Shown piece by piece: positions 1 through 64,000 of a stretch of DNA of 64,000 nt. The notes below the pieces were generated by a model that saw only the letters and a list, made by a program, of their open reading frames with translations, did not search any database and had not been told where the DNA came from. The stretch comes from a virus, in the IMG/VR virus record IMGVR_UViG_3300032236_001859, positions 62,001-126,000 of that record; one strand, 5' to 3'. A program made the translations under genes and the position numbers. How positions within the stretch are numbered: the first letter of the stretch is position 1; each line of letters begins with the position of its first letter.

Positions 1-422
1 GAGTCAAACTCGCGCAATGGAAACGTGCTGGACTCCCGGTAGATCCACCGCGGAGGCGCCGGGGTCTTGGTGAGGGTGTCACGGATGACGAGTTCCCTTT
101 TGAGCCAGCACGACGGACACAGGGGGTGGCGACAGTACCCTTCGGTGTCGGCATCATGGATGATGTGGATACCTCTACAATGCTTTTTGGTGACGTCGCC
201 GAAGGCACGGGCATTGAAGGCTTGCTGCATGGCGCAGAACCCGCGTAGGAACTCACGGGTGAGGTTTTCGTGGTGGTTACCAATCATGTCCACGGCGAGG
301 TCATAATAAACCCCTAGAGGATCCTCTAGGGGTAGACAGTCATTCTCGGGGTTGTTCTTCTCGGAGCTCCGCTCACCCTTTTGGTGCTTGCGGGCCCCCC
401 AGGTTGGTGGTGGCGGTTTCAT
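1..422 (-). CDS. Partial Cys-containing protein of unknown function (3' end outside window)
   Basis: A minus-strand frame stays open from an ATG at 422 to the window edge (140 codons visible, stop not seen). An AAAGGA ribosome site lies about 7 bases before the ATG, which supports this start. The product begins MKPPPPTWGARKHQKGE and is basic and Pro-rich at first. It then contains a Cys/His cluster, HCRGIHIIHD followed by YCRHPLCPSCWLKRE. The C-x4-C-x2-C-W arrangement suggests metal binding and loosely recalls a motif of rolling-circle replication initiators, but that is a weak comparison. A perfect 22-base palindrome (311-332) lies inside this frame and encodes PLEDPLG, so it is not treated as a terminator. 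Function unknown. Confidence 0.7.
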   Translation of the reverse strand, partial: MKPPPPTWGARKHQKGERSSEKNNPENDCLPLEDPLGVYYDLAVDMIGNHHENLTREFLRGFCAMQQAFNARAFGDVTKKHCRGIHIIHDADTEGYCRHPLCPSCWLKRELVIRDTLTKTPAPPRWIYRESSTFPLREFD

Positions 423-579
423 CGAGCCGTCCTTTGGGGTCCAGGCGACAGACCATGTTTGGGGTCCGGATGCGATCCGTGGACGCCACAGTGGGATCTG
501 AGAGCGGGGACCGATATCTCGGGGTGGGATAGGCGCGGTGGAGTACCGCACGAGGACTCTGTGATAAGTACATGGAAAC

Positions 580-601
580 AGTCTACAGCGTTGAGACTTT
601 T
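580..601. other. Recurring hairpin element, copy 1
   Basis: AGTCT, a 9-base loop containing CAGCGTT, then AGACT and a short T run on the plus strand. Similar copies lie at 4124-4146 and 20257-20279. Read on the plus strand each looks like a small intrinsic terminator. Read on the minus strand, the direction of the surrounding genes, each is an A-run followed by a hairpin in an intergenic gap. The role is undecided. Confidence 0.5.
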
Positions 602-631
602 GGGCCAGCTATGAAGTTTTCGTAGCACTGC

Positions 632-1126
632 CTATGCGGAGATGAAAAGGCCTGTGCGACGATGAAAAGTACCCCCTTTGGCTAGATGAGCCTTAATGCT
701 GCGGCGAGTCATCGTCTCCTGTGCAAGAGACCACAGACCTCTATCTGGGTGGTAAACAAAGGCAACGCCTGCTTGGATATCCCTCCAGATCTCCTCGACA
801 TCTGTGACGAGAATGTTGACCTCTGGTCTGGGGAGATCAGGGCGTGGAATCGCAGTGGGTTCGTTGATCCCATTTTTGCGATCGACAAGATGACCATTGG
901 CATGCAGGCCTTCGGCGATTTCGCGTGCGCGCTCTTCGAGGACCTCGATGGCCACAGCGGTGAATGCAATTCGGAGCCCTGCGGCATTGGCGAGCTCCCC
1001 CAGCTTCTTGATGTAGGCCTCAAATGAGAAGCGTAATGCGTCGACGTCACAGCGGCGGTCGAGTTCGGCACGCAAGAGGTCCCCTGGGTACTTGGCGAGT
1101 TCATGCGGAATTGGTCTGTCAGACAT
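632..1126 (-). CDS. Hypothetical protein, 164 aa
   Basis: Starts at ATG 1126 with a strong AAGGAG site 7 bases upstream. The product is soluble and mostly helical, with no signal peptide or membrane segment. Its middle (about residues 30-75) is an alanine/glutamate-rich amphipathic stretch that could form a helical bundle, and the C-terminus (RRSIKAHLAKGGTFHRRTG) is basic. I recognise no family. It sits between the partial gene on its left and a tiny membrane protein gene on its right. It is probably part of the small-gene early region. A real gene is likely; the function is unknown. Confidence 0.75.
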   Translation of the reverse strand: MSDRPIPHELAKYPGDLLRAELDRRCDVDALRFSFEAYIKKLGELANAAGLRIAFTAVAIEVLEERAREIAEGLHANGHLVDRKNGINEPTAIPRPDLPRPEVNILVTDVEEIWRDIQAGVAFVYHPDRGLWSLAQETMTRRSIKAHLAKGGTFHRRTGLFISA

Positions 1127-1206
1127 GTGAGTCTCCTTTGAATAGAGTTTATAGAAAATCTGGGGTTGACTCGCCTAGTACGGCATAGGTGGGTCAACGG
1201 GGGCCA

Positions 1207-1341
1207 CTAACCCCTCCAGATGTGGCCACGGAAGCCAGTAAATGCCCAGCCGATGAATACCACGGCCAGGAAAATAAGGGCTAACTTGATTAGGATCTGT
1301 GCGAGTGCGACGAGCACGAGCACTTTGATGATAGTCGCCAT
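1207..1341 (-). CDS. Small single-span membrane protein, 44 aa
   Basis: The chosen start is ATG 1341, preceded by AAGGAC about 6 bases upstream. A longer frame from 1398 has no ribosome site and would overlap the divergent terminase start. The peptide is dominated by one long hydrophobic stretch (about residues 4-34, rich in Leu/Ile/Val/Ala), followed by a short basic, Trp-containing tail (FRGHIWRG). This is typical of small phage inner-membrane peptides such as holin-like or superinfection-exclusion proteins, but no specific role can be assigned. It diverges from the terminase gene, with only 55 bases between the two starts. Confidence 0.55.
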   Translation of the reverse strand: MATIIKVLVLVALAQILIKLALIFLAVVFIGWAFTGFRGHIWRG

Positions 1342-1396
1342 ACGAGGTCCTTGCGGTGCAGGGCACCCAGGAGGTGAGGGCTCTGGCATCACTGCC

Positions 1397-3265
1397 ATGC
1401 CGGATTACCATGAGTCAACCATGGTAGAACTTGCATCCAAGGAAAACGTGAGTCTCGGGGGCGACGCCGCCCTACCGAGTTACAACGATGCCCTCGGACG
1501 TCTTAGCAAGGCAAGGCAAGCCAATCCTAATATGCCCTTGTCGGCTGCCTTGCCTCTGATTTTCAAATTGAAAGGGAAACCATACTCGATAGCGAATACC
1601 CATTTCCTGTTCGAGCACGAGTATGCCACCCACAACATCCCCCGCCGGCAAATCGATAAGGCGGGGCGTCAGCTCTCGAAGTCGACGAACAAGGCCGCTG
1701 GTGGGATCATCCGTGCGGCGAGTCACCCCTATTACAACATGCTCTCGGTGACCCCGCTGTTCGAGCAGATCCGAAAGTTCTCCAACAACTATGTCCGCCC
1801 ATTCCTCAAAGAGTCCATTGTACGTGCACGTCTAATGGATGAGAGCAGGGACCAACAGGTCCTGCAGCGCACTCTCGGTAACGGTAGCAATCTGTTCTAC
1901 AATTACGCAACAAACTCAGCGGATCGTATCCGGGGCACGTCCTGCGATGAGGTCGCTGTGGATGAGCTCCAGGACTTTGACATCGATGTTTTGCCAGTTA
2001 TTCAAAGTTGTTTAGACGCCTCCCCGTATAAACTCGAGAGGTACTCGGGAACCCCAAAAACATTTGACAACCCCATAGAGGTGTACTGGGAGCAGTCGTC
2101 TCAGGGCATCTGGCATATCCCATGTGAGGCCACGGGTTGCAAGCACGTCAATGTGTGCTGTGTCGACGGCGACATCCTGAACATGATTGGGGATAACACG
2201 CAGAGGAAGGATGGGTCCCCTCGCACCCTGATTTGTGCTAAATGCGGGGGTCCCCTGGATTCCAGAGGTGGCTACTTCATACACCGATTCCCAGAGCGAA
2301 GGCTGACCTTCTCGGGCTACCATGAGCCCCAGATCGTCTTCCCCATGCACTACAATTCTCCGTTGTCATGGGACAAGATTCTGGACACCCTGCGGAATAA
2401 ACCCAAGTACATCTTCTACAACGAAGTCCTCGGGGAGAGTTACGACACCGGTCAGAAGTTGATGACCATTAAGGATCTCACTGCGGCCGCAACTGCTAAA
2501 TACGTCAGACCGTCTCAGCTCGATAAGAGCAGATACAATGCAGTAATGCTTGGGGTCGACTGGGGTGGCAAGGGTCGTGAGAAAACCACTGACACCGAGG
2601 ACTTCATCTCAAACACCGCATTGGCTTTAGCTGGTATCAACGTGCACGGAATCGTGGATGTCATGTGGGGATATGCGACCCCATACATCGCGGATCACTT
2701 CCAGGAAGCCAGCATTGTTAAAGAGGCCGCGGCTACTGCAGGCGTCAATTACATATGTCACGATTTCGGGGGTGCGGGAAATATAAGAGAGTCCATATTG
2801 ACCCATATGGGGTGGCCGCTCTCCAAGCTGTGCCCGTTCACTTACATGGCACAACCCAACCAAGATATCATCAATTTCAGTCCGTCTGGTGAAGCAGGCC
2901 CACGGAACTATTGGTCCCTGGATAAGGCGCGTAGCCTCCTCATGCTGTGCGAACTCATCAAGTGCGGAAAGGTGCGCTTCGCCCCCTACGAGGGCCCCAT
3001 GCAGCACCTCATGAACGACTTTCTATCCATCTTCGAGGAAATCAGAGATAACCCGCGTGGGCGTGGGATGAACTTGGTGCACCGGATTCCCAAGCGACAC
3101 GATGACTTCGTGCATGCCGTGAACTATGCGGTCATGGGTCTCTATCATCACACCCAGTTCTGGCCTGACATGGCGCAGTCCTGGCATAAGATGCGAACCA
3201 TGGTGGCCTCTGACGGTACCACGGAATCCACGAATCGTCAGTGGCTCCCCGATGACGTCCTCTGA
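1397..3265 (+). CDS. terL: Terminase large subunit (DNA packaging ATPase/nuclease)
   Basis: The motor that pumps DNA into the procapsid and cuts it. From the start at 1397 (622 aa) the ATPase signatures are clear: Walker A-like GRQLSKST at about 90-97, Walker B VAVDELQD at about 186-193, and the coupling motif SGT at about 217-219. A Cys cluster (CEATGC, CC, CAKC at about 243-283) probably forms a zinc-binding insert, as in several phage large terminases. The RNase H-like nuclease part shows GVDWGG (Asp about 388), HDFGG (Asp about 455) and KRHDDFVHA (about 565-573). The start is uncertain: AGGAGGT at 1369-1375 is rather far from ATG 1397, and the frame stays open upstream to 1220. It is one of only three plus-strand genes. 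Its 3' end overlaps the convergent gene by 28 bases. No small subunit or portal is adjacent. Confidence 0.93.
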   Translation: MPDYHESTMVELASKENVSLGGDAALPSYNDALGRLSKARQANPNMPLSAALPLIFKLKGKPYSIANTHFLFEHEYATHNIPRRQIDKAGRQLSKSTNKAAGGIIRAASHPYYNMLSVTPLFEQIRKFSNNYVRPFLKESIVRARLMDESRDQQVLQRTLGNGSNLFYNYATNSADRIRGTSCDEVAVDELQDFDIDVLPVIQSCLDASPYKLERYSGTPKTFDNPIEVYWEQSSQGIWHIPCEATGCKHVNVCCVDGDILNMIGDNTQRKDGSPRTLICAKCGGPLDSRGGYFIHRFPERRLTFSGYHEPQIVFPMHYNSPLSWDKILDTLRNKPKYIFYNEVLGESYDTGQKLMTIKDLTAAATAKYVRPSQLDKSRYNAVMLGVDWGGKGREKTTDTEDFISNTALALAGINVHGIVDVMWGYATPYIADHFQEASIVKEAAATAGVNYICHDFGGAGNIRESILTHMGWPLSKLCPFTYMAQPNQDIINFSPSGEAGPRNYWSLDKARSLLMLCELIKCGKVRFAPYEGPMQHLMNDFLSIFEEIRDNPRGRGMNLVHRIPKRHDDFVHAVNYAVMGLYHHTQFWPDMAQSWHKMRTMVASDGTTESTNRQWLPDDVL

Positions 3266-3681
3266 CGCCAATTAGCCATGTTGTCGATTTCTCGGGCCCC
3301 TGCGGCGACAGCACCGGGGATCCTGACCGCTTTGATCCCATCAACGATGTCATCCCGGAACGGGGTGTAGACCCCGATCTTGAATATGTTGGGATGACTG
3401 GGCTTCCGGTAGATCCTGTAGGCGTGTCGGCTCATCCGGGTCACCAGGAGACCCCCATCCGTGGGCACCAACCAGACACAGTTGTTGAGTACCACCGCGC
3501 AAACCGTGAAACGCTCCCCGTACTCGGGGAACAGCTCACATGGGATCTTGATGTGTGTCTTCGTGATCTTGAGAAGCCCGTGATCCTTGCGAGGTCTTCG
3601 TGCACGGGGCGACCGGAGATCACTGAGGTTGAAGGCACCCGGGGGTAGCAGCTCCGACAGCCTGGAACTTTTTACGAGCAT
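3238..3681 (-). CDS. Hypothetical protein, 147 aa
   Basis: Start ATG 3681 was chosen because AGGAGG lies 7 bases upstream; the frame is open further but without a ribosome site. The first 61 bases overlap the end of the RNase H-like gene, so the two are probably translationally coupled. The product is basic near the N-terminus (SPRARRPRKDHG) and then predicted beta-rich, with KITKTHIKIPCELFPEYGE in the middle. No catalytic motif or family is recognised. Its 3' end runs 28 bases into the end of the convergent terminase gene, so the two transcripts must overlap in antisense. Confidence 0.7.
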   Translation of the reverse strand: MLVKSSRLSELLPPGAFNLSDLRSPRARRPRKDHGLLKITKTHIKIPCELFPEYGERFTVCAVVLNNCVWLVPTDGGLLVTRMSRHAYRIYRKPSHPNIFKIGVYTPFRDDIVDGIKAVRIPGAVAAGAREIDNMANWRQRTSSGSH

Positions 3682-4081
3682 GGAGGGCCTCCTGGATAAT
3701 GGGGAGATGTTCATACCTGGATTCCCAGGTCCACGAGATCTCGTAGCCCCGGGTCTCAAACCAGGTGATGAACCTCCAGTCCGAGGCCAGGTTTCGCTTC
3801 CAGGGGTTCACACCAGCGGTGATGACATCGGGGGCATCGGTGATGCAGAGGACCTGGGGGCGCATGATCTCTGACTTCGAGTTGTGCGCGTTGTGCCACC
3901 ACTGAATCGCGGCAGCAAACGGCATGACATCGGCGTCGTCTTGGGTGGCCTCAGCGCTGCCATCCACGATCTTCTTACTCTCCCCGGTACTCGGGATAAT
4001 AATGAACGCAGCCCAGCCCACGGGGCCACCCCAACGGGCGCCCACGGCTCCACCAATCACGATGAGATCTGGCTGCGACAT
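3620..4081 (-). CDS. RNase H-fold-like protein with degenerate active site
   Basis: The 153 aa product lines up by eye with the RNase HI pattern. IGGAVGARWGGPVGWAA sits where RNase HI has DG-x-GNPGPGGWGA. A later stretch (AEATQDDADVMPFAAAIQWW) matches the ELTAAIEAL helix region. CITDAPDVI matches the TDS-x-YVI strand. A C-terminal W-x-W...H...EALHAR matches the H-loop/DELA helix. The first catalytic Asp appears replaced by Gly and the helix Glu by Pro, while the third acidic residue (in TDAP) remains. It may therefore bind nucleic acid without cleaving it. Start ATG 4081 has GGGAG upstream. The family call rests on pattern alignment only. It is followed by the coupled 147 aa gene. Confidence 0.5.
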   Translation of the reverse strand: MSQPDLIVIGGAVGARWGGPVGWAAFIIIPSTGESKKIVDGSAEATQDDADVMPFAAAIQWWHNAHNSKSEIMRPQVLCITDAPDVITAGVNPWKRNLASDWRFITWFETRGYEISWTWESRYEHLPIIQEALHARKKFQAVGAATPGCLQPQ

Positions 4082-4123
4082 GACTCCCAGTAAATCAGGT
4101 TTTCATTCGCTGTCTACCCCAAC

Positions 4124-4146
4124 AGTCTCCAGCGTCGAGACTTTTT
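4124..4146. other. Recurring hairpin element, copy 2
   Basis: AGTCTC, loop CAGCGTC, GAGACT, then five T on the plus strand. It lies 43-65 bases upstream of the RNase H-like start (minus direction) and about 860 bases beyond the terminase stop (plus direction). It could end read-through terminase transcripts or act as a 5' leader hairpin for the minus-strand genes. Confidence 0.5.
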
Positions 4147-4164
4147 AAGACACGTGAGGTCATA

Positions 4165-4232
4165 GGTAAAGAAAACAACACGCCCTCCCCGATACCACTG
4201 GGTAGACCAGCGATATCAGAGAGGGCATGTGT
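4165..4232 (-). terminator. Intrinsic terminator with long stem (minus strand)
   Basis: On the minus strand ACATGCCCTC (4232-4223 region) pairs with GAGGGCGTGT (4187-4178). The extra pairing GATATC/GGTATC lies inside, and TTGTTTTCTTT follows. One position pairs only as U-G in the minus-strand RNA, which supports the minus orientation. It is the second of two terminators in tandem after the 61 aa gene. Confidence 0.7.
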
Positions 4233-4243
4233 TTAACATGGCA

Positions 4244-4262
4244 TAACAAAGCCCGAGGGCTT
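4244..4262 (-). terminator. Intrinsic terminator (minus strand)
   Basis: AAGCCC, a short TC loop, GGGCTT and then TGTTA on the minus strand, immediately after the stop codon of the 61 aa gene. Compact GC stem of the classical type; its T tract is short, which may explain the second terminator just beyond it. Confidence 0.6.
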
Positions 4263-4263
4263 A

Positions 4264-4449
4264 TTATGACCCGGGCTGTGCCGGGGCGGGCTCCAGCCCT
4301 GGTTTCGGCGCGGTTCGCCGGAGTTGCCATTTCGAGGCTTCACCTCGAGACATCTGGGTCCCATTGGGACCCTTCACGGCAACCCACTCGTATCCAGGTG
4401 GGTTGTTCGTGGGGGGATACTTCGACCACTGGACATTTCGTTGAATCAT
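4264..4449 (-). CDS. Small NPPGY-motif protein, 61 aa
   Basis: The ATG at 4449 overlaps the stop of the upstream gene (ATGA), so translation is coupled. The core reads NNPPGYEWVAVKGPNGTQ and ends in a Trp-containing stretch (SKWQLRR). The 37 aa product at 6910-7023 shares the pattern NPPGY-x-WV-x-V, a Gly turn, and W-x-L, so the two are probably paralogues. The pattern suggests a small beta-hairpin domain. The tail is Pro/Ala-rich (KPGLEPAPAQPGS). Function unknown. Two terminators follow at once, so this is the last gene of its transcript. Confidence 0.65.
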   Translation of the reverse strand: MIQRNVQWSKYPPTNNPPGYEWVAVKGPNGTQMSRGEASKWQLRRTAPKPGLEPAPAQPGS

Positions 4450-5249
4450 ACTGCCTCCGCTTCAACTCCCTGAGTGGAAAAAATCCGGAGAGCGTCGATG
4501 ACGCCAACCGGTGCGCGTCCCGTATTCAATGCTGCACGAATACGGGGCATGATTACTGCAATGAAGTCTTCCCTGGCGAGACCCAGTTTGGGGCGCGCCC
4601 CGAGGGCATCAGCCATCCGACGGAGCTCGAGGAGACGCATGGTCCCCAGGGCTTCTGGAGTCGCCACGTTCTCAAGAAGAGCACAGGCTTCTTCCTCACG
4701 GATCTCCTCCTCGGTCTTCGGGAGATCCGCGATATCCACGTATCCACGTGGCTGCGCCTTGGAGACCAAGGCGGCCCCAATGGCAGGTGCCCAGACGCGA
4801 TCTTCAGATCTCCGCTGGATGCGGAGACGGCGAGTTGCCATCTCGATACGCGGCGACGACCACAAGGCGACGAACTGATTCCCCGCGGGATCATTTTGAT
4901 CCTTGGCGAAGGCCTTGCCGGCTTCCAGAGTTCGTACGCGTTCGCCGACCAGGGTTTCCTTGCCGTCGACATCGGTTTCGGAGACCTGGTAGCCAAGATC
5001 GATGCCATCAGCATAGACCTTGTAGACCGTCAACTTGCCGAGGTGCGAGAGCTGCACCTTACCGGATTCCACGGGACGTGAGACGATGTGCTTGGCCCCG
5101 GAAGCCCGGAGCAGCATATCACTGCAGACCTGGATCTGGGGCTTACTGGACTTCATCCCCTTCTTCATGGTTTCCGCGGCAAGGCTGCGGAGGGCTGTGA
5201 CATCGTCACGGCGTGGGCAAATTGCATTTGAGTATATTAGTTTTTCCAC
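4446..5249 (-). CDS. Hypothetical protein, 267 aa
   Basis: The best start is GTG 5249, because AAAGGAG lies 7 bases upstream. The ATG at 5279 lies inside a conserved leader hairpin (5264-5278) and has no ribosome site. The product is soluble. It has a Lys/Ser-rich N-terminal part (about residues 30-50), a beta-rich middle (KVQLSHLGKLTVYKVYADG), an acidic helix (KTEEEIREEEACALLENV, about 185-202) and a helical C-terminus. I recognise no enzyme motif. It shares its unusual leader with the gene at 5545-5919, so both are probably controlled in the same way. The downstream 61 aa gene overlaps by four bases. Confidence 0.75.
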   Translation of the reverse strand: MEKLIYSNAICPRRDDVTALRSLAAETMKKGMKSSKPQIQVCSDMLLRASGAKHIVSRPVESGKVQLSHLGKLTVYKVYADGIDLGYQVSETDVDGKETLVGERVRTLEAGKAFAKDQNDPAGNQFVALWSSPRIEMATRRLRIQRRSEDRVWAPAIGAALVSKAQPRGYVDIADLPKTEEEIREEEACALLENVATPEALGTMRLLELRRMADALGARPKLGLAREDFIAVIMPRIRAALNTGRAPVGVIDALRIFSTQGVEAEAV

Positions 5250-5263
5250 GGTAGACTCCTTTG

Positions 5264-5278
5264 TGCGCACGAAGCGCA
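5264..5278 (-). promoter_or_regulatory. Leader hairpin just upstream of ribosome site, copy 1
   Basis: On the minus strand TGCGC-TTCGT-GCGCA forms a 5-base-pair hairpin that ends 2-3 bases before the AAAGGAG of the 267 aa gene. About 27 bases around it are repeated with one change upstream of the gene starting at 5919. The position suggests translational control or protection of the mRNA 5' end. Confidence 0.5.
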
Positions 5279-5323
5279 TTGAGGTGATGCTGACCTCAGG
5301 AAAGCCCTGGGGTTGCAGCTTGG

Positions 5324-5548
5324 TTATATTTCCCGGACGTCGCCACCAAAACAGGTGACGAGGCCACCCACGGCGATGCCACCACCAATGGCAACCATCG
5401 CAATAGGAATGAATGCGCCTTCATCGGGACAGATCCCGACCACAGCACATGTAATGATGGCAACCACGAATGACACCCCTGCCATGACGGCGCAGTTGCA
5501 CCCCATGGTTTTCAGGGCTTCCAGTGTTGTGACGTCTTCCTCGCTCAT
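5324..5548 (-). CDS. Small membrane protein with two predicted spans, 74 aa
   Basis: ATG 5548 overlaps the stop of the upstream gene by four bases (ATGA). After a short acidic start (MSEEDVTTLEALKTMG) there are two hydrophobic segments, about residues 18-40 (CNCAVMAGVSFVVAIITCAV) and 46-68 (glycine-rich), separated by a short acidic loop (CPDEG). The second segment's GGGIAVGG pattern favours tight helix packing. Such two-span proteins in phages include holins, but without lysis neighbours no role is claimed. Product likely in the host inner membrane. Confidence 0.65.
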   Translation of the reverse strand: MSEEDVTTLEALKTMGCNCAVMAGVSFVVAIITCAVVGICPDEGAFIPIAMVAIGGGIAVGGLVTCFGGDVREI

Positions 5549-5919
5549 GGGAGAACACCACGGTTATGGCGTACCACAGCGAGATAAAGACGGGCAGCAT
5601 GGGTGGCTGCTTTGGTGGCCTGCGAAATCATGGCCTTGCGACCACGGACCCAGGCGGCACCACGGGGGTTATACGCTGGGGTGCCCTGCTTGCGGCGCAG
5701 GGAAGTCTCGGCGCCACGGACAACCCCATTGGCAAACGTCAACCTGGATTCCCAGTGGGGCATCCCTTTGCACTGGGGCTTCAACCCCACGGCGCGTTCG
5801 CAGCGCGCCACGGCTTCTTCAACGAGACCAAGGGCTTCACGGAACGCGATCTCGGGGTGTGCTCCGGGGAGCACTTCAACTAAGGATTCATGAGCGGATA
5901 GCAGGGCTTCAATCGACAT
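5545..5919 (-). CDS. Hypothetical protein, 124 aa
   Basis: Start ATG 5919 has AAAGGA 8 bases upstream, placed directly after the second leader hairpin (5934-5948); the open frame reaching 5949 is just the leader read through. The product is helical and basic in its C-terminal half (SLRRKQGTPAYNPRGAAWVRGRKAM). It has two Cys near the middle (ARCERAVGLKPQCKG) and could bind nucleic acid, but no family is recognised. It is coupled to the membrane protein that follows. Confidence 0.7.
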   Translation of the reverse strand: MSIEALLSAHESLVEVLPGAHPEIAFREALGLVEEAVARCERAVGLKPQCKGMPHWESRLTFANGVVRGAETSLRRKQGTPAYNPRGAAWVRGRKAMISQATKAATHAARLYLAVVRHNRGVLP

Positions 5920-5933
5920 GGTGTTTTCCTTTG

Positions 5934-5948
5934 TGCGCACGTAGCGCA
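5934..5948 (-). promoter_or_regulatory. Leader hairpin just upstream of ribosome site, copy 2
   Basis: TGCGC-TACGT-GCGCA on the minus strand, directly before AAAGGA and ATG 5919. It is the same element as at 5264-5278: the surrounding bases are almost identical, including the GAGG just upstream and the CAAAGGA just downstream in the minus direction. Confidence 0.5.
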
Positions 5949-6091
5949 TTGAGGGTTAGCAGGGGTCGACCACAACGGCGTGGTAGATTCCCAGAAGACT
6001 CAGGGGGACCACCCCTGATTCCCGGACTTGAGACCGGGTCCACTTTCGTGGAGGCCTTACAACTCAGGGGTGGGCGTTGAGTTGCTCTCGG

Positions 6092-6349
6092 CTAAAATCT
6101 ACGCTCTACAGTCAGCATCTCCTCGATCCCAGTGGGCCCCATGGCTTCCTCAGGCATGTCCTCGAGGATCTGGAATTGCTCCCTCACTGACAGCTTTCGC
6201 CAGAGATGGCGCAGCATGTGGTGTTGGGCATGCCCAGCTGACCACTTGCGGTCATCGGGATTCCTCTGGTAGTTCCTGTCAAACTCTTTCCAGCCTGTTA
6301 CGAAGGCCTGGGCCATCCCGCTTAGGGCTGGCGGTGTTGCTGTTTCCAC
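6092..6349 (-). CDS. Hypothetical protein, 85 aa
   Basis: GTG 6349 is preceded by AAAGGAG at 6 bases and is the preferred start. The frame also stays open upstream through a terminator-like hairpin to another well-placed ribosome site and ATG at 6479, which would add 43 residues. The 85 aa form is helical: MAQAFVTGWKEFDRNYQRN, then a His/Trp-rich helix (SAGHAQHHMLRHLWRKLS) and an acidic C-terminal part (ILEDMPEEAMGPTGIEEML). No family is recognised. The 5950-6091 stretch downstream contains no gene I can support. Confidence 0.65.
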   Translation of the reverse strand: METATPPALSGMAQAFVTGWKEFDRNYQRNPDDRKWSAGHAQHHMLRHLWRKLSVREQFQILEDMPEEAMGPTGIEEMLTVERRF

Positions 6350-6410
6350 TTTACTCTCCTTTGCCCCATGGGGGCGTGATACCGGGATCCGCCGGCGCGG
6401 TTTATCAACT

Positions 6411-6447
6411 AAAAAGAAAACCCCGGGGACCACGTGGTCCCCGGGGG
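6411..6447 (-). terminator. Intrinsic terminator, 26-base palindromic stem (minus strand)
   Basis: Perfect palindrome at 6421-6446 (CCCCGGGGACCAC and its complement) followed on the minus strand by TTTTCTTTTT. It follows the 60 aa gene at 6516-6698. It also lies between ATG 6479 and the downstream start at 6349 in one open frame, so it could act as an attenuator. Confidence 0.8.
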
Positions 6448-6515
6448 CTTGGAGTCCTGGTTTCCCAGGGGCGAGCATGACACGTCTCCTTATTCCATTT
6501 CGCTGGTGTGACAGC

Positions 6516-6698
6516 CTAGGCTGCCACGGCAGGTTCGAGCTGGGCACGGAGCTCTGAGATCTCCTCTGAGATCTCAAAGGTGTCGAGGCCACGGTCGCTG
6601 CGGCGATCGTATTCGGCCTCGAGTTCAGTGATCCGCATGCCGATATCACGTCGGCGGAGGATGTCATCGACTTCTTCGCAGTTGTTTCTATATGACAT
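6516..6698 (-). CDS. Small coiled-coil protein, 60 aa
   Basis: ATG 6698 has AAGGAG 6 bases upstream. The whole peptide is highly charged and helical, with a heptad-like pattern (VDDILRRRDIGMRITELEAE, then EISEELRAQLE-type repeats). It is likely a short dimerising coiled coil. Many phage early proteins that bind host enzymes look like this, but no target is indicated. Terminators lie on both sides (6411-6447 downstream, 6754-6827 upstream), so it may have its own transcript, with the start signal in the 55 bases between 6699 and 6753. Confidence 0.7.
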   Translation of the reverse strand: MSYRNNCEEVDDILRRRDIGMRITELEAEYDRRSDRGLDTFEISEEISELRAQLEPAVAA

Positions 6699-6753
6699 GA
6701 TTATTCTCCTTCTGAGTGTGGTGACTTCCTTTTGCCAGACAATGAGTCATAGC

Positions 6754-6827
6754 AAAAAAAGAAGTCACGCCCACTCAACTATGACCACCCCTTTCGGGGG
6801 TAGCCATAGTTGAGTGGGCGTGACTTC
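6754..6827 (-). terminator. Very strong intrinsic terminator, 23-base-pair stem (minus strand)
   Basis: The arms at 6761-6783 and 6805-6827 are perfect complements over 23 bases, with an additional ACCCC/GGGGGT pairing towards the loop. Seven T follow on the minus strand. It closes the transcript carrying the 37 aa gene (6910-7023). The GTGACTTC at 6721-6728 repeats part of the stem. Confidence 0.85.
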
Positions 6828-6909
6828 AGATAGAAAGCCAAGTCTTGCGACTTAGAAATCTTTTATGGATTATCTTTAACGTCCCTCCAAGGGGGACAAG
6901 ACGACGACA

Positions 6910-7023
6910 TCAAAGTGGTTTGAGTTTCCACACCTTGCTGCCGTCGTCATTCTTCCTAACCTCTACCCAGTGATACCCGGGTGGGTTGGCGGGAGCAGTG
7001 CTCCCAATGTGGGTGCGCTTCAT
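6910..7023 (-). CDS. Small NPPGY-motif protein, 37 aa
   Basis: ATG 7023 has a GAGAGGG ribosome site about 8 bases upstream and the frame closes with TGA at 6910. The product contains PANPPGYHWVEVRKNDDGS followed by KVWKLKPL. It resembles the 61 aa product at 4264-4449, so a duplicated family of tiny beta-rich proteins is likely. The strong terminator at 6754-6827 follows. Between this gene and 7265 (241 bases) I see no supported gene, only a 26-codon ATG frame without a ribosome site and a short CTACCCCC/GGGGGT hairpin. Confidence 0.55.
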   Translation of the reverse strand: MKRTHIGSTAPANPPGYHWVEVRKNDDGSKVWKLKPL

Positions 7024-7264
7024 GGCGTACCCTCTCTGCCGCTTTAGGCCCGGCCGGCCAATGCGCTCATTGTTTTACACCTGGGGTGGCGCGGTACCAC
7101 GTCTTAGTGGCTCCGGGTTGGATACCAGATTCCCCTGACAACGACATCGTGAACTCGGAGGCGCCGGCACAGCGCGCTTCTCACCTACACCAAGGGGATG
7201 TCGACCCCTGGTTTGTGACCCCCTACCATCATTGGGGGTAGCTTATTTTGTGATGGTGGTGTGC

Positions 7265-7690
7265 TCAGAGGTGGCTCACCCAGGGGGCGATGTCCTCCTC
7301 CTCCTTGAATACGGGGAGGGCGCCGGTGCCCACCCATTTCAGGTGGATGAAGGTGGGCTTCCCACCTTCCGGGGAACGCATGGCATTCCATGCTTCCATC
7401 ATTTCCAGGCCTCGGTGACAATAGTCACCGGCACTGACCGCGGTGGTGGACCGCCTGTCAGCTATTGAGCGGAGTGCCGGGGGGAACACCCCGAACACAT
7501 AATCCGCTTTCAGCTCTCGTGCCGCCGCGGAGAGCAGGGCCAAGGTGGCCCTCACGTCTTCCTTGTTTTCGAGAGCCTTTTCAGCCCCCAGCCCCATGGG
7601 CTGGCACAGCTTGAGGCCCATGGCTTCAATCTGTGCCAGCTGATCCTGCGTTGGATTGTGACGTGAAAACCAGATAGCGTTGCTGTTCAT
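7265..7690 (-). CDS. Hypothetical protein, 141 aa (WFSRH N-terminus)
   Basis: ATG 7690 follows AAAGGGA by 5-6 bases. The protein begins NAIWFSRHNPTQDQLAQIE, a pattern I have seen in uncharacterised phage and plasmid proteins that start with a W-x-SRH strand. It continues with an alpha/beta layout: EDVRATLALLSAAARELKAD (helix), YVFGVFPPAL (strand) and a C-terminal FIHLKWVGTG strand. This suggests a small Rossmann-like fold of unknown activity. It is the last gene before the 7024-7264 gap. The terminator at 7799-7843 isolates it from transcription to its right. Confidence 0.7.
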   Translation of the reverse strand: MNSNAIWFSRHNPTQDQLAQIEAMGLKLCQPMGLGAEKALENKEDVRATLALLSAAARELKADYVFGVFPPALRSIADRRSTTAVSAGDYCHRGLEMMEAWNAMRSPEGGKPTFIHLKWVGTGALPVFKEEEDIAPWVSHL

Positions 7691-7798
7691 ATAATCCCTT
7701 TCAGGTGAGGCCGATTCAGTCGGCGACGTCCTCTGCGTTTATAGGGGCTTGGAACCCTCGATCTGACATCAGACAGATCGGCCGCATTACGTCATACC

Positions 7799-7843
7799 AA
7801 AAAAAAACCGTGGGAGTCGCTGGCGTACCAGCGACTCCCACGG
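7799..7843 (-). terminator. Intrinsic terminator, 16-base-pair stem (minus strand)
   Basis: CCGTGGGAGTCGCTGG (7808-7823) pairs perfectly with 7828-7843 around a 4-base loop. Nine T follow on the minus strand. It implies a minus-strand transcript coming from the 7.85-8.83 kb region, which has no confident gene. Confidence 0.85.
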
Positions 7844-7854
7844 CTGAAAATTCA

Positions 7855-8199
7855 TCAGGGTTGTTTCGGAGGCGCCATTCTCCCCCTCACCTGACTGGCT
7901 TTTTTGCATGGGAGCCGACCCACGTGTTGGTACCTCCTCTGGTCTTCGAGGGGGCCGTCATTTCCGTGACGTACACCAACAACCCTACCAACTGGGTTGT
8001 CAGCGTTGAGGGGGATCTGGACCCTCACCAGGCTACAGGCGCCGGCGCTATGCCGCGATTCCGACGAACCCGCTGTAGCGCGGTTTTCGCCGACTGACGG
8101 ATACGGGTGTACCGCTGCCGTCAGGACAGCCCAGATATTACTATCTGGGTTGACCTCCCCCGCTACGGAGAGGCGTATCATGAGTGCCCTTGTGGACAT
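7855..8199 (-). CDS. Doubtful small gene, up to 114 aa
   Basis: The frame opens at ATG 8199 (STRALMIRLSVAGEVN...) and ends at 7855. No good ribosome site precedes 8199, and the composition is unlike the confident genes. Inside it, AGGAGG stands about 8 bases before a GTG that would give only 22 residues (VGRLPCKKASQVRGRM...). The only independent support for something expressed here is the strong minus-strand terminator at 7799-7843. It may instead be part of a structured RNA; a hairpin CCAGATA/TATCTGG lies at about 8131-8148. Confidence 0.25.
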   Translation of the reverse strand: MSTRALMIRLSVAGEVNPDSNIWAVLTAAVHPYPSVGENRATAGSSESRHSAGACSLVRVQIPLNADNPVGRVVGVRHGNDGPLEDQRRYQHVGRLPCKKASQVRGRMAPPKQP

Positions 8200-8361
8200 C
8201 CCGGATGGGCTCCGGTATCCCAGGAGCTTCCCGCCCTGGGCAAGTGTGTGGCTGTTATCACCACACACTATCCTTAACTAATGTTAAGGCAGTCAAACGT
8301 GGTGGTCCAGCAGTGTCCTACTGCCTGGGGGAATAGCGCCCCGTGACCACGTTTTTAGGCT

Positions 8362-8453
8362 TTTCCCTTTGAGGGGACCCAGCCATGACTGTTGGGGTAT
8401 CACCGCCTCTTTCCCTTTAAGGGGACCTGGCCGTGACCGTGGGAGGTCTCACC
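8362..8453. repeat. Imperfect direct repeat, two copies, 49-base period
   Basis: TTCCCTTTGAGGGGACCC starts the first copy and TTCCCTTTAAGGGGACCT the second. About 42 bases of each are alignable with roughly four fifths identity, ending in TATCACC and TCTCACC. Each copy holds a small CCCTTT/AAGGGG-type inverted repeat. Confidence 0.5.
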
Positions 8454-8671
8454 CTTTCCCTGCTGGGCATCACCCAAGCAGGTGGGACAACCCACATGTA
8501 AGACAACCCTCGCACAATAAAGTGCAAGGGTTGTCTTGGTGGGTGATGGAGATGTCGGTCTGGGGTGAGCCAGAACTACTTAGGTCCATCACTATAATAT
8601 ACGACAAAACGGGGTTTTATTTAGCTAACCCCCCGGCAGGGGTTGGTTTACGCTTACAAGCCTTATTTTGG

Positions 8672-8787
8672 GTCCCATAAGGATCCCGACGTTAATCTAC
8701 CTGGATTAACGATACCCGTGATACCCCGGGATCCACCCGGGGGGGATCCCCCATCCTTATGGGATAAGATTTTTTGTCCCATAAGGA
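8672..8787. promoter_or_regulatory. Three-part alternative pairing element
   Basis: GTCCCATAAGGAT (8672-8684) is complementary to ATCCTTATGGGA (8753-8764), which is also complementary to TCCCATAAGGA (8777-8787). The middle segment can pair with either flank but not both. A run of six T (8770-8775) lies in the loop of the second pairing. This geometry is that of attenuators and riboswitch-type switches. It lies just beyond the 3' end of the primase-like gene. Confidence 0.4.
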
Positions 8788-8831
8788 GTGTTCACCTGGA
8801 TAGGTTAATACCCCCCCCCTCGGCAGGGGTA

Positions 8832-11309
8832 TTAAGTGGTTTCAATGAATATCGAGGAATAGATATTCAGGGTGCGTTCCTCGATACCCCATTCCGTGGG
8901 GGTATTCTTGACCAGGAGGTTGGCCCTGACCAATAGGCGCTCAATAAACGCCATTTCCAGCCTGGGTAGCCCAGGGGTCATAAACAGCCTGGAAACCTCG
9001 GTGCGGTTAAATATGACGACGCCTTCTTTGGTTTCGACGTGGAGCCCGCCGGCTTCAACCCCGCTCCAGAGGTGGGCGAGGACAAGACCACCTGAGTTAT
9101 CTGGGGTCGCGAATACCCTGCCGAGATCGGAACCCGCTTGGAGCACCGCGGTGGGGTCCACTTTCCGGGCACGCAAGGCATTGGCGAGATCCCCGGCGAC
9201 CCTGCTGTAGAACCCAACTGGGTTGGTGTCAAACCCTGACTTCGATTTCGTGAGGAGATCGGGGAGGAGTAGGAATATCGTGTTCAGGTTCTCGACGCAG
9301 GGGACATCATAGATATCCAGGCATGCCCATCCCGGGTGTAACCGGAGCAGCTTGTGCTGGAGGCGATCCGCGGAGACCAAGATGTTCTTGGGACCATGGG
9401 GCTTCAAGGCGGCTTCCATGACTTCCTGGGAACTCCAGGTCACCGGCATCACCAGGGGGTTCTCGGCGTGTCTGGCCAGGGCGCCGGCGTCGGGATCGGT
9501 GACCACTGGGATCCCGAGGATCCCGGCAACCTTCTCGACGACGTGCTGGGCACTGTGGACCACGATCCCGGTGCCCCCGAGACCCTCACGGGTCCGCATC
9601 AGGTTACCGGTGAGGACAACTGCCATCGTGGCGAACTCGACGTAATCCCAGGCCGCCCATTGCCGGGATCCCAAGTTGACTGGGGCCTGGATCTGGGGTC
9701 CGCTGAGCCGGGATTCCGTCATGACTACCCCAGAGGGCAGCACGGAGAAGTGGGGCATACAGAGCACCCCGGAATCCCGCTGCCACCCATAGGTCGCCGC
9801 CAATGTGGATCTCGTCGGGGCATTGAATGCAGCTGCGATTCTGAGGAGCTCACGTGCCCATGCCGGCTTCATAAATGGGATATCGTTGCCACTCCTGAGC
9901 AGGATGAAGTCCTCGATCCATTTCGCCGGGTTCTTCCGGAGGGCATCGTAGTCGGCGTCGAGATTCCAGGTCTTCCCTTTGAAGGTCAGGGTGCCCGAGG
10001 CCACGTGGGTTTTCTTCACGGGATCCGTGGTGATCTCCTTGATAACCAGGATCACTGATGAGATCAGGGAGTTGCCGTGATACCAGCCATCGCTGCGTTC
10101 CGTGATAATCTTGCCGTCGATGTCCACGGAACGCGGGGCATCATCGGTAACAAAGAGTGCTTTGAGATCCCGGAGATCAGCGCCCTCAAAGTAGGTCAGG
10201 ATCTGGTTGCGGTGCGCCAGGGGTATCGAGTATGCAGCCACCATCTTCTGGGCCATCTTGATGTCCTGGGCGAGGAGGAGTCTCCCCATGGCCTCATGTG
10301 GCGGCAGCGATGCCCGGATCATGGAGTTCACAATACCTGAGGAGGTCAGCCCGGAGCGACCAAAGCCTTCGTAGAAATCGAAGATGATATGGGCATCCCT
10401 GGCATCCGGGGAATACCATAGACACCCTGCACCTAGAACCCCGAGTGCACCATGGAAGACCTCGGCGCGTTCGGCGAGGAGGCTGGGTACAAAGACGGGC
10501 TGGGTACCCGTGAGGTGGAACAGCGAGGGGGTCTCCGTGGCGACCACGAATGGGGCCTTGATACCACCATCGGCCCACTGCCGCATATTGAACCGAAAGG
10601 CCACCGAGGGATCCCTGACCACGAATGAGGTGTCATGATCATCGCCGACGAGGTTGGCGTACCCCATGGCCTTACCGGGATGGAGACTGAGGTAGGTCCA
10701 TGTCGCCAGGGTTTTGTCGGCGAGATTCGCCCTCTTGGGGAGGATCAGCCAGAACCCCACGATCTTCCACTCCGAGTATGCCGGAATCGCGATAGCCGCG
10801 TACTTCCCCCAGGTCTGCATCGCCGATTTCGCTGACTTCGGGATCTCGATGTCGTGATCCTCCAGCATCTGGGAAATCAGGGCGATGTGGTAGTTGGATC
10901 CCGCGCGACCCGCGGGTTCGCTGAACCAGCACCCGTAATCCTCGCAGATCTGTCGGATATTTCCTGGGAAATCTGAGTAGTAACTGCGGCCTGCCTTGAG
11001 GAGCCTACGAAGCCTGGCCTGTTCATCGGCGACGAAGAGGTAGTCGGCGACCTCCTGCCGGGTATCCGGGGTTACGGCTTCCACGATCTCCAGGGATGAG
11101 ATGGCGTCCGCGATGGATAGCTTGCGGACCCCGGCGAAGTAATGGATGGCGTCGCCGACGAACCCACAGTGGCTGCAGGCCAGATAGTGGGGGCCCCGGG
11201 TGGCGAGGCCGAGGTCGGTTTGACACATCAGACATCTCACCGAAGATGCAGCCATACCGACACCATGGGTGCCGAGCTGATCCAGGGTAGCCGTCAAGGA
11301 GATTCGCAT
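8832..11309 (-). CDS. Primase-like protein with N-terminal zinc ribbon
   Basis: Up to 825 aa. Near the N-terminus C26-x2-C29 and C45-x2-C48 are followed by GFVGDAIHYF. This is the layout of the CHC2-type zinc ribbon of phage and bacterial primases (CxxC ... CxxCG-x-GD), so a role in priming replication is likely. No intact TOPRIM motif is obvious. Further on (about residues 575-590) GLGGTGIVVH sits where a helicase P-loop would be but lacks the Lys and Ser/Thr, so ATP binding there is doubtful. A YGWQ stretch lies about residue 510. The start is uncertain: ATG 11309 overlaps the start of the divergent gene, and ATG 11255, just before the zinc ribbon, is an alternative. Neither has a strong ribosome site. 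Confidence 0.6.
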   Translation of the reverse strand: MRISLTATLDQLGTHGVGMAASSVRCLMCQTDLGLATRGPHYLACSHCGFVGDAIHYFAGVRKLSIADAISSLEIVEAVTPDTRQEVADYLFVADEQARLRRLLKAGRSYYSDFPGNIRQICEDYGCWFSEPAGRAGSNYHIALISQMLEDHDIEIPKSAKSAMQTWGKYAAIAIPAYSEWKIVGFWLILPKRANLADKTLATWTYLSLHPGKAMGYANLVGDDHDTSFVVRDPSVAFRFNMRQWADGGIKAPFVVATETPSLFHLTGTQPVFVPSLLAERAEVFHGALGVLGAGCLWYSPDARDAHIIFDFYEGFGRSGLTSSGIVNSMIRASLPPHEAMGRLLLAQDIKMAQKMVAAYSIPLAHRNQILTYFEGADLRDLKALFVTDDAPRSVDIDGKIITERSDGWYHGNSLISSVILVIKEITTDPVKKTHVASGTLTFKGKTWNLDADYDALRKNPAKWIEDFILLRSGNDIPFMKPAWARELLRIAAAFNAPTRSTLAATYGWQRDSGVLCMPHFSVLPSGVVMTESRLSGPQIQAPVNLGSRQWAAWDYVEFATMAVVLTGNLMRTREGLGGTGIVVHSAQHVVEKVAGILGIPVVTDPDAGALARHAENPLVMPVTWSSQEVMEAALKPHGPKNILVSADRLQHKLLRLHPGWACLDIYDVPCVENLNTIFLLLPDLLTKSKSGFDTNPVGFYSRVAGDLANALRARKVDPTAVLQAGSDLGRVFATPDNSGGLVLAHLWSGVEAGGLHVETKEGVVIFNRTEVSRLFMTPGLPRLEMAFIERLLVRANLLVKNTPTEWGIEERTLNIYSSIFIETT

Positions 11310-13038
11310 GTCACTTACCGATCTGCACGTGTTGCTTGGTGTAACCGGGCGTCCAAGTTACGTGAAAGCCGCCTCTGAACAAGTCGCCGAGGATGCCCCC
11401 GTGCTTCCCCAGGCCTGTGCAGACGGCATCAAGGGCACCCTGCCCTGTAACTCCAAGGAGGCCACGTTCCTGAGTGCTGCTAAAGTGGCCTCGGCACGCG
11501 CCGCCGGGAAACCCTATAACACGGAAACCGAACAGGGCATCATGAAGTTTGCTCGGTTCTGGCAGATCACCGACGACGTCGTCGCCGCCCAGAAAAAGAT
11601 CGCGGCGGCCGCGGAACCCCGAACCCTGGGCTCCAGTGACTTCGCACTCAACGAAGTCCACCAGGGCACCACGTTGAAAAAGTACGCGGCTTATGATGGC
11701 GACACCACGACTCGTGCGGCTTCCGCGTTCTATGACAACCGTCACAAGTATCCGTTGCCCTGGCGTCAGAAGACTGCCAAAGAACTCATTGCTCGGGCGA
11801 CTCGATTCGGAGTCATCGGTGACATCCCCGGCAATGTCAGCACCTATTTGCACAAAGCCGCGGGTTACGCGTTCCCTTCCCAAGAAGCCATCACGAACAG
11901 TTTGGTGTGCCGCCTCAATCGCCTCCCGGGTTCCAAGAAAGTGGCCTCTGAAAAACTCGCCGCTGCACTGGGTGCCATCGCGGATGCCCCACATCTCCGT
12001 TACAACCACGCCTTGGTTCAAGATGTCCTCACCCTCACGGATCGCTTCGACCACGAACTTAAACTTGCCGCGCATTATGGTGACGAAGACGTCACGCTCC
12101 CCGAGGAAATGCTGGATCTGACGACCCCAATGATCAAGCACGCCGGCGAAGTCCACCGTGGTGGTGAAGTCGACCTCCAGAATGGTAGCACAGTCAATGT
12201 CCACTTCCTGACCAAGGAAGCCCTGGAAGTCGTGGATCCCGAACTCGCCAAGATGTCGAAGCTCAAACTCGCCGGGGTTCTCCCCACGCTTCCCCGCCCC
12301 GACGCCGACTTGCTCTGCAAGGCCGCAGGGGTTCAGAAGAAAACCGCTGGTCTCATGAGTTCGATTGCCCAACGCCTCAATCTCACGAAATCCAAGGATC
12401 CCGTGAGTCCAGGTGCCAGCAACATCGGGAAACCCCCGACGAATGCTGAGCTCGCGAAAACCGCGGGTCCCCTGGAGACCCCTGGTCTCCCCGCCGGAGC
12501 TGGACCAGCCCCGATGGCACCCCCACAGGGCCAGCAGCCTGCACCGGGCCCCATGGACCCCGCTCAAGCCCAGCAAGCCGCGAGTGCCCCTGACGCCGGC
12601 CACGCCCCAGAGTTCACACAGAGCCCTGGTCAGGCCGCGACACCAACACAGCACCAGGGCTCCCCGAACTCCACCGGAGGCGGCCCACTTGGTGGTACTG
12701 GTGAAAACGCCATGGATCCCAATGCAGTCCAGCTCCCCAATGCTGGCCAAGGCATGTTTGATTCTCCCCTTGAAGACCCCGGTCACGCAGACCCCAGTAA
12801 CGGTGCCGGCAACATTCTCGAAGACCCCTCGATGGAAGCCGCGAGTCCCAGTGACACCGCGACGAGCCCCGCTGCCCTCCATGCCGGAGGTGCTGAATCG
12901 GGATCCGCGGCTCCCCTTGGACAATCCGTGGGTTCCCCGGATCCCGCTGCACACGCGGTCATCAAAGATCAGACCTCTGGGGTCCCCCAGGGTGCCAACG
13001 CCGGCCCGGGAACCGCGGCCTACGGCCTCGGGGTCTAA
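11308..13038 (+). CDS. Unknown protein, 576 aa, with low-complexity Pro/Gln/Ala/Gly tail
   Basis: ATG 11308 with AAGGAG 6 bases upstream. Residues 1-360 look globular and helical, with many Ala/Lys-rich helices. From about residue 370 onward the chain is rich in Pro, Ala, Gly, Gln, Asp and Ser (for example PPQGQQPAPGPMDPAQAQQ) and is surely disordered. Such tails occur in virion-internal, scaffold and portal-associated proteins, but nothing here identifies which. It forms a plus-strand pair with the next gene (3 bases between stop and start), facing away from the primase-like gene. An equally long antisense frame is a product of the biased codons. Confidence 0.7.
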   Translation: MSLTDLHVLLGVTGRPSYVKAASEQVAEDAPVLPQACADGIKGTLPCNSKEATFLSAAKVASARAAGKPYNTETEQGIMKFARFWQITDDVVAAQKKIAAAAEPRTLGSSDFALNEVHQGTTLKKYAAYDGDTTTRAASAFYDNRHKYPLPWRQKTAKELIARATRFGVIGDIPGNVSTYLHKAAGYAFPSQEAITNSLVCRLNRLPGSKKVASEKLAAALGAIADAPHLRYNHALVQDVLTLTDRFDHELKLAAHYGDEDVTLPEEMLDLTTPMIKHAGEVHRGGEVDLQNGSTVNVHFLTKEALEVVDPELAKMSKLKLAGVLPTLPRPDADLLCKAAGVQKKTAGLMSSIAQRLNLTKSKDPVSPGASNIGKPPTNAELAKTAGPLETPGLPAGAGPAPMAPPQGQQPAPGPMDPAQAQQAASAPDAGHAPEFTQSPGQAATPTQHQGSPNSTGGGPLGGTGENAMDPNAVQLPNAGQGMFDSPLEDPGHADPSNGAGNILEDPSMEAASPSDTATSPAALHAGGAESGSAAPLGQSVGSPDPAAHAVIKDQTSGVPQGANAGPGTAAYGLGV

Positions 13039-13041
13039 GCG

Positions 13042-13695
13042 ATGTCTCAAGCAGGCCTAGATTGGCGCCGCAACGCCGCCGAGTTTCTCAGCGGCGCCAG
13101 ACCTGCTTTTGCGTCCACCTTGGTTGCCATTGTCTTGAAGTCCTACGGTGCCGAAGCCATGAATTGGGATCCCTTGACCCGGAGAACCCAGATCTCACAG
13201 GACTTCGGTGTTGACCTCGGCCGCCGGGAATATGAATCCCTGGAAGCCCTAATCAACGCGATGACCACGGATACCGTGTATAACTCTGTTATGGTTTTCC
13301 TGCGCACAGTGGCAGCCCTAAACCGGAAAGCGTTAGACCTCGATGAAACCCCTGATGCCGATGATGTCGCCTGGGCGGTTACCGAGGTCGTCATCAATGA
13401 TCCCGAACCTCCCCTGGCAGCACGCGCAGGATCCCCTTGGGGGCGTGATATCGCCAGGGTTGTCGGCTACGTCTTGGATTCCGAGGGAGTCCTCGGTGAA
13501 CCCCAGTGCCTGCGATTCGCGGATCGGGAACACCAACCCTTGGCGACGGATGCCAGCAATGATGTCGCCGCATTTGAGGGCGCCATGGCGTCCTCAGCTG
13601 CTCATGCCGACGAACTCGATGCCGATGTCGCCCGCAAGATGGCGGCGCTGACCCAGCAACTCGAGCTCCTGGGAATTGAATCGCCTAAACCCTGA
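13042..13695 (+). CDS. Hypothetical protein, 217 aa
   Basis: ATG 13042 lies three bases after the previous stop, so translation is probably coupled; there is no strong ribosome site. The product is soluble and mainly helical: ASTLVAIVLKSYGAEAMNWD, then a GVDLGRREYESLEALINAM helix. It ends in an acidic helical stretch (ADELDADVARKMAALTQQLE) that may be a coiled coil. No family is recognised. The plus-strand pairing with the 576 aa gene suggests the two act together. Its last 11 bases overlap the end of the convergent gene on the minus strand. Confidence 0.7.
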   Translation: MSQAGLDWRRNAAEFLSGARPAFASTLVAIVLKSYGAEAMNWDPLTRRTQISQDFGVDLGRREYESLEALINAMTTDTVYNSVMVFLRTVAALNRKALDLDETPDADDVAWAVTEVVINDPEPPLAARAGSPWGRDIARVVGYVLDSEGVLGEPQCLRFADREHQPLATDASNDVAAFEGAMASSAAHADELDADVARKMAALTQQLELLGIESPKP

Positions 13696-13981
13696 CCTGC
13701 CCTGATGTATAGGGGAGTATGATCTCGGTGACTCCGAGCTGCTGCTTCAACCTCGGGATCTCATTAGAATACGCGGCCTGCAGGGATGCCATGATGGCGT
13801 CTTGTTGGCCATCCGAGATACCATACCGCCGGCGTGGCGGACAGCTCGCACAGCCCTGGCGGACATCGCGAACCGTACGACCCCATCTCCGAATCGGTGC
13901 CAGGAAATTGTAACTGTTAAACCCCGAGTTCTCGACGAGAACATACAGGGTTTCCTTGCTCAGGATTATGGATTCGGTCAT
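13685..13981 (-). CDS. Hypothetical protein, 98 aa, CxxC motif
   Basis: ATG 13981 overlaps the stop of the upstream gene (ATGA). The product begins TESIILSKETLYVLVENSG, then has a basic stretch (IRRWGRTVRDVRQGCASCPPRRR) with a CxxC pair. The C-terminal half is helical, ending in a beta strand (VTEIILPYTSGQVRV). A similar C-x-SC followed by Arg occurs in the 100 aa product two genes upstream. This is the last gene of the long tail operon in the transcription direction, ending against the convergent plus-strand pair. Confidence 0.65.
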   Translation of the reverse strand: MTESIILSKETLYVLVENSGFNSYNFLAPIRRWGRTVRDVRQGCASCPPRRRYGISDGQQDAIMASLQAAYSNEIPRLKQQLGVTEIILPYTSGQVRV

Positions 13982-14385
13982 GAGGACACCTCAATGGTCT
14001 GGGCATCACTTAGAGTGTTGTCCAGCCGGGCCATCTCCTCACTGAGGATTCTGAGCTCTTCAAGGATTTCATCGCGGATCTCATAGGCCAGGGTTTGTGA
14101 GGCAAAGACGAGGTCGAGGAGGTTCCTGCGGAAGAAGCCATCCCTGGGGGAGGGGTTCGTCGAGTAATCAACGATGTCAGCGGGGCTGCAAACACCGGTG
14201 AACAAGGCCTCCTCTGCATTGAGCTGTTGGTACCTAAAGATGTTGGCATCCCGATATCCGGACTTCACCGCGGCCGTAATTGCGATGCGGTAGCCTTGGG
14301 TACGTGCATCGACGACCACGGAGTTCTCGCGGTAGTCGAGGTTGAGGGCGTAGACAACTGGAGGTGGCGGTACGGGATCACTCAT
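13978..14385 (-). CDS. Hypothetical protein, 135 aa
   Basis: ATG 14385 was chosen because it overlaps the upstream stop (ATGA); the frame is open to 14532 but only by running antisense to nothing useful inside the previous gene. The product has a Pro-rich start (SDPVPPPPVVYALNLDY), a middle with NAEEALFTGVCSPADIVDY, and a long acidic C-terminal helix (EIRDEILEELRILSEEMARL) that is probably a coiled coil. Function unknown. It sits in a tight run of small genes at the distal end of the structural operon. Confidence 0.65.
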   Translation of the reverse strand: MSDPVPPPPVVYALNLDYRENSVVVDARTQGYRIAITAAVKSGYRDANIFRYQQLNAEEALFTGVCSPADIVDYSTNPSPRDGFFRRNLLDLVFASQTLAYEIRDEILEELRILSEEMARLDNTLSDAQTIEVSS

Positions 14386-14684
14386 GTTAGAGCTGCCTTG
14401 GGTTGGGCCGCCGCGGTCTGGAGGACCCCGATGACGCGTTGGAGACTTGGGTTCGAGGCCACCAGGGTTCGGAGTTCCACGGCGATGGCGAGAAGTGCCC
14501 GGTGTGCTGAACGCCGGGCACAGGACGAACACCGTGCTGTATTGATGCCCCCAGCAACCTTGGTGGCCTTCTCCCGCAGTGGAATGAACTCTGGGGCGAG
14601 ACCATCAAGCTGGGGGGAATCGAGAACAACCAGAATGGCGAGGTTGGGATCAATGACTGGGGCCGGGGTGGTTTCAGGGGTCAT
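14382..14684 (-). CDS. Hypothetical protein, 100 aa, CxxC motif
   Basis: ATG 14684 overlaps the upstream stop (14681) by four bases. The N-terminus is Pro-rich (TPETTPAPVIDPNLAILVVL). The middle carries NTARCSSCARRSAHRALLAI, a CxxC followed by basic residues, and the rest is an Ala-rich helix. The CxxC could bind a metal with a partner or form a disulfide. I recognise no family. It is coupled on both sides within the run 13685-15541. Confidence 0.65.
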   Translation of the reverse strand: MTPETTPAPVIDPNLAILVVLDSPQLDGLAPEFIPLREKATKVAGGINTARCSSCARRSAHRALLAIAVELRTLVASNPSLQRVIGVLQTAAAQPKAALT

Positions 14685-15541
14685 GGGGACTCCACGTTAT
14701 AGTTTGTGATCTGGGGGGCGGGAAGCGGGGGTGGGGGTACAATGACTTGGATACGGATCCTGTCACCCCCATAGACGCGATCGTCTCCAACATTCACAAA
14801 AGTCATCATCGATGCGGGTCGAGAGGATCCTAACTCGGCACCAATAGTTCCAAGTACCCCAAGGGTGTCGACCACCAAGGGGATGTCGTCGCCGTTCTCA
14901 AATGCGCAGCTGTCAGCACAGCACCCCGTGGTATCCCAGTCCCATGCGGTTTCCGTGGCGCCGCCATCCGGACACTTCACGGTAAGGAATCCCAGAGGAG
15001 CCGTGGACTGAATGGTGCCGCCTCCACTGAGATCGGGGAGGTTTACATTCACCTTTACACCGATGTTGCAGCCTGACCCCGTGACGACATGGCTCGTGGA
15101 ACCAATGAGCCCGGCTCCAGTCATGAAGACGCCACCGTTGGAGAACGTCGGGAAGATACATGGGATGTTGAGGACATCCTTGATGTTGACGCAACAGGGG
15201 TCAGTGGGATCACAGGGCTCCATGGTCCGATTCCAACTCGGAGTCGAACCAGTGATCATGGAGACCTGGGATTGCGTGGACTTCAGGGTACTGCAGTGGA
15301 GGCCGATACCTGGTGGGATCGGGAACAGGGCTCGGATCCGCATCCAGGGGTATTTGAGCTGACCCAGTGGGGTCGTCGGCAGGGCGTAGGGACGTGCCCG
15401 GATGATGTGCTGTAGGGTTGGCGGCCAGCAGGGGCGTGCGGGGATAACGACGTCAATACATGTGGGGACATGATCGACGACGGGGTACGCCGAGGAGGTC
15501 AGATCAGGCAACGCGATGACGTTGAGATCAGGTAGCCGCAC
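14681..15541 (-). CDS. Cys-containing protein, 286 aa, putative virion protein
   Basis: GTG 15541 with AAAGG close upstream; the start overlaps the end of the previous gene by 14 bases. The N-terminal third is Pro-rich and basic. A Cys cluster (EPCDPTDPCC, about residues 108-117) precedes a glycine-rich beta region (GGVFMTGAGLIGSTSHVVTG) and a second cluster (TTGCCADSCAFENGDD, about 205-220). The protein ends in beta strands with PPPPLPAPQ. This is typical of disulfide-stabilised adhesin modules of virions, and similar Cys patterns occur in the fibre genes at 44-57 kb. No named family. Confidence 0.6.
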   Translation of the reverse strand: MRLPDLNVIALPDLTSSAYPVVDHVPTCIDVVIPARPCWPPTLQHIIRARPYALPTTPLGQLKYPWMRIRALFPIPPGIGLHCSTLKSTQSQVSMITGSTPSWNRTMEPCDPTDPCCVNIKDVLNIPCIFPTFSNGGVFMTGAGLIGSTSHVVTGSGCNIGVKVNVNLPDLSGGGTIQSTAPLGFLTVKCPDGGATETAWDWDTTGCCADSCAFENGDDIPLVVDTLGVLGTIGAELGSSRPASMMTFVNVGDDRVYGGDRIRIQVIVPPPPLPAPQITNYNVESP

Positions 15542-16607
15542 CCTTTAGCCTTTCCGCGTTGAAGACGAGATAGATCCTGTGGTCGAGTTCTGATGCCAAG
15601 ACTTCAACATCGGTTCCCGCAACAAGTGTTAAACTTTCACTGTGAACCCCGTTCAGGGACTTCACAGTGTTCACTGCTTTGGTACCAGGGGAACACCCGG
15701 AAATGGGGTCACATGAGAACCCGTCACCACCCCCGAGTCGAAACTTGATAGTGATCCCACTGGGGGAATCATAGCCGAGATCGATGTTGTAACCCTCGGC
15801 GACTTCGGCGCCGCCTACAATTGCATCCTCGGTGACCTCGGCATCAAAACCGGGGTCAGCGGGGAGAGCATCCGTGATCATGGCATCATGGAGACTGATG
15901 GTGGTCACAGCCCCAGTGGCGAGCTCCGTGGTGGCCACTGAAGGTGGAACAATGGGGATGTCAGCGGTGGCGTGGCCCTGGGGATCCGGGGTTACCGCGA
16001 CCTGGGGTAATGGGTTCCCCGCAGATGGACTCCCCGGGGGATACAGCCCGATTTCAACACACCCCGGTATGGTCGTCGAGGTCACCCCGGTGTACGCGAT
16101 ATCACGGGTTGCCCCTGGGGTCTCCGCGAACACGGAATCGCCAAGACAAGGTGTATTCGCCACCCACATGCGTAGGGCACGGGAACTCTCGAGTAACCTG
16201 ATCGTGGATGCCACGACCTCGATGGTGACCCCAGTGGTCACCACGGGGAGCTCAGCGGCGATGCCCACTATGATGTATCCGTACCCCATCTCGGAGTGGG
16301 CGACATCACTGGGATCCACGAAGGCCACACTGACCCTTTGGAGGTCATCGAGGGCCTGTGGGGTCGACACGAAGGCCCAGCCGGCCAGGGGCCCACTGGG
16401 GATCTCGAAACGGAAGCCAACACCGGTGGAAACCACGATGTTGGATAGAACAAGTGGAATCGGCTGCGCGTAGATCTCGGCGTCCACGGTGATCACGAAG
16501 GCGGCATCGGCGAGCCAGGCGCGTTCGGATGCCGAACGATCTGGAGCAATGACGAAGGGGTAGTCCCGTGTCGTATTCGCGGCAAGGAATTGGTTGGCTC
16601 CGATCAT
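15528..16607 (-). CDS. YPF-family tandem paralogue 1, 359 aa, putative tail-associated protein
   Basis: ATG 16607 (ATGA overlap with the upstream gene). The N-terminus FLAANTTRDYPFVIAPD matches the pattern x-YPF seen at the start of the next four gene products upstream. Near the C-terminus TVKSLNGVHSESLTLVAGTD matches their INGV-x-PD-x-GN block, which resembles repeats common in tail fibres. In between are mostly beta strands. It lacks transmembrane segments. The five genes probably arose by duplication and encode related virion surface or baseplate decorations; this is the most divergent copy. Confidence 0.6.
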   Translation of the reverse strand: MIGANQFLAANTTRDYPFVIAPDRSASERAWLADAAFVITVDAEIYAQPIPLVLSNIVVSTGVGFRFEIPSGPLAGWAFVSTPQALDDLQRVSVAFVDPSDVAHSEMGYGYIIVGIAAELPVVTTGVTIEVVASTIRLLESSRALRMWVANTPCLGDSVFAETPGATRDIAYTGVTSTTIPGCVEIGLYPPGSPSAGNPLPQVAVTPDPQGHATADIPIVPPSVATTELATGAVTTISLHDAMITDALPADPGFDAEVTEDAIVGGAEVAEGYNIDLGYDSPSGITIKFRLGGGDGFSCDPISGCSPGTKAVNTVKSLNGVHSESLTLVAGTDVEVLASELDHRIYLVFNAERLKGAAT

Positions 16608-17311
16608 GTCGCCCCCTGGAGTTCGACACGAACACGACCACCCCCAAGTGGGTTCACGTTGACCCTGTGGGGGCCATCATGGGGTGACATCGCGATAAAG
16701 GAGATGTTACCTGCGGAGTCTGGGAGAACGCCGTTTATGGTTTTCAGGGCACGCCTGGCTTCAACACGGCCGGCGTAGGGGTCGCCTACCCCAGACACCG
16801 AGAACCCAGTTGGGGTTCTTTCCAAGCGGATGCCATTGGCACCGACGAGGTAGACATCACCGGTGAGCGTGGTGCCGTCGGGGAGGGTGACCCCGCGTCG
16901 CCACGCGGGATCCGAGACCACGACGACATGGGGGACCAGGGGAGCCGCGAACACATAGGTACGTGGGAACCAGGAACGCACGATCTCGGTGGCATCGGGG
17001 TCGACAACAATGAACCCAGTGGAGACCCCTTGAAACCTGACATCGACGCGACCACCACCGGTGGAGGGGAACACAGCGGTACCCACGGGATCCCCTGCGG
17101 AATCCGTGAAGGTCATCGTGATCCCACGTGCTGGGCTCACCGTGATTTCACCGAGAGCAGCACGTGATGTCGTCGATCTCATGAACAAGGCGGCGTCGAG
17201 AATGAAATCCGCGGGGATCCGGAGACCCTCGGATTCCGGGGGCTCCGAGGCCTGGAAGGGGTAACTGAGCCCCTTGAGACTGTCTTCCCATTGTTGGCCA
17301 TAGATGTTCAT
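16604..17311 (-). CDS. YPF-family tandem paralogue 2, 235 aa
   Basis: ATG 17311, coupled by an ATGA overlap. It begins NIYGQQWEDSLKGLSYPFQAS and then LRIPADFILDAALFM, which parallels the VLPDDLIVDLRL stretch of paralogue 5. The C-terminal part carries LKTINGVLPDSAGNISFIAM (about residues 186-205), the best-conserved block of the family. The rest is beta-rich with Gly/Val/Asp. The shared N-terminal pattern is probably an attachment domain and the INGV block a trimerisation or folding element, as inferred from tail-fibre proteins with similar blocks. Confidence 0.65.
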   Translation of the reverse strand: MNIYGQQWEDSLKGLSYPFQASEPPESEGLRIPADFILDAALFMRSTTSRAALGEITVSPARGITMTFTDSAGDPVGTAVFPSTGGGRVDVRFQGVSTGFIVVDPDATEIVRSWFPRTYVFAAPLVPHVVVVSDPAWRRGVTLPDGTTLTGDVYLVGANGIRLERTPTGFSVSGVGDPYAGRVEARRALKTINGVLPDSAGNISFIAMSPHDGPHRVNVNPLGGGRVRVELQGAT

Positions 17312-18060
17312 GCGCAGGCGTCTCCTGGATCCGACACGAATATCCTGCCGGGGACCCCTGAGTCGACAATGGAGACCACGGGCTCCCCAGGGGCCTTCAT
17401 GATGGTTACCGCGACGACTTCGAGGTTGCCATTGATGTCAGGGAGGACTCCGTTGATCTCACGAATCGGTGGGGTCCGCAGGGCCTCGGCTTCAGCTGAG
17501 ACCTCACAGGGATTCATGGCGACGAGTCGATTTGTTGCGATAAGCCCGATCTTGGCCACCGTTGTAGTCACAATCGAGGAGTCCTGGAGTCGGACCCGCA
17601 TGGTCTCCGCGGTGATCTCAACCCCGGGTCCGGCGACCATGGATACCCGGCCTCCAATGGGGATGCCATGCACGGTAACCGTGGGATCACTGGATCCCAG
17701 GGGATAAACTATAACACACTCGGGGAGCACGGCGAAGGCTCCATCGAGGCGCAGGCGACGACGCGTAATCCCGGATCCCAGTGTTATGGTCCCGGAGACC
17801 CCGGATACCACGGGTTCGAGATCCAGGGGGATCTGGACGATGTCTGCAGTGTTCTCCACGGTGATGTAAGCGATGACTTCACCACCAGCGGAGAGCACAA
17901 CGCTGACAACCAACGCAGTAACCGAAATCGAGGAGATCACGATATCCCCGAATCCACCGGGGACATGGATCAGGAGATCCACGATGACGTCGTGGTCGAG
18001 CCCACTGGAATCATCGACCAGGGGATACGAGATGAGTTCGTTGTTATCAAACCAGGTCAT
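17308..18060 (-). CDS. YPF-family tandem paralogue 3, 250 aa
   Basis: ATG 18060 with an ATGA-type overlap to the upstream gene. It starts TWFDNNELISYPLVDDSS and then VIVDLLIHVPGGFGDIVISS, again the pattern of an aromatic-Pro pair, Asp, and a beta strand after DLL. The C-terminal block is IREINGVLPDINGNLEVVAV (about residues 200-219), nearly identical to paralogue 5 (SINGVTPDINGNLEVV). A central beta region separates the two blocks. It ends with a short SVVDSGVPGRIF-like strand region. Same inferred role as its neighbours. Confidence 0.65.
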   Translation of the reverse strand: MTWFDNNELISYPLVDDSSGLDHDVIVDLLIHVPGGFGDIVISSISVTALVVSVVLSAGGEVIAYITVENTADIVQIPLDLEPVVSGVSGTITLGSGITRRRLRLDGAFAVLPECVIVYPLGSSDPTVTVHGIPIGGRVSMVAGPGVEITAETMRVRLQDSSIVTTTVAKIGLIATNRLVAMNPCEVSAEAEALRTPPIREINGVLPDINGNLEVVAVTIMKAPGEPVVSIVDSGVPGRIFVSDPGDACA

Positions 18061-19370
18061 GGGGTCACCGATGGGGAACTCAAGAGGTCAATGGCTGGGG
18101 TGAGATCCTTATCGATGGTTCCCGCGAGTTCTTGAACCGTGGATCCACTCATGAAGTGGATATCGGCGTGGAGGTGCCAGTGCCCGGTAGTCGGGGAACC
18201 AATAATCATGCGCTTGGCCTCTGAGTTGAGACCAACGCTGTCCTGGGCTTCGACATCGACAACAGCGGTTCCCGGGAATCCCGTGAAATCAGCGAAGGCT
18301 TCACCACCACTCAAGGTGTGCTGGACCAGCCATGAACTCTGTTGGGATACCAACTGAGCCGCGAGTCCGGCCGGCGTAATCGTCACGGTCATCGTGACGC
18401 GAATCTTGCGCTCCGAGTTGTTTACGATGGCGAGGTAGAGCTGGGTAAAATAGGGTCGATTGACAACTCGTTCGACAATCTCCAGGGGACCCGTGGGGGT
18501 CATGATGTCACCCCTGGCCTCGACCTCAGCGATTTTCTCGTTGGCCTTGGCGACGACGTGCTGGTATCTATTGAACTGGTTGTGGTAGATGGCGCCCAGG
18601 GACTGATAGTAAGTCGCCTGGTCTTCCAGCTTATCCTGTACCGTGGCGAGATCCTCGCACTTCACACAGGGATCACAGGTATTCTTGATGACCACTCGAT
18701 TCGGAAACAGGGGATCCACACTGGGTACGATTCTGTAACACGGTCCAGCTTCGACGTGCAGGCTACCCTGGGAATCCGCGATGGCTTGGCCCAGGGAGTA
18801 AGCGTGGTCGCAGGGCGTCGCCGAGCAGTCCACGCGATCCTCGGGATCCGAGAAAGCCACGGAGACCTGTTGACCTAGACTCGTCAGAGTCGAGTAGTCT
18901 TCGAGACGGATGACGACATCCCCGGTGAGGCCCTGGATCGAGGTGACGCCATGGAGACGCCGTGAGCACACCCGTGCCGCAAACTCGACTGGTGCTGCCA
19001 AAGCGGCGAGTCCAGTGATCCCAGCGGTACTCACGATAAGCCGGATTTGACCACCGGAGCCCTGGGCATCCAGACACCTGAAGCCTCCACCGAGGTCGAT
19101 AGAGGTCGCCACAGCGGTATCTATGAATACCCCGGTGGCCCCGGAGACCTGGATAACGGCGAGACCCAGGGGATCCACTGCCAGGGGGTCATAGTTGGGG
19201 TTGAAGGCTTCAAGGATGTAGGGGCCGTCTTGATCCCCGACAACAAGGGCATCGGCGACCACTGATGTGATGAGGACATCACTGGGGTCGGCACCAACGC
19301 TGATGGACTCCGTGGAGTCCACGAAGGGGTACGCGATGTCCAGGTTGGATTCCAGGAATCCTGTGGTCAT
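18057..19370 (-). CDS. YPF-family tandem paralogue 4, 437 aa
   Basis: ATG 19370 (MTTGFLESNLDIAYPFVDST) is preferred over a GTG at 19382 because the paralogues start the same way. It is the longest family member. After the N-terminal block there is a beta region, the block TSIQGLTGDVVIRLEDYS in place of INGV, and a Cys cluster (CDPCVKCED, about residue 230). A helical, coiled-coil-like stretch follows (DKLEDQATYYQSLGAIYHNQ onward), and the C-terminus is a separate beta domain with a GHWHLHADIHF His-rich strand. The added C-terminal domain may bind a ligand. Virion role inferred from context. Confidence 0.65.
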   Translation of the reverse strand: MTTGFLESNLDIAYPFVDSTESISVGADPSDVLITSVVADALVVGDQDGPYILEAFNPNYDPLAVDPLGLAVIQVSGATGVFIDTAVATSIDLGGGFRCLDAQGSGGQIRLIVSTAGITGLAALAAPVEFAARVCSRRLHGVTSIQGLTGDVVIRLEDYSTLTSLGQQVSVAFSDPEDRVDCSATPCDHAYSLGQAIADSQGSLHVEAGPCYRIVPSVDPLFPNRVVIKNTCDPCVKCEDLATVQDKLEDQATYYQSLGAIYHNQFNRYQHVVAKANEKIAEVEARGDIMTPTGPLEIVERVVNRPYFTQLYLAIVNNSERKIRVTMTVTITPAGLAAQLVSQQSSWLVQHTLSGGEAFADFTGFPGTAVVDVEAQDSVGLNSEAKRMIIGSPTTGHWHLHADIHFMSGSTVQELAGTIDKDLTPAIDLLSSPSVTP

Positions 19371-20245
19371 TGCTGCAACCACCCCTCGACGCCACGAAGG
19401 GCACTCTCGACCTGAGCCGCCTTGTTGGCGAGATCGGCGAGGAGTCTGTCGAGGTCTCGGGTAGCCGTGGCCACCGCAGTGATCTCGGCGTCGCCACAGC
19501 AGGGTTCAGCACAGCGATCCGTGAGTTTGAGTCCATTGGTGATCGTGGAGAGATCAGGGCAGCCCTCAGTAACCACTTCAAGGTTACCGTTGATGTCGGG
19601 GGTTACCCCGTTGATGCTTCTAATCGCGGCACGGTTGAGCCCACCGGGGTCTTCGCACCCACATGGGTTAATAACAACCCCGGACGTCATCCCGATCGTG
19701 ATCTCTTGACCAACCACGGTCATCTCGGCATTGGTACCCGGCATCACCGTGATGTCGCCAACAAGTCGAACCGTTCTGCCCAGGGCATCTATAACAGTCA
19801 GCGAGGTCACCCCGGTTTGACCCGGGGCTATCAGGGTTGGGATAATGCGAGTCGCCGCCAATGCGAACGTGTAATCGAGGACACCTGCGGCGAGGACAGC
19901 GGAGGCCCCGCCGAGCACAATGGTGCCGTTTACAGCGTATCCAATGAGACCAGTGACAATGTAACTCTGGTATTCCTCAGTGGAGATCGAGGGTACCGCG
20001 GTGGTCGCCACATCGACGCCATCACATGCAAAGGTCAGGAGCAGACCGGTGCCAAATGCCCGGATACGGGATAGGTAGAATTTGGTGGGGTCCAGGGATG
20101 CCGCCGCGGACAACCTGAGATCCACAATGAGGTCGTCGGGGAGCACGAAGCCCCCCTCGACGGCAGCACGTGATGCCGAATCCAGGAAAGGGAAGGCACG
20201 ATCTGAGTTGAGATCATACCAGTTGGGATTCGTGATTGTGGTCAC
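19367..20245 (-). CDS. YPF-family tandem paralogue 5, 292 aa
   Basis: GTG 20245 with AAGGG about 8 bases upstream. It starts NPNWYDLNSDRAFPFLDSA and continues VLPDDLIVDLRLS. A central beta region leads to VINPCGCEDPGG and the conserved block RSINGVTPDINGNLEVV (about residues 212-228). Cys pairs follow (TDRCAEPCCGD), and the end is a helical coiled coil (RDLDRLLADLANKAAQVESAL). The coiled coil at the C-terminus suggests a trimer. It is the first of the five related genes to be transcribed and directly follows the recurring hairpin element at 20257-20279. Confidence 0.65.
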   Translation of the reverse strand: MTTITNPNWYDLNSDRAFPFLDSASRAAVEGGFVLPDDLIVDLRLSAAASLDPTKFYLSRIRAFGTGLLLTFACDGVDVATTAVPSISTEEYQSYIVTGLIGYAVNGTIVLGGASAVLAAGVLDYTFALAATRIIPTLIAPGQTGVTSLTVIDALGRTVRLVGDITVMPGTNAEMTVVGQEITIGMTSGVVINPCGCEDPGGLNRAAIRSINGVTPDINGNLEVVTEGCPDLSTITNGLKLTDRCAEPCCGDAEITAVATATRDLDRLLADLANKAAQVESALRGVEGWLQQ

Positions 20246-20256
20246 ACGGCGCCCTT

Positions 20257-20279
20257 AGTCTCGACGTGGAGACTTTTTT
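20257..20279. other. Recurring hairpin element, copy 3
   Basis: AGTCTC, loop GACGTG, GAGACT and six T on the plus strand, in the 39-base gap between two minus-strand genes. On the minus strand it ends 12 bases before GTG 20245 and close to the AAGGG ribosome site. It matches copies 1 and 2 in stem and in the run of T/A. Confidence 0.5.
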
Positions 20280-20284
20280 AGAGG

Positions 20285-22066
20285 TCAGACGAGTTCGTAC
20301 TCCACTCGGAGTACGGTTATGTTTCCAGAGTAGCCATCTGCGGCATTCCGGGAGAGCCTGAGGACCACGGTGGATCCCCCGGGGACCCCAGGAAGTGTGA
20401 TAGCCTTGGTGACCTCGTATTTGCCCAGGCGAGGTGCGGGTCCGAGATCCGTGTTGGCATCAGTGAATGCCAGAAGGTTGGCCCAGCCCGGGATCACCGC
20501 AGGGGTCGTCGACGGGGGTACAACCTTGTAGTCGAGCTGCATGGGGATCCCCGTGGGCAGCGCGGCATCAGAGTTCACGAAAACCCAGAACTTGAGGTTC
20601 AGGGTGGACAGTACGAGACCAGGGGGCACAAACAGGGTCCACGTCGGCGCCGCGGTGCGCTGGGCCACCAAGGTGACACCCTGGAGCCCTGAGATGCTTT
20701 CGATCTTGGCATTGTTGAGATCAGCGATATCCGCGTTGCCCTGGGTGAGAATCGTGTTGCTCAGCGCAAGGGTGACATCGCCGTAATAACCCTCGGCGGC
20801 GTTGCCCTGAGTTCCCGTGACCACGATTCCAGGGGCACCCTTGATCTTGGCGATTACGGAGCCACGAACGAATTGCTTACCTGCAATGGTCTTCACGGCC
20901 AGCGCTGATGCCGGGATCGCGGGATCCGGAACCGGCAGGGCTTCCTTCAAGGATTTGATCGAGAGTTGGAGGGTGCCATCTGTGGCCGGGTTTCCACCGA
21001 GGTCGAGGAAGGCTGCCTCAAGTTCTGATGCCGGGCTCATGCTCAGGGAGCGCACGATGCCACCATCAGTGGCCAATAGGATGCGTGAAAACCAGAACTG
21101 GATGTTTTCTTCGTTGGCAGGATCTACCTGAACATTCTCCGACCACGGTGCCGCATTGGTGGCATCGTTCTTGTTCTGGGTCCACCAGATCCCGAACTCG
21201 TTGACCACAATACGCCCCATGGGCTGGAGCTCGGTGCCCCGGACGACCACAAAGGAGTCCACGGGTACCGGTGGGAACAGGGATCGCAGAGTGGCATCAG
21301 TGGGATGATCGAGATTGTACCAGAACGATGATGCAGCGGTGACCCCAGGAGGCACGTTTACCGCGGGTTGCGTTGTCGCCGGTAACCAGCCACGATACGC
21401 AGCGTTGGGTACCGTGATTGACCAGACGCCCAAGGTTTCCGTGATATCAGTGGCGACATCGGCTACTGCGGGCAGCGGGCTCAGCGTGAACTCGTGATGG
21501 GTGTGCGAGGCGTAATCGGGGTTTCCGGCGCGGATATCCATGGCACCCGAGGCACTGAGCTGACCAACGTAGACGCCGAGACCACTGGGGGTCAGGGTGA
21601 GGAATCCAGCTTGGGTTGAAGACAAATAATAGTGCCCGGGTACCGCGATACCGCCGACGAGATCCCTGGTTTCGATGTGAGCCGCCCACTGTGTTAAAGT
21701 GAGACCGGTGAAACGCCCGGTGACCCCGATGACCCCGTTGGTATCGGCTTCCTTGGCGACCAAGATGCCAGCAAAGAAACTCTGGGGTAACGCGGGGTTC
21801 CCGTTTTCCTGGGAACGCGTCGCCGAGATCGCGGGGAAATAAGTGTTCGTGGCGCCGTCGAGATATACAGGAGTACCCACTGTCATCCCGGGTTGCAGGA
21901 TGGCATCAGGGATCTCAAGCATCTGTGATGCCGCCAGGGCATCCAAGATCTCTTTGAGATTCTGGGTACGCGAGGCGAGATCCTGAGATGGCCTATTGGC
22001 CACCGCAGCATTCACGGGCTCGCCGTCCATGATGAAACGAATAAGTCTGGTGTATGGTGTCAGCAT
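20285..22066 (-). CDS. Tail fibre-like virion protein, 593 aa
   Basis: ATG 22066, one base after the upstream stop. The N-terminus (PYTRLIRFIMDGEPVNAAVANRPSQDLASRT) leads into a helix (NLKEILDALAASQ). This is how several baseplate-attached fibre proteins start: a short strand, a linker and a coiled-coil helix. The middle is beta-rich with SHTHHEF (about residue 187), a His pattern often seen at fibre knobs or hinges. The C-terminal half has repeated beta strands ending in GYSGNITVLRVEYELV. Its position after the baseplate J-like genes supports a short tail fibre or baseplate appendage. No specific family is claimed. Confidence 0.6.
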   Translation of the reverse strand: MLTPYTRLIRFIMDGEPVNAAVANRPSQDLASRTQNLKEILDALAASQMLEIPDAILQPGMTVGTPVYLDGATNTYFPAISATRSQENGNPALPQSFFAGILVAKEADTNGVIGVTGRFTGLTLTQWAAHIETRDLVGGIAVPGHYYLSSTQAGFLTLTPSGLGVYVGQLSASGAMDIRAGNPDYASHTHHEFTLSPLPAVADVATDITETLGVWSITVPNAAYRGWLPATTQPAVNVPPGVTAASSFWYNLDHPTDATLRSLFPPVPVDSFVVVRGTELQPMGRIVVNEFGIWWTQNKNDATNAAPWSENVQVDPANEENIQFWFSRILLATDGGIVRSLSMSPASELEAAFLDLGGNPATDGTLQLSIKSLKEALPVPDPAIPASALAVKTIAGKQFVRGSVIAKIKGAPGIVVTGTQGNAAEGYYGDVTLALSNTILTQGNADIADLNNAKIESISGLQGVTLVAQRTAAPTWTLFVPPGLVLSTLNLKFWVFVNSDAALPTGIPMQLDYKVVPPSTTPAVIPGWANLLAFTDANTDLGPAPRLGKYEVTKAITLPGVPGGSTVVLRLSRNAADGYSGNITVLRVEYELV

Positions 22067-22067
22067 T

Positions 22068-22625
22068 TTAGGTGGCCTCAGTCATCCAGGTTGCCGCGAC
22101 TTGGCCAGAGCTGCCAACGTCGAGAGGTGTGGTCAGCTTGAACCTGGCATAGACGAGGTCATCCACGATTGTGGTCCCTGGTCCAGGTGAAGCCACGAGG
22201 CACAAGGCGAAGATTGTGGATCCCGCGGCAGCTGAGAATGCGAGCCCATTGATTTCACCCACGGCGCCCTGGGAGAGTGCATGGTAGGTGCCCCGGTTCC
22301 CCGTGTACTTCAAGGGGTCGGATGCCGCCAGTAAGGGCTGGGCGACCAGGGGACCCCGGATGATGTCACGGGTGCCCACTGCGGCGGCACGCACTGATGC
22401 CGAGGTATCATCGCGTGATGGTGTCGGGCTCGCGGGGCCCGCGTTGTCAAACTCAAACCACATCCGCGCCAACCGGAACCGGGCATCCCCGGAGAGCAGC
22501 TTGGCGACGATGTCGGCGCCCTGGTAGGTCACCAGGTTTAGCCCAGTGACAGCCCCCTTGGGGCTCTCAGGGCACCACACCCTGACCTGGCTTCGGAAAT
22601 CTGAGAGATCAAGAGATGACTTCAT
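22068..22625 (-). CDS. Baseplate-region virion protein, 185 aa
   Basis: ATG 22625 overlaps the upstream stop (ATGA). The N-terminal part (FRSQVRVWCPESPKGAVTGLNLVTYQGADIVAKLL) continues as ARFRLARMWFEFDNAGP. It looks like a conserved phage pattern (a Gly-hinged strand, then Y-x-GADI-x-AKLL) that I associate with proteins between baseplate J and tail fibre genes. The remainder is beta-rich. It probably helps mount the fibre encoded by the next gene; this rests on position. Confidence 0.55.
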   Translation of the reverse strand: MKSSLDLSDFRSQVRVWCPESPKGAVTGLNLVTYQGADIVAKLLSGDARFRLARMWFEFDNAGPASPTPSRDDTSASVRAAAVGTRDIIRGPLVAQPLLAASDPLKYTGNRGTYHALSQGAVGEINGLAFSAAAGSTIFALCLVASPGPGTTIVDDLVYARFKLTTPLDVGSSGQVAATWMTEAT

Positions 22626-24109
22626 GCGTTCCACACTTTCGGCTCGTAGTCCGTGGTTGTAATTGAATCGTTCCCGATAGCCATTCCTGCGGTGATCTCG
22701 ACGAGATCCTGGGTACCCCCAGCACTTGCTGAGACCTGTTCAGGACTCCCGATTTCTGCCATGGAAAGGCTATCCTCAACGGGGTCCAGGGCAATCTGGG
22801 TGATAACCAGGACACCGGCGGGAAGTAATGATTTTATTCTACCCAGGAACCCGGTTTCACGGCTCAGGAAGTCCTGTGGTTTCACCTCAATGAAAACCAA
22901 GCTGCTGCCCAGGATGTTATCGAGCATGAACGCCAGGGGATTCACGGGGATACTGGCATCAACGAAATCCGCCAATGGTTTCCCAGCGGAGACCCCTCGG
23001 GCATGAACACGATCCCAGAACTCGGAGACATCCCGATCGCTCCCCAGGACCTCGAAGCGAACCTCGGGTTCACCATCACGGATGCCGAGCACACTCCAGG
23101 ACCCCAGACGGTTCGGGATCACCACGGTTCCCGTGATATCAGTGAGTTCAGGACTCAAGACGAGGCCGTTGATATTTGAGATATTGTCGGGGTTACCATC
23201 ACTGAAATCGGTGATCACCACGGTGTCGAATACGAAGTCACCTGGTTTCAGGTGATCCCCAACGCTGACCAAAGGGGTCGCCTTGGCGTGCCCACGATAC
23301 ACGGTCTTATCAGTGACGACGACGAGACCATCGATGTCGAGTTCGACGACTTCGACGACCTCTGTGCCCTCGACATACTTGAGACCCGCTGAGGCGAGAA
23401 GCCCGCGTTCCAGGGCTTCAACACTTGGACCCTGGAGGAGCATGGACCACGTGGCCTCCACGGTGTCAATGTAGGCCTGCGAGGATTCTCCACCGATGCC
23501 GACCACGGAGCCAAAGCGGAGATACGGGGTGCGTTCATCGATCTCGATGTCCCGCATCCAGAGCTTCAGACGGCGGTCCTGCCGAGTCGCCCCCGTGGCG
23601 TCTGTATAAGTCTTCGGGGTGCCATCAGCGTTATACAAGAGTTCAGAGGTAACTACCTCAAATGGGTTCTCTCTGAAACGGAGGACTCCAGCGGAGACAT
23701 CAAATACGAAGTTTGTGATATCCCAGATATAGGTCGGGGTCACAATTTTATCTGTGATGATCCCGATACTTCTGAGCTGAGATGGTGCTGGCCAGGCAAA
23801 GCTCGCCGCTGCGGTTTGCCCGTAAACAAAGCTGCCATCAAACCTGCGACCCTCGGACCCAAATACGATGATGTTGGGTTCCACGGTAAGCCCGGATTCC
23901 AGGAGTTCGAGGAGTCCCCATTGCCGGGTCAGATAGGGCTGAATGGTATGAATTGAGATCGCGGCGGTGAGATCCGTGTTCCTCAGATTGACATCCTCTT
24001 CGACCATGAGTTCCGCGAAGGTTTCCAAGGTGAGGAGATCGGCGTCACTGAGTTGCCTCTGCCAGAACTCTCCCAAGGCGTAGAACAACGCCTTGGAGTC
24101 CGTGGTCAT
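22622..24109 (-). CDS. Baseplate-region virion protein, 495 aa
   Basis: ATG 24109 (TTDSKALFYALGEFWQRQL) is chosen; the frame is open to a TTG at 24142 with no ribosome site. The N-terminus is helical, with acidic patches (LTLETFAELMVEEDVNLRN) and a segment ISIHTIQPYLTRQWGLLELL. The middle and C-terminus are beta-rich with several surface loops. It lies directly after the J-like gene, where contractile phages usually carry another wedge or fibre-connector protein. No family name is claimed. Length and coupling (ATGA with the next gene) support a structural role. Confidence 0.6.
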   Translation of the reverse strand: MTTDSKALFYALGEFWQRQLSDADLLTLETFAELMVEEDVNLRNTDLTAAISIHTIQPYLTRQWGLLELLESGLTVEPNIIVFGSEGRRFDGSFVYGQTAAASFAWPAPSQLRSIGIITDKIVTPTYIWDITNFVFDVSAGVLRFRENPFEVVTSELLYNADGTPKTYTDATGATRQDRRLKLWMRDIEIDERTPYLRFGSVVGIGGESSQAYIDTVEATWSMLLQGPSVEALERGLLASAGLKYVEGTEVVEVVELDIDGLVVVTDKTVYRGHAKATPLVSVGDHLKPGDFVFDTVVITDFSDGNPDNISNINGLVLSPELTDITGTVVIPNRLGSWSVLGIRDGEPEVRFEVLGSDRDVSEFWDRVHARGVSAGKPLADFVDASIPVNPLAFMLDNILGSSLVFIEVKPQDFLSRETGFLGRIKSLLPAGVLVITQIALDPVEDSLSMAEIGSPEQVSASAGGTQDLVEITAGMAIGNDSITTTDYEPKVWNA

Positions 24110-24128
24110 CGTGGCGCGAAGGCTGGGG

Positions 24129-25730
24129 CTATCGGGAAACAATGGTTACCCCCACGTTCGCCGGCGGGCACGTAAAGAAGGTGTTCAGAGGAGAGAATCC
24201 CTTGGCGTAATCCGTGGGGATCGTGAGGAATGACGAATTGGCGAGGATCACGTTGGTGAGATCAGGTGCCAAGATGGTGGCGTTGAGGACGACGTCGGCG
24301 ACCTCCCCAGATGCGATCAAGGGGGATACCGCGGTGTAAATTGTATAGGGGCTCAGACGGGCAACCCCGAAGTTCAACGCATTGATTGCATTGGATACCG
24401 CGGTCTGGACTTCTGCGATAACCGGTGAGACCCCACCAGGTGGGATCTGGATCTCAAGGGACACCCCGACCATGCAGGGCACCCCGGCTCGAACATAGAT
24501 ATCGGTTCCAGAGGGGCGGACCCCGAGGGCGTAAGAGTAATTCCCGACGGCATCGATCGATGGCATGTAGAGGACATCGACGTCGTACTCTGCTGAGGAT
24601 CCCGCGGGGACATCCGTGGTCAGCGTGGTGTCCGTGAAGACAACGCGGAGATCAACGATGCCGCTGTAATTGAGATCTGAGGTCTTCAGTGTTGTCGGGG
24701 TAAAGACGAGGCCTTGCAGCTTCAGGGGGACCATGCTGACGGGGACGTCACCCTGCGCCCCGGGTGTATTGATTGGGCGGATGAACTGGACGCGATAGAT
24801 ACCTGCGGAGTCCGGGTTAAAGATCGTGAATGCGCGTTGGCGCCCAGTGGACGCCGCAGTAGCCGTGACTCTCAAAGTCTTCTGCACTGGAAACGCTGAG
24901 GTCTTGCACCAGATGTCTTCCTTGGAGCCCTGCGAGGTCCCAAAGACATTCCCACGATCCCGGGTCATCAGACCACTGCCGATGCCGATGACTGCGGTTT
25001 TGATTCCAGCAAACTGGGCATTCAAGGCGGCCTGGATGTGATCGGGACCCCCGAAGGTCTTCGCGGTGACACCATCCTGAGCCCTGGCCAAGAGTTCAGA
25101 TGTGGTCTCTGTATCCTGGCCACCCGTGAAGTCCGTGGCTGCCATGGCGGTTTCCATGCCATCGATGGGGGCCGTGATGGTCAACGCGGTACCCGCACTG
25201 ATGAGCCCAGCGCTACCCGATGTCGTCGCGATCACGGGAACCGTGAACTCGTATTTGCCATCGGCACGGGGGATCAGGATCTTTTGTGTTGAAGTCTCGG
25301 CGACCCCACTGCCGGCGCGGAGGACTCGAATGAAGTCAGATGTCTGATAGGTGACCCCATTGGCACCGAAGAGGTAGCCCGAGGGGATCACATAGGTTGT
25401 GTTGAGGTTGACAACGATGCGCACTGGACCCGACGCCGGGGAGGCCTGGCGTCGGGTGATGTAATAGTTTGAGATCAAGGAGTCCACTTTGGCGGCGTCG
25501 ACATCTACCAAGTTGTCAGCGATGGCCTGCAAGGAAAACGACTTGTTAAGGGCATCAAAGTTGGCGTCGTGAACCGCGGCCATCTGGGCTTCATTTTCGA
25601 CGACGAGACCAGAGATCGCGGAACCATCGGCGAGATCCAAGGTGGGATCACGTTCGATGAGCACTGCCTTCACGAACTCCTTGGCGGCCTGAAAGGTTTC
25701 AGCAGAGATCGGTGCGGTTAGGACTGTCAT
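24129..25730 (-). CDS. Baseplate J-like protein
   Basis: The 533 aa product shows the pattern of the baseplate J / gp47-type family, which forms the wedge ring around the tail hub. It has an N-terminal helical part (AAKEFVKAVLIERDPTLDLA, then GSAISGLVVENEAQMAAVHD). The family's Arg/Ala/Ser linker (ITRRQASPASGPVRIVV) leads into strands with YVIPSGYLFGANGVTYQTS. The C-terminus has EVQTAVSNAINALNFGVARL, the typical end helix before the last strand (SPYTIYTAVSPLIASGEVAD). ATG 25730 overlaps the stop of the 135 aa gene (ATGA). Its location between gp25-like and fibre genes agrees. Confidence 0.8.
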   Translation of the reverse strand: MTVLTAPISAETFQAAKEFVKAVLIERDPTLDLADGSAISGLVVENEAQMAAVHDANFDALNKSFSLQAIADNLVDVDAAKVDSLISNYYITRRQASPASGPVRIVVNLNTTYVIPSGYLFGANGVTYQTSDFIRVLRAGSGVAETSTQKILIPRADGKYEFTVPVIATTSGSAGLISAGTALTITAPIDGMETAMAATDFTGGQDTETTSELLARAQDGVTAKTFGGPDHIQAALNAQFAGIKTAVIGIGSGLMTRDRGNVFGTSQGSKEDIWCKTSAFPVQKTLRVTATAASTGRQRAFTIFNPDSAGIYRVQFIRPINTPGAQGDVPVSMVPLKLQGLVFTPTTLKTSDLNYSGIVDLRVVFTDTTLTTDVPAGSSAEYDVDVLYMPSIDAVGNYSYALGVRPSGTDIYVRAGVPCMVGVSLEIQIPPGGVSPVIAEVQTAVSNAINALNFGVARLSPYTIYTAVSPLIASGEVADVVLNATILAPDLTNVILANSSFLTIPTDYAKGFSPLNTFFTCPPANVGVTIVSR

Positions 25731-26134
25731 GGGACTCTCTCAAGGGGGAACGTGATGACGACATCACCGTTTTGCGTCACAAGTCTGACAACCAGCTTCG
25801 TCGTGTAATCTGGGTTGACAGTGGCTGACTCGAGAACTGCACGGACGATCTGTTCATGATCTGGGTACCCGGATTGATCCCCGAGCTGCCTGACGACCTC
25901 AGATGCCGCCAGCGCGAATTGCTGACGTAGTTTAGCCGTGGTGAGCAAGCGGCCAGTGCGATACAGCCGCGGGAAATCGGTGCCGCGATCTCGGGTGGCA
26001 TTGAAGTCGGAGAAGAAGATGGAAGCAAAGCGGGTAATCAGTTTAGGTGAGTTCTCGAGAACACGCCCCGGAGATGCCCATGCCACCTGGGTAGCCGCAC
26101 CCTGTTCTCTGAAAATGGCGAGATCCGTGGTCAT
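25727..26134 (-). CDS. Possible gp25/W-like baseplate wedge protein, 135 aa
   Basis: ATG 26134, coupled by ATGA. The size and position just before the J-like gene match the gp25/W family. So does the sequence pattern: N-terminal ENSPKLITRFASIFFSDFN, a GTDFPRLYR loop, a helical AAKLRQQFALAASEVVRQL-type stretch, and C-terminal strands ending DVVITFPLERVP. In known baseplates this protein joins sheath to wedge. The similarity is positional and structural, not by a diagnostic motif. Confidence 0.55.
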   Translation of the reverse strand: MTTDLAIFREQGAATQVAWASPGRVLENSPKLITRFASIFFSDFNATRDRGTDFPRLYRTGRLLTTAKLRQQFALAASEVVRQLGDQSGYPDHEQIVRAVLESATVNPDYTTKLVVRLVTQNGDVVITFPLERVP

Positions 26135-26562
26135 ACCGTGGCTTCTTCAGTCTTCGGTGGGATGCCCTCGGGGGCATCGTTGTTGAGTACGAGAGTTTCG
26201 AGTTGGAGATCCCTGCGGGTGCCATCTTCGAGCTCACCCAGGAGTCTCGCAAGGGCATCGGCCCTGGACACCCTGACCACTGCTGCAGTTCTCTTCGCGG
26301 CCTCGAGGAGATGAAGCTGGGGGTAGGCTCCCAAGGGGTAGTCAATTTTGGTGCCTTGTCCAAGCACCGTATAGATCTCCCAGATCTCAGCCTGGATTCC
26401 AGCGGGATCGGGGTCCTTGCTGGAATCCAGCTCAAGTGGGGATGCAAAATCCCCGTTGTTGAGGCCTTGACGTGTGGCCTCCAAGAACTCCCGCCGCTGG
26501 GACATCCAGGCCTCGAAGTCCTTATGGATACCACGAATCTTGGGTTCAGCCATGGAAAGCAT
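26131..26562 (-). CDS. Hypothetical protein, 143 aa, baseplate operon
   Basis: ATG 26562 is preferred because AGGAAAGG lies just upstream; ATG 26553 (MAEPKIRGIHKDFEAW) is the alternative. The product is helical: IHKDFEAWMSQRREFLEATRQ, an Asp/Pro-rich linker (ELDSSKDPDPAGIQAE), then AQLHLLEAAKRTAAVVRVSR-type helices. Its start overlaps the end of the sigma-like gene by 17 bases and its end is coupled to the gp25-like gene. It may be a small adaptor of the baseplate or of the sigma-like protein. No family is recognised. Confidence 0.6.
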   Translation of the reverse strand: MLSMAEPKIRGIHKDFEAWMSQRREFLEATRQGLNNGDFASPLELDSSKDPDPAGIQAEIWEIYTVLGQGTKIDYPLGAYPQLHLLEAAKRTAAVVRVSRADALARLLGELEDGTRRDLQLETLVLNNDAPEGIPPKTEEATV

Positions 26563-27568
26563 CCAACCTTTCCTGGATCCTGGTGGCGCGTTGAGACACC
26601 GCACCAGGGGTGAGCTTGAGGCGTTTCGCTATGGCTCCGTTGGTGAGTTTGGGGGCTCCACGGTAACCGGTACGATACGATAGAATTACCTTATCGGTTT
26701 CATCGAGGTCATGATAAGTCGCATCAACCCATTCATCGTAGGGATCCGTGGATGATGTCGCGATCTCTGGGGTATCGTCATCATCATCACCGAGACCATC
26801 TTCGTATGCAGAAGACGAGATCCCCTTGCGCATGAGACCACGAACCTTGGTGATTCGCTTCACCGGGATCCCCGTGATCTCGGCGAGGCGTTCATCGCTG
26901 ACCTCGGTGCCGACGACATCGCCGGCTCGGGAGATCGCATCGATAAGAGCCCGGCTGTCCTTCCGCATGCGCTCCGGCATCGGTAAGGGGTCAGTGATCT
27001 TGGGACCCTCGTGCTGGAGCCTCTGGAGCTGCCGGAACACGTGGGTCTTGAGATCGACACCCACATTGGGGTTAAAGGACTTCACGGCCTCTGCAGCGAT
27101 GAGCCTGGCCCTGTGGGCGACCACGGGAGTCTGTACGGGGGCAAAGCTCGTCAGCGCCTTCTGGATCGTGGGCTGTAGGGTATTGACCACTGCTCTGAGA
27201 TTCTCAGGCCTGGGGTCTCCCTGATAAGCCGTGAAGCTCTCATTCCATGTATTTTTAGACGAAGTTGTCGGGGAACCCTTCGGGCTCTGGGGTAACGACT
27301 GTGACGGTTCCAGTCCCTTTTGCGGCGCCTTTGGGGGCTGTGCCGACACTGATGAAGTTTGAACTGTATTTCGGCTTGGTTGGAGTTGATGCGATTGTGG
27401 TTGTTGGAGTGCTGGTTCCCCCGGCGACGGGGTGCTCGTCGAGTCGGCGTCCTGCGTAGGCTTCGGCCCATAGCGGATGCTGAAAGGTGATGCTTCTTTG
27501 GCCATCACTAGATCGAGTAAATCTAGTGGCCTCGACATCGGCGGCCTGATGTTGTTTCGACCTGACAT
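26546..27568 (-). CDS. Sigma-70 family-like protein within the baseplate operon
   Basis: From ATG 27568 (GGAGGT 5 bases upstream) the product is 340 aa. Residues 1-105 are a Ser/Thr/Pro/Gln-rich, probably disordered region. The rest follows the sigma-70 domain order. A region-2-like part has NLRAVVNTLQPTIQKALT, then AEAVKSFNPNVGVDLKTHVF. A region-3-like part has LPMPERMRKDSRALIDA and VSDERLAEITGIPVKRITKV. A region-4-like helix-turn-helix has ETDKVILSYRTG...LTNGAIAKRLKLTPGAVSQR. It could direct host RNA polymerase to phage promoters, be carried in the virion, or have become a structural part. The first 314 bases overlap the 3' end of the upstream gene in another frame. An alternative start further in has no ribosome site. 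Confidence 0.7.
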   Translation of the reverse strand: MSGRNNIRPPMSRPLDLLDLVMAKEASPFSIRYGPKPTQDADSTSTPSPGEPALQQPQSHQLQPSRNTVQTSSVSAQPPKAPQKGLEPSQSLPQSPKGSPTTSSKNTWNESFTAYQGDPRPENLRAVVNTLQPTIQKALTSFAPVQTPVVAHRARLIAAEAVKSFNPNVGVDLKTHVFRQLQRLQHEGPKITDPLPMPERMRKDSRALIDAISRAGDVVGTEVSDERLAEITGIPVKRITKVRGLMRKGISSSAYEDGLGDDDDDTPEIATSSTDPYDEWVDATYHDLDETDKVILSYRTGYRGAPKLTNGAIAKRLKLTPGAVSQRATRIQERLDAFHG

Positions 27569-29030
27569 ACATGACCTCCAGTTGGGTACCCGCCTGCTTT
27601 GCAGCTGCATCGAGAATTAGCGTAATGCCTTCGACTGCCCCGTACATCGAGGTGCCCTCGTCGATTGGGGTACCTGCAATAGTTGGGTAAACCAACCGGA
27701 CGGGGGTACATAAACCGATATCCATCCGCAAAGGGCAGTCCACTGCAAGAAGACGTCCGACATAGGTCTGTCTTAGTGCGAGTTCTCTGGCGTATGGGTC
27801 CCCGTAAAAACGAAGGTCCCCGTCGGTGACACGCCCTATCAAGGGGCTCTTGAGCCATGCAGGGGCTGGGAGAGTCGTAAACAGCCCAACGGAGTTTCCG
27901 TTGGGGTCAATGGTATTCTTAGCCTGGATAACCCCTTTTCGGCGGAATCCACCGAGAATACTTACCGCCGAGGTATCCGCCCCGGCTTCACCAACCTGCC
28001 CATTGGGGTTATCAATAAACACGAGTCCAGCTACCACAGATGTGCTCTGCGTTACCCAGCTTGCTCTGATGATCGTGGATGGCCAAAGTGGTTTATGTAA
28101 ATCTGTGGGTGCGAATGGTGTGTACGGTACCACTCCTATCCCAGCGCCATGCTCAATTATTGAGAAAAAGAAGTCGTCTGCCAAGGCCTGTGACTTTGAT
28201 AGCATGCTTTGCTGCACAAGGTCTTTGTGGAACTCTGCGCTTAAATAGCCGTGAACGACTTCAGCCATGGTCTCGTTAAAAATACCACCTTTTAGACTGC
28301 CCTGTATCAGATCTAATGCGTTTTTCGCCGCAACTGTCCCAGGCACTGCCAAATAACTTTGAGCGGCCTCGGCAGCTGCGTCATTCCCCCCGTCTGCGAG
28401 AAAACGTACATACGCGTTCTGCAGCCCAAACTTATCCTGGGCCTGGTGATTCAATACAAATGAAAACGCGTCTGTTATACCTGCCCAGAAATCACGTTGG
28501 AATATCTCAAAATCAATAGACCCTTCATACGAGTTATTGGTTGTTTCCACTAACTCGTCTGTCCGCAGGTACGCGGACGTAGTGTTTGAAAAATGAAGGG
28601 CTCCCGTGGCCAGGTATAGTAAGCGTGAAACGATCACAACTCGTAAGTTGAACTTACCGTTGGCGAGATCACTGGGGCCTCCATCATCGACTACCCCAGT
28701 TATGAGATCATGGTCCCCTGCTTTTAGCAGGAGGTCAGATGACCCCTTGGGTCCGCGCAGTGAATAAACATCTGAATCGAAACGAATGACTACTGTTGCC
28801 GGGGTTCCCTTGACGAACACAAAGTCCGCTGGGATTGCCTTGGTGCCCTTTGGGTTTCTCGCATTAACGCCTACTGCGAGGTCAACCACCGCCTTGGTCT
28901 CAATACGTGAGTATCGAACCACTATTTTCACAGCAGCGTATGACTTACCATCAATCGTCACCCATGCTGAGAATGACGTGGGTACAGTCGGGAGATTCCC
29001 CTGCCGCATGTACTGGGTTAGGTCGGTCAC
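27255..29030 (-). CDS. Putative baseplate hub-region protein, 591 aa
   Basis: GTG 29030 overlaps the upstream stop (GTGA). The N-terminal part (LPTVPTSFSAWVTIDGKSYA) is beta-rich. The middle has a helical region (LVQQSMLSKSQALADDFFFS) and the C-terminal third returns to beta strands (GAVEGITLILDAAAKQAGTQ). The size, the fold pattern and the position two genes after the tape measure protein suit a hub (gp27/D-like) protein, but no diagnostic motif is seen. The last 100 residues or so (Thr/Pro/Gly/Lys-rich) are low-complexity and are translated from bases that also encode the start of the sigma-like protein. Codon and base use differ from the flanking genes. Confidence 0.55.
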   Translation of the reverse strand: MTDLTQYMRQGNLPTVPTSFSAWVTIDGKSYAAVKIVVRYSRIETKAVVDLAVGVNARNPKGTKAIPADFVFVKGTPATVVIRFDSDVYSLRGPKGSSDLLLKAGDHDLITGVVDDGGPSDLANGKFNLRVVIVSRLLYLATGALHFSNTTSAYLRTDELVETTNNSYEGSIDFEIFQRDFWAGITDAFSFVLNHQAQDKFGLQNAYVRFLADGGNDAAAEAAQSYLAVPGTVAAKNALDLIQGSLKGGIFNETMAEVVHGYLSAEFHKDLVQQSMLSKSQALADDFFFSIIEHGAGIGVVPYTPFAPTDLHKPLWPSTIIRASWVTQSTSVVAGLVFIDNPNGQVGEAGADTSAVSILGGFRRKGVIQAKNTIDPNGNSVGLFTTLPAPAWLKSPLIGRVTDGDLRFYGDPYARELALRQTYVGRLLAVDCPLRMDIGLCTPVRLVYPTIAGTPIDEGTSMYGAVEGITLILDAAAKQAGTQLEVMYVRSKQHQAADVEATRFTRSSDGQRSITFQHPLWAEAYAGRRLDEHPVAGGTSTPTTTIASTPTKPKYSSNFISVGTAPKGAAKGTGTVTVVTPEPEGFPDNFV

Positions 29031-29743
29031 GCGGCACCACCCAGGGTCGCCACGGCAGCTGACAACTTGTCGAGCGTTAATGGGGCTGCTCTGTATATCT
29101 TTTCGATTCGAGGCGACATCAACCCCAATAGGGGTGCCTCCACAGTTGGCAGCCGAGATACCGCCTCAAGCAACCACGGCGCCACAATGGCCTGACGGAT
29201 CAGAGTCCAGGTGTCATGCAGATGAAACTGCGTCCCGTAAAATGTGATAACACCCTTTTGATCTGGGAGTTCTATTACTGGTGACCTATCTGTGTATGAG
29301 AACGCAGACGTGGACTGGCGACCGCGATCATCCGAGATCCTGACCTCAGCGGTACCCGCACCGACTGAAATGGTCTCAATGAACCAAGAGCCGACATCTG
29401 GCGTTAGGGGGGATGTTCCGAAGACGAGAGTAGGCACCGGGGCAATGCCGCGCGCTGTAACAACGCCTGCGCTGACCGCGAATAGTGATCGCAGCGTCTC
29501 TGCCGTATAGGTTACCCGGACATCCCTTGCCAGGATGACCTCAGAGAGCGGGGAGTTCATGAGCCCATAGGTTAGCTGAACACAGCGTAGAAAATGCTCA
29601 CGTCTTCCGAGGCCGGAACCTATGATTGCGTTCCTTACCGCGGTCTCCGCCGACCCCATCGCACGTGGGGTAAAGGATGACCACACGATATCCCCTGGGG
29701 AACCCGCGATGTTGTCCAGCCTGACCAAAAAGTCGTTTATCAT
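29027..29743 (-). CDS. Tail/baseplate protein, 238 aa
   Basis: ATG 29743 (MINDFLVRLDNIAG) is chosen because it overlaps the upstream stop as ATGA and has GGAG just upstream; ATG 29755 is possible. The product has an N-terminal helical part (AETAVRNAIIGSGLGRREHF), a beta middle (VGSWFIETISVGAGTAEVRI) with a GRQSTSAFSY loop, and a C-terminal helical end (RIEKIYRAAPLTLDKLSAAV). No family is recognised. It lies in the compositionally distinct block 27.3-32.7 kb with the tape measure gene and probably belongs to the tail tip. Confidence 0.6.
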   Translation of the reverse strand: MINDFLVRLDNIAGSPGDIVWSSFTPRAMGSAETAVRNAIIGSGLGRREHFLRCVQLTYGLMNSPLSEVILARDVRVTYTAETLRSLFAVSAGVVTARGIAPVPTLVFGTSPLTPDVGSWFIETISVGAGTAEVRISDDRGRQSTSAFSYTDRSPVIELPDQKGVITFYGTQFHLHDTWTLIRQAIVAPWLLEAVSRLPTVEAPLLGLMSPRIEKIYRAAPLTLDKLSAAVATLGGAA

Positions 29744-30225
29744 GCCATACTCCATGCCGCGAATTGTAACTGGCTTCGCACCACGGTGCCTTCATGCGCC
29801 TGAGCATTCAAGGCGAGTTCTAGGAGGTACCCTGCGTAGACGTTCTCCCCTATCGCCAGTGTGAGCGGGTTTAACCTGCCATTCTGGAACTTGTTGGCCC
29901 CATACCAGGCCTGGATGGCCTTTACAGTATCAGTGGTTTCTGCCCCGTTTACACCACAGACCTTACCATGCACAAGCCCTACACTCATCATGCCAACATC
30001 ATCCCCAAATGGGATTGCGAATAAAGATTTATCTAGGGTGGTCTGGAACTGCGCCAGCACTTTCTCCCTGAGCTCAACTGTAGTCACGAACCCAGAGTTC
30101 TCGAACTTTCCGCCGGAACTGGCATCTCCTTGAATCTTGAGATTGAAGGTCTGCGCCTCGGAATCAGCATCTATGGCTACGATGCGACCCGGCATGGATG
30201 AGAAGATCGCTGTTCCGTTTGGCAT
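29740..30225 (-). CDS. Tail tip/hub-associated protein, 161 aa
   Basis: ATG 30225 sits in a TGATG overlap with the tape measure stop. The beta-rich sequence (VLAQFQTTLDKSLFAIPFGDDVGMMSVG, broken here by its Gly turns) and the closing pattern GYLLELALNAQAHEGTVVRS, then QFAAW, look like a tube-fold protein. In those the last strand often reads as hydrophobics alternating with charges after a Y-x-GYL helix. A tube-initiator or hub-ring role directly after the tape measure would be expected in contractile tails. The assignment is by fold impression only. Confidence 0.5.
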   Translation of the reverse strand: MPNGTAIFSSMPGRIVAIDADSEAQTFNLKIQGDASSGGKFENSGFVTTVELREKVLAQFQTTLDKSLFAIPFGDDVGMMSVGLVHGKVCGVNGAETTDTVKAIQAWYGANKFQNGRLNPLTLAIGENVYAGYLLELALNAQAHEGTVVRSQLQFAAWSMA

Positions 30226-32735
30226 CAGTTATTCCCATTTACAAATGGAGTAAGTCTTTGGTATTTGATGTTGCTACTTAGATTTTCATTGCTGGCAGCC
30301 TGGTCCACTACCACCTCCGCATTCCACCCAGGAACCGGTGTCAATTTTATTGTCACCCCTACTTCCTGGCGTGCCGTCTTCTGTGCTTTCCCACCACTGC
30401 CATCGTCGTTTTTTGAAGCCTGTTCCATTGCGAGTTTTGTTAGCCCTGCCCCAGCTTTCTTCAATCCCTCGGCACCCCAGTTCTCCAGGCGGTCAAACAT
30501 CTCACCGCCCCACCTGCCAAGGAAAGACCCAGACCCCAGTGTCTTCAGTCCTAGTTTGTGCATCTCGCGTTCAGCGGCATGCAATCGAGGGCTGAGTGCA
30601 TCCAGCCGCTCCTGATCGCCCGTTGCCTTAGAAACCTCTACCTGCGTGTTGTAAAACTCGAGGAGGGTGGCACTCAGTTTCTTCCGCTGGCTCGCAGGGG
30701 CTCGCTCAAGGGTGTTTAGCACGTTCGCGCGATCTGCTGGCAGCATTAAATGTGAGGATTCCAACAACCCCATCAGTGCCTTGGAACTTGTAAGATCAGT
30801 TGTGCCACTCTTCAGATGGGCGAGCGCCTCGCCCATCCCGCTCACACTAAGAGTACCAGTCAGCAATGAAGCTATATTTTGCTTCATCACTTCTGCTTCC
30901 CTTTCTGGCCTAAGGTTTTCAGCTACACGCATGGAGTTCAGGCGATATATCGCAGCGTCGGCGCGGTGCCCATTCGCAGCAAAAACTGACTTGAGCTCAT
31001 CGTGCGAGAGATCCAACCCAGTTGCTTTTGCGGCGGCCGCGAACTTGGCCTCGTCATCTGCACTCAAGATGAGCTTGTTCCCTAGCCCATGTAAGACCTG
31101 CGCAGCATCGAGGTCCATACCCGCGAACTTCTGATATACACCTGCCAGGCCAATTCGCTTCCCCTTTACGGAAACGTACCCGGTTCGTTTAAGTGCTTGT
31201 AGCTGCCCCTCGCTGATCCCGCTATCCTCGAACCTTGAGAGGTCATACCCTGCGGCTGCCAACGCAGTCAAGGCATCTGTCATCTGTGCGGGGTCTGCTG
31301 CTCGACTGCGTGACAATAAAGCCCTGCCCTGCGCAGTCCCCAGCTTCTGCATCATCTTGGCACCCCCGTCAGGACTGTTCAGGGCGTCGCCAATGAAATC
31401 TTTGAAATCTGGGTCGGTATAACCCCAGGCCACAGCACGCATGAGATCAGAGCTCTGCGCTCTGACATTGTCCATCGCCATGCGGCTTCCCGCCGCTGCC
31501 AACGTGGAACTCACTCCATGTACCCCGGCATCATTGAGGGTCTGCCCGGTCAGTCGCATAGTAGCCTGTGACATCGAGGCAGTGGCAATGTTTATGAGTT
31601 GATTACCTCCGAACTGCCGAGTTATCACGGTGCCAGCATCCAGCATTTGTTTGGATGTCATACCGGCGGCTTCACCCAGCGCTTTCAGATTGCGCAGGAT
31701 GTCTTGAAAGTTTGCGGCATCGGCGCTGCTACCAGGGATCATCCCAAGTTGCGCTGCGAGTTCGCCTCGCTGTCCTACCGACATGCCTTCACCAAGAGTC
31801 GAACCCAGCGTGGAAATTACGCGTGCTACATTGGCACCCCCCTGCACAGTGGCCCCGGCGAGACGCAGGGCTTTCATCTCAGCCTCGAGATCCGCTGAAG
31901 AAAATTTCCCAGAACCAACACGCGCTGTCAACGTCTCAGTAGCCTTGTCCTTGAGATACTTCCCCTTCAGACTTCCCGAGTAATCCAGTGCGTTGAGATC
32001 CACTGCGATAGCCATTGTTTCAGCGAAGTCATCCATGTTCATGCCGGATGTAAGCACGTTATCCCGAAGCATGAAATCCCCGAGATCACCACCCGCATCT
32101 CCGTAATGTTGCCCCCGGTAGTTCAACCTTGAGCGCTCTTGCAACGTGTTCTTCAGATGCCCGGCCATCGCGCTATCAAGGCGGTGCATGACATTGCGCC
32201 CACGCTGAGCTGCGATTATCCCAGCGCCACCACGCCCAGTCATCAAATTAGGATCCACAAGTCGTGCAGCGTCGGATACCAGCCCACCAGTGAGTTGGTC
32301 TATCATGGGGGCGCCAGACATCAGTATGTTCGCAAACATACTGCCCTGCTGCAGCCCCAGCGCACCTACGGCAACCCTACCCAAATCCTGGGTGCCCAGC
32401 GACATCATGACTTGAGCGTACTCGCGTGACTGCACTTCTCGAATGGGGTCTGCGGTTCCGCGTGCCAAGTTAATACGATTTACAACATCTGCCCAATTCA
32501 GCCCACCTCCACTGGCGGATTGGAAGACCATGGGCAAGAGCATGTCACCAACCATGCCTGCCATTCCGGCGCCTTCGCCGAAACGTCCAAGTGTCTGGGC
32601 AAGACTGAAACCTTGCGATGCCGAGATATCCGGGGCAGTGAATCTTGGCCGATAATTCCCCGACGCAGATCCCGGGTTCTGCATGAGGCCTTGGAGCCCC
32701 TGGAGCATCTCAGGACTTAGACTGGATAGATCCAT
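30225..32735 (-). CDS. Tail tape measure protein
   Basis: The 836 aa product is the longest in the tail core. It is almost entirely helical and Ala/Leu/Gly/Met-rich, with repeated stretches such as GAALGLQQGSMFANILMSGA-like hydrophobic helices near the N-terminus (about residues 100-150). A lysine- and alanine-rich helical end (WGAEGLKKAGAGLTKLAMEQ) precedes a short beta tail. Tape measure proteins run through the tube, set its length and help DNA entry. The two overlapping chaperone genes directly upstream are the usual partners. ATG 32735 lies 26 bases inside the end of the upstream frame. It belongs to the block with atypical composition. Confidence 0.75.
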   Translation of the reverse strand: MDLSSLSPEMLQGLQGLMQNPGSASGNYRPRFTAPDISASQGFSLAQTLGRFGEGAGMAGMVGDMLLPMVFQSASGGGLNWADVVNRINLARGTADPIREVQSREYAQVMMSLGTQDLGRVAVGALGLQQGSMFANILMSGAPMIDQLTGGLVSDAARLVDPNLMTGRGGAGIIAAQRGRNVMHRLDSAMAGHLKNTLQERSRLNYRGQHYGDAGGDLGDFMLRDNVLTSGMNMDDFAETMAIAVDLNALDYSGSLKGKYLKDKATETLTARVGSGKFSSADLEAEMKALRLAGATVQGGANVARVISTLGSTLGEGMSVGQRGELAAQLGMIPGSSADAANFQDILRNLKALGEAAGMTSKQMLDAGTVITRQFGGNQLINIATASMSQATMRLTGQTLNDAGVHGVSSTLAAAGSRMAMDNVRAQSSDLMRAVAWGYTDPDFKDFIGDALNSPDGGAKMMQKLGTAQGRALLSRSRAADPAQMTDALTALAAAGYDLSRFEDSGISEGQLQALKRTGYVSVKGKRIGLAGVYQKFAGMDLDAAQVLHGLGNKLILSADDEAKFAAAAKATGLDLSHDELKSVFAANGHRADAAIYRLNSMRVAENLRPEREAEVMKQNIASLLTGTLSVSGMGEALAHLKSGTTDLTSSKALMGLLESSHLMLPADRANVLNTLERAPASQRKKLSATLLEFYNTQVEVSKATGDQERLDALSPRLHAAEREMHKLGLKTLGSGSFLGRWGGEMFDRLENWGAEGLKKAGAGLTKLAMEQASKNDDGSGGKAQKTARQEVGVTIKLTPVPGWNAEVVVDQAASNENLSSNIKYQRLTPFVNGNN

Positions 32736-33102
32736 CTTTCAAGGCCTTCTCGATGAGGTCGGGTCGGAACGTGAGATACCAATCCACGATATCGTCGATT
32801 GGCTCATACGCATTCTGTTGAGATCCCAGACGATACCAAGGCATCAGGGTTCCCCTGAACCCCTCGACCCCTTTGATCGCATACTCTTGGAGAACCGCGG
32901 GGCCTTGATCAGTACGCAGCGCCATCGTGGCGATCTGCCGGATTGCATCGATCTCGCCTACTTTATTTGTGAGCGTGCGCTCGAAAGCCTGGAGCCTGAA
33001 TCGCAGGCCCAGCCATTCCTTGTGTGTACCCCGCCATGACTTGAAATCTACGAAGCCGGCCCCGCAGGCGTGAACCATTAGGTAGCGGAATCGGCTTCCC
33101 AA
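32710..33102 (-). CDS. Tail assembly chaperone, frameshift extension (second frame)
   Basis: This frame lies -1 relative to the 272 aa gene and overlaps its end. It stays open about 50 bases upstream of the overlap and has no credible start: only a TTG at 33102 with no ribosome site. The expected product is therefore a fusion made by ribosomal frameshifting at the T5 run (33101-33105), as with the G/GT proteins that chaperone the tape measure in many tailed phages. The visible part is about 130 aa, beginning GSRFRYLMVHACGAGFVDF. It is followed by basic helices and an Asp/Tyr-rich segment (NAYEPIDDIVDWYLTFRPDL). Confidence 0.7.
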   Translation of the reverse strand: MGSRFRYLMVHACGAGFVDFKSWRGTHKEWLGLRFRLQAFERTLTNKVGEIDAIRQIATMALRTDQGPAVLQEYAIKGVEGFRGTLMPWYRLGSQQNAYEPIDDIVDWYLTFRPDLIEKALKDGSIQSKS

Positions 33103-33896
33103 AAATCCGGGGATTCCGCCTGAGCGATGAGTTTGTAGACCAGGGACTCAAAGATGGAGTGGGAGGTTCGCAGCGCCGTCTTCATGGGGTTCGAGAGCTC
33201 TTCAAGCAAGGCGAGCCGGGCGTATCGCAAAGGGGTGTGGCCAGGGGTTCCCTTGAACTCTTCGGGGGGTCTCGTCTTCATGGCATCAAAGACTCGTGGG
33301 TTTGATCCCTTGAGATGGATGCTGTGCAGCGATGCCACGAACTGGTAGTCGTAATAGCGCTGGACTCTCAGGTGATTCCTGAGCTCGGATCCCGTGGTCC
33401 CAAAGGAACCATCGATTTCCTCGTCATAGAAGGCCTGACGGGAACATGCCTCATCCTCACCTGCCGTCCTGGTCTGGAAGACAACGGTGAGGGAGCCACC
33501 GAAGAAGGAATACGATTTCTGGAAGCGGGGGGCACCGAGGACGTGGGCGAGGAACGCGGCCTTGTCGACTTTGTCGATCTCGGACTCCACGGGTTCCACG
33601 GGATCCACCGCTTTGACCTCGCCTTGTTTCAGAACAGTTTTGCCGTCGGCGTCCTTGGCTTCATAGCTGGATCCCTCGAGGGCCTGCTGGGCCTTGATGC
33701 GGGCCTCAGCACGCTGGACAACATCTGCGGTGGGTTCCGGTGCGGGGACAACCCTGCGGGTTCCCCCGGGAATCGTTGATGGTGCCTGTGGTGCTGCCAC
33801 GGGGACCTCAGCACCGGTTGGGGTCAGTTTGCCGGCGGCCTCGAGATCTGCGATCTCTTCAGGGGTCAGCTGATTCAATGGGATTTGGGTGGACAT
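33078..33896 (-). CDS. Tail assembly chaperone, zero-frame product, 272 aa
   Basis: ATG 33896 in a TGATG overlap with the spike gene stop. The N-terminal third is Pro/Ala/Glu-rich and probably disordered (LTPEEIADLEAAGKLTPTGA). The C-terminal two thirds are helical with many aromatic and basic residues (YYDYQFVASLHSIHLKGS), similar in character to tail assembly chaperones. Location directly before the tape measure gene, plus the overlapping -1 frame, is the classical arrangement in siphoviruses and myoviruses. The product would bind the tape measure protein before the tube assembles around it. There is no sequence motif beyond that. Confidence 0.65.
   Translation of the reverse strand: MSTQIPLNQLTPEEIADLEAAGKLTPTGAEVPVAAPQAPSTIPGGTRRVVPAPEPTADVVQRAEARIKAQQALEGSSYEAKDADGKTVLKQGEVKAVDPVEPVESEIDKVDKAAFLAHVLGAPRFQKSYSFFGGSLTVVFQTRTAGEDEACSRQAFYDEEIDGSFGTTGSELRNHLRVQRYYDYQFVASLHSIHLKGSNPRVFDAMKTRPPEEFKGTPGHTPLRYARLALLEELSNPMKTALRTSHSIFESLVYKLIAQAESPDFWEADSAT
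33098..33108 (-). other. Putative -1 frameshift site (GGATTTTTGGG)
   Basis: In the 272 aa gene the codons read GAT TTT TGG. With TTT in the P site the tRNA can slip back one base onto TTT again, entering the frame of the next gene. It is about 7 codons before the zero-frame stop, a usual position for tail chaperone frameshifts. It is not a perfect X-XXY-YYZ heptamer. Confidence 0.55.
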
Positions 33897-36202
33897 CACG
33901 GGCTCCTGACGAGTTTGCTGAGATTTGCGGCCGCCGCAGCGGGAACCACTGCACCGGGATCCGCTCCGGGTTGACTCAGAGTAGAGGTCGCTGTCTTGAT
34001 GTCAAAGTAGAGGCCCTCGGGGGACACCAGGTATTGACCTGAGTTCGCCCAGATCTCGTAACCCGGGTACGCCGCAGTCGGGGTACCACCCTTGGAGTCC
34101 ACCTTGCGCTCTTCCCAGGGTGTCCTGGTCAGGCTGCGCTGTTGCCACCTCATCTCGGGTAACGCAAAGTTGAAGTCTCCGGGGAGACCATAATCCACAC
34201 TGCGGATAAACGAGAACCCGTAGGCGTCGAGCTTCAGGGTTGTCATGGGAACATCACGGTTAATGAACTCGGCGACGACTTTGCGGGAAGGCTTCGCTGA
34301 AGTCTCGAATGCGGCCACCGCAGATTTGATTGCTGTGGTATTCGCGGTGATCTGGGTTTCCAGAGACCTCGCCGCTGCGGGGTCCTTGGAGACATCACTG
34401 ATACCATTGGCGACCACAGTCTTCCCAGTGGCCAGTTGTCCGCCTATAACCGCGTTGGAGTTGATCAGCATGCTCTTGAAGCCCACGAAGTCGCCTTGGG
34501 CCACGATATCACCGGAGACACTGAGAACGCTCTTGTCGGGGTCGACCCCCAAGGCGAGCAGGGGGCGATCGGAATCCGCGAAGACTTGGAACTGGCTGGT
34601 TACCTTGAAGGCCAGAGCAGGGGCATCCAGAATGCAGGTATCCAGAGCTCGAATCGCAACCCTGTTTTCAGAGAATACCCCGACATCTGCCTTCGCCGCA
34701 GCATAGATCCCGGATTCACTGAGGATGACGACACCACCAACGGAACCATCGAGGCCGTCACCGGCACGACACGTCGGCGCCGTACTCTTGGATTCGATGA
34801 GGACGCCTTCTTCGCCGCCATCATTGCCACCTAGGATGCTGAGTTGGCGTTCTGCCTTGAGATCCAGGCGCCCCGTGTTCGCTACAACCTGGACGTGCTC
34901 GTAGCCCTTGATGACGACATTCTTCGAGGCATAGGTGAGCTTGGAGCCCCCGCAGAGCTCGATGATGTCACCAGGAGCACTGAGGACGATGTTGGGGCCC
35001 GCGGCCATGATCTGGGCACCATGGGCGTTCTCGATGACCACGTTGCCGTCGGGAAGCAAGGCAACCACTGATCTGCCCACGTAGAACTTCTTTGTCTTCT
35101 CGGGACCCACGGCGATCTCAACTGTTGCGGGGAGGTCTCCCCACATCTTGCCAGTGGGGACCACGAGTTGGGATTCCGGGGGTAGCCTGTCCTGAGTCCA
35201 CCTCTGTTTCACGGTATCTACTGCATTCCTGGCTCGGTAAGATGTCACGCTATCAATGATGTCGAAGACGCTCTGTGCCGAGGTCACCGCGGCAACGATA
35301 CCGGCGAAACTCAGGGGATCCCTTGGAGACTTCAGGGACGCCGCGAGTTCCTTGCCTAATTCAGTGGGATCACTTGGTGTGATCTCCTCGGGGACATCGA
35401 GATCGATGCGGCGTTCCAGGATGACACCGCCGGCCGCCGAGATAACCCTGACCCCGTTTTCATCTACGTGGTCTGACCACAGCGCACGCCGTGGGGTCTC
35501 GCGTTGACCCGGGCCGGCACCATAGAGGTGTGATCCCAGATGCCCTGGACCCGCTTGTTCAATGAGTCTTGGTAGTGCATCGGTATCCACGGCTTCAGCG
35601 GGGGTCCAGAATCGCTTCGAGGTTTTCTCAGCGAAGGCACCTATGTAAGTATCTGCGCTTTGCGACATCAGGGTGTCGTGTTCCCACTGCATTGCCCGAA
35701 GTCTTCCAAGTTGGGTATCCGTGAAGAATGACAGCTCGGCCATGGGGCCGGCGCCCAACCAGGACCGGAAGTGTTCAACACCAATGCCAGCACCAAAGTA
35801 TGACGACTTTGCCCATTCCCCGGGAACAAGGTCTATGATGCCGTCGTTTCGGGATTCACGGAGCCCACGTAGAATCTTACCCTGGAGGAGCTGCTTGGAT
35901 AAACTGCCCTCCCAGTACCCGGAGACCGGAGTCTGTAAGATGGATCTCGGGAGGTAGAGATCAACGCTGGGATCCGTATGGATTTGATCCACACATATGA
36001 TGCGCGAGGGGTTGTCCCCGACTGCCAAGGCGAAGAGGACCAGGGTACCCACGGCGAGACCACCGGATCCCCGGACCCCAGTGGTCCCCGAACCATCTCC
36101 GAACCAGGTGGCCATAACCGTGCAGTAGGGTCCGGCGAGGCGATAATAGTTGGTGCCCGCGTAGGCTTCGATGACACGACCGGGGTAAACGTCGAATGGC
36201 AT
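33896..36202 (-). CDS. Baseplate spike protein (gpV/gp5-like) with beta-helical needle
   Basis: The preferred start is ATG 36202 (AGGA 8 bases upstream), giving 768 aa; the frame is open to a TTG at 36232 inside a terminator stem. The N-terminal part (FDVYPGRVIEAYAGTNYYRL ... GTLVLFALAVGDN) fits an OB-fold like gpV/gp5. The central and C-terminal parts contain long runs of short strands with G/N/D turns (for example APGDIIELCGGSKLTYASKN and KNVVIKGYEHVQVVANTGRL). Such runs are expected for a triple-stranded beta-helix that forms the membrane-piercing needle. A later segment with SGDIVAQGDFVGFKSML is also helix-like. No lysozyme domain is apparent. Confidence 0.7.
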   Translation of the reverse strand: MPFDVYPGRVIEAYAGTNYYRLAGPYCTVMATWFGDGSGTTGVRGSGGLAVGTLVLFALAVGDNPSRIICVDQIHTDPSVDLYLPRSILQTPVSGYWEGSLSKQLLQGKILRGLRESRNDGIIDLVPGEWAKSSYFGAGIGVEHFRSWLGAGPMAELSFFTDTQLGRLRAMQWEHDTLMSQSADTYIGAFAEKTSKRFWTPAEAVDTDALPRLIEQAGPGHLGSHLYGAGPGQRETPRRALWSDHVDENGVRVISAAGGVILERRIDLDVPEEITPSDPTELGKELAASLKSPRDPLSFAGIVAAVTSAQSVFDIIDSVTSYRARNAVDTVKQRWTQDRLPPESQLVVPTGKMWGDLPATVEIAVGPEKTKKFYVGRSVVALLPDGNVVIENAHGAQIMAAGPNIVLSAPGDIIELCGGSKLTYASKNVVIKGYEHVQVVANTGRLDLKAERQLSILGGNDGGEEGVLIESKSTAPTCRAGDGLDGSVGGVVILSESGIYAAAKADVGVFSENRVAIRALDTCILDAPALAFKVTSQFQVFADSDRPLLALGVDPDKSVLSVSGDIVAQGDFVGFKSMLINSNAVIGGQLATGKTVVANGISDVSKDPAAARSLETQITANTTAIKSAVAAFETSAKPSRKVVAEFINRDVPMTTLKLDAYGFSFIRSVDYGLPGDFNFALPEMRWQQRSLTRTPWEERKVDSKGGTPTAAYPGYEIWANSGQYLVSPEGLYFDIKTATSTLSQPGADPGAVVPAAAAANLSKLVRSP

Positions 36203-36228
36203 GGCGGGGATCCTATCTGGGGTGGTGC

Positions 36229-36264
36229 TCAAACAAAGACCCCGGCCTCGACGAGACCGGGGTC
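36229..36264 (-). terminator. Intrinsic terminator after tail tube gene (minus strand)
   Basis: GACCCCGG pairs with CCGGGGTC (36238-36245 / 36257-36264) and TTTGTTTG follows on the minus strand. It stands between the tube gene and the spike gene. If it works only partly, it would make tube and sheath mRNA more abundant than that of downstream genes, as their stoichiometry demands. Confidence 0.75.
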
Positions 36265-36289
36265 ACAACAATCCAATTCCCACGATGCA

Positions 36290-36796
36290 CTAGGACTTAT
36301 TACGACGCAGAGATGTGAACATCATGGCCAACGATGAATTGATAACGAACTGTTGGGCATCGGCACCAAAACTGATTCCAGTGGAGATCGCACCCCACAG
36401 GGTAAGCGAGAGCACCGGCGGCGTGTTACCGCTACCCTTGTTCCAACCCACGCATTCCGAGCGTTCATTGGCAGTCAAGGTGAGACCACGGTTGTTCAGG
36501 GTGCAGAGGTCAGCGAGGACTTCGACGAGTTCATCGACGAGGCCCTGGGGGCCGACGATGCGTGCCAAGGTGCCCTGGCCTTCGGTGCGACCTTCGATGT
36601 AATACTGCTTCTGGGTGCCCAGCGCCCAGAATCGAGTGATCTGGCGTTGGTAGTTGAGTTGCAGGTTCTGGACCAAGGCGCCCTCGAAGTTGACTTCAGT
36701 GCCGGCGCCATTCTGACCAGAGATGGCCATCGTGAACTTATTGCCTTTGAAGACCCCACCGAGACCACTATCGATTCCAAAGATGTCGCCAGCCAT
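36290..36796 (-). CDS. Tail tube protein
   Basis: The 168 aa size, single beta-barrel pattern and position right after the sheath gene are those of contractile tail tube proteins. The sequence alternates strands and turns (NKFTMAISGQNGAGTEVNFE, LVQNLQLNYQRQITRFWALG). An internal helix with LVDELVEVLADLCTLNNRGL fits the single alpha helix packed on the barrel in the Hcp/gp19 fold. ATG 36796 has AAAAGGAA upstream. The tube is made in many copies, consistent with the terminator just downstream. Confidence 0.75.
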   Translation of the reverse strand: MAGDIFGIDSGLGGVFKGNKFTMAISGQNGAGTEVNFEGALVQNLQLNYQRQITRFWALGTQKQYYIEGRTEGQGTLARIVGPQGLVDELVEVLADLCTLNNRGLTLTANERSECVGWNKGSGNTPPVLSLTLWGAISTGISFGADAQQFVINSSLAMMFTSLRRNKS

Positions 36797-36825
36797 GATT
36801 GATTCCTTTTTGGGTTAAACTGGGT

Positions 36826-39516
36826 TCAGACCACGAGATCCATTTCACCATTGTTCAACGGGATCGGGATCGTGGCATTGATGCGGACGACGACGCGATC
36901 GAGGAGAACGGCGTGAGGGCGGATGTATTGAATCTCGGCATCAGTGAGCTGACCACCGAGTTCGTCAGTAGCCGTGTCGGTGACGAGATGTTCGATACCA
37001 CGATTGATCGAGGTCTCGATGAGCTTCAGTGCACTGGGGACCACGTTGGCCTTGCCAATGTACCGGCCGAGTAGACTCAGGAAGTAGTACGAGATCGAGT
37101 CCACGTTGACGGTTGCGGAGTCTTCAGCCTTCTTGGTATCCGAGAGATCAGTGGTGAGCTGCTTGCGGATGAAGGCGACGCCATCGGGGGTCTGGGTGAC
37201 AATGTAGACCCCGTAATTGGCGATGCGATCAAGCTGGTTGGCAAAGGTGACCGTGGACTCACTGAAGTCATCCCAGTCGGTGACTTCGGCGTTGGTGAGG
37301 CCTTGGTGGGGCAGCGAGGCCCCACGGTATGCGGCGAGACCAGCGGCGAGGAAGTAGTTGGCGACTTTGACACCACCGCGACCGGGGTTCGGGGGGAACA
37401 CAACGGTGACGCGACGGTTGGCGTGGTGAGCGGCGCGGCGACCATAGTCGTCGGCTTGTTCATCCACGGTCATGGGATGCCAGATCTCGTAGAGCGAGGG
37501 GACGCCGGATGGGGTCGTCGCGGATTCCACGAGGTTGATGTCTTCTTCGGAAACCACGGAGTCGACTGTGAAGGTCGAGTAAGTGGTGCCACCGAAACCA
37601 TCACTGGTGTACTTGGCACGGACGATGTCACCGGGGATGATACCCTTGGTGATGAACTGGCCATCGACGTCGTGGAGACGGTTGTATTGGGTGCCACCCA
37701 GGGGATCCGTGATCGTGGCGAAACTCTGGGTTTGATCAGGACCACCGATGATGGCCTTCTCGGTCACCAGGGCTTTGCCGTACATCGCGGTGGCCCAGCG
37801 GCCAGCGGTTGCTGTGCTACGACGGTTGATCTCGGCATCCACGGCAGCGTGAACACTTTCATCATGGGTCTGGGGAACGATACGATAGAAGTCGTCACGA
37901 TCCTTGAGGGTAGCCAAGGCAGCCTGATACCCGGCGAGGTCATCGGATGCAATGGGGAGAACTTTGACAACCATTCCAGAGGCCATGGCGAGGGCACGGC
38001 GGACACCGTAGCCGAGGACACCGTCGACGAGGTCCGCACCGACCAGAGATTGGGCAGTGGATTCATCGGCGACATCATGGGTCTTGTTCGCGATTGCCGT
38101 GTTCAAGGCGCGGGTGTCGATAACGGCGTCACCGGCGACAACACTCAGGGCCAGGGCACCGCCGCGTTGATGCGTGGTGGTAATCCCGGCTTGGAGCGTC
38201 AGCGCAGTGGCCGAGGTCACCCAGTTCTTGTTCGGGGGACTCGACAACCGATTCGCGGGGATCTCGAGATCTCCGATAATGGCGAGTTCGACTTGGAGGT
38301 CGACACCACGGAAAGCAGTGGGCAGCGTGTTGGCCAAGATGAGTTCGTTGACATCACCAATGGCTACTGCGGTGGCATCCAGGGTCCATTGATCCCCGGC
38401 GACCAAGACGGCGTTGCCAGCACTGAATGTGAAGCTGACACCTTTGGTACCAATGGGAACCGCGGTGGCCCCGACGACAACGGGAACCCCGGCGTCAGTG
38501 GCATCCGTGGTGGACACCGTGATTTCGGGACGGTTGGCGGCAGCGGGGTCAGTCCATTTGCCACCACGGGTTACGGTGACCACGTAAGTGGTACTCGTTG
38601 CCCCGGAGTAGGAGCCCGCAGGGGTAATCGTGGGGGAGGTGTAGGCCTGGGTGATCGCCCAGCTCCAGGAGTTTCCAGTTTTGAAGTCGTCAGTGAAGTC
38701 ACCGGGGGTGGAACCATCAGCGGTGAACACGATGGAGGCGCCACGGGAACCAATCGGGGTCGAGACCCCGTAAGTGATGCCAGTGATGATTTGTTCGGGG
38801 TCTGTTCCACTCAGGGAGGTCACCCGGAGGCGAACATTAGCGAGCAGATTACTTTCAGAGCCCACGAGGACTTCGATGAGATAGGTCTCGTGCATGGCGC
38901 GGGCACCCTGGCCGGCGTAATTCACTGCCGAGGGGGTCGCGACGACCACTGAGGTGTTGCCCGCATGCGGGGTCAGCGTGGATGCCGCACCTTGGGTGGC
39001 CACGTTGGAGCCCCCAACAGCGACGATACCGGGTCCACCGACACCGGGGATCGGGGTGTTGGGATCCACGGATCCATCGAAGCCCACGATTGAGGTCACG
39101 AAGGCGGCGGAGCCATTGTTGACGCGGACCCAGTCACCGACAACGGGATCAAATGGGATTTCAGCGGCGCGAGAGAACAAACCGTTGTTGACCCAGTTGA
39201 AGGTGCCAACACTGGCTTTCAAGCGATTCGCCTTGCCAGCCACGGTACCAATGTTTTCCGAGGCTGGGATCAGACTATAACGCTGAGCCGCATTTCGGAG
39301 TTCAACACTGGTGTAGGCTTGATCAACGATATCACCAGCCTGCTTATTCGGCCAAGGAAACGCGACCTGGCTTCCAGCATAGGCGCCCAGGGCAACCGCG
39401 AGCTGGACTCGATACGCGGGTCCGAGGACCAAGGCGCGGAGTTGGCGAGTCGTCGCCGAAGCAGACGCCGTGAAGAGCTGATTGATCGCCCACTGCGGCA
39501 AGATTTGATCGACCAT
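36826..39516 (-). CDS. Tail sheath protein
   Basis: 896 aa with the layout of phage tail sheaths: a short N-terminal arm, large insertion domains of variable beta sequence in the middle, and a conserved C-terminal core. The C-terminal third contains GVKVANYFLAAGLAAYRGAS, LDRIANYGVYIVTQTPDGV-type strands, and NVDSISYYFLSLLGRYIGKA. It ends HAVLLDRVVVRINATIPIPL, typical of the sheath domain that contacts the tube. This shows the phage is a myovirus. ATG 39516 is embedded in a TAATG overlap with the previous gene. Confidence 0.85.
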   Translation of the reverse strand: MVDQILPQWAINQLFTASASATTRQLRALVLGPAYRVQLAVALGAYAGSQVAFPWPNKQAGDIVDQAYTSVELRNAAQRYSLIPASENIGTVAGKANRLKASVGTFNWVNNGLFSRAAEIPFDPVVGDWVRVNNGSAAFVTSIVGFDGSVDPNTPIPGVGGPGIVAVGGSNVATQGAASTLTPHAGNTSVVVATPSAVNYAGQGARAMHETYLIEVLVGSESNLLANVRLRVTSLSGTDPEQIITGITYGVSTPIGSRGASIVFTADGSTPGDFTDDFKTGNSWSWAITQAYTSPTITPAGSYSGATSTTYVVTVTRGGKWTDPAAANRPEITVSTTDATDAGVPVVVGATAVPIGTKGVSFTFSAGNAVLVAGDQWTLDATAVAIGDVNELILANTLPTAFRGVDLQVELAIIGDLEIPANRLSSPPNKNWVTSATALTLQAGITTTHQRGGALALSVVAGDAVIDTRALNTAIANKTHDVADESTAQSLVGADLVDGVLGYGVRRALAMASGMVVKVLPIASDDLAGYQAALATLKDRDDFYRIVPQTHDESVHAAVDAEINRRSTATAGRWATAMYGKALVTEKAIIGGPDQTQSFATITDPLGGTQYNRLHDVDGQFITKGIIPGDIVRAKYTSDGFGGTTYSTFTVDSVVSEEDINLVESATTPSGVPSLYEIWHPMTVDEQADDYGRRAAHHANRRVTVVFPPNPGRGGVKVANYFLAAGLAAYRGASLPHQGLTNAEVTDWDDFSESTVTFANQLDRIANYGVYIVTQTPDGVAFIRKQLTTDLSDTKKAEDSATVNVDSISYYFLSLLGRYIGKANVVPSALKLIETSINRGIEHLVTDTATDELGGQLTDAEIQYIRPHAVLLDRVVVRINATIPIPLNNGEMDLVV

Positions 39517-40295
39517 TACTGGACTCCTTGTGGTGATGTACCCAGGGTAAAGGCTTTGAGACGGGGCGCTAGAGCCTGGAGGGTCCAGGCATATTCGTAG
39601 ACGTATTTGAGGTCAACTGCGATGCCGACCTGAGAAGCCGTATCATTTAAGGCACCTTCTTCGCCCATTCCGGTGACCGCGAAGTCATGGAAGGGAAGGC
39701 TATCGCGAATCGCAGGAGACATGAACGAAAGGAAATCGAAGACTTCTTGGGCGAGATCCTCGGCTTCGCCACCGACATCGGCGATGCAGAAGATACGATG
39801 GGCACCCGTGATGAACCTGCTGTGCTGCGTGATCCCCTGCATTTGTTCCGTGCTGTGATCCAGGCTGCGGCTCTGGGTGAGGTCATCCATGCTATGTCTC
39901 GTGGATTCCAGGGCGAGACGCTTGACGACCAACGCAGGATACTGCCCGGATCCCGAGGGATCAAAAATCACGGATTTCACGATACGAATCTTGGATTCAG
40001 CAACCTTCTCGGAATACACGAATTGACGGAGATTGGGAGTAAGGATCAGGCTGGGATCTGAAAAGTGGTCCTTGAGGAACCGCATGATCAACCCAGTCAT
40101 TGTGCGTGGAGTCAGCCCTACCGCACATAGATTCCGGACCTTGTCGAGGTTGTGACGCCAGATCCAGCCACCACCAGGATTATCCGGTACAGTACCCGCC
40201 TCTATCGCACTGGAGGGCGTATCGATTTGCTCACCAAACCCTGTCATCGGGGGTAAGCAGCTCTCATTGCCGGTTTGTGCGTTGCTGGCAGTCAT
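39516..40295 (-). CDS. Tail terminator/neck protein, 259 aa
   Basis: ATG 40295 overlaps the small gene stop (ATGA). The product is alpha/beta, with a helical N-terminus (RHNLDKVRNLCAVGLTPRTM), strands around FVYSEKVAESKIRIVKSVIF, and a C-terminal MGEEGALNDTASQVGIAVDL strand region. Position just before the sheath matches tail terminator or tail completion proteins (T4 gp3/gp15 type), which stop tube growth and join it to the neck. No diagnostic motif. Confidence 0.5.
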   Translation of the reverse strand: MTASNAQTGNESCLPPMTGFGEQIDTPSSAIEAGTVPDNPGGGWIWRHNLDKVRNLCAVGLTPRTMTGLIMRFLKDHFSDPSLILTPNLRQFVYSEKVAESKIRIVKSVIFDPSGSGQYPALVVKRLALESTRHSMDDLTQSRSLDHSTEQMQGITQHSRFITGAHRIFCIADVGGEAEDLAQEVFDFLSFMSPAIRDSLPFHDFAVTGMGEEGALNDTASQVGIAVDLKYVYEYAWTLQALAPRLKAFTLGTSPQGVQ

Positions 40296-40477
40296 GTGAG
40301 TTTGAGTACCGATCGAATCGGGAGGCGTGACATCGTGGCCGTGCAGATCTTCTCGATCCCTTTGGACTCAGCAACACCCCTGGAGTCTCCAGGCTGGAGA
40401 CTATTCAGATCCAGGGTCTGGGGTGCCGGGATCGCGGCGAGCCCACGTGGCTTACGAATTATTGGCTTGGGAGGCAT
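40292..40477 (-). CDS. Small basic protein, 61 aa
   Basis: ATG 40477 (MPPKPIIRKPRGLAAIPAPQ) is preferred; the frame is open to 40558 but upstream residues come from an antisense-free overlap with the larger gene and lack a start signal. It is coupled on the 3' side to the 259 aa gene through ATGA. Pro/Arg/Lys-rich N-terminus, then LDLNSLQPGDSRGVAESKG. The first 26 bases overlap the end of the 313 aa gene. A small neck-module peptide of unknown function, moderately supported. Confidence 0.5.
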   Translation of the reverse strand: MPPKPIIRKPRGLAAIPAPQTLDLNSLQPGDSRGVAESKGIEKICTATMSRLPIRSVLKLT

Positions 40478-41393
40478 ACGTGCTCTGGTTTGGCAACGGA
40501 ATCTTGTAGGCGACATGGGTTGTCGGGAGTTCGAGTAACCGGAGCCCCAAGATGACATCGACGCCGCGATGTCTGGCCAGCTTCTCGATGTCGCCCTGAA
40601 TCATGTACCGGGTATCCCCGACTGTGCTCGCCCAGATATCCGCGGCTTCTGGAGCCGGGTGGGCCAGGCATCTCACGGATTCGATGACCACGGTGCGGGT
40701 CTCCCCGGTCTCCGCGATCTTGACTGCACGGAGTCCAGGCTGCTGGATCACCCAATACTCCAGGGGATCATAGAACCCCTTGGTAACCCCGGTGCCCAAG
40801 CAGATCGGGCAATTGGAATCCGTGGCCGTCGCCGAGTTCTTGTCGAGGCAGCGCGGGCAGGGGTCTCCGAATTGGCGGGCCTTGATCAGCCAGCCCTTGG
40901 TACCTGCACCACGTGCTCTGGCCTGACCATTGCGGACCCCTTGGATCAAGAGTTCCTTGCGAACGATTTCGCGAACTAGACGCCAGTCATTGTGATTCCA
41001 GATGACATCAAAACTTACGGGGTGCCCCCAGTAGATGACCCCGTTGCCATCGGTGATCTTGAGACGGTAGTACATACTGCGCTCATGCGGCCGCAGCAGT
41101 GGTCTGTTGTCGTACAACCATGGGCGATCCACGATTTCCGAGATCTTCTCCCAGTTGTCATCATTGATGGCGCGCCCCCGGTAGAGCTCGAACTTGTAGG
41201 GGCCAGGCTCCACGAAATCAGGCTTCATCGCCCAGGACACCTTAATAGATTTGTCCACGGCGAGATGATAGCACCCCTCGACCACCATTCGTTTAATGGG
41301 GTCAAACAATGAATCCGTGTTCTTTGGTGGTAGCGCACCAAAGGAAACCCCGGATCCCGGGTAATTGACGACATCAGGTGTGGAGTTCGCCAT
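40452..41393 (-). CDS. Neck/connector protein with zinc-knuckle pair, 313 aa
   Basis: ATG 41393. The N-terminal half is alpha/beta, with ISEIVDRPWLYDNRPLLRPH and a helix VREIVRKELLIQGVRNGQAR. About residue 180 CPRCLDKNSATATDSNCPIC is followed by LGTG, a CxxC...CxxC zinc ribbon. Similar ribbons occur in phage neck or head-completion proteins downstream of capsid genes. The C-terminal part is beta-rich (GDTRYMIQGDIEKLARHRGV). With the following two genes it forms the neck module between head and tail genes. Confidence 0.6.
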   Translation of the reverse strand: MANSTPDVVNYPGSGVSFGALPPKNTDSLFDPIKRMVVEGCYHLAVDKSIKVSWAMKPDFVEPGPYKFELYRGRAINDDNWEKISEIVDRPWLYDNRPLLRPHERSMYYRLKITDGNGVIYWGHPVSFDVIWNHNDWRLVREIVRKELLIQGVRNGQARARGAGTKGWLIKARQFGDPCPRCLDKNSATATDSNCPICLGTGVTKGFYDPLEYWVIQQPGLRAVKIAETGETRTVVIESVRCLAHPAPEAADIWASTVGDTRYMIQGDIEKLARHRGVDVILGLRLLELPTTHVAYKIPLPNQSTYASQANNS

Positions 41394-41394
41394 G

Positions 41395-42282
41395 TTATAG
41401 GTAGTAGTTGGTGGACCAGGCCCGGTTCATGTTTTGACGCCGCTTCTCCATCTTGAACCACTCATCGAACTCTTTGAAATCATCGTTGGCGATCTGGAGG
41501 TACTCAGCTGCTTTGTTCTGGTCATCAATTGTTATACCCCCGGCTTGGTAGGCCAGCCGGTTTCGGGCGTAACGCTTCGCAGCCATGCGCAGGAGCTCAA
41601 TGCAGGTGCCCTTGAGCCACCAGTACCGGAAGGGGAAGTTGAAATAGGAGTAGGTGTCCACTGGGGGTGGCGTGTTATTCCAGCGGTCGACAACCCATCG
41701 AATCGCCATGGCGATCTCGGTATCATCGAACTCAAAGGAATCGAGAAGGTTGACTTCGCCTTGAGTGGAGTCCCCAAGCGCAGCCCGGATCTCAGCCAAG
41801 GTAATCATTCCCCTGGCCTGGAATGGGCTCAGCAGATTCGGCTCAATGGCGAGGTAGGCGGGATAGGCGTCGACTTGGTAACCGCCATGAACAAACCGGG
41901 AGATCTGTGCCTTGTAGATCCCGGGGCAGAAGTCCTGGCCGGCTTCGAGCTTGAACTCGACGACTCCCTTGCAGTCCTGGCATTCCTTGCTGTCCGGGAT
42001 GAGTTCACCGAGGACATCGAGGAGAAGCCGGTTGCTTTGTTCACCGGGGACCTCGTCGAGGACAAGGAGTCGAATCGCCACGGTCCCCGCGGCCACCTCG
42101 GTTTGATAACCAAACTGAGGTTTCGCCGCTGGGATATTTTCGGGTTCCTTGGCGAGGTCGACAGGTCTGCCTTCCTCATCAACGATGCGGACGACGACTT
42201 GCTTGCGGCTTCCGTTCAACCATCGAATGGTCTTCCAGGTCTCCGCTTTGGATGATGGCCTGATCTCGACGGGATCGATCAT
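41395..42282 (-). CDS. Neck-module protein, 295 aa
   Basis: ATG 42282 lies three bases after the previous stop. The N-terminal half is beta-rich (VVVRIVDEEGRPVDLAKEPE and GTVAIRLLVLDEVPGEQSNR). CQDCKG (about residue 99) is a lone CxxC. The C-terminal half is helical and aromatic (YFNFPFRYWWLKGTCIELLR, then MEKRRQNMNRAWSTNYYL at the end). The helical half with its aromatic cluster resembles connector/adaptor folds, but no family can be named. The position next to the zinc-ribbon neck protein supports a head-tail joining role. Confidence 0.55.
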   Translation of the reverse strand: MIDPVEIRPSSKAETWKTIRWLNGSRKQVVVRIVDEEGRPVDLAKEPENIPAAKPQFGYQTEVAAGTVAIRLLVLDEVPGEQSNRLLLDVLGELIPDSKECQDCKGVVEFKLEAGQDFCPGIYKAQISRFVHGGYQVDAYPAYLAIEPNLLSPFQARGMITLAEIRAALGDSTQGEVNLLDSFEFDDTEIAMAIRWVVDRWNNTPPPVDTYSYFNFPFRYWWLKGTCIELLRMAAKRYARNRLAYQAGGITIDDQNKAAEYLQIANDDFKEFDEWFKMEKRRQNMNRAWSTNYYL

Positions 42283-42285
42283 GGT

Positions 42286-43815
42286 TCAGACCTGACGGGC
42301 CGTGCGTTGGCCGAGGACGACGTGACGGTCTTGGGTACGCAGGATGCCCAGGGCGAGACCAACTCGCTCCGTGACGACCTCCAGCCATTCCGCGGCGGCC
42401 ACAGCGGCCTGATCGGGGTGACCGGGTACCAAGAACTCTTTTTCAACCATCATGCCGGTGACCAGACTTCGGATGTCCTGGTACAGGAAGACGCCTTGGA
42501 TGTTTTCTGGGGTGGCCCCGAAGGTGCCACCGAAGTCAACATTGGCGGGGCCATAGCGATCGACGAGGAGGCGGTCGATGAAGTTGAGATCAATCCCTAC
42601 CTTGGCCCATACCGAACCCTTCTTGGGTTCCAGGGGTTCACGGACCACAGACGACAACGGGTAGTCTGAGTTCGGGGTCCCAATCTTGGAGGCATTGACG
42701 ACCTCGAGATCCTGAATCGATTTCAGGGGGTAGCCACTGGAAGTCCAGTCGCCAACACTGGCATCATAGGTGAGTAGGACGGTGTCATCGTAATCAAATG
42801 AGTTCGCAAAGGTGACGATGAGATCGCGGGGGTCCTGGCCCTCGATGACCCCAGTTGGCGCAACAACCAAACCATTAACCGTGAAGCTGAGACCCACAAT
42901 GTAATCCGTGGAGACCACGGGGAACGAGAACGACAGGGTGAGGACTTCGGGGTCAATCTTGTTGAACGCGATCACGGCGGCCTGTAGCGTGGCGTGATTC
43001 GAGATATTGGTGGCCACGTAATCCGTGAAGGTCACCAGTGGGAATGAACCCGTGGCATTGGTGAGGTCGCCCTTGGTGTCGTCGTAATTGGCCTTAACGG
43101 TGTCCCGATCACTGATGACCCCAGCCATGGTGAGGCGGAGCAAGGAGTCCGTGATGAACACGGCATCGTCGGGATACGCGGCGACACCATTAACGGTGAT
43201 ACGGAAACCTTCGCCATCTCGCCCCGTGGGGGATCGGATTGGTTGATCAAAGGTGATGTCGATCTCGGTCTCCCGAGCCGTGATGTCGACGACCACTGGC
43301 GAAGCCGCGACACGGTGGACAACCTGGATGGTAGTGGCCACTGAGGCACCCGCATCATTCCAAACCACGACGGCGTAGTAATGGGTTTCCGGGGTCAGCG
43401 GGATCGGGGCACCGACGACATGAACGAAATAGATGTCCTCGGCTAAATTGTCACGACTGAACTGCGTGGTGCCCACTGGGGGTAGCCCATAGATGGATTC
43501 ACCCACCGCGATCCGCGGTGCTGCCTCGTCGACGAGCACATTGGTGTTCGATGGCAGGCCACCGTAGTTCACCGGGGGTACCGCTGGGTTCAGTATGGGA
43601 TCCAGCGGCGGAGGCTGAATGGCCAATGCAGCGAGATGCGCAGAGATATCTGCGTTGGCCTGAGCCAGGACATCCGCCAGACTTACCACACTGTGGAAGT
43701 ATTTATACCCCAGGATCTCTGGGAATACTCCTGTGGGCTCATCGTGGCGAAGGGTAATCGAAGAAACGTAGTCGCTGCTCGCAGTAAGCCGCGTGACTTG
43801 GGAAGGAACCGACAT
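42286..43815 (-). CDS. Virion protein with SwmB-type Ig-like repeats, 509 aa
   Basis: ATG 43815 with AGGAGAT upstream. At least two repeats of the kind called SwmB (a bacterial Ig-like family) are visible: RPDLRLTMAGVISDRDTVK-type strands with DDTKGDLTNATGSFPLV (about residues 215-255), and DYDDTVLLTYDASVGDWTSS (about 345-365). The N-terminal part has SVVSLADVLAQANADISAHL and a long linker of Pro/Asn. A helical C-terminal part (DQAAVAAAEWLEVVTERVGL) may be the anchor. Ig-like repeats on virions often bind host sugars. Position at the neck suggests collar or whisker-like decoration. Confidence 0.55.
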   Translation of the reverse strand: MSVPSQVTRLTASSDYVSSITLRHDEPTGVFPEILGYKYFHSVVSLADVLAQANADISAHLAALAIQPPPLDPILNPAVPPVNYGGLPSNTNVLVDEAAPRIAVGESIYGLPPVGTTQFSRDNLAEDIYFVHVVGAPIPLTPETHYYAVVVWNDAGASVATTIQVVHRVAASPVVVDITARETEIDITFDQPIRSPTGRDGEGFRITVNGVAAYPDDAVFITDSLLRLTMAGVISDRDTVKANYDDTKGDLTNATGSFPLVTFTDYVATNISNHATLQAAVIAFNKIDPEVLTLSFSFPVVSTDYIVGLSFTVNGLVVAPTGVIEGQDPRDLIVTFANSFDYDDTVLLTYDASVGDWTSSGYPLKSIQDLEVVNASKIGTPNSDYPLSSVVREPLEPKKGSVWAKVGIDLNFIDRLLVDRYGPANVDFGGTFGATPENIQGVFLYQDIRSLVTGMMVEKEFLVPGHPDQAAVAAAEWLEVVTERVGLALGILRTQDRHVVLGQRTARQV

Positions 43816-43882
43816 CTTGATCTCCTGACGACGTGTATCTTGGTAAATGCTTCATCTATGGAATAGCCAACCCCATGGCCTA

Positions 43883-46800
43883 TCAGGATCCCGATATGCA
43901 GCCTGAATGCCAGTAACCAACGGCGTCTTCATACCTTCGGCCCCATTGATCCCATGGGGGTCCGTACTTACGCCACTGCATGATATCTGGAATCGTAAAT
44001 GTACCGATATCGACTGTTTGTCCGGCACTGATGACCGCCGACGGTGTCCCGACTATAGACGCTATTGCGTAAACATTGTATTGCTCGCCATAGTCGAGAG
44101 AAATTAAAGCGGATGCGTTTATTGGTGGACCTCTATCCTCTGGCCTAAAACATGATGCAATTGTGGTCATCCACCCCGCTGAAACATTGCATTTCGCCTG
44201 AACCTGATGACAGACCTGGACACCACCCTGTGTTAAGTTCCTTATGTAGTTACCTGAGCTTGGGGTACCCCCATCTGCGATTAACCACTGCCAGGCCCCA
44301 CATAGTGCTGGATAACTCCCGGCCTCGGAATCGCAGAAATGATTAGTGATTAGATGATGCCCGGATCCATCCACCCCATTTTCTATTCCCAGGGTGATCA
44401 TGGATACCACTGACGGATTCGGGATAACGCTGAATACATCTGAATAAGTCCCGTAAGTCGACCATTGTATGGGCGGTGCCGTGATTATGAAGCCTTGTGA
44501 GCGACCCCATGCACCTTCTAACCCACCCTCCCCGCTAGAAGACATCGAAGACGCGTAGTCCATTAAGGGGAACGATAGCACTACTGGGGTGTCACCTACA
44601 TCGGCGGTACCCGAGGATTCGTTACACAGGTATGGATTTTGAACCCCAAAGAAACTAAGTGTCCAGTTTGCTTTACGCAGTCTTCCCTTGTAATTACATC
44701 CTCTCAAGGCGATTTGAACACGTGCAGGACCATAGTTTTGTAGGTACTCTCTTCTGCCACCTGAACCGTTGTTGGGTCCCATATACGTATTGTCGAGTGC
44801 TGTAAATGTAAAACCAACATTATTCCTGTCCCGACGAATAGTGTCCATGAAGTATGACGGGGGTTCTGGGACCTCGAGGCGATCACACGTGAACATGGGA
44901 TGTCCGGGGTTTATATCGCACTTAATCACTTCATTGAGAGGGACATACTTTTTCACAAGTGTCAGCCGACTAATATACCCCTGACAATTACAATCCTGCT
45001 TGGTGTCGTCATAGTTGACCTGCTGCACGCTTCTGAGGCAGTTTACGACTTGGCCTTGAGTGAGTAAGTCGGCACACCCAGTACCGGAGCCCGCAGCCCC
45101 TGGGCATCTGTACAACTCGGGTCCACAACACGACACATCGATATGACCGGCGGATACCCCAAAAGTACCCCACCTGCCTGAGTAATAATTTCCATCTCCT
45201 TCATTATAGTAACCATAGAAATACCCAATGAACATCTTGGAGTCTTCCTCAACCTTCTCCCACGTGGAGTCATCGTCATCGGAGAGATACCAGGTATCGC
45301 TCTGAAACACATAAACGTGTTGACTACAGTAATCAAACTCACAGTCACAGGTAAGGGGCTCCTCGGAACCCCCTGCGCAGGGCGCACCGCGGACAAACAG
45401 TCTGGCAATGCTCGAGGATCCATTTGACCAGAGTTCAACTTCTTCGGGGTTGTATTCATACCCCCCAACACAAATCGAGGATGCCACGACTTCAGCGGCA
45501 TCTGTGCAATCTGTCTCAATGATGCCATCTACGGTAACACTGGTCGGAGTGATATCCACTGCGGAGTGTGTATGACTCTCACAATCCGCACAGGTATCCG
45601 CTGGTGGCGCGCATGTTGCCCCAGTGGGGCCTCGTGGGCCAGTATCACCTGCTCGGGAGTCAGCGCCAGGCGTACCCTGTTGACCGTCTATCCCCTTGGG
45701 GCCTTCGGCGCCTGGATATACATTTCCAGGGGCACCACGGGGACCAATGGGTCCCCTGTTACCATAACTTCCAGGTGGGCCCTGTGGACCCGGATCACCA
45801 TCGGGGCCCTGTAGACCCGTGGGCCCCATGGGGCCATTGATATTTCCACCAGCGGGGCCCACGGGACCCGCGGGACCACGCGGTCCCACTGGACCCGGAA
45901 CACCCTTGTCCCCGGTTTCTCCGATTTCACCGTCGGGGCCCTGGACTCCAGTGGGTCCAAGCAGTCCAAGGGGTCCGGCGTCGCCTTGAGGACCAATACC
46001 ACCGGCTACACCTGCGGGCCCTTTTTCACCTTGTGGACCCGGGATTCCCTGGACGCCTCGGGGTCCCTTGGGACCATCGAGTCCAGGGGCTCCTGGCTTC
46101 CCGGCTAAACCGGGGTCTCCTTTGATTCCACGTACCCCAGGTAAACCTTCGGGCCCCGTGGCACCCTGGGGTCCGATAACCCCTGTAATTCCCTGTGGTC
46201 CCGTTGCGGCTACACCAGTGGGGCCCTGTTCACCCTGGGGGCCCTGGACGCCTTGTTGCTGGGGTCCTTGGGGACCCTGGGGTCCCGTGGTACCTTGAAT
46301 ACCAGTGATGCCATGTGGTCCCGTGAACCCCCGGGGCCCCGTGGCCCCCGCGGCTCCTGGAGTCGTCCCCGGGATGCCCTGGGGACCCTGTGGACCCTGG
46401 GGTGCCCAGGCCTGAGATGACCACGTGGAAAGTGCAGTGCGTGTATAAACAACGGCGACATCAACGGCAAGATAGGTGTACCCCGTGGGTACACTGCCCG
46501 CAGATGGTCGCCCAGAAAGATTACCAACTCCGTTCAGAGCCTTGGTTCCATCGACACCACGGGGTCCCATGACCCCAGTGGCCCCCGCTGGGCTGATACC
46601 AGTGGGACCCTGGATGCCACGTGGCCCCGGTACTCCGACTGGCCCCTGCAGACCCGTGTAACCCAGAGGACCGCTTGCACCCAGTACACCCTGGACCCCA
46701 GGGGCTCCCTGGAGTCCTTGAGGTCCCGCTATACCCTGCGGCCCGGTATCACCAGGGAATCCCTGTAAACCCAGGGGGCCCTGTGGACCCGCGAGGCCTG

Positions 46801-47479
46801 GTCCAGTGATGCCCTGTGGACCCCTTGGGCCACTCAGGCCTTGTGGACCCGTGGCCCCAACGCCGATCTCAGTCCAATCCGCAATAGTATTGGTTCTCGT
46901 GTTTGCCGTGCATAACCACAACGAGAAGTTTCCGGCGTCCTCAATCCAGCGGTCACCCTGAGAATACTCTCTGGCGAGAACCCAACTCCGTGGGCATCTC
47001 CATTCCTTGAATGGGGCAGACAGCGACAGCGGACTCGGGTATATCTTTGCTGCGATTACCCATGAGTGCACGAACCAAATGAAGAGCTCATTGAGGTCGG
47101 TGTCATACCATCTAAAACCGGTGTCAGATCTACTCAAAGAAATCGCGAGTCGTTGTGTTGTCGGCCCAAACTGGACCTGGAGCTCGGAGATATGCCCAGC
47201 GGTGACCACGAGCCCCACGAGTTCCTGGGCAGCGTGGAGAACCGCTGTGGTGCCCTGGAGACCACGTGCTAACCCATGCAGGAATCTTCCAGATATCGAA
47301 GAGTATCCGATGACTTCACTGGGTTCCCCTACGAAACCAGTACCAACGGCGACGACGCCCCCATTGGGGTCGAGTCGCGTGGTATCCATGACTTCAACGT
47401 AGGAATCGGGACCCTCGGCATCAGCGAGAAGCACGGTGGCCAGTCGAGTAATCGTGTTGTTTTGAATTGGCAGAGCCAT
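43883..47479 (-). CDS. Collagen-like tail fibre, 1198 aa (Cys-rich C-terminal domain)
   Basis: ATG 47479. Residues 1-200 are the anchor domain shared with the genes at 48548 and 52885 (start [20 protein letters not shown], later [20 protein letters not shown] and a LNELFIWF strand). Residues about 208-626 are Gly-x-y repeats (such as GPQGPQGP), broken at about 306-360 by a non-collagen loop. Next comes [16 protein letters not shown], a pattern also seen in the other two large collagen genes, and then about 570 residues rich in Cys with many Tyr/Asp. This gives a trimeric stalk ending in a disulfide-rich knob, most likely host-binding. The C-terminal part is AT-richer than its neighbours. Confidence 0.75.
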
Positions 47480-48514
47480 TCAGTACCCCAATAGAGTCTT
47501 GGTGTCACCGCAGGTCTCAACTAGAGTAGGCCCAGCAGACCTGCCGGCAACTATGAGCGACCCCGCACGCAAAATAGTAGTATCGAGGACTTGAGTGAGT
47601 GTTGTCACCGCTTTGACATGAACGGGTGATAATGTATCGCCGGCGTGGTCGTGATTACATGGGGGCTGCGCCGGCCACGTCGAGGGATCACAGGGCCCCG
47701 TAGGTCCAGTGGGGCCCTGGGGTCCCGGGATGACTCTGCCAGGGTTCCCTGGGGATCCCATGTCTCCAGTGGGCCCCTGGGGGCCTACTGGACCGATGCC
47801 GCCATCATAACCTTGAGGCCCCTGGATGCCACGACCACCCGGAGGTCCCTGGGTTCCAGCTGGACCCAGGGGTCCCTTGTTGCCCTGTGGGCCCTGAGGG
47901 CCTTGTGGCCCCGTAGAAGTTTTCCCTGTGGGCCCACGTGGTCCCTGGATTCCGCGTGGACCAGTGGGACCAACTCCAGTGGTACCTCTTGGACCCCGTG
48001 CACCCTTGGCTCCCCTGGGACCACGATCACCTTGATGCCCGCGTGGGCCCTGCTCACCCTGAGGACCCGGGATTCCGTTTGGACCCGGGTCGCCCTGGGG
48101 ACCCCATGGGCCCTGAACTCCCTGGGGTCCAATGTCGCCAGGAGGCCCCTGTAAACCGTCGCGTCCACGGTTGCCGTCTTTTCCTGGATCCCCGACATCG
48201 CCTTGGGGTCCCTGGACACCCTGTCGAAGCGGACCAGTGGGCCCCTGCGGACCCTGGATACCGCGTGGTCCCGTGACCCCATTAAATCCAGGTATCCCGG
48301 TTATACCTTGAATACCAGTGATCCCCTGGGGGCCCGTAGACCCCGTGATCCCCTGAGGGCCCCGTGGACCCTGGATACCCTGGGGACCCCCTGGACCAGA
48401 TAGACCCCGGGGCCCCTGACCGCCGACGACACCACGTGGTCCCGCGGGGCCTTGTGGCCCCTGAGGACCCGCGACGCCTTTACCAGGAAGAGGGCCTAAC
48501 CAGAGATCAGCCAT
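47480..48514 (-). CDS. Short collagen-like protein, 344 aa
   Basis: ATG 48514. A short N-terminus ([10 protein letters not shown]) leads straight into Gly-x-y repeats from about residue 9 to 270, without the 200-residue anchor of its neighbours. The C-terminal part has [20 protein letters not shown], then [20 protein letters not shown] and a [10 protein letters not shown] strand. It matches the pattern following the collagen of the neighbouring genes. Its stop abuts the start of the next fibre gene (TGA then ATG). It may be a separate stalk that joins the others in a heterotrimer, or a remnant of a split fibre gene. Confidence 0.7.
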
Positions 48515-48547
48515 GATGACACCACCTTGATTTCACTATCACAGAGT

Positions 48548-51500
48548 TCATGCAATGAGATCCCATTCGATCACTGTGGACTCCCAATTCGTATTATCCC
48601 CTGTACCACGTGCAGTGTTATCCGATTTCAAACACAGGTAGTGATCTGTCCCCGCCGCGATCTTTGCAGCCGGAGCAAGTGCCGCGATGGAAGCCCCAGT
48701 GGATACTAGGGACCCATCTGCTTTACGCCCAAACGTCACGAGTCTGCCGCATGCGATCTCAACAATCCCTGTCCAGGCCCCGACGTTGCATTGCCCCTGT
48801 GCATTGGATCCCGTGGCCACAACGGTGCCATCAGATTTAAGGCCTACAGAGTGCTGATACCCCGCTGCGATAGCGGTAACTCCGGTCCAGCCCGAGACGT
48901 TACACTGCCCCGATGAGTTCAACCCAGTGGCGACGACAGTGTTATTTGATTTAAGGCCCAGTGTAAAGAAACCAGTATAACTCGCTGCGATCGATATGAG
49001 TGTTGTCCAGGACCCAATGTTGAGCTGCCCATTACCATTGGACCCCACACCAATAGCGGTGCCGTCTGCTTTACGACCCACTGAGAAATTGGGCCCACTG
49101 GATACCTGAGCAATGGTGGTCCAGCTACTGACATTACATTGCCCCGATGTATTCAACCCCGTGGCAACGACACCTCCCGTGGACAGTCTTCCCAGGGTGG
49201 TCTGCTCGCCACACGCGATCTGGGTGACACCTGTCCAGGCCCCTACATTACATTGACCGACATCATTATTGCCCTTGGCTACAACAGTGCCGTCTGAACG
49301 TAGAGCCACTGTGTTCCTGTAACCACCATCGATATCAATCAGGCTATGCCACCCCGCATTGAACTCGAGCTCGCCATAATAGCTGTACCCACCAAAGGCG
49401 TAGACAAGTGTCCCATCTGATTTGACACCGACGACGTCATAGAGGCCTACTGAAATCGCGACGATACCCGTCCACCCCGAGACGTTTAGCATTCCTCTGC
49501 CATTGTCCCCAACGGCGACAACGGTGCCGTCACCTTTCAAACCAACAGTGCAATACCTCCCACATTTAACAGCTACCATTCCGGTCCAGGTCGAAACATC
49601 GGTTTCACCATAGAATGATGAACCCGTGGCGCGTGCTGTACCATCTGCGAGAATAGCAACTAAGTGGTGGTCCGCGAGATCGAAATCTACGACATCCACA
49701 AACGCTGAGATATCAAGCATCGCACCTGGTTGGTAGTAACTGGAGTCTGCACCAGTAGTTGCCAATAAGGTTCCATTTGATTTCAGGGCGACCACGCACA
49801 TCTGCTTGGCATGAATCTTGGTGATCCCTGAAAACGGAAAAATCGAGATCTGGCCATCAGTGTTGTTACCCACGGCGACAACGGTGCCATCTGGTTTGAG
49901 ACCAATTGTATGCGTGGGTCCACAGGCCACCGCGGAGATCCCGGTCCAGGAAGACACATTGGTTTGCCCATCTGTGTTTTGCCCAGTCGCCAAAACGGTG
50001 CCGTCTGACCTCAAGCCCACGGAGTGGTTTCGACCACAAGCCACGGATACCACATCCGCCCAAGGGATAAAAGCTCGAAGACCAATATCATTCGTGCTCA
50101 CCCCAACAACGGAGCCATCTGCTCGGCGTCCTACGAGGTGGTATGGCCCCGCATGTATCTCAACAATCCCTGTCCAAGAATTAGCGGCGTATAGGGGGTT
50201 GCCTGGATCCGATGGAGTCACCACTACGGTGCCGTCGGCACGCAATCCCGCCGCGAAGTAGTACCCGGCCGCGATGGCCGTTATCCCTGACCACGTGTAC
50301 ACTGCATTATAGACTTCAGAGTACCAGGTGTCTCCTGCGTACCAGACATATCCATCGTAAGTGAGCGCTAGAGAAAAATCTGCTCCTGCGGCTATGGCAA
50401 CAATTCCATAATTCCAATAAAAATTAAGCTGACCCGAGTAGTTATTGCCCACTCCACGTACGGTGCCGTAATAATCTAGTGCTAGGGTGTGGTAAGGCCC
50501 CATGGCGATGGCGTCAATGTTGGACCACGGGTACTGGTACCCATAGTAGTCGTCAAAAAGGTTCAATTGGCCAGAATCATTGTTACCTGCGGTGACCACG
50601 TTGCCGTAGTCACCATATATCCCTATGGTGGATTGCTCAGCACAATAAATCTTTCTGACATCCGCCCATAAAGAGACTTCGCACTGTCCATAGTTATTCA
50701 GACCCGCGGCATGCCCGACCCCGGAAACGATACCGACAACGTGCCCGTTACCGCTTGCGATTGGCCACACACCTGGGCCCCACGTCGGTATCGCAGTGAG
50801 CTGCCCATAGGCATTACTGCCCAGGGTGTGATAATTACCGAGGTCATCTGTCGCGATTACATTCTCATAACCACATGCGATATGAAACTGAGATATCGAA
50901 GTCCACCCTGCGGTGCTAGTTTGTCCATACGAGTTATCCCCTGTACTCACCACGGTTCCGTCTGTTTTAACTCCAAGACTGTGTTGGTCCCCACACGCGA
51001 TATCAGTGATGCCACTCCACCCCGAAACCGTGATCTGATTATTGACATTACTCCCCGCCCCGACGACGGTGCCATCTGATAGCAGCCCCAATGAGTGGGC
51101 ACCACCACCGCTAACCTTGGTTACCCCAGCCCAGGATGAGATATCGATCTGCCCCGATGTATTCAGCCCAGTGGCCACCACGGTATGATCTGCGAGAAGC
51201 CCTAAGGTGTGGTTATAGCCACATGCAACCTGAATAAGTGTCAGCCATGATGTCACCGCGCATTCACCATTTGTGTTGTACCCAGTACCCACCGCGGTGC
51301 CATCTGCCTTGAGACCGATGGTGAACTCAAGCCCGCATGCGAGCTGGGAGATATTTGACCACCCCGTGGTGTTCAGTTGTCCGTTGACATTTCTGCCCTT
51401 GGTGGCCACGGTACCATCATCTTTGACACCAACTGTGCTCTGGTTACCCGCGGCGATCTGATTCACGAGTAACCACCCCGCCAGGTTTCGTTTTCCCTGC

Positions 51501-52864
51501 CCAGAATCCCCTGCACTTACCAGGGTTCCATCGGCACGTAATCCAACTGAAAGCGCGTACCCAGCGGAAACCGCGATGATCTCAGACCACGTGGAAACAT
51601 TACATTCCCCGTAAGCATTGTAGCCCACTGCAATGGCGGTGCCATCTGTCTTCAAACCTAGGACATGGATGCCATTAGAGGATATACCTTTGATTCCTGT
51701 CCACGCCGCACAGCCGGCTTCACCATAATTGTTGTTACCTGCATATAGAACACCGCCGCTGGGGGTCACCGCTGCGGTGTTCTGTTGATTACCGTTCGCT
51801 GAAATCTTGGCGTCATAACTGACGGTTGCTGATGACCGGAACCAGACCTGATCAACGGCGATATCCCACCACATGAACCCAACTGGCTGTGAATCATAAT
51901 TGGAACGAGGGCCATCCAATGAGGTCGCACTGGCCGTGGTGCCCCCACGTGGCCCCACTGGTCCTTGCGCCCCCTGGGGGCCCGTGTGCCCTGCGATTCC
52001 AGGGATACCTTGTTGCCCCGGTGTTGTTCCCGTGGGACCCCGGGTGCCCCGAGGGCCCTGACCACCACGTGGACCCATCGGACCCAGTGGTCCCGTGATT
52101 CCCAGTGGTCCCGTGATTCCCTGGGCACCCATGGCTCCCTGGTCCCCACGAATCCCACGTGGACCCACTGCGCCCTGTGGACCCTGGAGTCCAGTTAGCG
52201 GGGCGACACCCTGGATACCACGTGGGCCTGGTTCGCCGGTTGGGCCAGGGGCACCTGTGGCACCTGAGACGGGTACCCAGTCTGCCAGAGTACGCGTTCT
52301 CGGAGAAACCACGCATCGCAGGAGTTCATTGGTATCCGTGTTTACCCAGCGGTCACCACCATTGTAATCAGCGTTAGTCAGTATCTCGGTGACACCACCG
52401 ATGAACTCCTGAACAGCGACCCCAGTTCCTGCAACACGGTCCAATAAGGGGACTACCCAATCGGAACCAGTCCACTCATAGAACTCGTTGTCATAGGTAT
52501 CGAACCAGGTCTTCCCGACATCCTGTGCAGTCAGGGTTTCCCCAAGAAGCAGTCTTGCAATGGTGTCACCCTCACCGACTTGAAGCTCCGTGATGTGCGC
52601 TGCTAAAACGCTGAGACCACAGTAAGCTCCGACTGGGTGCAAGATAATAGGGGTGCCCATGATTCCACGCGCAGATAACATCAGTGCGTGGTCCGTTTTA
52701 GAACTGTAACGTGCGATCTCGGTGATACCCGGGTTCGATGTCGCGATGACGACGACTCCCTGAGATGGGAACTCCGTGGTATCTGCGAGATGCGCGATGG
52801 TATCCCCGGTGTCGAGCACAGAGGTCAACTTGGTGAGCGCATTGTTGGATACAGGTAGCGGCAT
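48548..52864 (-). CDS. Fibre with collagen-like neck and RCC1-like propeller repeats, 1438 aa
   Basis: ATG 52864. Residues 1-195 form the shared anchor domain (PLPVSNNALTKLTSVLDTGD). A short collagen-like stretch covers about 198-311. From about 355 to the end there are roughly 25 repeats of about 42 residues with the RCC1 signature: A-x-GxxHT-x-GLKSDGTVVATG then N-x-xGQ. These fold in RCC1 proteins into seven-bladed beta-propellers, so this chain could hold about three. Propellers on phage fibres are suited to binding surface sugars or proteins. Many repeats keep a central Gly and an Asp-Gly turn, arguing for purifying selection. Confidence 0.8.
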   Translation of the reverse strand: MPLPVSNNALTKLTSVLDTGDTIAHLADTTEFPSQGVVVIATSNPGITEIARYSSKTDHALMLSARGIMGTPIILHPVGAYCGLSVLAAHITELQVGEGDTIARLLLGETLTAQDVGKTWFDTYDNEFYEWTGSDWVVPLLDRVAGTGVAVQEFIGGVTEILTNADYNGGDRWVNTDTNELLRCVVSPRTRTLADWVPVSGATGAPGPTGEPGPRGIQGVAPLTGLQGPQGAVGPRGIRGDQGAMGAQGITGPLGITGPLGPMGPRGGQGPRGTRGPTGTTPGQQGIPGIAGHTGPQGAQGPVGPRGGTTASATSLDGPRSNYDSQPVGFMWWDIAVDQVWFRSSATVSYDAKISANGNQQNTAAVTPSGGVLYAGNNNYGEAGCAAWTGIKGISSNGIHVLGLKTDGTAIAVGYNAYGECNVSTWSEIIAVSAGYALSVGLRADGTLVSAGDSGQGKRNLAGWLLVNQIAAGNQSTVGVKDDGTVATKGRNVNGQLNTTGWSNISQLACGLEFTIGLKADGTAVGTGYNTNGECAVTSWLTLIQVACGYNHTLGLLADHTVVATGLNTSGQIDISSWAGVTKVSGGGAHSLGLLSDGTVVGAGSNVNNQITVSGWSGITDIACGDQHSLGVKTDGTVVSTGDNSYGQTSTAGWTSISQFHIACGYENVIATDDLGNYHTLGSNAYGQLTAIPTWGPGVWPIASGNGHVVGIVSGVGHAAGLNNYGQCEVSLWADVRKIYCAEQSTIGIYGDYGNVVTAGNNDSGQLNLFDDYYGYQYPWSNIDAIAMGPYHTLALDYYGTVRGVGNNYSGQLNFYWNYGIVAIAAGADFSLALTYDGYVWYAGDTWYSEVYNAVYTWSGITAIAAGYYFAAGLRADGTVVVTPSDPGNPLYAANSWTGIVEIHAGPYHLVGRRADGSVVGVSTNDIGLRAFIPWADVVSVACGRNHSVGLRSDGTVLATGQNTDGQTNVSSWTGISAVACGPTHTIGLKPDGTVVAVGNNTDGQISIFPFSGITKIHAKQMCVVALKSNGTLLATTGADSSYYQPGAMLDISAFVDVVDFDLADHHLVAILADGTARATGSSFYGETDVSTWTGMVAVKCGRYCTVGLKGDGTVVAVGDNGRGMLNVSGWTGIVAISVGLYDVVGVKSDGTLVYAFGGYSYYGELEFNAGWHSLIDIDGGYRNTVALRSDGTVVAKGNNDVGQCNVGAWTGVTQIACGEQTTLGRLSTGGVVATGLNTSGQCNVSSWTTIAQVSSGPNFSVGRKADGTAIGVGSNGNGQLNIGSWTTLISIAASYTGFFTLGLKSNNTVVATGLNSSGQCNVSGWTGVTAIAAGYQHSVGLKSDGTVVATGSNAQGQCNVGAWTGIVEIACGRLVTFGRKADGSLVSTGASIAALAPAAKIAAGTDHYLCLKSDNTARGTGDNTNWESTVIEWDLIA

Positions 52865-52884
52865 GTTCTATCCAGAGGTGTGAG

Positions 52885-55800
52885 TTAATTCTCGGTGACG
52901 TCTGAACCAAGTAGGGGGTTACCGGGGAGTCCAGCCCCTGGGGTCTTGGTATAAAACTTGCAGTCAGGTAAATGTCTTTCGAGAACCCAAGTAGTTACCT
53001 TACCGCTGATCACAATCACCAATGTAGCAAGGCAGTCGTTGGTGGCATCAAATGTTAGACTAGCGCGAAGAACCTTCCCACCACCTGCTAATCCCTCACA
53101 AGTGAGATCAAAAGATCCTGCTTCCAGTGTCCACTTCCTGGGATCTGCGGTCTGTATCAACCTCAGATTGAGTCCACAGTCCCCTATAGAAGGGATGTTT
53201 GTGATCGTGAATCCAAAGTTGATTTCCGTACCCGGCATATCGCACCCACACTGCTCATACGGCGTACTGGACCCACTGGAGTGATGCGATGAACCACTGG
53301 AATGATGTGATGATCCGCTGGAGTGATGTGAACCACTGGAGTGATGCGACGACCCACTGGGGAGGTGCGAACCGCTGGAGTGATGGGAACTCGCATGACT
53401 CGACCCATGCCCAGACGACTTGCCAGACGGTGGTGGTTTCCCACTGGATCCCATGTGACTCGACGTGTGGCCAGACTTGTGCCCAGACGATCTGCCAGAT
53501 GGCTGATGTTGCCCACTGGAGGTATGGCTGTGCGGCTGACTATGTGGATGGCTGTAGGGGTGGCTACCACAGCATCGGAGGTAGTCGAACCCTGGAGGTG
53601 GATTTGTGTTGGGGTCCGGTGGCATCCCGGCCGCAGGTGACACCTCGCGCATCGTGAAGAGGTCACAGTCAAACTGAGTGCAGGGATCCACTACCACTGA
53701 CTTGATGTAAACGAAACGACATGGATCCGGGTCGAGAACTGGATAGAAGACTATATCGTTGACATGAACACCTTCCCCGCCGCTGTGGTCGCAGACCACG
53801 CAGGTACCAACACAACGTATTCTACCACCGGTGTCGTTGAACACCGCTGTCCCCACAACCTGGATTTCAGCACCGGGGTACCACCCATCGGGGACATCCC
53901 TAAATGGACCGGCCCATACCACTCTATCCGTGAGATCCCATGCCATGGTGTCACAGTTGAACGTGAACTCGCTGATTACGAGCTCCTTCATGAGCTCGCA
54001 GTTGCATTCACATGGATGGCTGTAGGGGTGACTGTATGGGTGACTGTGCTTCCCGCTGGAGTGGTGTGACGACCCCGAGTGCTTGGCGGAGTGATGTGAT
54101 GACCCCGAGTGTCTCCCACTGGAATGATGCGATGACCCCGAGTGATGTGCGGACCCCGAATGATGCGAAGACCCTGAGTGCTTGGCAGAGTGATGCGATG
54201 AACCCGAATGATGTGATGAGCCCGAGTGTTTCCCACTGGAATGATGCGATGAACCCGAGTGGTGTGACGAACCCGAGTGGTGTGACGAACCCGAATGATG
54301 TGACGAACCCGAATGATGTGACGAACCCGAATGATGCGATGATCCCGAATGATGCGATGATCCCGAATGATGCGATGATCCCGAATGATGTGACGAGCCC
54401 GAATGATGCGATGACCCCGAATGATGCGATGACCCCGAATGATGCGATGACCCCGAGTGGTGTGACGACCCCGAATGGTGTGACGACCCCGAATGGTGGG
54501 ATGACCCACTGGAACCACTGGAACCACTGGAACCACTGGAACCACTGGAACCACTGGAACCACTGGAACCACTGGAACCACTGCTGCCGCTGGACCCACT
54601 GGACCCACTGCTACCATTGGACCCACTGGACCCACTGCTACCATTGGACCCACTGCTACCACTGGACCCACTGGAACCACCACCACTGCTGGCTCCACTT
54701 TGTGTGGGGCACTCGGTGACTTCACAATCACATGCTGGTCTGGGATCGCATTGTTTAAGAACCCCGATGCACTTGAACCCAGTAGCAACGCAGGCCTTGA
54801 TGACATCCGGGCACCAACCCACCCCACCAACATCGAGCGCATTCGTCGAACACAGCACTGTATCCATCGTGGAGGTGCAATAGTTTTGTGCAATGATTCC
54901 TGCCGGAGAAATCACGTCACCGCCATCTTTGGGATCCCCTCTACCGAGAACCCCATCACAAACACAGTTACTTACACAGTGTTGATGAGGTTGGCATGCC
55001 GGTTTACCCTGGGAATCACCGAAATCGCCCTGGGGGCCGCGCGGACCCGTGGGACCATCTGGCCCAACGGGGACTTCAGCATCGGGTCCTGCGGGGCCCT
55101 GCGGACCCCTTTCACCTTGAGGACCATCTAACCCGGGGACTCCATCGTATCCCCGTGGTCCCGCTGGACCCTGTACGGTTCCCGCGGGGCCCTGCGGACC
55201 CTGGGGCCCGATATCTCCGGCTTCTCCCTTTAGCCCAGGGATGCCTTGCGGACCCGTGCTACCATCTGGGGGGCCGTCGTAATCACTGCCACGTGGACCA
55301 ATGGGTCCCGTGTGACCACGTGGTCCAGTAACAGATATTCCAGTTAAACCTTTATCACCGGGTTCACCCTGATCACCAGTGGCACCCTGGGGTCCCACTG
55401 GACCCGGGTCGCCTCGAGGCCCCTTGATCACGGCTCCCATGGGTCCGCGGTCACCCCGGGGCCCCTGTGGACCCGGGAGTCCCTGTGGACCCTGTGGCCC
55501 CTGGATGCCGGGGTTGCCTGGTAGCCCGTCTACACCAGGGGCGCCTTGTTGACCCTTGATGCCCTGGGGACCCTGTGGCCCTGGAGTAGTCTGCGCTGGC
55601 CCCTTGGGCCCCATGTAGCCCTGGGGTCCAGTGGGGCCGATCCCAGTGCTCCCCTGTGGACCCGTCGGACCCTGGGGGCCTGGATCTCCTGGGGGACCCA
55701 CTGGCCCCTCGACTCCGGTGTTTCCAGCGATGCCCTGAGTGCCTTGAGGCCCCACGGCACCATCGACACCACGTGGTCCCGTGTACCCCCGTGGACCCTG

Positions 55801-56787
55801 GGCACCCTGGATCCCTTGGATTCCACGGTCGCCTTGACGTGCGGTGAATCCTGATCCCGTGGCACCCTGGGGACCAGTGATACCTTGGGTACCCCGGGTT
55901 CCCGTGGCACCACGTACACCTGGGATGCCTTGCGGTCCCGTTAAACCCTGGGATCCATCGGGGCCCTGATAGCCCTGTGGACCACTGGGTCCACGCGGAC
56001 CACTGGGACCCAATGCAGTTGGTGTGGCGCCAATTGGACCCTGGACACCAGTGGGTCCAATGTCACCCGTTGGTCCACGGGGTCCTCTGGGACCCGTGGC
56101 CCCTGGGGTCCCCGGACCCTGGTCTCCTCGTGGACCCGTGGGGCCCAGAGGACCCCGTGGACCCGTGGCCCCCACAAGAATAGGCGACCAATCGGAGAGC
56201 TGGCCGGAAGGTGTGTGATCGCAGATGTATAACAAGTTGGTGTCGGTATCTAACCAGCGATCACCAAATGAATATGGAAGGACTACGATGTCCTCTGCAG
56301 GCGCAATGAAATCCTTGATACCGCGACTTGGTCCGGTGAGGCCGCCCCCATGGGTGAGTACGGCCGCATTGAACTTGAAGCCATCCCATCGCGTGAAGAC
56401 ATCGCCAGGAGTATCCAAGTAGATGTAACCACGCTCACGTAAACTCAGGGTCAGCGCGGCGCGCTGCTCTGGGGTCATCTCGTGAATCCGGAGTTCCTGG
56501 ATGTGCTCTGCGGTGATCGTGGACCATATCTTGGTACCAGTATCCCATGCCTTGGGAGTTGTACCCCCGAACCCACGACCATTAAGGGGGAGCAGTTCAA
56601 CGAAGAGGAGTCCCGCGCCAACATTCTTGTTTGATAGCCGGATGAGCTCAACACCAGTGGATCGAGACCCCAGAGCAACAATGATCGGGGTCTCGATCTT
56701 GGAGGCATCGCTGACTTCAATCACTGTACCCGAGACCCCAAGTGGGGCCGTAAGGGTAACAACGGCATTGTTCTGAATCGGTAGCAC
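52885..56787 (-). CDS. Collagen-like fibre with His-Ser-Gly repeats and Cys domains, 1300 aa
   Basis: GTG 56787 with TAGGGG upstream. The anchor domain covers residues 1-200 ([19 protein letters not shown]). Gly-x-y repeats run about 209-596, then a Cys-rich segment. From about 700 come Ser/Gly triplets and then hexapeptide SSHHSG-type repeats (about 762-919), with interruptions by KHSG. A Cys-rich beta domain follows (about 920-1075, [20 protein letters not shown]), then a second His-rich block (about 1076-1172) and a C-terminal Cys-containing beta domain. The His-rich stretches could bind metal ions, and the whole may be a very long flexible adhesin. Low complexity at the DNA level makes length changes likely. 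Confidence 0.75.
53265..53420. repeat. Short tandem repeats encoding Ser-His-rich stretch, second block
   Basis: Repeats of GATGCGATGAACCACTGG type, 15-18 bases long and imperfect, encode [10 protein letters not shown]-like residues. They resemble the block at 54055-54690 but are shorter and less regular. Confidence 0.6.
54055..54690. repeat. Tandem repeats, 18-base unit then 9-base unit
   Basis: About fifteen near-perfect copies of an 18-base unit (like GAATGATGTGACGAACCC) occupy about 54240-54510. Less regular copies lie down to 54055. A 9-base unit (CCACTGGAA, CCATTGGAC and variants) follows to about 54690. Together they encode HHSGSS and SGS repeats on the minus strand. Confidence 0.8.
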
Positions 56788-56798
56788 AGGTGCCCCTA

Positions 56799-57119
56799 CT
56801 AGATCATGGTTGCCACGAGAATCTTGGTTTTCCTGACATCGTCGACATACCCACGCATCACGATTTTATTGCGGTAGGTATCCCCAGTGGCAATAACGCG
56901 GAACCGGATTATGGCTTGCGTGAACCCAATAATGGGGTCGACAACATTGGCCAGGGAGAACACGAAGAGCCCGGGGTCAAGTGGGCACTCCACGGCCTGA
57001 TTGTCGGAGACCGCGACTTCTGTCATGGTCTCCAGATTGATGATCAGGACCTCCACGGGTCCTAGACCCGTGGGGAGTTCTGCGGCAACAATGGGTGTTT
57101 CACGATCAGAGTAGCGCAT
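56799..57119 (-). CDS. Small beta-rich virion protein, 106 aa
   Basis: ATG 57119 ([19 protein letters not shown]). The product is almost all beta strands: [20 protein letters not shown], then [11 protein letters not shown] and [20 protein letters not shown]. No Cys and no membrane segment. It lies between the 1300 aa fibre and the 903 aa adhesin-like gene, 2-3 bases from the latter, so it probably forms part of the same appendage, such as a cap or chaperone. No family is recognised. Confidence 0.6.
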
Positions 57120-57122
57120 GGT

Positions 57123-59834
57123 TTAATCCCATTCGAGGCGACGGGCGCCCATGGTTGTTGAACCGCCACCGTTGACGTTGACCACGAAGGCAAGACGAGA
57201 AGTCGCGTGGCCAGGAGCGTTACCACCAGGGGCGTTGTCCTCGTCGACCACGGTAAGTGCAACTACGGCGTTGCGGCCATTATCGGCCTGTGGATAGGTG
57301 TGCGAGAAGCTGGGACCAGTTCCCGTGTTATCCTGTCTTGCCAGGTTCCACCACGTCGGGAACGCGGGGTCATTGACACCCAGAGGAGGCAACGCGGTCA
57401 TCGATGACCTGAGCTCCCAGGCATAGGAGGCAATGGCAGCAGGGGTACCCCCGGATTCAATTTCGTAGTCGTTGGCGGTACGGAAGTGTTGAACCCCGGC
57501 ACCATAGGTGATGTTCGCACCAATCACTGAGGTATCCAGCCAAACCTTGGTGGGGTTCGTGGTATCGATGTCCACGATGGGGATGACTTTGGTGATCGCC
57601 CCGGCGAGATCGGTGAGGACGAGAACAGCGTGTCCACCAGTGCGGAGCCCACCATTGATGAGATTGGGATCCGTGAATGCAATTGAGGGATGCCCGGCGA
57701 GAATGGTGCCCGCGGAGGCCAGAACGGGGTCGACACCCAGGGGGTCACCTTGGATCCAGGAGACATCAGTACCATAGGAGCGACGCCCATCGAAGACGTA
57801 AGTTTTAGCACTACCCGGAACCGATGCTGGTGAGGGGATAATCGCAGCGGGGTTCAGGTTGTCCACTGCTCCGGTTTGAGTGTAGACCACAGGGGTGGCT
57901 CCAAAGAGTTTCCAGGGCATCCCGATGGTATCTGACCACCCCGATGTCGACTTCACAGTGGCACGGACATCAAGGGCGTCGTTGACGCTCTGTGGCCATT
58001 TCAGTGGCTTCGAGGGGAACCCAATTGCGATGGTATCTGTGGGTTGCACGAGCCCTGGCAGGGGAGAGCCCACGACTAAAACGATTTGATCGTCACTGGG
58101 CACACTTGCGATGGGGTACCAGCCGCGCATGCCACCGTTGACGACAACGAAGAAAGACCCCGGCCAGGCATGAAGACCAATACCGGGTGAATTGATGGTT
58201 ACCCCGGGGCCCACGGCGCTTCCGCCGAGCTGGGCGTATCCAAGCCCCACACTTTCCCATCCGAATCCGCCGGCATTGATCTCCCACTCCCAGCTCGTGT
58301 GGTTACCACCACCGGGTTCATTGGAGATGAAGAACCAGTCAGATGACGTGTAGACCTGGGTGGAACCCGTGACCGCGATGACGATGGAATCCACGGATGC
58401 CGAGGCCACGATTGGATAACTGTGGAGAATTGGAGCGGCGACACCGCCACCTGCGGGGGTCTGGGTAACAATGTTGAGGAACCCACGGATCTCCCCAGCG
58501 GCGAGATCACCGGCTTGGATGCCTCGCCCAATGTTGGTGACGTTAATAGTGAGGTTGCCACCAATGGCAGTGCTGAGATCAATGGTGCCCGTGAATCTCG
58601 AATAGATCTGCCCAGCAGACCAGGGGTCATTGCGAACCGCGACGCGCCCGGTGCCATTGAGGGCGACCACAGAACCCGCGGGGGCGTCCTGGTATCGTGC
58701 GGCGACAACGATGGTGTTGTCTGCACCGGCGAGCACTGGGCTCACCCTGGCGACGTCACGGATCGTATTTGGGGCCGACGATGAAAACACTGGGGATCCC
58801 GAACTCGCGACGAGGTCATTCCAGGATGCCCACTCGCGTGCGGCAAAACTGAATCCAGGTGCACGGTAGGTGGTTCGCAGATAGAACGTCGCCGTTGCAG
58901 TACGTGCCGGGTTGAGCTCCCCGGGAGCCCCGATACCAGCGTCATCCTTGGAGGTCAACTGAACCGGCCACTTATCGATGTGGTTCCAGGTATGGGTTTG
59001 ACTTGGAAACCCAGGGCCAGGGTAAACGACTTCGGTGCCGCCGACCACGGTACCACTGGGTCCGGCGACCAGGGTTCCAAAGGAGTTGCCATAGAGGGAA
59101 CCATTGGAGAAAGCGAAGCGGGTGCCGTCCACTGGGGAGCCATCTGAGGTCTGGACGCCACCACTGGGACGATGAGCACCCGAGATCTGCTCGAAGAGGA
59201 CCTGGGCGAACTCGGAGTAGAACTGCCCTGTGGTGCGGCCGCCTGCGGTGACCCGGTTCTCGTTATCACTGGAACCATTGCCGAGGATCCTGGCAACGGC
59301 ACGTGAGATATCCGTGGGATTCACGGGATCCAAGCTGACCCCGGTGATAATCGCACTGGGGCCCTGATTGAGCTGGAGGTCAATGTTGCCATTGATATCG
59401 CCGACTCCACCGCCATCTGGGGTCGCATTCCAGGCATCCCCGGTCAACGTGAAGAGAACACTGGCGAATTGGTCTGCGGTGGCATAGTTGGCGACTGCAG
59501 AGGCCCCATTGTCATACTTGAGCCCGAGGAGGTGGTCACCCCCGCTACCATCTGTCGGAGACTGGTTTTCATACGCGGAACCCGGGGGATCCACGGGGGT
59601 GACATCACTCTTGCGCCAAAACAAGACCACGAGTTTGTCACCGTTCTGGCAAACCCAGTTGGTGCCCATAAAGTTGTCTTCACTGATCGCAACCTGGTAG
59701 ATACCAGCGTTATCAGTTAAACGAACCACACGTCGCCAACGTGTTACATTTCCTGGACGCGAATAAATCGCGGTGTAATAAACCCCAGGAGTATTGACCC
59801 CTGCAACCTTGACGAAACCTTGGGCGGTGGCCAT
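57123..59834 (-). CDS. Large adhesin-like virion protein with PKD-like C-terminus, 903 aa
   Basis: ATG 59834. The N-terminal part (FVKVAGVNTPGVYYTAIYSR) is beta-rich with a WFYR-like surface, and a central region contains Gly/Asn/Asp-rich loops. Near the C-terminus a PKD-type pattern is visible: YVFDGRRSYGTDVSWIQGDP and, at the end, FSHTYPQADNGRNAVVALTV. PKD domains bind carbohydrates or proteins on cell surfaces. Two conserved blocks (GDINGNIDLQLNQGPSAIIT about residues 147-166) recall the INGV blocks of the YPF family. The likely role is attachment to the host surface. Confidence 0.6.
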   Translation of the reverse strand: MATAQGFVKVAGVNTPGVYYTAIYSRPGNVTRWRRVVRLTDNAGIYQVAISEDNFMGTNWVCQNGDKLVVLFWRKSDVTPVDPPGSAYENQSPTDGSGGDHLLGLKYDNGASAVANYATADQFASVLFTLTGDAWNATPDGGGVGDINGNIDLQLNQGPSAIITGVSLDPVNPTDISRAVARILGNGSSDNENRVTAGGRTTGQFYSEFAQVLFEQISGAHRPSGGVQTSDGSPVDGTRFAFSNGSLYGNSFGTLVAGPSGTVVGGTEVVYPGPGFPSQTHTWNHIDKWPVQLTSKDDAGIGAPGELNPARTATATFYLRTTYRAPGFSFAAREWASWNDLVASSGSPVFSSSAPNTIRDVARVSPVLAGADNTIVVAARYQDAPAGSVVALNGTGRVAVRNDPWSAGQIYSRFTGTIDLSTAIGGNLTINVTNIGRGIQAGDLAAGEIRGFLNIVTQTPAGGGVAAPILHSYPIVASASVDSIVIAVTGSTQVYTSSDWFFISNEPGGGNHTSWEWEINAGGFGWESVGLGYAQLGGSAVGPGVTINSPGIGLHAWPGSFFVVVNGGMRGWYPIASVPSDDQIVLVVGSPLPGLVQPTDTIAIGFPSKPLKWPQSVNDALDVRATVKSTSGWSDTIGMPWKLFGATPVVYTQTGAVDNLNPAAIIPSPASVPGSAKTYVFDGRRSYGTDVSWIQGDPLGVDPVLASAGTILAGHPSIAFTDPNLINGGLRTGGHAVLVLTDLAGAITKVIPIVDIDTTNPTKVWLDTSVIGANITYGAGVQHFRTANDYEIESGGTPAAIASYAWELRSSMTALPPLGVNDPAFPTWWNLARQDNTGTGPSFSHTYPQADNGRNAVVALTVVDEDNAPGGNAPGHATSRLAFVVNVNGGGSTTMGARRLEWD

Positions 59835-59893
59835 TCGTGATCTCCTGTAGTCTTGATACTAAGTCAGTGTTGCCCGGGGAGAAGCCTGTGCTC

Positions 59894-60931
59894 TCACGCC
59901 GCAAATGGGCTGGGGAGGTTGTCGTCACTCTGTCGATTCGCACGTCGAGTGGACTTGGAACCCTCGTCGTGGTAGATCCCCGTGGTGCGATTCTTGGTCT
60001 CGTTAATAACCGTGTTGATGCAGTTCTCGACCCGAATCTTGGTGGAGCCTACCCGACGACTCACGGCATCCTCGGAATGATCCGAGCTCTCCGATGCCGA
60101 CACCAGCATCTCACGGATCAGGGACCAGATGAGATCAACGGTTTCATAGGAGCCGTCGGGGTGACTCCCAAAAAACAACTTGTGGTCGATGGATAGCTGG
60201 TAGTTGGCGAGGCCACGTTCGGCATGGAAGAAAATAGAGTTGAGATCTTTGCAGACTCGATCCGTGATATATGGAGCCTCTTTTTTCCAATTGTTCTTTT
60301 GAATCGAAATCGTGACGACATCAAAGACCTGCGGTTTCACGGAGCGCTCGAAACACTCTTCGATGATACGAATCGAGTCGGCGACGTTGATGACTCCCTT
60401 TTGGCGATCCAGGAGTTCACGTAACACGGATTGCAGATTGCCAAAGGTCTGGTCTAGCCTGCGTTCTCTGGTGTTCTCGCGTTCCGCACTGGTGCGATCA
60501 TGTGCGGCCAAAGATGTCTTAAACGCCTCGGCCTGGGATGTCGTCAAAGTCTCCAGTTTGGTGCCGTGCTCCACCATGTCCTTGCGGAGCCCATGGATCT
60601 CTCTGCCGAGGCCCTCGATGCAGGCGCCATGCTTCTGCAACCCCCGCATGACGAGCTCGTTGGAGTTCGTGATCGCCTTGGCGATGCTCTCATTGGACGC
60701 CGCGATGAGTTCGGCTCGATGTGTCTTGCCTTCTTGCTCGATCTCGAGCTTCTTGTTCTCCGCTGCCTTGGCATCCTTCTTGGAGCGCAACCACAGCCAG
60801 AACGCGATGACCCCGAGGACGAGCACGATGACCAAGAACACGATACCGCCGGTTTCCAAGCGGTTAGCAGCGTTCATGATACGTTCAGATGCCGCCGCGG
60901 CATCCGCTGGATTCGTGGGTATGTCTGCCAT
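59894..60931 (-). CDS. Membrane-anchored coiled-coil protein, 345 aa
   Basis: ATG 60931. After 27 polar residues a clear transmembrane helix covers about 29-49 (IVFLVIVLVLGVIAFWLWL), followed by basic residues (RSKKDAKAAENKK). A long helical, charged part (about 60-200) with heptad-like hydrophobics continues, and the last 140 residues look globular (DVVTISIQKNNWKKEAPYIT). Such an N-in, single-span, coiled-coil layout is unusual for a virion protein and recalls membrane-associated lysis or exclusion proteins. No lysis genes are adjacent. A role at the host membrane is inferred, nothing more. Confidence 0.6.
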   Translation of the reverse strand: MADIPTNPADAAAASERIMNAANRLETGGIVFLVIVLVLGVIAFWLWLRSKKDAKAAENKKLEIEQEGKTHRAELIAASNESIAKAITNSNELVMRGLQKHGACIEGLGREIHGLRKDMVEHGTKLETLTTSQAEAFKTSLAAHDRTSAERENTRERRLDQTFGNLQSVLRELLDRQKGVINVADSIRIIEECFERSVKPQVFDVVTISIQKNNWKKEAPYITDRVCKDLNSIFFHAERGLANYQLSIDHKLFFGSHPDGSYETVDLIWSLIREMLVSASESSDHSEDAVSRRVGSTKIRVENCINTVINETKNRTTGIYHDEGSKSTRRANRQSDDNLPSPFAA

Positions 60932-60993
60932 GCTGTTTCCATGCTTAGTGGTGTCGCCACAGAATACCGGATATCCAGGCTACGCCAATGGGC

Positions 60994-61599
60994 TCACCAC
61001 GGCGAAGTCGTCTCGTCGAGACCAGCATTATTCAGTCGAATCAGGACTCGACCACTGTCAACCAAGGCAACCGGGGTATGCGTGGTGCCCAAGGTGATAC
61101 GGACTCCGCGGGGCTCCCACCTGTGATCACCGTCGTCATCCCAGAATAAAGGGAAGTTGGCTTGCGAGTTCAGAGGTGTAGCCCCTGGGAAGAAATCCCA
61201 TACCGTGGCCGCTTTCTGGTCGATCATGGAGCACCGCGTCACGATGTCTCCGGAGACCACAGGGCTGAGGCCTTGGCGCTGATTGATCTGGATGATGAGG
61301 TTGTGAACCGTGGTAACCAGACCCCAAAAGGGGTGGGGTGCCAATCGAGTAATCCAGCCACCGGGGTGCCCGGATGCCGCGATGACCACTGCTGGATCCC
61401 ATTCCATTTCCGCGGTGCTGAAGTCACCAATAGTGATCAGGGGGAGGGTGACCTCTGAGGTCCGCTGGACCCCGCCGGGTTCGATGGGGAGCCAGAGCAC
61501 GTTGTCCTGCCCATCACCCCCGGGTCCCGCATCAGGGATCTGGTTGTGGGCCGCCAACGAATGGATGAATGGCCCCTGGAGGCCCTGAAGGGTTGGCAT
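60994..61599 (-). CDS. Virion protein, 201 aa (paralogue of gene at 62656)
   Basis: ATG 61599. Near the C-terminus it reads WDFFPGATPLNSQANFPLFW, DDDGDHRWEPRGVRITLG and SGRVLIRLN. The protein at 62656-63582 has WTYFPGATPVNSIPNWMPIV, DEDGDKESRGFTIEIT and AGEVIIHLN in the same order, so the two share a domain. The N-terminal part (LQGLQGPFIHSLAAHNQIPD) is different. The strand order suggests a beta-sandwich. It lies between two membrane/adhesin-like genes and probably builds the same appendage. No family is named. Confidence 0.6.
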   Translation of the reverse strand: MPTLQGLQGPFIHSLAAHNQIPDAGPGGDGQDNVLWLPIEPGGVQRTSEVTLPLITIGDFSTAEMEWDPAVVIAASGHPGGWITRLAPHPFWGLVTTVHNLIIQINQRQGLSPVVSGDIVTRCSMIDQKAATVWDFFPGATPLNSQANFPLFWDDDGDHRWEPRGVRITLGTTHTPVALVDSGRVLIRLNNAGLDETTSPW

Positions 61600-61608
61600 G
61601 TCGACCTC

Positions 61609-62604
61609 TCAGACGTCGTTCTCACGGAAGAGGAATTGATGGGTGCTGATATACGAGGCACCCTTCCAGGTCACCGACACCTTAACAGTGTAGTTGGTCT
61701 CGAAGACGAGATCACTGGCACCTGTTTTGACAATCTTGAAGATACCGCGGGCATCGGCCCCAGTGATCCAGACCTCGGCGCCAGCGCTGTGAGCAGCACG
61801 TGTGGTCCCCAGAGAGGCTCGGGTTACGGTGACTAAAGTGGGGGAGTCCACGGTAACCACGGTCATGAGTTCGCTGTCGCACGCCAAGATCTTGCCGGCG
61901 GTGAGCCCAGTTGTGGATGCAATGCTGAGCTGGACAGCACCTGCACCGCTGCCCAGTGGGGCGCTGAGAAGTTGGGAGTACAGTGGGGTATCGGTGCCCA
62001 CAAAGATCGGGGAGACCCCATCGACTTCATAGAGTTCAACAGTGGCGTGATGCAAGAACTTGTCGGTGATCGCGGCGCCGTTGACTTGAAGCGAGGGGTA
62101 AAAGCCGATGAGATCGTTGGCGGGCACCCCAGTATCCGTGTACTCGAAACCAAGGAGACACATGGACACCGTACTGGAGCCCAGGCGATTGTAGATCTGG
62201 GTGAGGTCGCGGTGGTCATCCCCGGTGATCGCATCGATTTGGTCTTCGCCACCACCGAAGACAAGTTTGTTGAGATCCCTGTTCTCCGCATTGGCGTCGT
62301 CGTAGATCTCGACGAGCATGGCGTGTTCTTCATAGGGAGGGAACTTGACGGCAAAGGTACCCGCACCATTGGCACTCTCGTAGGCCGAGGCGACATCGAT
62401 GCTGTAACAACGCAGGAGGACTTCAGGGGTGCAGACATCGTAACCCGTGATATCCAGGGCCTCACCGGTGAGCCCCCCAGGAATCAGTTTAAGGAGACGT
62501 GCACGCACGGTGCCCACGGGGGCACTGGGGAGGACGCCAACACAGGGGTGCCCAGCATTCAGGGTACCCGCGGTGACATTGTTCACAAAGGATGGATATT
62601 TCAC
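61609..62604 (-). CDS. Virion protein, 331 aa
   Basis: GTG 62604 with GGAG 8 bases upstream. Mostly beta. About residues 230-285 contains LTAGKILACDSELMTVVTVD followed by VTRASLGTTRAAHSAGAEVW. This is the R-x-xxGTT-x-x-x-H-x-x-G block also present in the gene at 62656 and in the anchor domain of the fibres. The C-terminus ends ASYISTHQFLFRENDV. Earlier the chain has NRLGSSTVSMCLLGFEYTDT. The position agrees with a fibre-connector function. No family is recognised. Confidence 0.6.
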   Translation of the reverse strand: MKYPSFVNNVTAGTLNAGHPCVGVLPSAPVGTVRARLLKLIPGGLTGEALDITGYDVCTPEVLLRCYSIDVASAYESANGAGTFAVKFPPYEEHAMLVEIYDDANAENRDLNKLVFGGGEDQIDAITGDDHRDLTQIYNRLGSSTVSMCLLGFEYTDTGVPANDLIGFYPSLQVNGAAITDKFLHHATVELYEVDGVSPIFVGTDTPLYSQLLSAPLGSGAGAVQLSIASTTGLTAGKILACDSELMTVVTVDSPTLVTVTRASLGTTRAAHSAGAEVWITGADARGIFKIVKTGASDLVFETNYTVKVSVTWKGASYISTHQFLFRENDV

Positions 62605-62655
62605 GTGTAATCTCCGATGCTGGAAATCTTGGGATTAGATGGGGGCTGACAATGC

Positions 62656-63582
62656 CTACCAGGCCCAGAGCGTGGTCAGCGGGTTGAGATGAATGATGAC
62701 TTCACCGGCGTCACGCAGTGCGCTCGGGTTGGCTTCTCGCGTGATCTCAATGGTGAATCCCCTGGATTCCTTGTCACCGTCTTCGTCGTCAACAATGGGC
62801 ATCCAGTTCGGGATCGAGTTCACTGGGGTGGCCCCAGGAAAATAGGTCCATCTCGATTTTTCATAGGCGCTGCCACGTGGGCCGCCTACTGTATCCACAC
62901 GTGTCACCGTGTAGGGGTGATAGGGGTTGCAGTAGGCATCATAGATCACGGAGGCCCCCGCGGGGTGATAGCCCGCAGTGGTCCCGAATCGAGATCTCAC
63001 GACCTGGATCTGATGCCCGGATACCGCGATAACCTTCACGGCTTCATAGCCCACAACGGCGTAGTTTCCAATGATAAACAGCCCGTTCACTGGTGCCGTA
63101 AAGTTGAACACGGTATCTGAGGGTAGAATAGTTCCGGAGAGAATACGATTTCCCAACGGGGCGGCGTGGAGGACCCCAATGGAACGATGGTTGGTTTCAT
63201 CCCCGGGGCGCCGGTAGTGAATGTTAAGTTGACGGACAACATCAGAGATTCGAGTCGGCATCCGTGGCCAGACATCAACGGGATATGCGGGGTCACTCCC
63301 AGTATTGATGTCCGAGTATCCCCAGGATCTGGAATCGTCATCCCACTTCATCATGGCCAGTGAAATCGTCTCCGCACCCAGGGGTTGCGGGAAGCATGCC
63401 GCAGGGATCGAGATGTCGTGTGAAATGTTGACATCGGCGCCAATGGCGTCACGGAAGCCCTCGGGGAGCACGATATCAAGGGTTCCGCAATACTGCACTT
63501 CAGGGGGCTCCGTGAGGGGAAGGCCAGCAAATGTGGCGTTATCGGTAAGCGGGAGGGCTCCGGGTATAATGTTCATGGCCAT
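62656..63582 (-). CDS. Virion protein, 308 aa (paralogue of gene at 60994)
   Basis: ATG 63582; its start lies one base after the stop of the upstream gene. The N-terminus is Pro-rich (NIIPGALPLTDNATFAGLPL). About residues 165-205 carry LFIIGNYAVVGYEAVKVIAV followed by SRFGTTAGYHPAGASVIY, the GTT...H..GA block shared with its neighbours. The C-terminal block WTYFPGATPVNSIPNWMPIV is shared with the gene at 60994. Duplication and domain shuffling within this cluster are likely. Putative surface or fibre-adaptor protein. Confidence 0.6.
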   Translation of the reverse strand: MAMNIIPGALPLTDNATFAGLPLTEPPEVQYCGTLDIVLPEGFRDAIGADVNISHDISIPAACFPQPLGAETISLAMMKWDDDSRSWGYSDINTGSDPAYPVDVWPRMPTRISDVVRQLNIHYRRPGDETNHRSIGVLHAAPLGNRILSGTILPSDTVFNFTAPVNGLFIIGNYAVVGYEAVKVIAVSGHQIQVVRSRFGTTAGYHPAGASVIYDAYCNPYHPYTVTRVDTVGGPRGSAYEKSRWTYFPGATPVNSIPNWMPIVDDEDGDKESRGFTIEITREANPSALRDAGEVIIHLNPLTTLWAW

Positions 63583-63583
63583 G

Positions 63584-64000
63584 TCAGGGCCCCATGTTCA
63601 GCACGCGGGTCACCGACACCAGGGTTTCAGAAAGAGGCGTGGAATCCACGGGTGCCCAGGCATAGGTCAGGGTGAGCACGGCACCATCACGAATCCTCGT
63701 GATCTGCTTGGTGTGGACCATCCCACTTGGCAGCCAGGTATAGGAAATAACGAATAGTGTTGCCGTCTTAGTGGAATCCGAGTAATGCGTCTTCGTGAGG
63801 AGATCACCGGTGACGGCATCCCAGGTGTACTCAGTATAATAGGCCTGGTTGTCAACCTCGAACTCGATCTCTAACCCGATTTGATCGCAGCAATCACCGC
63901 TTGGTGTGGGCCCCGGACCCCCAGAGGTCGCCCCCGGAGAGTAAGTCAGGACGCCCTTAATAGCCGTGATCTCACGAGGAGTCTGGGAATCGAAAACCCC
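63584..64000 (-). CDS. Partial virion protein (5' end outside window)
   Basis: A minus-strand frame is open from the right window edge to a TGA at 63584 (138 codons visible). The piece reads GVFDSQTPREITAIKGVLTY onward, then ITRIRDGAVLTLTYAWAPVD, and ends LNMGP. A CCDQIG pair is present. Strands alternate with turns, as in the surrounding beta-rich virion proteins. The stop lies one base from the start of the next gene, as expected within this operon. No family can be given from the fragment. Confidence 0.65.
   Translation of the reverse strand, partial: GVFDSQTPREITAIKGVLTYSPGATSGGPGPTPSGDCCDQIGLEIEFEVDNQAYYTEYTWDAVTGDLLTKTHYSDSTKTATLFVISYTWLPSGMVHTKQITRIRDGAVLTLTYAWAPVDSTPLSETLVSVTRVLNMGP

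Follow-up and report, generated by a model that had tools for sequence, protein, structure and literature searches.

Collagen-like fibres have been described from prophages of E. coli O157:H7, where EPclA and EPclB are trimeric, their globular domains sitting on semi-flexible stalks, and EPclB carries three globular domains on flexible stalks (PMC3368898). T4 gp37 and phi11 RBP bind iron through His, and the iron sites known from phage fibres have an HxH motif (PMC11705849, PMC4901313). The fibre analysed here resembles EPclA/EPclB in that a Gly-X-Y stalk joins globular domains in what, judging from its collagen stalk, is probably a trimer. However, its distal domains are Cys-rich and are tied by long Ser/Gly/His tandem-repeat linkers. 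It also has His motifs in common with the HxH iron-binding fibres (T4 gp37; Alteromonas phage R22Y gp12, PMC11705849), an HxH following the collagen stalk here, but unlike them it carries an SSHHSG tract whose His residues form adjacent pairs, with no HxH, and which its orthologues do not conserve. His-rich tandem repeats likewise occur in the Plasmodium histidine-rich protein (PF05403); the weak match to this family (20.4 bits versus a cut-off of 45.8) was rejected as sub-threshold and attributable to composition, and gives no evidence of homology.

Layout of the fibre gene

The window, i.e. the whole 64,000-nucleotide stretch that was analysed, comprises bases 62001–126000 of a 216,043-base IMG/VR virus record and originates from a large uncultured phage. 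The ORF listing placed the fibre gene, encoding 1300 aa with a GTG start, on the minus strand (Table 1). Residues ~206–594 matched PF01391 with short interruptions (155 bits versus a cut-off of 27.2), and what PHROG and NCBIfam recognised in the fibre was confined to this collagen part. Both a long Gly-X-Y tract and a position in a tail/fibre gene cluster were found, bearing out the initial annotation of the protein as a collagen-stalked phage fibre. Its placement of the His repeats within a collagen-like fibre was right for the protein but not for the collagen part, which ends near residue 594 with the tract distal to the stalk. The interval that had been assigned to the repeats (53265–54690) holds both His blocks, but it also spans an unrelated Cys-rich domain (53566–54045) and most of the (SSG)n block (54505–54699).

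Table 1 Coordinates of the fibre gene, its parts and the neighbouring fibre genes within the window.
Feature	Position	Strand	Evidence or remark
Collagen-stalk fibre	43883–47479	-	Neighbour of the 52885–56787 gene
Collagen-stalk fibre	47480–48514	-	Neighbour of the 52885–56787 gene
RCC1-repeat fibre-like protein, 1438 aa	48548–52864	-	17 RCC1_2 stretches, 419.9 bits
Fibre gene	52885–56787	-	ORF; Pfam Collagen E 3.6e−46; PHROG tail fibre matches; orthologues in L009/L010/L007
N-terminal domain, residues 1–205	56173–56787	-	88–90% identity in L009/L010
Gly-X-Y collagen-like stalk, residues 206–594	55006–56172	-	Pfam PF01391; 73–74% identity in orthologues
Cys-rich domain 1, residues 595–696	54700–55005	-	Identity 72% in L009, 68% in L010
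HxH in CQPHQHC, residues 601–603, directly after stalk	54979–54987	-	Conserved in L009/L010
(SSG)n part of linker 1, residues 697–761	54505–54699	-	Repeat analysis
SSHHSG tract of linker 1, residues 762–914	54046–54504	-	Repeat analysis
Cys-rich domain 2, residues 915–1074	53566–54045	-	Identity 64% in L007
Linker 2, residues 1075–1174	53266–53565	-	SSHHSSG-type 7-residue units plus single HLPSG and QPSG units
C-terminal beta-rich domain, residues 1175–1300	52888–53265	-	Identity 63% in L007

From its collagen stalk, the fibre is presumably trimeric. The N-terminal domain, which probably serves virion attachment, was 36–40% identical to the N-terminal parts of two neighbouring fibres over aligned stretches that include some collagen. 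Neither this domain nor Cys-rich domains 1 and 2 had a match among 50,697 phage records, and for the two Cys-rich domains there was likewise no match in NCBIfam and no Pfam domain. The latter are possibly disulphide-bonded; 32 Cys were counted across the whole fibre protein. The C-terminal domain, the probable fibre tip, gave an AlphaFold2 model with eight strands (pLDDT 77.8), for which fold comparison returned nothing significant (best E = 0.057). The AlphaFold2 model of residues 595–1300 was too poor for use (mean pLDDT 38), and the low pLDDT of the linkers is uninformative, domains 1 and 2 having been modelled poorly as well. The distal domains may have a receptor-binding role.

Linker repeats in the window and in related phages

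About 15 near-perfect SSHHSG repeats and a second block had been reported for this fibre, and this observation was confirmed: 14 contiguous perfect units occupy residues 762–845 (54504–54253), two further perfect units bring the total to 16, and the second block is linker 2, built mainly of SSHHSSG-type units. The period differs between the linkers, at six residues in block 1 and seven in block 2. His accounts for 49/153 residues (32%) of the SSHHSG tract and 22/100 residues of linker 2, or ~71 per chain in the two linkers together. At the DNA level, the two-unit pattern had 16 matches in the window versus none in 100 shuffles, and TRF returned an 18-bp unit in 21.9 copies (54122–54507). Three tandem SSHHSG units were found in 0 of 2.9 million IMG/VR contigs (the window's own record excluded), so the repeat is rare, in keeping with the earlier remark that a His density this high is unusual in phage fibres. 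Two matches to the three-unit pattern in bacterial contigs were dismissed as chance. In Nitrosovibrio the frame encodes repeats of THHSGA, with a more plausible GPGMMG frame on the opposite strand; the match in Yersinia has no SSHHSG frame. Searching the tract DNA with blastn gave no match; nor did tblastn of the tract against the phage collection, a result that is uninformative as BLAST masks low complexity.

Adjacent units of the 14-unit block, which was picked for its protein-level perfection, differed by 18 synonymous and 0 nonsynonymous codon changes, all of which became nonsynonymous when read in the two other same-strand frames. All eight variant types in the block were synonymous (P = 3.5e−5, neutral expectation 28% synonymous) and the whole His tract, a count free of that choice, gave 49 synonymous to 21 nonsynonymous changes (P = 3e−13 versus a neutral synonymous fraction of 0.278), although both P values are optimistic because changes in a tandem array are non-independent. 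The synonymous-only codon differences in the 14-unit block indicate that the amino-acid sequence is under selection in this lineage. Within the array, conservation at His positions was about equal to that at Ser or Gly positions. Holding the His codons as strictly as those of Ser and Gly is more than a purely neutral spacer requires, so some property of HH may be important in this lineage.

Orthologues of the fibre were identified in three IMG/VR contigs (L009, L010 and L007), and queries with the N-terminal domain, the other domains or the 896-aa protein described below retrieved no further relatives among viral contigs. L009 and L007 come from the same sample and probably represent one phage, in which case the three contigs correspond to two phages. 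L009 stops and L007 starts within one and the same SSQPSG repeat, L010 breaks off inside an array of its own, and these contigs cover linker 1 in part only. All parts follow the same order in the orthologues as in the window fibre (domains distal to the stalk 62–72% identical; identities per part in Table 1), and the stalk is exactly 389 aa long in each. While stalk length is thus fixed between phages, the tethers of the tip domains appear to be rebuilt from variants of one unit. Linker 1 of L009/L007 consists of SSQPSG and SNPSKPSG units (0% His), and that of L010 of (GS)31 and SSQQPSG followed by 16 SSHLPSG units (9.7% His). Linker 2 is 100 aa long in the window versus 129 aa in L007, where it is made of SNPSHP and SSG units. 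All linkers, in the window and in the relatives, are Ser/Gly/polar and hydrophilic, with 0–9% hydrophobic residues. The initial annotation had expected the DNA repeat to be prone to expansion and contraction; the exchange of SSHHSG for SSQPSG/SNPSKPSG or SSHLPSG supports such changes between phages.

A common DNA skeleton, SS-x-x-[S/P]SG, underlies the units, so amplification seems to have picked a different unit variant in each lineage. Linker 2 of the window contains a single HLPSG (CAC CTC CCC AGT GGG) and a single QPSG (CAG CCA TCT GGC) beside HHSSG (CAT CAC TCC AGT GGG). Both single units resemble, codon by codon, the units of L010, in which CAC TTA CCC AGT GGG is amplified and CAG CAA CCA TCT GGG is present in two copies. 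HHSSG and HLPSG are separated by one base difference per changed residue, and the distal ends of linker 1 in the window and L010 can be aligned at the DNA level around SGKHSGSSH. The simplest account of the three contigs would be descent from one ancestral SS-x-x-(S/P)SG unit, with a different variant amplified per lineage.

Role of the histidine-rich tract

We consider it probable that the tract is a flexible spacer undergoing rapid repeat turnover, rather than a conserved metal-binding device. Spacing is the most likely function of these hydrophilic tracts, which lie between folded domains and beyond a rigid stalk of fixed length. Two flexible, hydrophilic, low-complexity linkers, the first of them including the SSHHSG tract, would string three Cys-rich or globular distal domains like beads beyond the rigid collagen stalk of a presumably trimeric tail fibre. 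Repeat units of 18–21 bp are prone to recombination, and unequal recombination or slippage acting on tandem arrays of the ancestral unit may have amplified one variant per phage lineage, the HH variant having spread here and the QP or HLP variant in the relatives. Amino-acid composition would then be held within a lineage and might change completely between lineages. If true, this would be a simple way for a receptor-binding fibre to alter how far it reaches and the chemistry of its surface, with its domains left untouched.

Arrays of differing composition at the same place in related phages, together with the recombination-prone unit length, would also be expected if the tract were neutral low-complexity DNA that had been expanded by slippage and merely lies in frame. 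The synonymous excess, both in the 14-unit block (18:0) and over the tract (49:21), argues against this and makes it very unlikely. Mis-assembled or collapsed repeats, an error the initial annotation had itself raised, would fit with the contigs of both relatives terminating within the same array, and fibre genes of such repeat type do break short-read assemblies. In the window, however, the longest exact direct repeats are 47 bp (His block) and 69 bp (SSG block), versus 101–125 bp where the contigs of the relatives break. Exact repeats are this short because the units carry different codons, which also set most junctions apart from one another; the reading frame is intact. An artefact of this kind is therefore extremely improbable.

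The density of His had originally been taken to suggest metal-dependent folding or binding. The tract would then bind metal (Zn, Ni, Cu or Fe), either to cross-link or fold the three chains or to load the virion with metal as an iron lure. With His at the count given above, a trimer would carry >200 in its linkers, His has been kept in the 14-unit block while codons drifted only synonymously, and fibres and spikes of other phages do bind iron via His (T4 gp37 HxH, phi11 RBP; PMC11705849, PMC4901313). However, QP, NP/KP or HLP replace the His pairs in orthologues that have the same flanking domains, the SSHHSG tract has no internal HxH, there is no fixed register between a period of six in one linker and seven in the other, and a separate conserved HxH is present in domain 1. 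Because the His pairs are absent from these orthologues and HxH is absent from the tract, the proposal of a metal-binding tract was left unsupported, and we regard it as unlikely. His-richness by itself is no ground for reading metal binding. It is also conceivable, if quite improbable, that the HH pairs, which are under selection in this lineage, make the linker responsive to metal or pH, for instance with the chains of the trimer zipping together on Zn/Ni/Fe or unzipping at low pH. Were this so, the fibre would have a switchable tether of a new kind, missing from the sister phages.

A better candidate for a metal site than the tract is the HxH at the stalk end, which may form a putative trimeric site on the three-fold axis. 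Within the fibre, HxH occurs at residues 601, 914 (the junction with domain 2), 1080 and 1086. Each of the window's three collagen fibres with a long stalk has an HxH 5–14 residues past the stalk end, in CQPHQHC (52885–56787), in CNHDHAGD (47480–48514) and also in 43883–47479. Shuffling gave P = 0.003–0.008 for each, values that serve as a guide only, the motif having been noticed before testing and the fibres being related. The stalk-end HxH is conserved in both orthologues that reach the CQPHQHC site (L009 and L010) as well as in L007 and L017, and is present in the paralogues.

Neighbouring tail genes

The RCC1-repeat protein adjoining the fibre gene has the shared N-terminal domain and a short collagen stretch, and is kept in L007; its RCC1_2 stretches are probable beta-propellers. 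A search of the phage's own genome for the phrog_2 terminase gave no match. A Baseplate_J protein is encoded at 24129–25730 of the window, which suggests a contractile tail. The L007 genome encodes a counterpart, at 88% identity, of the 896-aa protein at 36826–39516 (minus strand); the C-terminal half of the window protein shares 25–27% identity with Vibrio phages D69/D148/D181 and Salmonella phage Arash. From its position it is probably the tail sheath, and the 168-aa protein adjoining it could be the tail tube.
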